Assembly (NCBI GenBank): GCA_027604005.1
Contig: JADGJT010000165.1
Span: forward strand, 1 to 44,712
DNA from: Dinochytrium kinnereticum
Taxonomy: Eukaryota > Chytridiomycota > Chytridiomycetes > Chytridiales > Chytridiaceae
Length of the DNA stretch: 44,712 nucleotides
Direction of reading: 5' to 3'
Part shown: positions 1 through 44,712 of the stretch, piece by piece
Layout of the letters: each line of letters opens with the position of its first letter
Numbering within the stretch: the stretch's first letter is position 1
Notes under the pieces: model-generated
Database searches by the model: none
Told to the model about the DNA's origin: nothing
What the model saw: only the letters and a program-made list of their open reading frames with translations
Program-made: the position numbers and the translations under genes

Positions 1-1316
1 GCTCCCGTCATCAAGCAGTCGACGTTGAGAACGATGCTTGCAGTTGCTTGTCAGGAGAACATGGAAATTCGTCAGTACGACGTTAAAACAGCTTTTCTAA
101 ATGGAAGAATTACTGAGCACGACGTATTCATCGAACAACCCGAAGGATTCGTGGTCGAAGGGAAAGAAGACCATGTGTGCAAGTGTGGAAAGAGCTTGTA
201 TGGGTTAGTGCAATCACCGTCATGTTGGAACGGTGACATCGACGAGTTTATGATCGACGACATAAAGTTTAGGAAATCAGTAGGAGATCCGTGCCATTAT
301 CATAAGCGAGATGGGAAGGACTTATCTCAGGCCGGACTCTATGTCGACGACGTTATAGTAGCATCAACCAGTCAGAGTTTCCTGGATTGGTGGGAAGAGA
401 GGTTCCATCGTCGATACAAGGGAACCCGATTAGAATTTCGTTACCTCTTAGGTTGGCAAACCAGATACGATCGACAGGAAGGAAGACTGAGGATCTTCCA
501 GCAACGATACATTGAGTCGATGGCAGAAAAGTTAAGGATGCCACGAAACCTGTTACATCAGATACCCCTGGACAGCACGAAGAAGCTTGTTAGAGAACCA
601 GGAGGAGAGGTACAGACAGAAGATGCCGAGGGAAATTCGTACAGGACGTTGATAGGTTCTTTGATGCATGCGATGGTCGGAACGAGGCCAGATATCGCTT
701 ACGCCGTTGGAATGTTAAGTCGTTTTCAGGAGAAGCCATACGCGGCGCATTGGGCAGGAGCTCGAAAAACTTGCGGATACCTTCAGAAGACGAAGAATTT
801 GGGCATCGAGTATAAACGATTAGAGAGATTGAAGCTGGAGGCTTATTGCGACGCAGACCTCAACGACGATCAGGGGGAGCAGATGAAGTCAACCTCTGGA
901 TATGTGATTTTGTTAAATGGAGGTCCTGTTGCCTGGGGAACTAAGAAGCAGGGAGTGACGGCGAACTCGAGCACGGAGGTGAGTATGTTGCGTTAAGCGA
1001 ATGCTCATTTCACCTCATGTTAATCATCAGAACAATCGAGGAGATGGGATACTCACTCGACACCCCAGTCATATATTGCGACAAGCAGCAGAGGCTATTG
1101 CTCAACACAATGTGATTAAAGGTAGTACCCGACATATGGATAGGAAGTTCCACATCATACAAGATAAGAGTGCAGAGAAAGATAGTTATGGTTAAGCACA
1201 TCGGTACTAAGGATCAGCTAGCAGACATTTACACTAAGCAAGTGACATTTCCCCAGTTCGAACGACTTAGGAAAATGCAGGGGATGTTCTATATTGAAGA
1301 GAGTTCTAAAGATTGA
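1..1316 (+). pseudogene. Ty1/copia retrotransposon pol remnant (reverse transcriptase and RNase H)
   Basis: This is the 3' part of a copia-type polyprotein and is open at the left window edge. Frame 1 from base 1 carries the RVT_2 reverse transcriptase signature VKTAFLNG, the YVDD catalytic box (340-351) and the connection segment GTRPDIAY. The RNase H part follows, with a DADLNDD motif and the end NSSTE. After base 978 the reading frame breaks: the expected EYVALSEC continues one base out of frame from 981. A second shift lies near 1084-1087 and a third near 1169, after which the typical copia end KHIGTKDQLADIYTK is readable up to a TGA at 1314. Three indels in about 200 bp make it non-functional. 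It mobilised by RNA-mediated copying when intact. No gag, protease or integrase is visible because the window starts inside pol. Confidence 0.93.
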
Positions 1317-1336
1317 GGAGAAGCTCATGATGCAGG

Positions 1337-1348
1337 CAAAGGGGGAGT
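1337..1348 (+). other. Polypurine tract of the copia element
   Basis: The purine run CAAAGGGGGAG sits directly before the TGTTGG that begins the likely LTR and 22 bases after the pol stop. This is the standard place of the plus-strand primer of LTR retrotransposons. Confidence 0.7.
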
Positions 1349-1564
1349 TGTTGGAATGGGTTTAATAACTTTATTACTCGTATATGTTTTGTTTGCCTTG
1401 CAGTTCGCTTCTCTCTTAGTTTTAAGTTGTTAAGTGTTTAGTGAAGTTAGTTATATGTCTGAGTGAATTAGTGATTGGATTTTCATTGCTAGGGAAGAGT
1501 CTGATTTTCATGTAGTAGTCATCATTAAATAAAAAGAAGGAAGAAGCATTAAGTGGTATCAACA
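1349..1564 (+). mobile_element. Likely 3' LTR of the copia element
   Basis: The stretch begins TGTTGGAAT right after the polypurine tract and can end at TCAACA (1559-1564), giving the TGTTG...CAACA ends usual for Ty1/copia LTRs and a length of about 216 bp. The 5' LTR is outside the window, so the 3' boundary rests only on the terminal motif; CACGT just after it could be one copy of the 5-bp target duplication. Confidence 0.6.
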
Positions 1565-2295
1565 CACGTCCACCCAGTCATCCTAGTTAGAGAGACCCTT
1601 TACAGAGCCCCGATTCCCCATCAGGGTCCACAAGATGTCCTCCTGTTTTCTTTTTCGTTTTTTCCTTTACCTTCATCTTGATACTGGTACAAACATACCC
1701 CACACACACACCGTCAAACAAAAGAAAGACAAGAGAAACCCCTTTCCCAGCAACACCAACCATAAGCAGTACAAAACACCACAACAAAAAGAACAGAAAA
1801 AGACAGCTAGAGTCCCAAAAGAGGATGCAAGAGCAAAATAAAAGGAACGATTTGGGGAGTATAAGCACGGCAACCCTTTTCACACACCCCATCTCCTGGA
1901 AAAGTAATCAGCAGAAGAGAAATAAAATTAATCTGCCTGCGGAATTTACAAGAGGGAGGAATAATATAGAGCAGAGGAAGAATGAATAAAAAAGTAAGCA
2001 GGCGAGCGTTTAGTTAGATAGTGTTTAAAGTAAAAGATATGCAAGTAGCGGTTTTGTCACTACAATGATATCCAATAACATAAGTTTTTAGTACCAGCGC
2101 TAACACCTGATAACGTGGTGGGGACACCACATTAGAAACTTATTTCTTTTTCCTTGTCAATATACTGTATCTTGATTATCTGTAGGGACATCAATGAGGA
2201 ATTCAATTATTACTTTTCACACTTGACACATAATGAGCAGGCTTGAAGCATTGTAAGCCTAAAAATACATGAAATTTTGATGAAATAAAGTTATT
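1565..2295. other. AT-rich intergenic stretch, no gene seen
   Basis: I see no coding region with splice signals or family motifs. A short perfect hairpin, GTGGTG-GGGA-CACCAC, lies at 2115-2130. The base composition is clearly more AT-rich than the gene-dense part of the window, as expected for a transposon-bearing spacer. Confidence 0.5.
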
Positions 2296-2398
2296 AGTGG
2301 GTCTCAATATTAAATGTAGGTCGTTTTATAGGTCAGAAAAACCTATTTTTTAATTATTGGAAATTGGTCCTATGAACATCCATTATTGAGACCCCACT
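2296..2398. mobile_element. MITE-like inverted-repeat element
   Basis: The left end AGTGGGTCTCAATA (2296-2309) is matched by its reverse complement at 2384-2398, with one extra G. Inside lies a second inverted repeat, ATAGGT...ACCTAT, around 2329-2345. The element is about 103 bp, has no coding capacity, and its GTGGGTCTCAATA-type ends resemble the terminal repeats of Tc1/mariner-like DNA transposons. No clear target duplication is visible. It could be a non-autonomous miniature element or a solo terminal remnant. Confidence 0.5.
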
Positions 2399-3507
2399 TT
2401 GGGACCTTTAAATGTCGATGGTCGCATTCAATAACTATTGATTTGGTTTTCATAAGAGAGTAAATGTTTAGGAGCGAATTGAACGCCTTATACTGCACGC
2501 TGATATTATTGAAGACATGAGCAAGTATTCCAAGAGAAGATCACTTCTTCAACGGCATCAGCAGAGTGCTGGAGGTTCGTTGCATGCATACGGGTGTAGG
2601 GCAACGCTTTGGCAGGGAGATCCAACGTGATTTTCTTCCAGACTGCTTCCAGTTGAATACATTCAATAATCTCCAGTCAAGAAAATGCCTAGAGCCGAGG
2701 AGCATGTCCACCGTTGCATTTTGACTGGAAGAGTAGACTCTCTTTTATTTGGAAACTATCAACTTATCTCTGGATGGTGGTGGCTGGTAATTAGAGGCTG
2801 GAGAGGCACCATTCGCTGCTGTCTCATCAGGAACAAGAATGGACGAGGTTATGGTTACCCACTGTGTTTGGTGGATGGCTTCTTTGGGAACTATCACACT
2901 GAGGAGGTGAGGTGGCGGGAACTGCAATTGAGACTGATCGAGAAAGCAGCTGCAGACATACCGTTCTGAGTAGTTTCCCTCGTACGAATAAAAGAATGAA
3001 TGGCTGTCTGATCTAGATTGCCCGTCACTGAGGCTTGCGCAGAGACACTCTCATGAGATACGCGGTTTGAAAAACCAGAGGTTCCTTCCAAAAAAAGGTG
3101 CTGGCATTCATCCTAAAACGAATTCCACCTTTGGATTTGGAAGCAGTCGAATGATATTGCAAGTAACTCCAGCTTCACCTTCCATCAACACACGGAGGTG
3201 TGTGGACGTGATGTGCGAGGTGTTGTTGAAGGTTGAAGTTTAGATGGTTTTTTTGCTCCAGTTCGCCAGGTTTATACCTTCCACTTGCAGTGTGTGGCGC
3301 AGCCTGATTGGACCACGTCGTCGCAGTCAAGGCTCGAGAGATAAAACGACGACAGGCGATTAAGTGACGCTACAGCCATCACCGCGTCTGTTCAATGCTG
3401 TTGACGCGTGAGATCTGAAATATCCAACACGCAGCGTTAGGATCTGAACACCCCCCATGTCCTCACACCAATCACGTAGAACAGCCGTCACCTCTCCTCG
3501 GCAGCTC
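2399..3507. other. Intergenic stretch, nothing supported
   Basis: Short open frames occur on both strands, but none shows a domain, repeats or a convincing splice pattern. Close to 3240-3360 the sequence becomes more GC-rich towards the small open frame that follows. Confidence 0.4.
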
Positions 3508-3882
3508 ATGAAAGGCATTCTCACCTTGATGGCACTCACGACGTGCTGTGCGGCGCCGATTCTGCCCACCACCACTGTGGCCACCTCAAGCAGCGAACAC
3601 ACCGCCTTTGCAACGCCTGAAGACTTGGGATATTGGAACGCTGGACCTTGTGGCATGACGGCCGAGTACTTGGCCTCTCTTGAGGGGCTCTCATGGAAAG
3701 TTGGGGAAGTAAAGCAGATGGGGAATTACTATTACATGAGATTGAATGAGTATGAGGCTACATCAACATCTGGGAGTATCGTGGCGGAGAATGATATCGG
3801 AGTGACTCAAGAGGAGATTCAGGCAATGGCAGATGGCACTTACCGTGACGAGTATGAGCTACGTCGACGCCATGGGCTTTGA
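3508..3882 (+). CDS. Possible small secreted protein, unknown function
   Basis: A 124-residue open frame starts at an internal Met chosen because it gives a signal-peptide-like start: MKG, then a hydrophobic stretch, then a Cys-Cys-Ala-Ala region that could be cleaved before APILP. The mature part has a Gly/Tyr-rich patch (GNYYYMRLNEYEA) and an acidic end with the sequence DEYELRRRHGL. An earlier in-frame Met at 3457 would hide the signal peptide. I do not recognise a family. Downstream sequence in another frame (3850-4010) also reads without stops, so the gene may continue through an intron or a frameshift. The location in a transposon-rich spacer calls for caution. Confidence 0.35.
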   Translation: MKGILTLMALTTCCAAPILPTTTVATSSSEHTAFATPEDLGYWNAGPCGMTAEYLASLEGLSWKVGEVKQMGNYYYMRLNEYEATSTSGSIVAENDIGVTQEEIQAMADGTYRDEYELRRRHGL

Positions 3883-4733
3883 GCGCATGTTTCCTGACGG
3901 CGTCTTTATGATGCGGGATGCTGCACTGTCCTTGGGGAGGGCGTCTGGAGCTTGCTCCAAACTATTGCCAAACAATACATTCTATGCTTCAATGCAATAG
4001 TGTCAACAGACTTGATACGTCGACATTAAGAACCACGCGGCATGTCTGCACGTTGTTATCCGTGTTGCTGATGGCAAGTGGCGGACCATTTGGCGTTGCC
4101 TTTCTCTCAATACGCCAGGGGGCCAACAAATCAATGCAGGACATCAGCTACTTTCGTACACGTCGGTTGAAGAAGTGTTCAGATAATATGGCAGCCATTA
4201 CCGATGAGCTGGGGCACAGTCTCATGTTCTCGCATGAGTACGAGCTGCACCGCGGAGGATGTCCGTCAGTTCAGCCCAAATTCCATCATACGACACGACC
4301 TGTTGATTCAAGCCTATCTCAAATGGAGATTTGCTGTTGACAGCCGTGTCGCTTGAAATAATCCTTATATGAGCTCATGAGGTCCAGCTTGCCCAGAAGA
4401 GCTGCTGCGACTGTGCTGCATGGAGCGCTCTTGGAGACTCTTCGTAAGGCATCAATCAGGCGGTTAGATCCTGGGCCAGAACCCAAACACTGCTACCAGC
4501 ACGGAGGCCAACGTATTGCCACCTTCGCGCTTCTCTCTGGCGGTCGCCTGCGGTTGTGAGGAATGGCCGACGGCCTCCTCGGCGTCCGACAGATGGGGAT
4601 CGATGCGATGCGGGGTGGTGGGCCTTGAAGGATTTCTGAGACACGGATTTTTCACCCTCGCACAGAGTGACACTCGCACCACCACGACAACGACGACGAC
4701 GACGACGACGACGGGCGAGGTGAGAGGATACCG
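3883..4733. other. Intergenic / 5' region of LRR gene A, with GAC repeat
   Basis: No gene is supported with confidence. Seven consecutive GAC triplets (4692-4712) lie 22 bases upstream of the start codon of LRR gene A, in its probable 5' leader. An in-frame TGA precedes this repeat. Confidence 0.45.
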
Positions 4734-7227
4734 ATGGCGGACGACGACTGCGTGGTGCTTGCGAACCTGTTCCCAACCGTCTTCACCTTCGCATCGGCCT
4801 TTACGGGATGCTGCACGCTGAAGACCGTCGTCTGCGACAGCTCACGGACAAAGATCACCCAGCTGTGAGTGTGCACAGTTGCATGCATCCGTGATGTTCC
4901 TGCTGCCGATCGCTCACCTTCCTCAATGACCATTCCAGGCTGCTGGACAACGAACAGTTGACTGGGGCCATTCCCAGAGATGTGGTCAACTTCACGGCCC
5001 TCGACACCCTGAAGCTTGGTGATAATGCTTTGACAGGCACGATCCCTGTCGAGCTGGCGTCCATGAAGACGCTAAAGCATCTTGGCCTTGGGAACAATCG
5101 ACTGACGGGGACCATCCCTCCGGAACTTGGAGATCTGACTGACCTCGTTCACCTGTGAGCAAAACCCAACTGATTCATGCGTTCTGGCTCATTTTGGTCG
5201 TGGTTCTTGTCAAGCTTACGCTCTTCTTTGCAGGAACATATCATACAATCAGCTCACAGGAGAGGTCCCAACAACTTTAGCGAAATTGCTTAACCTGGAG
5301 TACCTGTAAGAAGTGAAAATATCATCTGGTGTTCCTTCTGACTGAATGCTAAACAGGTCGATTGGAGAGAACAAACTGACTGGGACACTGCCCGTCCAGC
5401 TTGCCGATCTCACTCGCTTGACTTTTCTTGACTTTCAGCCGAATCTCATGACGGGGATCATTCCGCCAGAGTATGGTAGATTGACGAATTTGAGGGGGCT
5501 GTAAGTAACCATTCCTTTTCCTTGCTTACCACTTCTGTGAGGAAATCCATTCCCAATTGGCATTCCTCTTCTTCCTCTCGTTTCTTTGTAACGACCAACT
5601 GTTGATCGATTGTAGTTTTCTTGCTGGTAATGGATTCACTGGAGGTGTTCCTCCTGAGTTGGGCAACCTTGAAAATCTCGAAAAACTCCATCTGTTTTCC
5701 AACAAGCTTTCTGGATCTATTCCGCCTGAGCTGTCCAAACCTCTGCGTTATGCCGATTTGTGAGTTTCATCTTTTCCACCAAATCTTCATGAATGCGACC
5801 ATCTTACATTCCATTTTACTGACCCCATTTGCATTGTTGGGTACATTAATCAAGCTTGATCCACGACAACGCATTTTACGGTGACGTTCCCGAGTTCATC
5901 TACAGGATTGGTCTTTACACGTTAGTTTTGAAGAGGGGTGCCAGCCTTTTCTTTGTCTAGTTTTTTTTTCCTTTAGTTTGGTGTGGCGATCTGGAGACAA
6001 CACTAATTCAACGATGTTTCGCACAGCCTCTATGGGAACTGTTTTAGACAAGGAGAGATCAATACCGCCGCCACTAAAGACTTTAAGTAAGCTCTATTTT
6101 CTTTTCTCTCCTGCTTTTTTTTCGCTGTTAAGAACGAAGCTAACAGGCAGGAAAAAAAACAATCAAAAAAAAAAAAACATTTTGAAAACTGCAGCATCAC
6201 TCAAAAATCCATAGCCACCTGCCAATCCATTCTCGGCTCATCATGGCCTACAATCCGTCCCACAGATCTTCCATCCCCTATTAACCCTACAGCACCCAAC
6301 CCCTCAAGGAGCTCCACTCCCTCCTCATCAAACAATAGCAACAACACCCTCCTCCTCTCCGCCGCAATCGGTGGGCCTCTTCTCCTCTGTCTCATTATCG
6401 GTATCATCATCGGCGTGGTGGTGACAAGACGGCGAAGAAGAAGAGCGGAGGAGGATGAAAAGAGCAACGCGACCTCCCACGGCTTGCCACGGGTCGATCC
6501 CAACAACATTCCATTCGCCTCAACCGTTGATGTTCGCAACGAATCCTCCACTCGACCCGGATACGTTGACGTCCATTACACCGTCAGAGAAGGCGGTGTC
6601 GACGTTCACCACCTCTCATACCTGCGGACAACCCCATCAGCACCTGCCACCTCAGTTTTGAGGCTTCCCGATCCGAACTCTGTTGAGATTGATAAGGAGA
6701 AGTTGAGGGGGAGGGGTACTTTGTTTTCGGGGATCTCGTCGACGACATCTGGTGGACCACCGTCGGGGTTTGCTTCTAAAGGAAGGTATAAGGAGAGGCA
6801 GCCCATGATTGAGCTTGAGAATGGTGATAAGACCGTGCCAAAGAATCTAGGGATCTCGTCTGTGGCGGGTTGGCAGAAGGAGGATGTGATTGCGTGGCTC
6901 TTGGCTTCTGGGATCTCACCCCTCATTATTGACGTGTTTGAAGGTAAACCCGTCTTTATTTGTCTTTCGCGCTGGTCGTTCATCCTGCCTGGCATTTCGT
7001 GCGCTGCCTTTTTGGGGGGGAAATAGAAACTAACGTTATTTGAATTCTTTAAAGACCACGATGTCTCAGGATACATGCTTCTCCTTCTCACGGATCAGAA
7101 GCTTATAGAGATGGGCGTTGGGTCATCAACCGCAAGAAACGTTATCCTGCATGCAATCGATGATCTGAGAGGGCGGGAGAACGGGTCAAAGAGACCGAGA
7201 TCTGAGCTTCCACCACAGTATTCTTAA
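4734..7227 (+). CDS. LRR gene A: LRR transmembrane protein with SAM domain and PPxY tail
   Basis: Putative receptor-like membrane protein of 584 residues. My exon model is 4734-4864, 4939-5154, 5234-5305, 5357-5500, 5616-5759, 5855-5920, 6027-6086, 6195-6943 and 7055-7227; it stays in frame throughout. Order: a plant-type LRR N-cap (DDC...LFP...GCC...C), about nine LxxLxLxxNxLTGxIPxE repeats of 24 residues, a C-terminal cap (GNCF, later TC), a Ser/Thr/Pro-rich stalk, one transmembrane helix (about 6349-6423) followed by RRRRRR, and a cytoplasmic tail with GTLFSGIS. A SAM domain split by a phase-1 intron follows, then the end LPPQYS. Ectodomain introns are phase 2 and exons are multiples of 72 nt. 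No signal peptide is seen, and an in-frame stop lies upstream. SAM domains normally mediate oligomerisation; PPxY binds WW domains. Ligand unknown. Confidence 0.85.
7210..7221 (+). other. PPxY motif at the C-terminus of LRR gene A
   Basis: The codons give Pro-Pro-Gln-Tyr, with one Ser between the Tyr and the stop. The class I WW-domain ligand is PPxY. The same placement recurs in genes B and C. Confidence 0.85.
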
Positions 7228-7671
7228 TTACTTCTGTCTCTGCTTTAGTCCCTTCTCTTTTCTTTTTTTTTTTTTCCAAGTTTTGTTAGTTTTTTGTTTT
7301 TTTTGTTTTTTTTTAAGGGGTGGAGGTTGGGGTTTGGGGGGTTGGCGGAGGCCGTCATGTTCTTCTGAGACGAATGAAATAAAGCAGGGACTTCTACATA
7401 AAGGAGGTCAGATGGAGCCCATGGTCCAAGAGGTTGCCGTATTGCTTTCGTTGATTTTGAGGTGAGTTCAGCCCAAATATTCACCAAAGGAGCGCCCGTG
7501 GCCGCCCACCTCCAGATCAACAAACGAAGGCATCCAGCGCGTCGTCCGTCCGTCGCTCGCCGTCGCCGTCGCCGTCGATCGCGACGATCAGGCTGCCGTC
7601 AAGTGCCTTGGCCCTTGAAATCCCTTGTCCTTGTCCCACTTGCCCCCAGGACTCAATCAATCCAGCCAGCC
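7228..7671. other. Spacer between LRR genes A and B
   Basis: T-rich 3' flank of A (poly-T around 7262-7315), then the GC-rich 5' flank of B with repeated GTCGCCGTC triplets (7548-7590). The frame upstream of B's start is open back to 7462, but it encodes an Arg-rich run from that repeat rather than a signal peptide, so I treat it as leader sequence. Confidence 0.5.
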
Positions 7672-10600
7672 ATGACGGACGCCGTCAGCGCCGAAGAATG
7701 CCGTCGTCTCGCCTCGGCCTTCCCCCAAATCACAGCGATGTCTGCGTCGCCAGCGTCATGCTGCGGATGGGCAAAGATCGCATGCAGCCCCAGCGATGGG
7801 AGGATTGAGAGGATGTGAGGGACGGTTGTTGGTGCGCCTGGTTTTGCTCATCTTTTTTCCCTCTCCTCGGTGACCATGCAGCGACCTTTCGTCAAGCGGG
7901 ATTGAGGGACGTCTGGACGGCTCTGCGTTTGCTTCTTTTCCGGGCCTAAAGTACCTGTGAGGGCATTTTGGTTGCTTTGTTTTTCTTGTGGTTCTTGAAT
8001 TGGGGTTGGGAGGGACGGAATGGCTCGTGCCTGCTCTTACATCCTCGGCCGTCATTGCATCCAGAGACCTTTCATGGAACAGATTCAACTCGACGCTGCC
8101 GCCGGGAATCGGGAATCTGACGGGCCTTCAACATCTGTGAGTTGTGCCTTCAAACAATCTCTTTGCTCTCACGCACCCCCCTTTGGTGGGCACCGGTTGG
8201 GTTCATTGAATCGTTTCTGGATCTTTTTTTTAACCTTTACGTTCTTGAATGGCTGTTAGCGACCTCTCCCACAACTTGTTCAGCGGCATCCCCACCGAGA
8301 TTGGGCAATTATCCAACCTGACCTTTCTGTGAGTTGGCACAATCAGATCGCTTTCAGTGAGATTGCTCATGAATACGTTTTACCTTTTATCAGATCTGTC
8401 TCTTTCAATAACTGCTCCGGGGCATCCCTACCCACCTCTATTGGCAACCTTCGAAACCTGCGTGAACTGTAATGCCGTAAATCAACACACCAGCTGTCTT
8501 TCTTATTTCCTTTTGCTTAGGTACCTCTATAGGGTCGGTTTATCAGGAGCCATTCCATCCGAGATAGGATTATTAACGAGTCTGAGCGTTCTGTTCGTAC
8601 CCCGTAACAATGAAAGTTTAGCTGACCTTTTGAGAACATTACAGAGATTTAAGAGATAATCTCTTCAGTGGACCTTTTCCGGCAGACATTTCAAGGTTAA
8701 AAAATCTGACGAAACTGTATGTGGTTTATTATTCAGTCTCTTCTTCGTCTTCTTCTTCCTTTTTTTCTTTTTTGAGTTATTCGGTTTAAAGGTTTGCTAA
8801 TCAGTGAATCCTTTTCCTTTTTTTCTCGATACAAGGCATCTTTCAAAGAACAGTCTCTCTGGGCCTATACCAGCTCAAATACAACATCTTGAAAACCTGA
8901 ATCTTTTGTAATCGTCTTTTTTTTTTATCAACTCCTTAACCATTTCCTTTTTATTAGGAGCCTGCATGATAATGATTTCTCTGGGTCTATACCGCCAGAG
9001 GTTGGCAAGTTAAAACGGCTTACAACGCTGTGAGTTATTTTGTTGTTGTTTTGTGTGTAGGGGGGGTATATCCCCTCTAACCCTAATTATTTCGCATACA
9101 ATCATGGCTGATAATATATTGATGTTTAGTGATCTCTCTATGAATGCGCTTGATGGGTCTTTGCCTATGGAGCTTGCTAGTATTTCGAGCTTGACGAATT
9201 TGTTAGTCTCACATTTGCCTCACTTCTTTGATCTTTGGTGGATTTTTCCATTTCATTTCCCTTTTGTTTCTTTTTCTTTTCTGTCTATCTCCTCGCCGCT
9301 GCGAGTACTTATATTTTTTGTCCATAGGTACATTCAATCCAATAAGATTATTGGAAGCATACCCATAGAGCTGGCAGATATGAAAGGGTTGCAGGAACTG
9401 TAAGTTTTAGAATTTTCTGTTTCCCGGCAGAACTATCTCTTCTATTTGCTTTTCTTAAAACGTGTTGCCTCTCTCATTCAAACAAAATCAGAGATCTGAG
9501 TGGAAATCTGCTGTCCGGATCTATTCCAAACCCCCTCTTCAACTTGTCGAAACTAAAGTGGGTTCTCACCTCTATTTTTTCCCTTCTCCTGCTGTTTTAT
9601 TCACATTGTTATTCAAGGTTGGACGGAAACTGTTTCGACACATCTTCATTTTCGAATCCCGGCTTGATTGAAAAGTAAGCTTCAAAAAAAAAAAAAATCC
9701 CTCAAGGTGTTGGGAAAACTCATCTTAACCGATTCTTCACTTTTCAGCACGACTCAACGCCCACAGACCCAATGCGGCCAACAGATCAACTCACCCCCTC
9801 TTACAAACCCTCCTCCCACTGCACCATCTCTCGCCGTTCCAATAGGAGCCTCCCTGACCGCGCTCCTTATCTTGGCCGTAACATTAACTTTCATCATTTT
9901 ATGGCTAAGAAAGCGGCGTCCCGACGCATCGCCGCCCAAGCCCAGTGGTGCACCTCCGATGGTCTGGCCGCGACGTTTCGAAACCGTTGACTCGGAGAAG
10001 ACGTCGACGCTGTTTGACAGCGCCTTGCCAAGGGCCTTTCATAATGGGGAGGATGAGGGCGAGGAGAAGGAGGCGGTTCGGGGTACACTGTTTGGGGATC
10101 TTCGGGGCAGCTTATTGAGGAAGGGGACGGGGAAGGACGAGGAAGAATACCAGACGAATGAAGGTGGGAGCTCGAGTCGTGGGATTGCCGAGAGGCAGGT
10201 TGCGACGTGGGGTGGCGGGGAGGTTGTGGAGTGGCTAAAGAGGGTTGGAGTTGCTGGGGAGGTTGTGGACGTCTTAAGGGGTGAGGAGTTGTGGCCTTGT
10301 TCTTTTCCTCCCAGTCGCCTTCTTCTTACCCTTTCATCTGTTTACTTCGTTTTTGGTTATTTTCGCCGTTTTGGGGTTTTGTTTTTCTCATACACTCCCT
10401 CCTTTCTTCATTGGCACTATCCTTGAGATTGTAAATCGCCCCAACCATTTATTTATTTCCTCGTGCTCATCCGTGTTTCCCCATTTCAACCTTTCAACTT
10501 TACGACAGCCAACGGCGTTGACGGCCCGAAGCTTCTAACCCTCACGGACGACAACTTGAGAGAGATGGGGATGGAGATGCCGACACGACGTGGCATCATC

Positions 10601-10693
10601 CTCCAATTGATCGCAGACCTCTCGCGCGACCATTTCAGCGACGGTGGTGGCCCAGCGGTTGCGGATGACGCCCCGCCCGTGTATGATGTTTAA
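7672..10693 (+). CDS. LRR gene B: LRR transmembrane protein with SAM domain and PPxY tail
   Basis: Paralogue of gene A, 568 residues. Exons: 7672-7814, 7882-7956, 8065-8136, 8260-8328, 8394-8468, 8521-8592, 8645-8716, 8836-8907, 8958-9029, 9130-9201, 9328-9399, 9492-9557, 9618-9674, 9748-10280 and 10509-10693. Eleven consecutive exons of 66-75 nt each encode one LRR, the cleanest one-exon-per-repeat layout of the cluster. The cap reads EEC...AFP...SCC...C, the C-terminal cap GNCF...QC, and the transmembrane helix lies near 9834-9908, followed by RKRRP. The tail has STLF and GTLF motifs, then a SAM domain split at the same phase-1 site as in A, and the end APPVYDV. AATAAA overlaps the stop codon (10692-10697). 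Two acceptors end in AAG (8835, 9617). Function is inferred from architecture only. Confidence 0.88.
10673..10684 (+). other. PPxY motif at the C-terminus of LRR gene B
   Basis: Pro-Pro-Val-Tyr followed by Asp-Val and the stop, the same position as in genes A and C. Confidence 0.85.
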
Positions 10694-11022
10694 TAAAAGA
10701 CCAAGTCTAACGCAGCGATTGCGGAGCGCGTCTCCACTGACGCTGACGCCTTCGCCGTCGCGAGCGTCGTTGGCCGTCGTCGTTCTTGTTTTCGCTCTTT
10801 CTCCCTTCTTGTGGCAAGGGGGGCTGTAGCACGAAGGCAAGACTTGCCCAAACGCCAGTGCCCAGTCTCAGTCACCCCTCAGCGACGCTGTCGATCACCG
10901 CCCGTCACAGCGACAGCGACCTCCGCGCCGTCGCATTCCACCTCGACCGTCATCGCATGCCATCGGGCGAGCGACGTGTTCTCTGCAGATACATCTAGAG
11001 GAAAAGAGATTTGGAGCACACC
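10694..11022. other. Spacer between LRR genes B and C
   Basis: GC-rich spacer of 329 bp with no supported gene. A TAG in frame with C's start lies about 27 bases upstream of its ATG, so the coding sequence cannot extend further without an upstream splice. Confidence 0.5.
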
Positions 11023-13245
11023 ATGTCCAGCCCCACCGACTGCGAGGTCCGTCATCACCCACCCAACCTGCCTTCCTCCACAACCCCATCCCACTTGGCC
11101 ATCCCACTCTTTCCATCCGTCCATCGCTTGCTGACCCGACCACCTTCCACAACCAACCAGATTCTCGCCAACGCCTTCCCATACCTCGCAAACCCCATCT
11201 CTGCGTCGTCCTGCTGCAACTCGACGTACATCACATGCGATGAAGGGCAAAGGATCACCAAGCTCGACATGTAAGACGGGGTGGGTGCGCTTTTTCTGCT
11301 TGCCGCTGACTGCTCTGCTTTCATCAGGATCGTTCACTCGGGGGACTCGCATCAGAAGTGGTGAGTCTTTTGGTTGAGGTTGCGTGTGTATGGATGGGGG
11401 TTTCTTCTTTGGGGGAATGGGAGTGGAGAGAGTTAAGACTTTTTTTACGACCCTCAGTGGGTCGTTCCCTTTCTGACCTTGAGGTGTCGTTCTCGCTGGG
11501 GAAGCCATACATTCTTGGTTTTGGACGAACAGGACGGTTGCTTCAAGCATCCATCCTTTGCAAAACTCTGGCCGCCTCTCTCAAGGAGGATATGTCCGGT
11601 GTACATCAGGTGTACATAAGAGGGAAGAGTTTTGACGGAGATGGGGGCTCTGTTATTCTGCCCCTCTTCTGTTGAGATGGGCAAAGGACGGCATTTCATG
11701 AAACAGTCTGACGCATCTGCCCAATTCTCCATCCCCAGGTACATCGCCATGAACACCCAGAACATGACGTTTCCAAAGGAGCTCACAGAGCTGACGAACC
11801 TGGAATATCTGTAGGGAGACAAATCCCTTCCTTTCCACTGGTTATGTTGAGGTCGTTTCCTGGGATTGCCCATAACACTTTTCTTGTTGCTCGGCCAGAT
11901 CCCTCCCTTACTTCAAATTGACGGGTTCCATACCCCCCGATATCCAAAAGCTCAAGAAGCTAAAGTTTCTGTGAGCCCCTTGCTTTTGCTTTTTTATGTC
12001 ATTTTCTGGGCTTCTTGCTTACCTGCGACGCTAACCATGCCTGTCAGTTCTCTCCCTATCAATTACCTCTCCGGTCCTGTACCCTCAGAAATAGCTAACC
12101 TTGAGCTATTGGAGACTCTGTGAGTCCTATTTACTTCCTGCTGGATGCAGGCTTTTCTGACTCTTTATCCACAGCGAGCTTTACAGTAATTATCTCACAG
12201 GGCCAGCTCCATCCTTCATCAAAAATCTTTGGTAAGTCACCACTTAACCATTTTGTGCATGCTGCGTCTAAAGGAAGAAAACAGGGCGACAAGACCAAGC
12301 ATCATCTCCCAAAACTGCTTCCCCATCTCCGACTTCTCCAGCGAAACCGAGTACCAAAAGTCTTCCCCCCGCTCATCAGAAGACTGCCTCCGCATGAACC
12401 CCCAAACATCGCAGCAGCCCACCGTCACAAACCTCTCATCATCATCATCCAAAGGTCCTTCCTCAGACTTCTCACAGCTCACCATCGTCGGGATCTCAAC
12501 GGCGTGTGTTATCACGGCTCTTCTGACCGCAGTGATTGGTGTTTGGGCGTGGCGTCGAAAAAGAGCGGAGCGAGGAATCGGCTCCTCACCTGTGGAGACA
12601 TCAAAGCCACTTTTCCCATCTGTTTCCACGGTTTCCTCCACGCAGACGGATGATGAAAGGATACAAGGAGGTGGTGAGGAGGTGGTAGTTGTTGAGAAGG
12701 AGTCGACGCTGTTTGCTGGAATCTCTGAGAGGAGGTCATTTTCAGGGGGCAAGGATGTGGTCGATGAAGGGAGTGAGATTGTGGATAGCCATAGTGAGCG
12801 TGTGGATGGACCATCTGAAAAGATTTTGCCAGAGGCCGTGATGGAATGGGGATGTGAGGAGGTTGCCCAGTGGTTCGGAGAGGTTGGGATCGCCGAAGAG
12901 GTCGTTGAGGTGCTAAGAGGTACGGTCACCTTTTGTTTTGGTTTCGCCGTTGCATCAATGTCTTAAGCTTCACCCGTCCTCTTCCTGTTCACTTTCCCCA
13001 AAAAATCCCTTTCTTTTTCTTTCTTTACTGACTCCATAAACCCAGCCAACGATACCACAGGATACCTACTTCTCCTCCTCTCGGACCGCAAGCTCCAGGA
13101 CATGGGTGTGCAAGTGCCATCCACCCGTAACATGATCCTCCGAGTCGTAGATGAGCTGAGGGCCAAGAGCGTTTCCTCCTCAACCATAACGCAAGACCAT
13201 GAGGAGCCGATTGCATCAGGGATGGAGCCTCCATCGTATTCATAG
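11023..13245 (+). CDS. LRR gene C: LRR transmembrane protein with SAM domain and PPxY tail
   Basis: Third SAM-bearing paralogue, 424 residues, with the shortest ectodomain of the three. Exons: 11023-11046, 11161-11270, 11328-11360, 11739-11810, 11899-11970, 12048-12119, 12175-12231, 12285-12919 and 13046-13245; this set keeps the frame. The cap reads TDC...AFP...SCC...C, split by a phase-0 intron after the first Cys. Only about four repeats follow, and the first (from 11328) is degenerate. The C-terminal cap is QNCF, later DC. The transmembrane helix is near 12478-12555, followed by RRKR. The tail has STLFAGISERRS, an acidic stretch, a SAM domain with the conserved phase-1 intron, and the end EPPSYS. 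The 378-nt intron 11361-11738 is long for this cluster and may hide a further exon. The first donor (GTCCGT) is weak. Confidence 0.78.
13228..13239 (+). other. PPxY motif at the C-terminus of LRR gene C
   Basis: Pro-Pro-Ser-Tyr with one Ser before the stop, as in gene A. Confidence 0.85.
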
Positions 13246-13884
13246 GCTGTTTGATGAACGAAAGGTCGGAGGAAAAGAGGAGTGTTTTTTCGTTGTGATT
13301 TGTTTGTGTACATGTGCCCTCCTTTCTTCCACTCTGATAGCACGCAACCTGAATACCAAGCCAGGCGATTGGGGTGGGTTCTGACAGAGATTGGCTTGGT
13401 CTCTTTACTGTTTAAAAGAAAATGAAAAGAAAGCCAGTTGTCGGTCGCCGTCTTTTGATTTCAAGAGCAGTGCCAATTAGAAAAGAAAGGAAAAAAAAAA
13501 AAAAAAAAAGGCGCGTGGAGAGAAAAAGAAAACTGCTGCGCTGTCTGCTCTGAAAAGGAACAGAAAACGCACAGAGAAAAAAGGGCGAAAAAACACAAAT
13601 GCTTCTTCCTCTGGTAAAAGCCTAATAAGCCGGCGGCGGTGACCAGCAAAGAAGAATTGGGAGAAACAAGCCGCCTTGAAACCAGGTCAAACTTTGATGT
13701 CTACGGACGGGTTTCAAGAGGCGCTTTGGTTGGACCGCGAGGCAGAGAATAAGCCGTCGGTTTCTGCGACTGCCTCTCATAAAGGACCGGCTCTTGGGCT
13801 GTCGGGTGGTGTTCGCATCTCATTTTTCACCTCTGCAGCTGCTCACGGCTCGCCCCCACGCGTCCAGCGACCCGCTCAAACCTC
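13246..13884. other. Spacer between LRR genes C and D
   Basis: Contains an A-run (about 13490-13508) inside an A-rich tract and no supported gene. Confidence 0.45.
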
Positions 13885-14142
13885 CTCACAACGCACATCA
13901 GACGACCTTAGCTGAGCAATAATGGCCGCCCCATCCGCAGACTGGTGAGCACGTTGTTGTTGTTGTTTGCAGTTGAAGCCATCAAGGGCCAGCATCACTC
14001 ACCGGCCGCCTGTGTGTGAATGGCACGGCCCATTCAAAACAGCGCTCTCGTCACCACCCTCTTCCCCACCGTCACCTTCCCGACCCCAAACTGCTGCATT
14101 GGCAACACGAATCTCGTCCGATGCAATGCGCAGGGGCAGATC
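13885..14142 (+). repeat. Duplicated 5' cassette, copy 1 (gene D)
   Basis: This 258-bp segment covers the promoter-proximal sequence, exon 1, the whole first intron and the cap-coding start of exon 2 of gene D. It aligns without gaps to 16311-16568 in gene E. I count about four mismatches, and the 98-nt intron is identical in both. Identity stops abruptly where the first LRR begins. Confidence 0.9.
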
Positions 14143-15495
14143 ATCTCGGTCCTCCTTTCCAATCGCAGCCTCAAAGGCCAGATTCCACCAGAGGTGTTCA
14201 CTCTGCCAGCTCTTACCTCCCTGTGAGTATGCGTAAAGGGTTGAGGCCCTTGCCGACGCAAGCAAACAGAATGCCGGGACTCACGTTTATGCCGCTACAG
14301 TGACTTGTCTAGAAACAACTTCACGGGTCCCATCCCTGACACCATCGCTTCCGCCACAAGTCTCACGTCGCTTTACGTGCAATCCAATCAACTCTCGGGG
14401 CCGATTCCAGAGTCTTTGGGGAGTTTGACCGCGCTGCGAGACCTGTAAGAACGTCCTTGACGACTCCTTTCCCCTCCCGCTCTCTTTCGTCTGCGTCCGT
14501 CTGCGTCCGTCTCTGCTCAGCACAGCTCGTCACTAATGCTGATGTTTTTTATGATCCTCTTTGGCGATAACTCAGGTTCCTCAACCAGAACAGCTTCACA
14601 GGCGGAATTCCGACTGCCCTGACGTCGCTCACTGCTTTGGAAAATCTGTAAGGGTTCTCTTAGCGCATCCGGCTGGTCCATCCGGGCTAACAAGAGCTTA
14701 CAGGATAGTCTTTTCGAATCAACTCATTGGACCGATTCCAACCAACATTGGAAACCTGGCAAGCCTTCGGACATTGTGAGTTTCAGCTCTGAGGGCCCTG
14801 GTTGCTCTGCGTGAAAAATGCAGCTCTCTCGTTCGCCCTTCCACATCCTATCCCCCAGTTAACCCACGTCCAATGTGAAACCTGATAGATCCATTTCAAG
14901 CAACACGTTGAATGGCATACTTCCAACGTCCATCAACAACTTGGGAAATCTCAGCGCCCTCTACATTCAAAATAACGCGTTCTATGGGACTCTTCCTGAA
15001 AGCATTTACCGAACAACGAACGTGACGTGAGTGCTTTTTCTTATTTTTTTTTTCTTCTTCTTCTTCTCAGAGAGAGAGTTTTTCTTTTCTCTGTTTTCTG
15101 TCAGGTTTTTTTCGTGTTTCTTTCTTCTTTCCGTATCAGCGCTTATAAAAAAAAACCATCCACAACCCCCGCGCCTCAGGCTCAACAACAATTGCTTCAT
15201 CGCCGAAACTGACCTGAAAAGTGGAGGCAACACTCGATTCGCACGGTGAGCTTCCCAAACTTTAGCTTCTCTTCATTGAAACGGGCAACAATTCAGGTAC
15301 AGCTCCAACCGTTCTCGTGACTTCTGTCGAGCCGCCGGTGCTCCGCTCTCAGTTCGAGAAACAATTGAGGTCAGCGGCACGGCATACATGTTGATGGTGA
15401 TCTTTGGTCCCATTCTGGCCGTCGTTGTCATATCGGTGATTGTGGCGGTGGTGTTGAAGAGCAACAGGAGAAAGGGAGGGAGTGATGCGGTTTAA
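13922..15495 (+). CDS. LRR gene D: short-tailed LRR transmembrane protein
   Basis: LRR membrane protein of 297 residues without a SAM domain. Exons: 13922-13944, 14043-14222, 14301-14444, 14576-14647, 14704-14775, 14889-15026, 15180-15245 and 15297-15495. The first intron ends at AACAG (14042), which restores the cap Cys (SADC); the cap continues LFP...NCC...C. About seven repeats follow, the last being NAFYGTLPESIYR, a version also seen in A and E. The C-terminal cap is NNCF...DFC. The transmembrane helix (LMVIFGPILAVVVISVIVAVVL) is followed by a tail of only about 12 residues ending GGSDAV. A TGA in frame nine bases upstream of the ATG rules out an N-terminal extension in the same exon. It may act as a co-receptor or decoy to the SAM-bearing members; that is inference. 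Confidence 0.85.
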
Positions 15496-16310
15496 TAAGT
15501 TTTCTTCTGCTGGTTGGCTTTCTCTCACATCCACTCCAATGCCTTGTAATCTGTTCTTCCTCGTCATCCTTTCCCCCCATATTAATAACAAGTGCTGGTC
15601 TGACTGATGGATTCCTTCTGCACCTTTTCGCGCTCGCTCTCAACGATGTCTCTCTAACAATGTCGCCTGCGATCAGCATGGCCTTTGCCATCGGTAAAGA
15701 TCAGCCCGCATTGGGATGTTGTTCTCGTCTCTTGACTGCAGCCTGTTCGCCACGGTCCCGTTTGCTCGAGCAGACGCATGGCTTCAAGAAGGCCGTCGTC
15801 TCCAACCAGAGCCGTCCATAAAGTGATGACAGTAACTGTCTCAGCGATGCTTTTCGCGTATCTTGCGGCGCGCACACACTCGCAGCTGCGTATCCCGCGG
15901 CTTACACCATGGGGAAAACACAAACCTGAAACCGCAAGGCAAGAAGAACAGGCTCTGGCTGGCTGCAAGGTGAGTCCATCCGCAACGATTGGGCCAACCC
16001 AATATTTTATCCTCCGCACCCCCGTAAGTAACGTTGTACCTTTGCGTGACTGTCGGGCAGCAAGCCATCCGCAACGCAACCTTGACGACGGTCGTTCAAG
16101 TAGAAAATAAGCCGCCGCCGTCCTTTGCTTTGCTTGGCGCTGGACGTCAAAGAGCTGAACGGCATTTTGACCTCCTCGAACCAGTGCTGGAGCCCCATCG
16201 AGACGACAGCGAGAACGGCCCTTTAGAACCTCAGACAGAGAGAGAGACAGCCGCACGTCCGTCCGTCCGTCGTCCTTTCACGCCTTCACCTTATCACGCA
16301 ACACCTCCAT
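15496..16310. other. Spacer between LRR genes D and E
   Basis: A 815-bp GC-rich spacer. A long open frame on the minus strand (15654-16256) has no motif and looks like composition. On the plus strand around 15738-15790 the sequence faintly resembles the start of an LRR cap (a Cys, then LFATVPF), so a decayed sixth tandem copy is possible but not demonstrated. Confidence 0.35.
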
Positions 16311-16568
16311 CTCACAACGCACATCAGGCGACCTTAGCTGAGCAATAATGGCCGCCCCATCCGCAGACTGGTGAGCACGTTGTTGTTGTTGTTTGCAGTT
16401 GAAGCCATCAAGGGCCAGCATCACTCACCGGCCGCCTGTGTGTGAATGGCACGGCCCATTCAAAACAGCGCCCTCGTCACCACCCTCTTCCCCACCGTCA
16501 CCTTCCCGACCCCAAACTGCTGCATCGGCAACACGAATCTCGTCCGATGCAATGCGCAAGGGCAGATC
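16311..16568 (+). repeat. Duplicated 5' cassette, copy 2 (gene E)
   Basis: Near-identical partner of 13885-14142: same length, same intron, and only scattered single-base differences (for example CAGGCGACC against CAGACGACC upstream, GCGCCCTCG against GCGCTCTCG in exon 2). Flanking sequence on both sides is unrelated or strongly diverged. Confidence 0.9.
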
Positions 16569-18315
16569 ACCTCTCTCTTCCTCCTGAATCAAAACCTCAC
16601 TGGACCGATCCCTCCCGATGTGTTCTCCCTCCCAAGGCTGGGCTCACTGTAGGTGTTTTGCCGTTGACGTGCTGGAGTGAATGATCCATGAAGAGCTAAA
16701 CTCCTTCTGCAGCTCTTTTTTCGGGAATGACTTCACCGGCCCCATCCCCGAGGCAATATCAGAGGCCACGGGACTCACCTACTTTTCTGTGGGCGGCAAC
16801 CAGCTCTCTGGTCCGATTCCAGAGGGTTTGGGGAACCTGAAGGAACTTCAAACATTGTGAGTCTGGTTTTGTCCCGCTCTTTCTTGATACATGTGGTCTC
16901 TTTGCTGATCATTTGGCTGTCTCTTTTCTATATCGTTGTTGGTTGCTGTTGCTCTCTGGTGGATGCATAGGCACATGAACTCTAATCAGCTTACCGGAGA
17001 GATTCCGGCTTCGCTGGGAACCTTGCCGCAGCTTCAGGAACTGTGAGTTTACGTTCTTCTTGTTCTGAAATAAGCTGCTTGATTGACTCTTGCCATCGCT
17101 CTGCTTTACTGACGTTGCAATCGGGTTTTTTTTTTCTTTCTGATGGCAATGAACCAGTTACTTATTCCAAAACCAACTCACCGGGTCCATTCCATCATCC
17201 ATCGGCTCACTTGGCGCCCTTAGAAGATTGTAAGACTTTTTTCCATGTTTGGGGGGAAGGACGTCACCGGCCTCGCAAGATCTGAACCACTGACCATTCC
17301 CCCTTTTTATCGTAATGACATAGGTACATGTACCGCAACCGGCTGACCGGCGAGTTACCATCCACCCTGACCTCACTCACGGCCTTGGAAGATTTGTAAG
17401 GGATCTCAATCATTGTTCCTCTTTCACAGGCTAATAATTGAATGAATGTGATGCAGTGTCGTGTTTGGGAACGAGCTGTCGGGACAATTGCCAAACGACA
17501 TTGGGAACCTTGCAAGTCTTCAGTTATTGTTGGTTTTTCATTTTCCCCTTCTATCGTGCTTCATGACGTTTTTCTGGTTTCATTCACAAACTACTCTTGC
17601 AAACCCCTCACTTCTTTTTAACGTTGGTGCATTTTTTTTTAAAAAAAAAAAGGTCGGTTTCAAACAACACCTTGAGCGGCACCATTCCAGAATCCCTCAA
17701 CAATATCCGAACGCTTGGCTCTGTCTATCTTGCTGATAACACGTTTTACGGGCCACTTCCAGAAGCAATCTATAGAGTTGCGAACTTGACGTGAGTTTGT
17801 TTTTCTTTTTAGCGCTCAGAAGGTTTCTTTTATTGACGATTTGTTGCCATCATCCTACCCTCGTTCCAACCTATAATACCAGCATCGCCAACAACTGCTT
17901 CATACCCTCAACCGACCTAAACATTGCCGCTGGTGGTCTATTCGCAAAGTAAGCCTTCCCCCCCCCACAAACCTCCGCCATCCATCCAACAAAAACTAAC
18001 ACCACCACCACCACATCATCCAGCTACTCCTCAGACCGCTCAGCAGAAATCTGCCGCGCAGCAGGCGCCCCCATTCCATCCACAGCCTCGACAGTTCCCA
18101 TCCCAACAACGAACGTTGCCCCCGCAGCAGCCGCCACCGATAACAGTTCTGGCTTCAACCTCCCCGCTTCAAACACCCCGTCAAACGGCGGGATGGGATT
18201 CTTACTAGGTGTGATTCTGGGTCCGGTCTTATCCATCGTGCTTCTGACGGCGATTGCGACGGTTGTGATGAGCATGAGGAGGGGAAGGGGGAAGGATGTT
18301 GGGGGTAGGGTTTAA
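16348..18315 (+). CDS. LRR gene E: short-tailed LRR transmembrane protein
   Basis: Close paralogue of D, 376 residues. Exons: 16348-16370, 16469-16648, 16713-16856, 16971-17042, 17158-17229, 17324-17395, 17457-17528, 17653-17790, 17883-17948 and 18024-18315. The first exons match D almost exactly; the repeats do not, and E has two more. The ectodomain carries about nine LRRs, ending NTFYGPLPEAIYR, then the cap NNCF...EICRAAG and a Ser/Thr/Ala/Pro-rich stalk. The transmembrane helix (FLLGVILGPVLSIVLLTAIATVV) is followed by MSMRRGRGKDVGGRV at the C-terminus. There is no SAM domain. The acceptor at 17652 is AAG after a run of A. In-frame TGA just upstream of the start, as in D. Confidence 0.86.
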
Positions 18316-19356
18316 TGGGGGATCGTCCCTGCTCTGTGGTTCGGAGAGTGGTTGGGTTGTTTGTTCGGTTTTTAGTTTGCTCTCGCTCTTTGTCTCATCC
18401 TTGATTTGCCGTGTTTTTGTTGTTTTGGTTTTGTTTTTCTTCTTTTTTTTTCCTTTTTCTTTTTCCATGACTTTCCCAGTTGATTTCTATCATAACGAGC
18501 TTAATAATTTAGAGAAAAGATCTTTTCGCGACAACAGAAAAAAAAAGTAATGATCACGACAAACAAAAACGAAAAAGAAAAGAAAAGAAAAGAAGCATAC
18601 AATGATACAGAGACAAAGAAACCTCCTTGCGTTCCCGTGAACGTTTTCCAACAGCATTAACACTTAGAAGAATAATCCACGCCTCATGTTTGCTGACTCA
18701 AAGTCATGGCGATTGCTCGCTATGAGAGGAGGCATGGACATTGAGGTCCAGATGGTACGATAAAGGAGATAATACCAAACATCGCCATAACTTTTCTTTC
18801 TTATCTCAACGAAGCGATACTTGGCCTGGAATAGGTTTTGCGTTTGGAATTCCAGAATCAAAACAATGGTGTTCCACCACCCTCTGGTCCACTGAACCAT
18901 TCAAAGAAAACTTGCTTGGACGCGATGTTTATTTGGCTAGACACCCGGCCACTCTCCTTTCCTGCCGTCAGATCTGACACACATCCTTCCGTTTTTCGGC
19001 GGGGTTCAAGAGGAATTGAAGGAGCTTCACATTGCTGTGTGCTGTGGCATTTTTAACATCGCCAGTCCTTCAAAAAAAAAAAAAAAAGAGAAGAGAAGGA
19101 GAAAAAGAAAAGAAAAAGAAAGGAAAGGAAAGCAACCAGTTTGTAGCAAGTTTGTAGGGACTTTTTTAATTGAAAAATAGAAAGAAAAGTGCAGATATTG
19201 AAAAGCATATGTATTCATTAAACAGTGAGGTGATGAGGCCCTTCGTTATCACCCAAAACACACATCATGAGAAAAGAAAAAGAAGATCCAAGCTCCGCGT
19301 GTATGTGGCAAAAAACAATGTTTCGATGAGCGTTGATAGCACCAAGAATCCAAGCT
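18316..19356. other. Intergenic stretch between convergent LRR genes E and F
   Basis: Over 1 kb of 3' flanks with A- and T-runs (for example 19070-19088). A minus-strand open frame at 18664-18900 ends in a plausible-looking sequence (MPPLIASNRHDFESANMRRG), but I find no upstream exon or family match and do not call it a gene. Confidence 0.4.
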
Positions 19357-20955
19357 CTACGCATAGGTGACCTTGGTCTCAGTGGCGGTCGAAACCGGGG
19401 TCGGAGCCGGGGTCGACTTTTCCACATCCTCCTTCTCCTTTCTGCCCCTCAAAAAGACGCACGCGTAGACGACATAGCTCATCACGGAAAACAAGGCAAC
19501 GCCCACAGCGATCCCAACCTTTGTCGTGGTCCTGGACCAATCAATGCCCCCTCCACCTCCACCGGACGATGACGAAGACGATGAGGAGGGAGGCACCGTC
19601 GGAAGCGGGTCACGAGACGTGGAGGAGGGTCGTGGGAAGGACAGGGTGAACGACTGGCTGGGTGATGCTGTGCCAGCCTCCGTCGCCAAGGGAAGCTCGG
19701 CGAGACCTGAAGCGACGCGACAGGCGTTTCGAGACTTGGTGGAGTAGATGGTGCTGTTCCCAATGCGAGAGACGTCAACGTCGTCAGAGTCAAAGCAGTT
19801 TCCGTCGACCCTGACGGATGGGACGTTGTAGACAAAGGATGGGAGGGGGCCGGACAGGGCGTTGTTGGAGATGAAGAAGAGTCGGAGGCCTCTTAGGTCA
19901 ATGAGGTCTGGAACGCTTCCGGTCAGCAGGTTGTCGAACACGACGAGATTGCTGAGCTGTGTGAAACGAGAGAGCCATGAGGGGAGCGGTCCGGTGAGGA
20001 GATTCTCGTTCAGGTACAGCTCTCGGAGGTTTGTTAGGGTGCTCCAGGAATCGGGGATGGGTCCACTAAACTGGTTTTTCCCCAGGACGAGCTCTTCAAG
20101 GGTTTGAAGACTTCCGAGGGACGCTGGGAGGGGCCCCGAGAGATTGTTGGTGTTGAACGAAAGCACCTTGAGTTTTGTGAGGCTGCTCAAGTCTGGCAAG
20201 GATCCCACGAGCTGGTTGGAATGAATGGTAACGAGCTCAAGGTTTTGGCAGTTGCGGAGGGAGGTGGGGATTTCACCAGAGAGCTGGTTGAGGGACATTG
20301 AGACGTTGACGAGTTTTGTGAGAGAGCCAATGTCATTCGGGATAGGGCCTGTTGTTTGAAGTCACCGTTAGCTGATGAGCTATTGCTGCGCTTTCATGCT
20401 GTCCACCGCACCGTCCATCAAGCATGAAAGATGAAAAGGCTGCAGATCGCTTACCAGTCAGCTCATTGACCTGAAGATACAATTCTTCAAGGTTGGTCAA
20501 GGAGGTCAAGGAGGAAGGGATGGGACCAGAGAGTCTGTTTCCAGAGAGCGCCAAACCGACAAGGTTGGGTAGAGTGCCGTAGGAGGCTGGAATGGGGCCG
20601 GTGAAGTTGTTGTCCCAGAGGTTCAACCTCTGCAGGCTCTTCAGCTGGCCGATGGACTCTGGGAGTTGACCAGAGAGGCCCTTCTGAATAAAGTCTCTGT
20701 TGTTTGTTTTTTGTTTTTTTTTTGTTTGTTTGTTTGAGAGGGAAGGAAAGAAGGAAGACGCGTTAGCGATGCACTGCAGCAGCAGGAGAGAGTCGATGGA
20801 GAAAGACGGGCGACGGGAGGGGAAGATTCTCACAGCTGGATGATGCTGCCGGCGTCATTGCAATACACGTCGTTGAGACCACAGCACGCCGTGGAGGGGA
20901 TGCTGAGAGAAGGAAAGGCGGCCGCCACGATGGCGCATTCGGCGTTGTTCGACAT
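19357..20955 (-). CDS. LRR gene F: short-tailed LRR transmembrane protein, intron-poor
   Basis: Minus-strand member of the family, 451 residues, convergent with E. Exons in coding order: 20955-20834, 20696-20455 and 20348-19357. The cap is AEC...AFP...ACC...C, ending at the usual phase-2 junction. About ten repeats follow (for example NQFSGPIPDSW), then the cap GNCF and NACRVASG, a Ser/Pro/Gly-rich stalk (S and G runs), a transmembrane helix (VGIAVGVALFSVMSYVVYACVFL) and a short tail ending ETKVTYA. There is no SAM domain. Unlike A-E, most repeats lie in one uninterrupted 992-nt exon, and the second intron is phase 1 inside the TG|GP of a repeat, a position not used in the other genes. This suggests intron loss, perhaps through a reverse-transcribed copy, plus one intron gain. 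Confidence 0.85.
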
Positions 20956-21675
20956 GGCTGAGGGCGGGGCGGTGGGTGCTTCAGGTGCGCGTCTGTTGGT
21001 TGCTCTGTGATGAGCCGGAACGAGCGGGGAGACACCGCGTCTTTATACGCCTCGCCTCCGCCTTGGGAGCACCACCCCAGGCACCTCGTCCAACGGAACT
21101 TTAAATATAAAGGCCAAATCGAGAACGATTGGGTTCTGCCCAGTCCACCGCCAAGGGGACACCAACCACGACCCAGGCAGAAGAACCACGCAGTTCATCG
21201 TGCGATTGGGGCTGGTTCACATTCAGCATCTTCCGGTAAATGCGTGCCAGGGTTTCGTCCAACGCCAAGCATCGCAAGAGGCGTTCTCCCTCCAGAAGAA
21301 AACGTGCAACACCGACGGAATAAACAGAGAACACGTTTGCCTCTCATTGTTCTGATGGATCTCTGCCTCCTGTTCTAACAGCTCAACGGCAAGATGTGTT
21401 TGAGCTCGTCCACCAGCGCTCGCGTCCCTTCGAGGAGAATCCACACCACGAACCGCGTGGTGTCTTCTCCACCAATGACTTTGCCGGTTGCATATTCCCC
21501 TCCCGTCCGAGCCCTCTCAACTGCAGGGTTCAAAGTTTTGGATCTCTGTGGGTGTCATTGAGCCCAGACCTGGCCTACACCCAACCTCTGTTGCGGTAGC
21601 ACAGGTGTGGGGACTTTGGCCTTTTTGCCGTCAAGTTCTGTGATATGCAAAGTAGGAAAAAGGCAACCGACTTAT
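20956..21675. other. Intergenic 5' region of LRR gene F
   Basis: No gene supported. Open frames on both strands lack motifs and splice continuity. Confidence 0.4.
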
Positions 21676-21900
21676 TCATGACTGACTGACTTTCCGCCTG
21701 GTAAGGTCCTCGAAAGACGTGAGAGAAAAACTGGATGAAACTTACAGGAACAATGTGCTCTGCGCTCGTCGCTATCAAGGGTAGGTAAATAAATACCTTT
21801 CATGATGAGGGCAATGGCGATTATCACCATCCAAAGACTCTTCTGCTGGACGAGTTCCGATTGCTGTTTCACCTTCACATAATCACGTCCGCCATGATAC
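21676..21900 (-). CDS. Exon-like segment with a transmembrane helix (possible C-terminal exons of the next gene)
   Basis: Two exon-like blocks, 21900-21799 and 21740-21676, join in frame across a GTATTT...TAAG intron. They encode a charged stretch (RDYVKVKQQSELVQQK), a hydrophobic helix (SLWMVIIAIALIMK) and a short Ser/Arg-rich end. A donor at 22221 (GTGAGG) in the last exon of the upstream metallo-beta-lactamase-like gene is in phase with the acceptor at 21901. These blocks could therefore be an alternative C-terminus that anchors that protein in a membrane. They could equally be the end of a separate small gene whose 5' part I cannot see. Confidence 0.35.
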
Positions 21901-22217
21901 CTACCAGCAAGCACAAAATGAGATGAGGAGCAATCCCTTTTTTAAAGTTGAACAGTGTTCACTTGACTAACGTGAAGTGTGATATCTTAAGCAAGTAGTG
22001 AATGGCATCAGGCAAAAGTTGAGGAAAGTGAGCGGTTTTAATATGGAAAACCCCAAAGTGGATGGAAGTTTGAACCAAACATGCTCCCAATCCAAAAACC
22101 AAGTACACAGAATAGAAAAACCCCCGACAGGAACCAACCTGACACCCCCGACTTCTCACAAGCGAAAGGCAAGACGAAACTCCACAAACCCCAATCAACC
22201 CAACACCCACACCCCCC

Positions 22218-23391
22218 TCACCCACACTCACAAGTATCCTTCCAATTCGAGCTCCAAGCCCCAACATCACTCGCCCGACTCCTCCCCAGCTCGCTCAACT
22301 TCTCCTCCGTCTCCTCAAGAAGATGCTTGAGCTGTCTCTTGGCCCCCCCAATCTTGCACCCATTATGAGCAGAGGTGATGTTGTCGAAATCCCAATCGTG
22401 AATCAGCTTGCTCATCCAGCATTGGAATAGCTTGGGCGCCTCTTCGGTTGGGTGAAGACCGGGACCGAGGATGGAGCGGTGGAAGAGCATGGTGCCCTCG
22501 CTTATCCCAGCCATTCGCATGAGGAGGCCTGGTTGCTGGAAGATGAGGATGGTGTCGTCCTACAAGTAAAGAGTGATGGTGGTTGCACATGGTGGTTAGC
22601 CCTGGACGAAAAGCACATAGATAGACATTCCAGAAAGTTGAGGGAGATGATTAAGAACAAGAAGAAAAAGAGAGGAGATCCACTAACGACATGAATGGTT
22701 CTGCTAGCCTTGTGAAAAACAAACACGTTGCTAAAGTGGTTGGTGCGCTCCGGAAGAGGGTTCACGAACTCGGATCCAGCAGGGATCCTCATTTCAATCT
22801 CCGGCTCCCATAAGGCCCTAACCTCCTCGTCGTTCAAATCACCTTCCCTGTGTAAACAATAGGTGCCCAATTGATAATCAGATCTCTCATCAAATAGAAA
22901 GAAACAAGAGACGAAGAAAAAAGAAAGACAATGGGATGAAACCACCCCCCCCCCTCCCTTTTCCCCACCAAGGAATCCCGGTAATGTTCCTCAGATGCCG
23001 CGGAGTTCCATAATACTTTACATCAGGATAAGCCTCATGAAACGCCGGAAAGAACATGGTGTGAAACGGGTGCGTCCCCAACACGGCATCCATCAACCTT
23101 CCATGATCCGTCAACAGGTCAACCTCAAGCCTTGTCTCTGGGGTCAGCTCGACCGTGTCAATAACCAAGAAGCGCCCGTTCCTGAGACGAACAAAGCTCA
23201 TATGCGTGCCAATGTCCACGAGCCCAAACAGGTACTTGAACGGCTGCAGTTGGAGGGGTGAAGGAGGGATGAAACGGTTCAGCCATCCAGCAGCCATCGA
23301 GGCAGGCAGGCAGACAGTCACTCACCGCGCGCAGACTGAAGAATCCCGGCGCGATCTCCTTGATGTCCTTGAGGCGCGCAGGCGATGCCAT
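22218..23391 (-). CDS. Metallo-beta-lactamase-fold-like protein
   Basis: Four exons in coding order: 23391-23326, 23243-22969, 22847-22688 and 22559-22218, giving 280 residues that stay in frame. Near the N-terminus DIGTHMSFVRLRNGRFLVIDTVEL matches the first strands of the MBL fold. It is followed by GTHPFHTMFFPAFHEAYPDVKYYGTPRH, the layout of divergent MBL-like proteins of the DUF4336 kind. Here a THPFHT motif stands where classical enzymes have HxHxDH, so canonical zinc binding is uncertain. A later SAHNGCK may supply a further His. Substrate unknown; hydrolase or structural role cannot be decided. It is transcribed divergently from the Crinkler-like gene, with 322 bp between the start codons. 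The stop at 22218 depends on no splicing at the GTGAGT/GTGAGG donors just before it. Confidence 0.65.
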
Positions 23392-23713
23392 CGTTTGTGT
23401 CGTCGTTGCAGTTGTTGGCGGAGGTTGAACTCGACAGGAATTGTCAATCCCACCCACCACCCCATTGGCAGCGGTTGATACCGGAGGTGTTTCCACCGTC
23501 AATGCCTCCCTCCCTGGTCGTTCTGGCTTTTTCAATCTCCGACGACAGCGCACTGGTGGTGCTGGCCACTGCACACCTCACACACGAACGGACGGACAGA
23601 CGGACGGACGGACGGACCCCCTCCCTCCCTGCACGCAGGCAACGCACGCACATCGCCCTCCGCTCAACACTTTCACGCACGCGCGCACCACCGCACAAGA
23701 GCCTGCAGCGACA
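23392..23713. promoter_or_regulatory. Shared intergenic region of two divergent genes, with GGAC tandem repeat
   Basis: This 322-bp gap must hold both promoters. A tandem GGAC/AGAC tetranucleotide repeat lies at about 23589-23621. The region is in frame with the downstream gene, but it encodes only low-complexity sequence, so I treat it as untranslated. Confidence 0.5.
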
Positions 23714-25771
23714 ATGTTGGCGGGCAATGGGCGTCCTGAGGTCAGGGTGTGGATCAGGTACCTCAGCACCGACGACCTCTTCACCGTCACCGTCCCAAGG
23801 GGCAGCACCGCAAGAACAATCAAGATCAAATGCCTCGCTCGTCTCTTCTCTCCCTCCAGCACCCTCAGCGAGTCCAGCTTTGGGCTGATGAAGGGTGACC
23901 TGCGCTTGAACAGCGACGAGCCCGTCGCGCTGCACTATGTGACGCAGGTCAGCCCTCTCGTCCTCATCGACGAGTCGCCCACGCCAAGCATCACCTTCAC
24001 CGGGCCCATCAACCCGTCCCTTCATTTCGAGATCAAGCTTGGAGAGCTGCCCTGGGGTAAGGAAGTGTTGGGGGCCATCGACGCTGGGGATTCCGTCGTT
24101 CTCTCTGGGTATCAGCAGTCTGGTCGGACCAGCGCCTTGCTGAGCATCCAGAGGGCTTTCCATGATCGAGGGGTCAAGGCCCATTACGTGGACCTCTCGG
24201 AGCTGTGGGATGATGACTCTGTCTCTCTCTTTCGTTACCTGGCCTCCTGGATGCGGCTGACGGGTGACGTTGCGGGCATCACCACGTCCTTTGACTTTTA
24301 CGAGCTGGTGTTCAACGCCAACAAGGAGCCGCCCCTCCTCCTCATGGATGAAGGGGCCATCGTGCTTGGAGAGAATGGTGAGCAGAGCGCAAAGAGGTTG
24401 AGGGAGCTTGAGCTTCTTCTGGGTGCAAATCGGAGATGCCAGGCTCAAGGACGTGGGTTTGCAGCGATCGTGTTTGCCGGCAGCTGGTGGTTGGCTGAGA
24501 ACCTTGCAGAGGGTTTCAGGGGCGAGACGGACGGTGAGGATCCCATTCACTCGGAGATATCACAGAGATGGTCGCATGCGATTCACTTTATTCAGGTCGA
24601 GGGCTTCCCCAAGGAGACCTTTCAAGACTTTGTTGGTATGATTTTGAAGGCGCTCACCTTGTCCAGACCCCTCTCGAGCAAGACGCTCTCGAACAAGGCT
24701 CTCTCTGGAATCATTGCGGAGGATATTTGGGAGCTTACAGGTGGTCATCCCGGGTTTTCGATGCAGCTCTTGAAGGGTGCCATGGACTATGCGACAGGAC
24801 TCGAGGACAAAGATAAGTTTCCTGCAGAGTGGTTGGGCGTGAAACGGACCTTGGTGGAGCGATTGCATGCGTCGCTCTCTGTAAGGCGACTCGTCAACCG
24901 TCTCCTGTCTTTCAAGGGGCCGTCCGTCCATTCCCCCAACAATACCTCACCTTTACAGCTATTGACAACCGACTACACCGCGTCAGCGAGGCTGATCCCA
25001 GCTTCTCTCATTGTGAACGGCATTGCAGAACCACTTCCCGCCGACGCCTACCGTGTTCGTCTGACGAGCCCACTCCTCCGAGACGTAATCATGAAGGACT
25101 CCATCTTGTTCAAGACCCCAAAGGCCCCACTCGCTTTCATGGAAAAGGACAGTGCCCTGTCAGGCTCCCCGTTTGCAATGCTCACCGACATCTCCCTCAA
25201 AACCACCTCGGGCTACATTCTCGACCTTCTCATCCATCCCGATGATGAGACCACCAGCCTTTTCTCCGTTCCGCGGATCCACCTCGAATTCTTTCGATGC
25301 GCCTCCTCCATCTTCTCGGCCGATCGGTACCGCGTTCACCCCGAGAGCACAGTTTGTGATTCGGGTGCGGCCGCCGCAGCCGGGACGCTGGACACGTGCA
25401 GCCTGTGGATGCGGGAAGCGGCGATGCAAGCACCACACCACATGATCTCGTTCCTCTCTGAGCAAACGTATCTCGACAACATTCAAAAGGCCAACACGAT
25501 CCTTTCCAAGCATTTTCAGTCGACGGCGCTTCGAGAGATGGTGTTTGTGGTCTTCTTGTCTCGAAGGGAGGCTGCCGCCTTCATCAGCTTTCCGCTCAAG
25601 GTCGACTTGCAGATCCCTGCGATTGGTGAGGGCGGTCCCTCTGTTCACCTGCTTTTCGTCACGAGCAGTCGGGATGGGGATCGGAATGCGGTTTGGAGGA
25701 TCGCTGTGGGGTTTGGTTTTAGGGATTGGCATTCGGGAGGATGGGTGAGGCTCTCGCGGGGGGCGAGGTGA
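23714..25771 (+). CDS. Crinkler (CRN)-like protein: ubiquitin-like header plus P-loop NTPase
   Basis: Intronless, 685 residues. Residues 1-65 form a beta-grasp-like header (VRVWIRYLSTDDLFTVTVP...). The P-loop domain has the Walker-A-like GYQQSGRTS near residue 130 and a Walker-B-like LLLMDEG near residue 207. A Gly-Gly-His-Pro segment (ELTGGHPGFSMQLLKGA) near residue 345 is of the kind seen in STAND/MNS-type NTPases. This matches the known CRN layout of header, NTPase and variable C-terminus described for oomycetes and chytrids; the oomycete LFLAK motif is absent. I cannot identify the C-terminal 200 residues; many CRN C-termini are nuclease-like. The first in-frame Met (23441) would add 91 low-complexity residues, so I start at MLAGNG. 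No signal peptide. In free-living fungi such proteins may act in conflict or defence rather than as host effectors. Confidence 0.7.
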   Translation: MLAGNGRPEVRVWIRYLSTDDLFTVTVPRGSTARTIKIKCLARLFSPSSTLSESSFGLMKGDLRLNSDEPVALHYVTQVSPLVLIDESPTPSITFTGPINPSLHFEIKLGELPWGKEVLGAIDAGDSVVLSGYQQSGRTSALLSIQRAFHDRGVKAHYVDLSELWDDDSVSLFRYLASWMRLTGDVAGITTSFDFYELVFNANKEPPLLLMDEGAIVLGENGEQSAKRLRELELLLGANRRCQAQGRGFAAIVFAGSWWLAENLAEGFRGETDGEDPIHSEISQRWSHAIHFIQVEGFPKETFQDFVGMILKALTLSRPLSSKTLSNKALSGIIAEDIWELTGGHPGFSMQLLKGAMDYATGLEDKDKFPAEWLGVKRTLVERLHASLSVRRLVNRLLSFKGPSVHSPNNTSPLQLLTTDYTASARLIPASLIVNGIAEPLPADAYRVRLTSPLLRDVIMKDSILFKTPKAPLAFMEKDSALSGSPFAMLTDISLKTTSGYILDLLIHPDDETTSLFSVPRIHLEFFRCASSIFSADRYRVHPESTVCDSGAAAAAGTLDTCSLWMREAAMQAPHHMISFLSEQTYLDNIQKANTILSKHFQSTALREMVFVVFLSRREAAAFISFPLKVDLQIPAIGEGGPSVHLLFVTSSRDGDRNAVWRIAVGFGFRDWHSGGWVRLSRGAR

Positions 25772-26269
25772 GTTTGGTTGTTTTTGCTTTTTGCTTTTTT
25801 TTTTTTTTTTCTTTCGGGATGGGGTGGTGGTCAGTCAGGGTTGATGCTGTTTTTTTGGGGTGAGCGCACACCTCTGCCGATTTCGTGGTGAGCCGGATGG
25901 GGTTTCAAGGCGTTTGAATGGTTTTTGTTGAGCTGCTGTGAGGCAGCCTGGTCTGTTCCAGCCCTGCGTTTTGAAAGTCTTTTCGTTCATCGACTGTGGT
26001 GTTCCATCATCATTGCCGTCGACGGTTGTTTTCAGGTGGTTTTTTTTTTGTTTTGAAGGGGAGGGATGCGGTTTGCAGCAGAGCAGCCTTTGTTGTCTCG
26101 CTGTCTGCTCAATAAAACGCGTGAATATTAGCCCTTGTTGGCCGTTTGAACGCCTTGACTCTCTCTCATCAGGCAGGCCTTTTGGTGTCCGAATTCTCCA
26201 AAAATTCCCCTTGGCCCCTGCCAATCCCTCACCTCACCGCCAGACCACCGACGAAGCCGCACACCAGCA
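25772..26269. other. Intergenic stretch
   Basis: T-run at about 25794-25810 in the 3' flank of the Crinkler-like gene. The rest is the 5' flank of the next gene and holds no supported feature. Confidence 0.45.
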
Positions 26270-28124
26270 ATGTTCTCGAGCCCAACAGGAGGAAGCCACA
26301 GCGTGGACATTGGCTACCTCCGTCTCCAGTCCCGCCACCGGCTCAAGACGGCCTGGGAGTCCTTGTTTGAGCGGTACGGCCGGTCGTTTGACGACGAGAC
26401 GGATGAGATTGACATTGAGACGGGGAAGGTCGTTGTTGATCGCGGGTTCTTTCGTGGGACGCCCAGCAGGAGGTTTGGAATGCTTGCTGAGGATTCTGTG
26501 GGTCCTCCCACGATGATGGGTGGTGGTGGTGGTGCGGGGATGGAGCAGCAGCCCAGCAGCGGCGCTTCGGAGGTGTCATCTGTGACGAGCGCGGCGGTGG
26601 ATTGGTCGACACCGGCGATACCGATGCCATCGCATTCGAGGAGGAGGTTGGCTGTGGATGAGATTGGGGGTTGGTTGGCTCAACCCATGTCGCGGCTTCA
26701 GCAGGAGATTGAGATTGAGCGGATGAGCACCACCACCAAGAAGCGAAAGAAGGGAGCGGTGTCGTTTGCTGAGACGGCTGATGGGGAGACGGACGGGTTC
26801 ATTCCACAGAGGGTGAGAGCAGTTGGGTCGCTCCCCAACACACCAAGCAAGCGATCCAAGACACTTCATCAATCCGCTGAAAAGCTTGAACGCAGCAGGC
26901 CCTCCTCCTCCTCCTCCTCCAGCCTCGCGCCCCGCTCAAACGTTGATGACGGAGAGGACGTGGACGACTTTGACCGTCCTTGGAGCTCAACCCCTGCATC
27001 ATCCCTTCCGAGCTTGACGCCCAGATGCCCAAAGAGGGTGATGGGCCTTGAAGTGGATGATGATCAGGATGACCTTCAGCTTTTGAGCTTCACCCCAGGA
27101 TCCTCTTTTGGCGTCCCCACCAAGAAGAGCGTCAGGAAGGAGGGATCGAATGGACCCTCCTCCTCCGCGACACGCGCGGACAAATTGGCTGGAGCCTTGA
27201 CGGACAACAAAGGTCCACCAGCAACCACACCGTGTTCCGAAACCGATGCAGAAGCTTCAAGAAGAGTTGAGAGCCACCCACCCCCCACAACCTCCTCCCT
27301 CCTCAGAGCCGAATCCATCAACCCAGGCACTCCATCCCCAGAGCCTTCCGCTCCAACCCTCCACCACCCAACCACAAGCAATCCAACAAACCCCATCCCC
27401 AGCGTTCCAGACGCCTCAACCCCATCCACCACCCCGAAACTCCTCCAAAAAGAGCCCCCCACACCCTCCCTCCCAATGAACCTCACCTCCGTCTCCACAA
27501 TAATAACAACCTCAGCGCCGCTCCAATCCTCCCCGATCGCCAGCTACCTTGCTGAACTCCTCTCGTCTCCACGGACGCCTTGCAAGGCCGTACCGCTGCG
27601 GGGTCCTCCTGTGACGGAGAGGAAGGTTCGGAAGACGTTTAGAAGTGAGATGGAGGATGCGAGGAGGGATCCGTTGAGGAGGTCGTTGTTTAGGGGGGTT
27701 GGGAGGGTTGGGAAGCTGAGTGGAGGGGGTTCAGGGAGGGTTTTGACGGGGCATCCGAGTTTGATGGTGTTTCCATTTTCTGTTAGGCCGTTTGGAGAGG
27801 TGAGCCTGTTGGACGTGTTTGTTTTTGTTTTTGTTTTTTTTTTGTTTTGTTTTGTTTTTGTGTTGTCAGTCTTTAGGTTTTTTTTAAAACGTTTTCCTTG
27901 TTTTTTTGTTGCTATTCTCTTCTCACTCTTCTCATCATCCACCTGTCTGTCTGTTTCCAACCTTTTCATCTTCATGGCGTTCTTGTTTTGTTTTTGTTTT
28001 TTGCTTTCAGCCTTTCTTTTTTTTTTCTTCCTGCCTTGTCGCTGCTGTTAACCCTTTCACTCACCATCTTTCCCCCCCCCACAAAACACCCAAAAAGGTT
28101 CCCTTCAACGAGACCACAAACTAG
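26270..28124 (+). CDS. Putative Scm3/HJURP-type centromere protein
   Basis: Two exons, 26270-27799 and 28098-28124, 518 residues, ending VPFNETTN; the second exon follows an AAG acceptor. Residues about 20-55 contain LKTAWESLFERYGRSF, then DEIDIETGKVVVDRGF. In fungal Scm3 proteins a KYG...DxIDLxTGExVVDxGH segment forms the conserved region that contacts CENP-A; the match is by memory of that pattern. The rest is disordered, rich in Ser and Pro, with several basic patches (for example KKRKKG) and an acidic stretch, which fits a nuclear scaffold. If correct, it would act as chaperone of the centromeric histone. A different nuclear protein with the same short motif is possible. Without the small last exon the frame would run on into T-rich intron sequence. 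Confidence 0.5.
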
Positions 28125-29174
28125 CCACCACCTCAACCAACCATCCAACCATCCAACCGTCGTCCCCTCTATAGCCGTCTGCAAGCCGCCTCCCCCGTCC
28201 GCCGCCCCCCAAAAGAAAGGAGATGACAAAACAACCTTCGACGCTCACAGAAAAAGAAAACCCCCCGTAGAAAAAGATAATCTGCATCAAGACCCGTATT
28301 TTGGAGAAGAAAAGAAAAGAAGAGAAAAAGAAGAAGAAAAAAACAATACGAAAAGGAAAGGGAAGGAAAGGAAGGACTTGGGAGTCGTTTTAATTTTTTT
28401 TTTGGCAGGTTCGCCGGGCTACCACTAATAAAACAGTTTTGTTTCCCTTCACCATAAACAAAAATCCATCTGGGCTCTTTTCATTCATGATGCAGGAGGA
28501 GGAAGAGAAGTGTGTAAAGGTGAGGAGGACAGGGATGATGTTAACTGCCGGGTGACGACGGACGGCGTTGGGACTGTTGAGGGTTTTGAAACCCAATCAT
28601 CATCACATTAAGCGGTCCAGCATACCGTTCAGCATCAGAAGCTGGGGAAGGATCGATTCGAGGGACTCCAGAGAAGAGTCAAGTTCCAGACCAGGACAAC
28701 GAGAGAGAAAAGAAGAAAAAAAAGAAAGAAAAGGCTGACGTGCAGACGTTAAAAGGAAACCAGCTGTGAAAAAAGTAGTAAATATTGCCTTGGATGTTCG
28801 AGAAAAAAAGAAAGAAATCGCTATGGTCTGGCTGACCAAACAAATAAAGGAGAAGCAAAAAACACACTCAAAAAGAAAAAGAGGGTCAACCTAAGCATCA
28901 CCAAAAGAAGAGAAAAGAAAAGGCAAATGCCACACTCAGCACCCTCTTGACAAATAGAGGGGTGGGGGTGGGACGGCGACACCACATAAAATTAAAAAAA
29001 AAGGAGCAAATGAAAGGAAAGGGAGAACAAAGAGAAGAAAGAAAAAAAAGAACAAAGCCACATTCAAAGCATCCATGACAAGCCACGAACTAAAGAAAAC
29101 GGGCTCAAAAATACAGGCGTTAAGAAAAAGAAAAACAACTGCCTCTAACAAAAAAAAAAAAAAGAGCAGTCCGT
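28125..29174. other. Purine-rich spacer between convergent genes
   Basis: About 1 kb of 3' flank of the Scm3-like gene and of TIM50. The plus strand is strongly A/G-rich (28240-29160), so the minus strand shows long, hydrophobic, Phe-rich open frames that are an effect of composition. Confidence 0.55.
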
Positions 29175-31443
29175 TCAAGAAGCCGGAGCAGTCCCTGGCT
29201 GAGGCTGCTGCCCTCCAGGCATAACACCACCACCCGCCATATAATCCTTAAGCGTGAGCTTCTTATCCTTCATCTCCTGCACCTGTCGCGCAATATCCTG
29301 CTCCTGCAACTTCTTCAACTCCTCCATCTCATTCATCTTCTCAACGTACTCCTTCTCAAACGCCTCCCGCTCCATCCTAGCATAAAGCTGCAACAGCCCA
29401 ACAATATCATTCGGGTCAACCCCACCAGGTCCAGTCGGGTTTGCAACAACGCTCTTCAGGCCGCGGCCAAAGAGCGCGCCAAAGGTGCTCGAGACAAGGT
29501 CAGAGAGCGGATTGGTCTTGGAGCCGGGGTTGACCGATTCGGACTGCTTGCCGTACTTGATTTGGAAAGCTTGTCGGAGCTTCGACTTGTAAATCTCCCA
29601 GCCGTTCACGACATCTTCAGTGTCGAGCTTGCGGGCTTCACCCATGATCACGCGTATGTCAGGGTGGCCAAGGACTTCACGCATCAGCGCAACCTCTGCA
29701 AGCAACCAATCCAACAAAAAAAAAGGTATTTAAAAATGCAAGCATCAGTACCCCTCTGAAAAAAAAATCCAAGCAATGTCTGAATGCAACAGAACAAAAA
29801 AAAAAAAAAGATTGCAGAAAGAAAATCAACCCACCCTCAAGGAAAGTCGTCAACCTCGCCAGCTCCTTGTCCCCCTTTTCAAGCCTCCAAGGCTTGATAG
29901 GAACACCATTCTCAGGCTGAAGCTGGTACGAGGCGGAATCCGGATCGACAATGATGCAGTTGGACAAATCCCGGTTGGTTATCGACAGATCCTTCACATT
30001 CTTCCCGTTGACCAATCGGGTCGAGTCCTTGTACAGAGAGTAGCGCTTGTAGTAGCTAAAGGGGTCAAGAGCCTCAAGCACAGGTGCCGCAAGCTATGCA
30101 GGTAAAAAGAAAGATGAAACGAATGGGAGTGTTCAATGTTGGTTGTTCTTTTTTGAAGGGGAGATCTCAATCATAACGTGAAACTTACATAGTTGTGAGA
30201 GTTGGTAAAGATAACAATCTCATAGTACTTGGAGAGGTACGCCAAGAACTTTTTAGCGCCAGGGCGAAGAGCGGCCCTCCAGCCAAGTGATTTCTTCAAA
30301 GAAGAGAAGAAGGAGAAACAATAGAGTCAGAACCTTGGGTAATCACGAAGGGAGGGAAACAGACAGGCAAAAAAAAAAAAACAGACAGGCGATCAAATAT
30401 GAATGTTCAGACTTACATCCCAGGTCATATGAACAAGGGTGTCGTTCAGCTCAATGAAAAGGGTGTTGCGCTGCTGCCATCCCTCAGGCAGAGGGTCAGG
30501 TAGAAGCTTGGTGCTCGTGGGTCCGGTAACTTCCTGATAGTCGGAAAACAGGTCAGAACAACGGATTCTTGATGATAACGGATGCATCGTCCCCACGATG
30601 AGCAGCTCGGCAGCAAAGTCTTACCTTGTACCCGCCGGTAAGGCCCTTCATGACCCTCCTGTGATGATCCCCAATGCCCCCATAAGGCTCATCCCCCTTG
30701 GGCGTCCCCATCCACGCATAGACGGCCATCAGCACTCCACCAGCCACACCCAACAGCCACCTCCCCCTTTTCGCAACGACCTTTGCCTCCTCAGCCTCTG
30801 CGCGATCCCTCAACCGGCGAAGCCTCTCCTCCTCCTCAGGCGACAAAGGCTGTTCACTCCCATCCTCCTGAGGCCCCTTGAACGACGCATAGGGATCGGA
30901 AGAGCCACCGGCGGCGGCCGCTTCCGATGCTGCCGCTTTCGCGCCCTCCTCTGCAGAATCCGGCCTCTGACCAGCCTTCTCAAACTCGGCAGCCTGTCGA
31001 GCCCGCTGGGCGGCCAGAGCCCTGGAGAAAAGGTCCATGCCATCCGAAACCTTTGCATCGTCGGTCGATTGCTCGTCAGCAGGATTTCTCGACCTTGATG
31101 AAGAAGATGAGGACGACGTCGACGAAGAGGAAGAAGAGGAAGAGGAATCGGGTGAAGAAAAGGTCGATGAGGAAGGATCGGAGGAGGTGTTTGAGGATTT
31201 CACGCGGAACTGACGGATCTGCGGGGTGGTGGGGGTGATCGTGCATCGAGGGGAGGGCATGGAGAGAGAGATGGAGGTCGAGATGTGAGGAGGCTCAGAC
31301 GAGGATGCGATGGAGTTGACGGCGGAGGCTGCCGCCGCGACCGTTGAAACGGACGCTGTTCTGCCAGTGACAGCATGCGACGACCGCACGGCAGCCGCCT
31401 CCAGCGCAACGCCCAGCAGTCGTCGTGATGCCGCTGCCGCCAT
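29175..31443 (-). CDS. TIM50: Mitochondrial import inner membrane translocase subunit TIM50
   Basis: Receptor of the TIM23 presequence translocase in the mitochondrial inner membrane. Exons in coding order: 31443-30625, 30533-30417, 30293-30189, 30093-29835 and 29695-29175, 606 residues. The N-terminus (MAAAASRRLLGVALEAA) is a basic, amphipathic presequence. A Ser-rich linker with long Ser runs and an acidic coiled stretch follow, then a transmembrane helix (WLLGVAGGVLMAVYAWMG). The intermembrane-space FCP1/NIF-like domain reads TLFIELNDTLVHMTWD, GWRAALRPGAKKFL, YYEIVIFTNSHNY and IIVDPDS...QPENG. The phosphatase DxDx[TV] site is IELND, so it is probably catalytically dead, as in other TIM50 proteins. 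The C-terminal part has a long charged helix and a Gly/Pro-rich tail. The Ser-rich linker is longer than usual. Confidence 0.93.
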
Positions 31444-31934
31444 TGCCGTCTGTTGCCCGCCGAATGGGTGAATGCGATCGAATGCCTGCGGGGTGGGTGT
31501 CGTGCGAGGGACAGAGAGAGAGGGCGTCGCTGGAGGCAGGCAGGCAGGCAGGTGTCCGTCGCCAGCAAACAGAAAAACGAAAATGAAAAAATGAAAAAAG
31601 AAACTGAGAAATCGCACTGGAGGGAGACCCTCTTGCTCTAACCCACCCATGGGAGACCCTCTTGCTTTGCTCAACACAGCCCACTCCCCCCCCCACCCAC
31701 CCAACACCCAACGCGCGCCTAACGCGTCGTCGCATCGGGCACGTCCTCTCTGCCTCCCCGCGCGTCAGATACGCGCTCCCAAGAGCGTGCTCAAAGACAC
31801 TGCAGTATAAAGGAAGCTGCTACATCTCGTTCTTTACTTTACTTTAATTTTGTTGCTGACGGAGTGTTTTATTCCACAGCATCGTTTTCTTTTCTTTTTC
31901 TTGTTTTCAAGGACGCGGGCGAGAAATACAACCA
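31444..31934. other. Spacer with a 16-bp direct repeat
   Basis: GGGAGACCCTCTTGCT occurs at 31622-31637 and again at 31651-31666, upstream of TIM50. No gene is supported. The 3' flank of the next minus-strand gene lies at its right end. Confidence 0.5.
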
Positions 31935-33719
31935 TCACCCTCTCTCTTTTGACCTACCAAATAACCTGAATCCAAAGATTCGCTGCATGATCGTCTTTCT
32001 CGCCTTCTTCTTTACAGACGGCTTCTTTGCCGATGCGGGCATCGTCCCCTTCTTCCCCTTCCCTCCAATTCCCCAAGAGGCCGGCAATAACCGACCTCGG
32101 TTCCTCCTGCTGTTGACGAACCGTCCGTAAATGCTCTTGGGTGATATCCTTGTTTTAGGGTTGGAGAGAAGCTCCACCAAGGCTTTGCGCTCCTCCTCCC
32201 TCAGCTTGAAAACAAGCGGCACGCCTTCCGGATCTGCAAACGGCTCAAGGAGTGCTTTGGCGTACACCGTGCCGTTCCAGTCGAGCCTGGCGAGAAGTCT
32301 GTAAGGAACTTTCTCGGCCGCTTCACCGTATGGAACAGGCACGCCGTCGACCTCAAGGACCTTTTGGGAGGCCATGTGGATCTTGAGGTACCCCGGCATC
32401 TTGTTCCGCTGAAGGATGCGGCGGTAGGTTTTGAGACCGTACATGCGTTTAAGTGAGTCAAGGTAGGTATCCTCCATGTTGAAGTTTGAGAACACCTTGT
32501 TGAATTCATTGAACCAAGCCGTGATCCACCTCCCGTGTGGGATGGTGGCGATGAACCAGGATTCAAAGACGGGCCGTGTGGGAATGGTCGTGAACCTCTT
32601 CAAAAAGTACCCAAACGCCTCAGACCTGTTCCCATGTTGCCGTGCAAGAATCTCGTCAAGGCTCCCCGTCAAAATCACAGACGAGTCCAACCAGAACCCT
32701 CCCCGCTCCATCAACACTGCCAGACGCACCCAATCCGCTTTGAACCTCACATCCATCTCAGCGAAATTGTGAGGAGGCGGGGTGAGGATGTGCTTTTGAA
32801 CCGTCTGGTTGGTGATGAGGGTGATGTTGAAGGTCGGGTTGTAACGTTTCCACCCCATAATGCATTCTTGCGCCAGCTCGGGGGGGTTGGCGTCGTCCCA
32901 GTAAGTCCATATCTTCTTTGGAATCTGGAGGGACCTGGGTGTCTCTTTAATCTGCGAATCCGCAACCACTCTATTCTCTAAAGCCTTGGTGTCGATGGCG
33001 AGTGGAATGACCTCTCGATTGAACGGAGCCTCCTTCACGCCCTGCTTCTTCAACCTGAACCTCGATATCTCCTCAGGTGTGCTAGGCTGACTCCACTGCT
33101 GAATCGACTTCGCCCCATTCTCGTCCACCTCCTCCTCCTCCATTGACTCCTCAAATCCCTTGCCCTTGATCCTGCTCTTCCGTCTCCTCCTCCGCTTCTG
33201 CGACGACTTAGCATTCCACCCTTTCAACTCCCACGGCGCAGCCTTGGCCGCCACTGGATTCACTTTCACCCCACCTGCCTTCCCCTCATACGTCTCACGA
33301 AAGATCGGGGGCGGGTCAGCCGGCACCCCATCCCACTCCGCATCTCCGACCTCCCCGTCCCCAAGGTCGCCTCCCACCCCTGCGTCTCTGTTAAAAGAAG
33401 AAGAAGAAGAAGAAGAAGAAGAAGAAGGCTGCCCGGCATCCTCTGCGCCATTCGACATTCCGATGCGATCGTCCTTGTCGCCGGTGGTCGCGGTGGTGGA
33501 CGCCACCGCCGTCGACGACGTGAACAGCGACCAAGCGCTTGAAACGAGGATCATGACAAAGAACGTGCATGATGCGACAAGGACGAGGAACAGGAGGTTT
33601 CGAGCCAGCCTTTTGGGCCGTTTGACCATGGACTGCAGGAACGCCGTCATGTCCTCCGTCTGTCTCCAAAGAGGCCAAAGGGCGGGGTCAAGCGAATCGC
33701 GCTTCCGCAAGCGACTCAA
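31935..33719 (-). CDS. Type II membrane glycosyltransferase, GT32/Caps_synth-like
   Basis: Intronless, 594 residues. A short basic N-terminus (KRPKRLARN) is followed by one signal-anchor helix (LLFLVLVASCTFFVMILVSS), so it is probably a Golgi type II protein. A disordered stem follows, with a Ser run from a TCT-type repeat (about 33392-33427) and a basic patch. The catalytic region starts IPKKIWTYWDDANPPE, then YNPTFNITLITNQTV and FKADWVRLAVLMERGGFWLDSSVIL. This is the pattern of capsular polysaccharide synthesis-like / Och1-related enzymes, where the Asp of GG-x-x-x-D binds the metal and nucleotide sugar; here the motif is GGFWLDSS. Donor and acceptor sugars cannot be told. The C-terminal 60 residues are Lys/Arg-rich. 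Confidence 0.8.
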   Translation of the reverse strand: MSRLRKRDSLDPALWPLWRQTEDMTAFLQSMVKRPKRLARNLLFLVLVASCTFFVMILVSSAWSLFTSSTAVASTTATTGDKDDRIGMSNGAEDAGQPSSSSSSSSSSFNRDAGVGGDLGDGEVGDAEWDGVPADPPPIFRETYEGKAGGVKVNPVAAKAAPWELKGWNAKSSQKRRRRRKSRIKGKGFEESMEEEEVDENGAKSIQQWSQPSTPEEISRFRLKKQGVKEAPFNREVIPLAIDTKALENRVVADSQIKETPRSLQIPKKIWTYWDDANPPELAQECIMGWKRYNPTFNITLITNQTVQKHILTPPPHNFAEMDVRFKADWVRLAVLMERGGFWLDSSVILTGSLDEILARQHGNRSEAFGYFLKRFTTIPTRPVFESWFIATIPHGRWITAWFNEFNKVFSNFNMEDTYLDSLKRMYGLKTYRRILQRNKMPGYLKIHMASQKVLEVDGVPVPYGEAAEKVPYRLLARLDWNGTVYAKALLEPFADPEGVPLVFKLREEERKALVELLSNPKTRISPKSIYGRFVNSRRNRGRLLPASWGIGGKGKKGTMPASAKKPSVKKKARKTIMQRIFGFRLFGRSKERG

Positions 33720-34204
33720 GCTGGCGAGGGGGGTGGGTTGAAGGCGAGAGGCGAGAGGCGACGGCGACGGCTGAAGGGTCGGATGACGGGCGTTTGACGG
33801 GCGCTGGCCAGGGCCTCAGCGCATTGCACACTTGTTTGCTTGTTTTTCTGTTGGGATCGCCCAATGATGGGGAAAAAAAAACAACAAAAAAAAAAACGGG
33901 TACGTCGGAGTTTCAATCCTTTCTATTTTGTTGGCGTTTGGACTCGCGCGAGTCCGTCAAAGGACGCCGTCACTCACCCGCAGCAGCACAGGCCCTCCTC
34001 ACCCTCCTCACCCTCCTCACCCGTCCTCCAACCCTCCTCACCTACAAGCCCAGGAAAAACAGGTCGGAGGCTGCCAGGGGGACGAGTGATTGGTTGCGAT
34101 GATGGCCCGTCCTCAGATGCCTCAGATGCCAGAGGACGGGGCAAGTGCGATGGCCAGAACGGGAGGATGATGGGAAGCGATCTCCCTCCACCCATCTCTT
34201 TTTG
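33720..34204. other. Spacer between the two glycosyltransferase genes
   Basis: 485 bp with A-runs near 33873-33896 and tandem CCTCCTCAC units at about 33991-34042. No gene supported. Confidence 0.5.
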
Positions 34205-37200
34205 TTATGTCGCATTGCCAGTTGTCGTCTCCGCAGCCCTCATTGCAAACCGCATTCTCTCTCTTGACACCGCCGCAGCCATTCTCAAAACACCGTCAGC
34301 AACATCCTCCATGTTTGGAATGTACGAATCCATGATTGGCAATCGCATGTAAAGGTGGCCCATCTACTCAGAAAAAAGTTAGATGCATCACCATAAACCA
34401 TCACATTGCAAACAATGAAAAATGAAGACCATAGCTGCAAAACAAAAATAAAAAAAACTGAAGAGATCAACAAACAAAAAAAAAAGAAAAGGGTTCCTCA
34501 CCCCCATGGCCAGATTCCTAAACTGCAAATTCCCAACCGACCTCTTCCGAGGCTGCAACTCCAAAACCCCAGCAACAGGCGCCCTCCTCAAAAAAATCTC
34601 ATGCACAAACGAAGCCCCATGCGGCCCAACCATCACATCCGTCCCCTGAGCAACAGCAACCTGCTGATCCATCTCCAAAACCGCAAAATCAACCGCACGA
34701 AACTCAATCCGTGGCCAAAGTCTCCTCAGCGACGGTGGAGGAAGGGTGCACTTGCCGCCGTCAACCGCCGGTAAAGTGTTATCCTGATGCGGTCGAGGAG
34801 GGTTGCTGAAGGATCGAAAATCGCTGCCACCACCACCCCGACGATGAAGCTGTGGAGATGGAAACAACTCCACTGAGGCCCTCTCAACACCTTCCCATCC
34901 CTCCTCCAGAGCCTCATTCCATCTGCCAACCTTTCTCTCCAGCATTTTCAGAAACTCCCCCTCGTTCGACACAACGCGAGTGAGCCGTGCAGTGCTGTTC
35001 AAAGTGGCTGATTTCCTGATCGCGTAGGTGATCATGATGGGCAGTTTGAGGATCCTATGCGCCTTTCTAGGGTGAGTGGAGGTGGAGTGGATGAGGTCAA
35101 GGAGTTTCCAAAGGGATGGGTGATGGGATGTGGTGTTTTGCGGGGTGTTAGTCTGTCCGTCAAGGCGGTGACCAACTCCAACCCAATTCTCAACGCCGAC
35201 CAGATGGCCCTTCAGAGGGCCCTTTGAAACTTTTTGAAGCAGACCCAAAGAGTCCACTGGAAGAAAAAGGCTCAAAATCCTCTGGGGATGATCAACATCC
35301 CACCTCTTCGACATCCACCTCCAAATCAACGTCCCAACCGTCAGCTTCTTCCTCGACTTCTTTACCGTGCCCCCACACTCAACCACCGGCCTCCAAGACC
35401 CATCCAACCTCATATCACCCACCTCCGGATCATAGACCCCACTCACCAACACCCCTCTTTGACCACTCACCCCATTCACCCTCCTCCACCCATCCACCAA
35501 AAAGGCCCTGAACCCACTCAAAAGCGGGTTCAAGAAACACTTTGACACAAAGCTCCCCTGCAAGCTCAAAGGCGACACACCGCCATGCGCTCCCCAGACG
35601 CCTCGTTTGATGCAGACGGTCGCGTCGATCTTTCCTGTTAAGGTCTGAATGCGGTCGGCAAGGTCGTGGAGGGTGTATAACATTTTGGTGTGAGAGAAGA
35701 TGTGCGACCAGGCCTTTATGTAGGGGCCGTCGGGATGAGTGTCGAGCAGGATTGGGTGGGTGGTGTTTGGGAAAAGTGGGGGACGGACGGAGGCGTAGGA
35801 GGTGAAGGCGTTGAGGAAATCTTGGTGGGCTTGGTAAGGGTTTGTGGTGTCCCATCTGAAGAGGCTAGTGTTATGATGTGAAGTCCAAAGAAGAGAGTAT
35901 TTGAGGATCAACTTACCTTTTGACAAAGTAGAGTGTTTCGTCAATCCTGTTTTGTACACAATAAAAAAAAACGATAAGTATTAGAAAAGAAGAGAAAACG
36001 AAGAAGAAAAGGTGGCCGATTCCTTCCTCAACATCATTTTCACCAAGGCATGACTTACCACGCATCGCATCGAATCTCCTGGTCCTGCTCAAGAAACTCC
36101 GAGGCCCCTAATTCAGCCCCACCCGAAAGAAAAAAAGAAAAAAATAGCAAGTCACGAAACACCCTGACCAAGTGAAGATCGAAGAGGAAGAAGAAGAGGA
36201 CGAAGGAGGCAATCAAACAAAAGTTGAAATAAAAGATGACACTCACGCCTTCCCCACCCAACACCCCCTTCCAAACTCCACCCCAACACCCCCACCTTCC
36301 CAACCTCAACCCTTGGCCCGCCCTTCCCCCCCACAAGGCCCTGAAACCACCTCCCCTCATCCAACCCACATGTAAAATTAAGCAACCCCCCAGGAGGAGC
36401 ATGCGACTCTGTCCATTCCAGCACACGCGAAAGATCAATAGCCATCATCCTGGCGTCGCAGGTGACGAGCGGGGTGGAATCGTCTATCGTTGTGCATGTG
36501 AGGGTGGAGGTGTTGGCGGGGATCACGGACGACGACGGGGTCAGACGGATGCCGAGGTGGGTGTCGATTGGGAGGGGAATGGTTTGACGGCGGTGTTTTG
36601 AGGGTCGTTTCTTGTGGGTGGGGGGTGGTCGAAGCCTGTTTCCCTGCAGCAACGAGACGATGTCATGAAACGACGAAAGCACGGTCAGAGGAAACCAAAA
36701 AAGGAGGAAGGAACGGTGGAAGGAAAAGAAAAGAAAAGGAAAAAGAAGGTCGAGAAGACGTTGAAAGTGGAGACGAACCCCCGCTGACGGCGACAGCGAC
36801 TTGTTGAAAGCGTCTGAAAACACCCGCATCTTGTCCTTATACTGCAGCCCCTCCTTCACACCACTCGCCGTCCAACCCTCCAGCTCCCTCCATCGGTCAC
36901 CACCGCAAACCAGATCGTGAGACGCCGTCATGGACGTCGCATTCACCAAGTCCCCAACCACACTCACGCCGACGAGCCTATCCTCACATGCCCTGGACCA
37001 CCCCGACCTCACACGATGCGCCTCACCAAGGTAGTCCAGAGCCGACCAATGCTCCTCACCTCTGGCACTCCCTTCGCCATCCCATGACTGCCCGCTCAGA
37101 TTCCCCATCAGCACCCCATCCGTGACAAGAAAATGATGGCTGAACCCCTGGCATCTCAGATCGTTCAGCAATTGCCCTGTCGCCAAGGTGTCGTAGGCGG

Positions 37201-37618
37201 GGTTGGGCCATGACAGCAGATCGCGGATGTGATTCATGGAGTCGGCAGAGGACGAGCAGAGGAGCCTCTCCCCATGGCCAGCATAGGGAAGGAGAAGGTC
37301 CATCCATGAGGATCCATCATGGTCCAACGGCCTGATGGAGGGCCTGGACGGCCACATCACCGAGACGACGCCCTTCCTCCCAGAGGCATCACCATGCGCG
37401 GCCAGCGTCGTAGTGTCGGGTGTCGACGGAGACTGGGATGATGCAGGATCGGATAAAGACGGGGTTGGGGTCGATGATGGGATGGAGGCAAAGAGGACGG
37501 CGAGGGAGGCGAGGCATGCGATGAACAGCACGATCGAGAGTCGGAGGAGGCTAGGACGTGCTCCGAGGCATGACCGTCTCGTAGCTTCATGCGTGGCTGC
37601 TGGGCGATGGCCTCGCAT
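34205..37618 (-). CDS. GT61-family (DUF563-like) glycosyltransferase
   Basis: Six exons in coding order: 37618-36779, 36643-36247, 36107-36059, 35946-35917, 35864-34502 and 34363-34205; the frame is kept and gives 945 residues. A signal-anchor helix (LLRLSIVLFIACLASLAVLFA) follows a basic N-terminus, which suggests the Golgi. The junction of the 49-nt and 30-nt exons encodes CDAWIDETLYFVK, typical of the family. The C-terminal core has TDVMVGPHGASFVHEIFL and VLELQP, the hallmark G-x-HGA-x-x-x-H segment of GT61 enzymes. The middle carries His-, Pro- and Ser-rich insertions, and the protein is longer than most family members. Sugar specificity unknown (xylosyl- and GlcNAc-transferases are known in the family). 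Only 87 bp separate its start from the stop of the next minus-strand gene. Confidence 0.85.
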
Positions 37619-37705
37619 CGCCGTCGTCGTCGTCTGTGCAAAAAAAGTGAATGGAGATTTGCCCTCACAATTTGAACAACGAACGACGACGGATGACGGC
37701 CGCCG

Positions 37706-38497
37706 TCATTTGCATGCATTGGCCCGCGACGTGCTCCTCTCCGTCTTCAGCAGGGGTTTACGAGGATTGAACGCGTCAAGGACACGGGGTCTGCGACGTG
37801 ACGGACGCTGGGCGAGTTCATCTGGTTTTGGCAGCATTCTATTTGTGAGGAGGAGACGCGTGTTGAACCTGGTTGGGTGCGCGCGTGAAGCGATGCGAGG
37901 GGAGGGGAGGGGAGTGGAGGGGACGACGGTTGCACCCCTTACCGCCGCAGCATTCCAGCTGTGAACCGATGGGCCTGACAAAGGCGATCGTGCGGTCAGG
38001 AGCAAAGCGAACAAAGAATAAAAAAAAAAAGGAGAGAATCGCGGTAGCTCATGGTGATTACGCCCCTAACGATGAGTGCTCCGTTGATGGCCTTGGCAAA
38101 CAACCTGTCGTCTTCATCCATCTTGGCCTTCAGCCTTCAGTTCTCTTCCTTCAATGTGAGGTTTTCATCCATCAGGAATTGAGAGGGAAAAGACATCAGC
38201 AGAGGACACCATCGACCATCCGACACTCACTCTTCAGAAAGCAAAGGCATATCCTCCGTCATAGACTTCGCGAACAAATGTGGATCCGCGCAGATGGGAG
38301 GTTTTACGCCAGAAACCCCCCAACCCCTTCCAATCCGTTCTCTCAACTAACAACATTGCGCGTGAAGCAAGCCATTCCTCTTTGCTTTCCCGCTCATCCA
38401 TTACGGATTCGACCGAATTCCAATCTGTAAAATGCCATCTCCGAGTCTCCAAACTCATGGAGCAAAAAAAAGTAATCCTGGGCTCCATGGAGCGCAA
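37706..38497 (-). CDS. Small protein of unknown function, five exons
   Basis: Proposed exons in coding order: 38497-38405, 38346-38231, 38134-38071, 37974-37943 and 37838-37706, 145 residues in frame. Intron donors are GTAATG, GTGAGT, GTTAGG and GTAAGG. The product has a charged helical centre in which LFAK occurs twice (HLFAKSMTEDMPLLSEEL and DRLFAKAINGALI), then AHRFTAGMLRR and a basic, Pro-rich C-terminus. I do not recognise a family. The continuous sense across four splice junctions argues for a real gene. The 5' end is least certain: Met at 38497 is the first in frame, one at 38458 is an alternative, and further upstream exons are possible. Confidence 0.5.
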
Positions 38498-39231
38498 ACT
38501 CTGAAAACGAACACCAACATGAGGCAGCCAAACCTACGAAACACAAGAGAAAGAAAAGAGAAAAAAAAGAAGAGGTGCGGCACCCTAACGATAAAAGGGG
38601 CGCTATTAATTCGTATATTCACAAGACGGATGGATAAGCGACAAACAGAAGAAAAACAAAAACAAAAAGAAATAACAATAAACAGCAGCAAGCGACTCCC
38701 CAAACTCCCGAAACCCTTCTCTCTATTCACCCGCCTATACTCCCCTTCCCCCAACCTCTTGAACCTCCTTACTGGTAAGTTAAACCCACCCCCAAACCCT
38801 ACTACTAAAAAAAAAAAAAAAACAACACCAAAAACAGCAAAAAAAAAAAAAAAACAACGACAATAAACAACCAACCAACCACCGCCGCATCCCTCGCGCA
38901 AAACCAAAGGCCACCCTCACAACTTCCAAAGCAACCATCCAGTCTCGACTCGAGAAAAAAAAAAAAATTGAACCGTTCACGCAATCATGCGGCCGGGCCC
39001 TCATTTCTCAACTCCGTCAGTGATGGACCTTTGGCCTGCGACAGTGAAAGCAGACGGGTTTTGACAGCACCGTGGGGTCAGGAAGAAGGGGCAGCAAAGG
39101 GAAGGGGTTGCAAAGATGACGGTCTATTGTTCTCTTCACGAAAAGGGAACAGGAAAAGGTGCGTTGTAAAACCTGCGGAAACCCCCCCCCCAAACAAAAA
39201 AAAAAGAAAAAAAAGTCCAAAGACGACACAT
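38498..39231. other. A/C-rich spacer
   Basis: Several A-runs (38805-38822, 38838-38853, 38955-38967). No gene is supported, although undetected 5' exons of the small gene to its left could lie here. Confidence 0.4.
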
Positions 39232-41943
39232 TCACCACCGATACGACCCCAAAACCTCCTCAAACACCCCGCGACAATCAACCACAGCCCCAACCTTGGC
39301 ACAAAGCAAAAAGCACCCAGACAGCTTCCGATGCAACGAGTAAGTCTCGTCAGGGGGTGGGGTGAGGCGTTCACGCAGCATGACCGGGATCTCGCTTCGA
39401 ACCCTGTTGGTGATGGATTGGTTGTGAAAGTTGAAGGGACGCTTGCGGTGGGTCAGGGAGAAGGGTTCAGCGAGGGCCAGGAGGGAGTTAACGTGGGCTG
39501 AAATCATTGTCTGCGTTTTTTGGTGGTGTTGGTTAGGGTTGGTTAGGGTTGGTTAGAGGATGGGTTTTACGTCGTGAAGATGATTAGAGAGTCATGCTGA
39601 CCCCCCAAACTCTCCATGCTCCCCATTACAAAAAGAACAAGAAAAGGGAAAGGGAAAAAAAAAAACAAAAAAAAAAACAAAACAGAACAGAAATTAAAAA
39701 AACGGGGGTGACCCTCGCCTCCTCACCTCACTCTCCAAACCAGTCAAGAACCCCAACTTTCTTGACCAAAAAACACACCCCTCCCGATCCCCCTCACTGG
39801 CAGCAACAAGAACCTGAAGGTAAGCGTCCGTGAACGTCTTGTCGAACTCCCGAGACGCGCCGAAATCCAACAGGTGGATCTGACGAAAGAAGGAAAGGAA
39901 TGTAAGGTTTAGGGCGAAAGAGGAATGAAAGAATTGAGAGAGGGGTACCATTCGGTGCTGCTCGTTGTAAAGAAAGTTGGACCAGTTTGGGTCGGTTTGC
40001 ATGAATTTAAAGTCAAAGAGCTCGCGGAGGCAGAGGCGGAGAAGCTTCTCACCAATCTACATCCAAAAAAGTTTCAAGAAGGGGGTTAGGAAAAACACGA
40101 CAGAAATCAATCAGTGGAGCACCCTCCAACAAAGGCAACTCGAAGCAACATGTACCTCATTCCTCCTCTCCTGACTCAAATGTCCAACCTTCCCGATCGA
40201 CACGCCCTCCACAAAATCCGTGACCAGCACCGACCCCGTCGACACCTCCCCAAACACCTTTGGAACATTAAACCCCGTCAACCCACTCTTCTCCACCAAC
40301 TCCCGAAACCGAACGATGCTCTCCGCCTCCCTAACATAATCACACTCCCACCCCAACTCCAACCTCGCCACCCGGATGGTGTTGTCCAGATACATCCCCT
40401 TGGGCAAGATGGACCCCATGGTCGCCAACGCCCGCAGGTAATCCAGATCCGAGTCAATGGACTTTGCGACCCCCGGGTACTGGACCTTGACAGCAACAGA
40501 GCGATGATCGCCCGATGAGGGGCATCGGAGAACGGCCTTGTGAACTTGACCGATGGAGGCAGCGGCGATGGGCATGGGGTCAAAGGAGACAAAGAGATGT
40601 TTCCAGTCCGCGCCGAGCTCGCGACGCATGACCTGCTCGAGTTGGGAGTCGGGCATGTAGTTGGCACTGTTTTGGACGCGGAGGAGGATTTGTTCGAATT
40701 CGGGGGGCATCATGCTGCTGTCTTTTTTTTTTTTTTTTTCATTCGAGAGGAAGGGGAGGGGGGACGTTGAAGGTTAGATAGGCTCGTTTTTGCTTGCTAG
40801 TTTGCAGGCTGTTTGCTCTGTTGTTGTTTTTTCCCAGTTTTGCTTTTGTTTTTCGTGGTCTCGTTTTTTGGAAAAAGAGAAGGGGGGGGAAGATGGTCAC
40901 CTTGAATGCTGAGCATTTGACCCAATTTCAACGCGGCACCACGCATCCGCGACAGCCTGTCGACGATCCTCTGAATATTTGATTTCGTCAAGAGAAGGCT
41001 ACCACCATTATCTAAAACCACAGAAAGTTCAGCATCACCAAAGAACCCCACGAGAGATCACTCACCTGATCCAGAGGAGACGCCCGTAGCTCTTCTCAAC
41101 GCCTCCGCAGCAGCCCCAACTCCCACTCCCATCGCCAGTCCTAAAGGCAGAAAAGGAAGGTTGGTCAGGTGTGAAAAAGAAGAATAAAAGAAAACCGGTG
41201 CTAGTTTGGGGCAGGGGAGGAGGAGGAAGCTCACCTCCGTATTGAAATAGCCGGCCTATCCGAGACGATGGCACTTTGGACGCCTGCATGACCTTTGCGG
41301 GTTCCTGATATCAGCAGAGGGGGGGGTGGAATGGTGAGACTCGGATGCCATTTCAGAACACCACCCCAGTGCAATGAACAAGTGGAAAGGGGGAAAGGAG
41401 CAGAGATCTGAAAGACATGGAAGGCAGCAGAGATGATCGCACTCTTCACCCCTGCAAGATGGGATGAAGCATGAAGGGGAAAAGAAGAATAAAAAGGCCA
41501 GCACGAACCTCAACCTGCAGCACCCCAGCATCACTGATATGCCTCTCGTAAGCATCCACCGGTGGAATCTCCTCCTTCAAAGACGGCGCAACCTCCTCCT
41601 TGACCACCACCGGCTGCACCAGCTGCTCCCTCGCCAACCTCTGAATCTCCTCCTTCTCCCTCCTAAACTCTCTCAGACTCATCTCATGGTGATCCACCTC
41701 TCCCAAATCCGAGGACCGCACAGCGGTGGACGCAGAAGCGACGGAGGAAGCAGCGACGGACGTGATCTGCTGCTGAAGGGTGGAGGAGACCTGCGTGAGG
41801 AGCTTTGGGAGGGTGGAGGTTCTGGCGTGCAGGGAGAGGTCGGAGGATGCTTGGGACACGGCGATGCGGAGGACGGCTCTGAGGCCCAGTGCGAGCATGG
41901 TGAGGTCTGAGGCCGTGCGCCGTGACGGGATGACGGAGGGCAT
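39232..41943 (-). CDS. COQ8: ABC1/ADCK-family atypical kinase, COQ8-like
   Basis: Eight exons in coding order: 41943-41509, 41304-41235, 41140-41066, 41011-40901, 40721-40156, 40056-39949, 39879-39727 and 39510-39232, 598 residues in frame. The family supports ubiquinone biosynthesis in the mitochondrial inner membrane. The N-terminus is basic and could be a presequence. Diagnostic motifs follow: [30 protein letters not shown] (KxGQ), AAASIGQVH (Ala-rich loop), [23 protein letters not shown] (catalytic loop) and [10 protein letters not shown] (DFG). The C-terminal end [19 protein letters not shown] is typical of COQ8/ADCK3. One acceptor (40722) is AAG; this choice gives [12 protein letters not shown]. 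An extra cassette exon in intron 1 was considered and dropped. Confidence 0.93.
39531..39556 (+). repeat. Telomere-like GGTTAGGGTT decamer repeat in a COQ8 intron
   Basis: Two full copies of GGTTAGGGTT and a partial third (GGTTAG) lie in the last intron of the COQ8-like gene. The unit contains TTAGGG, the telomere hexamer of many fungi and animals, but as a 10-mer. Confidence 0.8.
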
Positions 41944-42110
41944 CGTTCGATCGTTCGTTCGGATGTCGCTGCGACGGGGTGGGGTGGGGTGAGGGGGGAG
42001 TTGGAAAACGGAAATTCGAGAGGTGACAAGCCGTGTCAGTCAGTGCCAGAGAGACATTGCATCGAGGCGACGCGTGGAGAGCGGAGCGACTGAACGCGAC
42101 ACGCGCTTTG

Positions 42111-42160
42111 GACGCGATGGATGCGATGGATGCGATGGACGCGATGGATGCGATGGATGA
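42111..42160 (+). repeat. GCGATGGAT nonamer tandem repeat
   Basis: About five imperfect copies of a 9-bp unit, upstream of the COQ8-like gene. A related GATGGATG array lies at 43390-43448. Confidence 0.85.
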
Positions 42161-43112
42161 ATGTTGAGTTGGACCGGCTGCGGGTCTGCCTCTTTTCATT
42201 CTTTTCTGCGGATAACGATACCGCGTCAATCAAAGTCTCGGAACCAGTTTTGAACTTCACTCTTGAGGATGCCCCATCGGCAGCAGAAGCTCGTCAAGAA
42301 GCGGGTAGCGGGTAGGGCCCCGCCCCCCGAACGTCAAGCCAGGCGTCAGCGCTTGGAAGCGGCATCCCAGCTGGAGGAGGCAGCAGAACGTCCTCTAACC
42401 ATTAGAGAGAGATGGGGTCACCTCAGTTGCTGAAGAGATAAAGCTCACAGACGACATGCCGGCGATGGAGACTGACTGACCTTGCAGATTTCGAGTGCAC
42501 AGAGAAAGAAACGCAGATCAAGAAAGCTCAGACCCGGTTGAAAGCGCCGCGTCCCTTCATAAGCGCGACCTCCTCCGGAAGACGACAATGTTGAATCCAA
42601 CATGCAAACCTTGAAGAATCCCCACTCATGTTGAAAGTTGAGCTCCCAGTTTTTTTTTTCAAAAACCAACCAGTAGTGAGTGGCCGACGCGACCAAACCA
42701 GGCAGACCGCGAGCGATTCCACCTGACATCCCCTGCTGGACACACCATCCGCATCCGCGCACGCGTACGCGGGGACCAGCAGTTTGTTCAGTCAAAGGCA
42801 GGACTACCAGACTTTTTCTTGCATCCAACGCTGGGCCAAAGGCAGCAGAGCCTCAGACAAACAGATTCGTAACTTTGGCTGCTTGACAGCCATACCAACG
42901 CACCTTGTCACGTCTTTGTTTGAAAGGCACTTTCAAGGATGAATCGCTTTCAGAGAGTGCAGCTGAGGTCGTCCGCAGAGCTTGCCCCGCAACACCTGCC
43001 ACGCCACCACGCGCGATCGCGTCGACACCTGCCTCCACAACGGTGCCAGCACCCCCCCCGTCACGCGCGCTCCCCTGCTGCTGCTGGCTGGTGCCAGGGT
43101 GTGGCGCAGCAT

Positions 43113-43149
43113 TCTGTCTGTCTGTCTGTGTGTCTGTCTGTGTGTGTGT
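43113..43149 (+). repeat. CTGT/GT microsatellite
   Basis: CTGTCTGT units passing into GTGTGT, about 115 bp upstream of the eL8 start codon. Confidence 0.85.
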
Positions 43150-43263
43150 TGGGGGCCCGTCAGCGAATGTCCCTGAAAGACAGACAGAAGTGATTCTTCA
43201 GATTCACCACAGCAATAATTTGAGGAGCAAAAAATTCATAACTGACAGTAAGACGAAGAAGAA

Positions 43264-44712
43264 ATGGTGAGTTGAGCGACGGTCGATGGGTGCTCCTGCT
43301 GCGTGAACGACCGAACGAGCGACTGACCAACAGACCGACCGACCGCTCGATGGGGTGAAGGACTGACGCCGTCTGCTGCTGCTGCTGTATGGATGGATGG
43401 GATGGATGGGATGGATGTGATGGATGGATGCGATGGATGCGATGGATGCTTGACGATTCAAGGAATGCCAATCTTCCGCAGCCAATACACCGCCATTCAC
43501 AACTCCATCCCCACCTCTCCACTCCACTCCACCTGATCAATCGCCTCGAACCGCTCACCGCGGAAACGGTGACAGGCCTTCACCTCCCACCAGCAGAAGG
43601 GCAGGCAGGCCGTCAGAAAAAAGGTCGCTTGGAAGCAAAAGTCTCACTCTACAAGGCAGCCCTGGTCGGAGGGGGTTGGGAATGCGTCTGTTGATGGTGA
43701 GAGAACGGTAACGGCCAGTTAGTTGTGATCAACGTTTGTTTGAGAAGGCTTTCCCACCCTTTTCCCTTTTTTCTCGTGAAGAGGGAAGAGGGGAGGCGGG
43801 TGACTTCTTTTGACGCTTGCTATCAATGTTGAGTGGCCGTCTGCCTAGTACCAATGACCCGTTGACCTTGGACCTCCCACTTTTACAACCTTCTTCACGG
43901 GGTGGCCGAGACCTCTTTGTTGCCAGTGTTCCTCGAGTGAAAAGTCAAGGGGACCAGAAACACGTCAAGCCGCCGCTTCAATGCTTCCCCCCCACCTCTC
44001 GCTTGAGATGGGCGGTTCAATGTTGCATGGACGGCAGTCCTCTGTTCCCTTTTTCTTTTTTGACTCGGAAAACCTGAAGCTGTTTACGGACAGTTAGGAA
44101 GCGCTGTTTTTGCAAGTCCTTTCACGGACGTGTTTGCCGCGCTCTCCCATGACCCAAAACCGTGTCCGTGTTTGTTTGACTGATCGCACCTTGTTTCCAT
44201 TCATTCTTCACAGCCTCCGAAAGCCGCTGCGAAGGGAAAGAAGGTTGCCGCCGCTCCTCTTGGGGTGAAGAAGACCACCACCAAGGCTCCCGCCAACCCC
44301 TTGATTGAAAAGAACTCGCGGTCTTTTGCCATTGGTGAGTTGTTGTTTTTCTTTACCTTTTTTTTTTCCCCCTTTCTCTTTTCTTTGGCTTTCCTCAACG
44401 ATGTGAGTTGAGCTTGGCTTGTTTGGTTGACCAAATCTTGTGCTTTTCTTTTTCTTTCTCGTGTGGGGGTGCAGGCGCCAGCATTCAGCCCAAGCGGGAC
44501 CTCAATCGGTTCGTAAAGTGGCCAGAGTACGTCCGTCTTCAGAGGCAGAAGACCATTCTGAAGCAGCGCTTGAAGGTTCCCCCCGCGATCAACCAGTTCA
44601 CAAAGACCCTTGACAAGAACACTGGTGAGTCTGTATTTCCGGGGGGGGGGGCGCCCGGGGCGACGGGGGGCCGCCGGGGGGGGCCGAGCCCGCGGCCGGC
44701 GCCGGCGCGGGG
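43264..44712 (+). CDS. Ribosomal protein eL8 (L7a/L8 family), 5' part
   Basis: Large-subunit ribosomal protein, truncated by the window edge. Exon 1 is probably only the start codon (43264-43266, AAGAAATG|GTGAGT). Exon 2 is 44214-44334 and exon 3 is 44475-44624, again followed by GTGAGT. The joined product begins [11 protein letters not shown] and continues [14 protein letters not shown], then [22 protein letters not shown] and [18 protein letters not shown]. These are highly conserved eL8 segments that bind 28S rRNA. The 947-nt first intron is much longer than any other intron in the window. If a different upstream exon supplies the Met, only exon 1 changes. Confidence 0.9.
43390..43448 (+). 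repeat. GATGGATG tandem repeat in the first intron of eL8
   Basis: Imperfect GGATGGGAT / GATGGATGC units, related to the array at 42111-42160. Confidence 0.85.
44640..44712. other. Low-quality G/C-only sequence at the window end
   Basis: From about 44640 the sequence turns abruptly into G-runs and GGCC-type strings with almost no A or T, inside what should be an eL8 intron. This is unlike every other intron here and looks like an assembly or basecalling artefact at a contig end. Confidence 0.7.

Follow-up and report, generated by a model that had tools for sequence, protein, structure and literature searches.

An expanded family of putative kinase-less LRR receptor-like proteins with SAM–PPxY tails in the chytrid Dinochytrium kinnereticum

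Three adjacent genes (A, B and C) on the forward strand of a 44,712-nucleotide stretch of the genome of the chytrid Dinochytrium kinnereticum (the window) raise the question of what a fungal LRR protein might do with a tail that ends in a SAM domain and a PPxY motif. The reading favoured here, at somewhat better than even probability, is that they are members of an expanded Chytridiales family of kinase-less receptor-like proteins with a single membrane pass, in which the ectodomain would meet a ligand, the SAM domain would bring tails together and the terminal PPxY would most likely recruit the Rsp5/NEDD4 orthologue.

Gene models and domain architecture

The spliced models of the three genes, which are paralogues, each encode LRRs, a single TM segment, a tail, a SAM domain and a C-terminal PPxY, and thus bear out the architecture originally predicted for the region 6195–13245, which is bounded by the start of gene A exon 8 and the gene C stop codon. 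Gene A (4734–7227) comprises nine exons (4734–4864, 4939–5154, 5234–5305, 5357–5500, 5616–5759, 5855–5920, 6027–6086, 6195–6943 and 7055–7227) and encodes 584 aa ending with PPQY; gene B (7672–10693) has 15 exons, 568 aa and a terminal PPVY, while gene C (11023–13245) has nine exons, a short LRR region and 424 aa with a terminal PPSY. The LRR exons of gene B are mostly 72 nt long (range 57–75) and are separated by phase-2 introns, which are also found between LRRs in plants. Gene A is annotated as HDU67_002336 (P0001, 594 aa), and its mis-splicing was rejected, as the annotated protein agrees with the spliced model except for a deviation around exon 7.

P0001 exceeds the Pfam cut-offs for LRR_1, LRR_4, LRR_8 and LRR_14 (plant-type LRR), its LRR residues 61–190 are modelled by AF2 at 88–98, and MIK2, FLS2 and other plant receptors are the best fold matches of the whole gene A model in Foldseek (best 50 matches listed). 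With plant LRR receptor-like proteins and kinases of the FLS2, MIK2 and ERL type, the chytrid proteins share a 24-residue plant-type LRR solenoid, a Cys-containing N-cap and a predicted single TM segment, but they are fungal, lack a kinase and an obvious signal peptide, and carry the SAM–PPxY tail instead. Pfam matched no kinase or TIR domain in P0001, P0002, P0003, P0006 or P0013 and nothing in the piece 23714–24880, and NCBIfam gave LRR-type bacterial families, far below cut-off.

The SAM domain and its candidate partners

The SAM domain spans 6868–7170 in gene A, 10196–10621 in gene B and 12835–13158 in gene C, and in all three it is split, as had been predicted, by the same phase-1 intron (6944–7054, 10281–10508 and 12920–13045, respectively). 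P0001 scores above the Pfam cut-offs for SAM_2 (31.9 bits) and SAM_1 (31.7 bits), and the whole spliced tails match solved SAM structures at 2.9e-6 (A), 4.3e-4 (B) and 2.2e-4 (C), with a profile of 24 tails reaching Liprin-beta-1 in the PDB at 1.1e-17. Single exons carry less signal: the second-half SAM exon of gene B falls below the Pfam cut-off (18.3 vs 23 bits), and the exons holding the first half of the domain give no SAM match by themselves in any of the three genes (E up to 1). AF2 models SAM residues 511–570 of P0001 at 86–93, with helices at 508–575. None of the 50 listed Foldseek matches of the gene A model, all LRR proteins, concerns its SAM; for the related P0010, whose ectodomain is modelled at low confidence, SAM domains make up nearly all of the 50 fold matches listed (CNK2 best at E 1.7e-3, DGK-delta at TMt 0.91), no E-value being below 0.001. 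The SAM of P0002 is below cut-off (13.5 vs 20.5 bits), and the central part of the domain is apparently missing from this gene model. A misreading of these regions as SAM was rejected on the profile match, the Pfam result for P0001, the AF2 helices and the sister-tail fold match, so that the original assignment withstood structural matching. The profile and fold matches span many kinds of SAM; polymerising SAM domains, such as those of TEL, Ph and DGK-delta, associate head to tail through their ML and EH surfaces.

Inside the cell, a disordered linker would be followed by the SAM, which may gather the tails either by binding itself or by pairing with other SAM proteins. Such pairing could itself provide the output if the domain were a heterotypic coupler to the SAM of a MAPKKK of the Ste11/Byr2/Bck1 type, with a MAP-kinase cascade downstream and the PPxY merely limiting receptor lifetime. 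SAM pairing of this sort is known for fungal Ste50 and Ste11, and C134, the highest-scoring SAM of the genome, seems to be part of a gene with a Byr2-type Ras-binding domain (31.3 bits, cut-off 27) and a kinase (read by eye), the three being read as separate pieces. However, other SAM proteins exist too, such as a Vts1-like protein (C2, by eye), and coupling to the MAPKKK is an unlikely reading.

The terminal PPxY motif and WW partners

The motifs lie at 7210–7221 (PPQY, then S and stop), 10673–10684 (PPVY, then DV and stop) and 13228–13239 (PPSY, then S and stop), and their distances of 1, 2 and 1 residues from the C-terminus fall within the one to three residues originally stated. In six frames of the window, a PPxY ending within six residues of the stop, with an open segment of at least 20 aa, precedes 6 of 2798 stop codons; a chance motif was rejected, as apart from A, B and C just three stops have a PPxY so near. 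Because the genes are paralogues, the three motifs are not three independent events, and conservation is a better test than the chance count.

A, B and C are part of a putative kinase-less fungal LRR receptor family. After two unrelated SAM genes, the MAPKKK-like C134 and the Vts1-like C2, had been set aside, 32 SAM loci were read in the genome, a set without C84:48450, C110 and C386. PPxY follows the SAM in 24 of them and ends at most six residues from the stop in 19; it lies farther away in C536b (20 residues), C536a (22) and C87 (21), and two C80 loci, which have the motif but reach no stop, were counted outside the six-residue class. The remaining eight loci have no PPxY (C112, C313, C395b, C174, C52, C20, C185 and C179 at 3420–3720); C112 and C313 have LPxY in its place, C185 was read for 113 aa without reaching a stop, and C20 may be something other than receptor-type. 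As a family feature, the terminal PPxY is therefore common but not universal (five loci farther from the stop, eight without it). Besides these loci, the proteins P0002, P0011 and P0012 have PPxY after the SAM. Annotated P0013 (locus C12) lacks it because its model runs beyond a PPGYS stop present in the DNA. Of 19 loci, 15 have LRRs or LRR motifs ahead of the SAM, and the SAM tail is of one type throughout; this count leaves out nine late loci together with C18b, C395a, C395b and C179a. C179a and C536a correspond to annotated P0005 and P0008. One comparison lost C494, and in it the limits of the C50, C148 and C395a tails were poorly defined.

An Rsp5 orthologue is present in the genome (C152); it has three WW matches and a HECT domain cut by the contig end, and its WW3–HECT piece matches RSP5 at 1.9e-72. 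Given at least 20 WW matches in the genome, Rsp5 is not the sole candidate partner. The PPxY end of P0001 scores below 50 in the AF2 model, and the motif probably sits in an accessible, disordered C-terminus, presumably on the cytoplasmic side. In the favoured mechanism, an exchangeable ectodomain, a plant-type LRR in most members examined, would meet a ligand outside; the ligand would drive SAM clustering of the tails; and the terminal motif would act as a WW ligand, most likely for the Rsp5/NEDD4 orthologue. Receptors that have clustered might thereby be ubiquitinated and internalised by endocytosis, or the ligase might be used as the output. A precedent for SAM and PPXY in one protein is ACK1/TNK2, for which it is reported that the PPXY is bound by NEDD4-1/2 WW domains, that its SAM can potentially dimerise or multimerise and that SAM deletion prevented EGF-induced ubiquitination (PMC3101793); ACK1 differs in being a non-receptor tyrosine kinase without TM or LRR and with an N-terminal SAM. 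Docking of a non-ligase WW adaptor for signalling or scaffolding instead, for instance the C324 protein, whose listed matches include three WW and no HECT, is rather improbable, considering that C152 has WW domains of the NEDD4 kind and that the SAM protein ACK1 is reported to recruit NEDD4 directly via its PPxY (PMC3101793).

Topology, motif retention and related designs

The most hydrophobic 21-residue segment, taken as the TM of each protein, lies at 6361–6423 in gene A (aa 334–354, directly followed by RRRRRR; AF2 helix 344–380 of P0001), at 9842–9904 in gene B (aa 362–382) and at 12481–12543 in gene C (aa 213–233), with KD means of 2.75, 2.33 and 2.19. Net charge is 0 over the 15 residues before it and +3, +4 and +4 over the 15 residues after it, a basic C-side flank that would fit a cytoplasmic tail. 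By hydropathy alone, no typical signal peptide was seen in A, B, C or P0002, for which 5' exons may be missed; their N-termini start near the Cys cap, and those of A (KD 1.88, residues 6–20) and P0002 (1.76) have weak hydrophobic segments. Seven others, read by eye, likewise lack a typical signal peptide and have Cys at residues 4–11. Such N-termini would fit proteins that are not surface receptors at all, with the LRRs in the cytosol or at an internal membrane and the tail organising membrane contact or traffic. This is doubtful in the extreme, however, in view of the basic flank, the Cys cap and S/T-rich stalk of the LRR members, both typical of extracellular parts, and the hydrophobic, signal-peptide-like N-termini of the same-tail sister members P0005, P0007 and P0012.

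Over 190 pairs of 20 rows, mean identity is 16% in the linker and 37% in the SAM; the C-terminal consensus is [D/E][A/V/L]PPxY(S), and of the 21 rows having [PL]PxY, 18 are acidic at −2. The PPxY, on whose retention the original prediction depended, is kept in a relative of gene A from Chytridium lagenaria, and also in the relatives that non-LRR members have in Phlyctochytrium. Although every copy is paralogous, the notion of a functionless, inherited motif can practically be discarded given its retention at such linker identity, its acidic −2 residue and its presence in other genera.

Several known designs are partly similar. Eph receptor tyrosine kinases are single-pass proteins whose cytoplasmic part ends with a SAM and then a short C-terminal docking motif, as in A, B and C; they differ in having a kinase, another ectodomain and a PDZ-binding motif where the chytrid proteins have PPxY. 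LRSAM1 combines LRR and SAM in one polypeptide with a link to ubiquitin, but it is a cytosolic RING ligase with no TM and no terminal PPxY. LRR-TM genes are known from a few early fungi, a chytrid included: a survey reported only five, in 4 of 49 genomes, and predicted no further domain in any of them, unlike the SAM–PPxY tails described here (Soanes and Talbot 2010, PMC2939053). No LRR-TM-SAM receptor turned up among the listings of an open-licence paper library, in agreement with the original remark that no described LRR receptor with this combination was known. A predicted receptor design of a class thought near-absent from fungi occurs as a family in one chytrid genome. If these proteins are receptors, LRR-based cell-surface recognition in fungi becomes testable, and their logic would be SAM clustering plus ubiquitin-ligase docking with no kinase, amenable to short peptides and single domains.

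The LRR–SAM–PPxY combination is real in A, B and C, but LRRs are not its only partner: the same tail is joined to two non-LRR ectodomain types. The SAM tail is also found in relatives from two other genera. A broader and more tentative proposal is that chytrids might own a kinase-free receptor superfamily, in which exchangeable LRR, CFEM-like and other Cys-rich ectodomains are mounted on a standard tail (TM, basic stop, LF-type linear motif, SAM and terminal PPxY); such proteins would be to fungi what LRR receptor kinases are to plants, except that their first output would be clustering and a ubiquitin ligase, not phosphorylation. A search with the consensus tail found one protein.

Genes A, B and C within their cluster

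Exon-by-exon reconstruction places gene A at 4734-7227 (584 aa), gene B at 7672-10693 (568 aa) and gene C at 11023-13245 (424 aa), all on the forward strand. The spliced models share a single order: an N-cap that contains Cys is followed by plant-type LRRs, and after a hydrophobic segment with a basic flank come a tail of roughly 100-150 residues, a SAM domain and a terminal PPxY. The layout and coordinates in the original prediction were correct. The LRR exons are mostly 72 nt or multiples thereof with phase-2 introns, and one phase-1 intron interrupts the SAM in all three models, as had been proposed. The PPxY, said to lie within one to three residues of the C-terminus, is followed by 1 (A), 2 (B) and 1 (C) residues. 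Gene A is annotated in Dinochytrium kinnereticum, a member of Chytridiales, as HDU67_002336 (P0001; 99% identity over 96% of the searched region). Several public models of the annotated proteins look faulty, including P0001 (around exon 7), P0002 (mid-SAM missing), P0003 (TM missing), P0011 (fusion with an alg13-like domain) and P0013 (reading past a PPGYS stop).

No signal peptide is evident at the N-termini of the LRR members A, B, C and P0002 (from Chytridium lagenaria), nor, by eye, at those of seven others. These members begin near the Cys cap in two genera (A, MADDDC from 4734; B, MTDAVSAEEC from 7672; C, MSSPTDC from 11023; P0002, MATEC), a consistency that argues against misplaced starts while allowing for missed 5' exons. 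The LRR members may be exported as type III proteins via the TM; the rival reading of these leaderless starts is that the LRR part is cytosolic.

A, B and C are classed as putative single-pass LRR receptors, a known kind, from which they differ in the tail. Soanes and Talbot reported LRR receptors from 4 of 49 fungal genomes, as five genes, none with another domain (PMC2939053). No LRR-TM-SAM receptor, nor any report of the SAM-PPxY tail, was found in searches of an open-licence paper library that covers only a minority of subscription papers and bioRxiv preprints, in agreement with the original prediction that the combination is not known from a described LRR receptor.

Three further LRR-TM genes, recognized by eye and by LRR motifs, lie at ~14020-15495 and ~16446-18315 (forward strand) and ~20955-19357 (reverse strand). 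Their tails are very short, with no SAM or PPxY seen by eye at their ends, and they might represent co-receptors or decoys. The 5' regions of the two forward-strand genes are near-identical. The piece 23714-24880 of a gene at 23714-25770 has no Pfam match, and its N-terminal region is reminiscent of Crinkler-type proteins. At the cluster edge (1-1300), a fragment of a Copia-like retrotransposon polyprotein was recognized by eye.

Identity of the SAM and LRR domains

The SAM of the gene A family is real. In P0001, SAM_2 (31.9 bits) and SAM_1 (31.7 bits) both exceed the curated Pfam cut-offs, as do four LRR families. The predicted SAM regions also stood up to comparison with solved domains: a 24-tail profile (23 D. 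kinnereticum loci plus P0002) matched the solved Liprin-beta-1 SAM at 1.1e-17, together with the SAMs of SARM1, SAMD12 and CNK2, and single tails matched solved SAMs at 2.9e-6 (A), 4.3e-4 (B) and 2.2e-4 (C). The AlphaFold2 model of P0001 (11 sequences; mean pLDDT 63.7, pTM 0.46) shows confident LRRs at residues 61-190 (block-mean pLDDT 88-98), a predicted TM helix at 344-380, a SAM at 511-570 (pLDDT 86-93) and a PPxY-containing end at 579-594 with pLDDT <50. Foldseek ranked plant LRR receptors highest for this model (MIK2, 6.3e-16; FLS2, 2.9e-15). For the sister protein P0010, the model matched solved SAMs with a best E of 1.7e-3 (CNK2) and with DGK-delta at TMt 0.91 and rmsd 1.0.

A gene family with a modular tail and a retained PPxY

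Exon searches of the 22.4 Mb D. kinnereticum genome (558 contigs) revealed numerous SAM exons of the gene A/B/C type, the counts being lower bounds, and the three genes belong to a family. Among the first 23 loci, PPxY follows the SAM in 18, LPxY in 2 and neither in 3, and PPxY lies no more than 6 residues from the stop in 17. Nine further loci came from a Pfam SAM_2 search and were not picked for resembling A, although the gene B tail additionally matched one of them, C536a. PPxY follows the SAM in 6 of these nine and lies near the stop in 2, giving 24/32 and 19/32 in total. A script restricted to phase-1 donors located one after the SAM N-half at 16 of 22 loci, and a looser pattern added 5 more. 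Beyond A, B and C, whose LRRs come from models, at least two loose LRR motifs lie upstream of the SAM in 12 of 16 further loci, with 3 of the 7 motifs at C537b belonging to a neighbouring gene; none occur at C148, C536b, C179b and C553 among these 16. A strong TM segment shares the SAM open frame at 10 of 14 loci tested, and C50 and C179b have a TM-like stretch in a preceding frame (by eye). On contig C80, a SAM exon pair (19322-19435 and 22921-23031) is followed by LPEY and PPxY close together, both internal within the stretch read.

The TM-SAM-PPxY tail is modular, carrying at least two ectodomain types besides LRR. Non-LRR Cys-rich ectodomains precede it in P0004, P0005, P0007, P0009, P0010 and loci C536 and C179. 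One type, which has conserved cysteines and resembles CFEM, is present in P0005, P0007 and P0012, whose N-termini are hydrophobic, and likewise in the fused model P0011; the other is a short Cys-rich domain (P0004, P0009, P0010). Pfam names neither type in the annotated family proteins scanned, and the CFEM likeness is therefore a reading by eye. Across ectodomain classes, an LF-centred motif lies between TM and SAM (GTLFSGIS in gene A, EKESTLFAGIS in gene C). The pattern [EDQ]K, 0-3 residues, [STGN], 0-1 residue, [LMIV][FW] occurs in 9/25 tails (shuffled mean 0.4, maximum 5). For [STGN]x?[LM]F the count is 16/25 (shuffled mean 5.5, maximum 12). Since both patterns were picked after inspection, the LF-centred motif is only a lead.

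The PPxY is kept while the surrounding sequence changes. The linker from SAM to motif ranges from 9 to 57 residues among 19 PPxY rows (18 loci plus P0002), and its mean identity is 16% against 37% for the SAM (190 pairs from 20 rows, two LPxY rows included and C18b omitted). Among 21 rows with [PL]PxY, D or E occupies position -2 in 18 and S position +1 in 11. Relatives retain the motif at their C-termini: PPLYS in P0002, a relative of gene A, PPPYMTGGRS in P0012 of Phlyctochytrium planicorne (similar to P0005) and PPPYMGN in P0011, taken as the same species (similar to P0007).

Candidate partners of the tail

An Rsp5 orthologue is encoded on contig C152, where three WW matches are followed by a HECT match truncated by the contig end, and the piece from the third WW to HECT matches RSP5 at 1.9e-72. 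We infer that, most likely, contact with a ligand or substrate would gather the receptors, that the SAM would keep tails together or link them to another SAM protein, and that the terminal PPxY would bring Rsp5, whose arrival would lead to ubiquitin-dependent endocytosis, turnover or signalling. ACK1 offers a precedent for pairing SAM with PPXY: NEDD4 ligases are reported to bind its PPXY, and deleting its SAM to prevent EGF-induced ubiquitination (PMC3101793). A possible SAM partner of the receptor tails is encoded by an apparent gene on contig C134, where a SAM, a Byr2-type Ras-binding domain and a kinase (the last by eye) follow one another. The MAPKKK-like stretch there runs from C134:38711 to about 45400 (pieces L001, L062 and L063).
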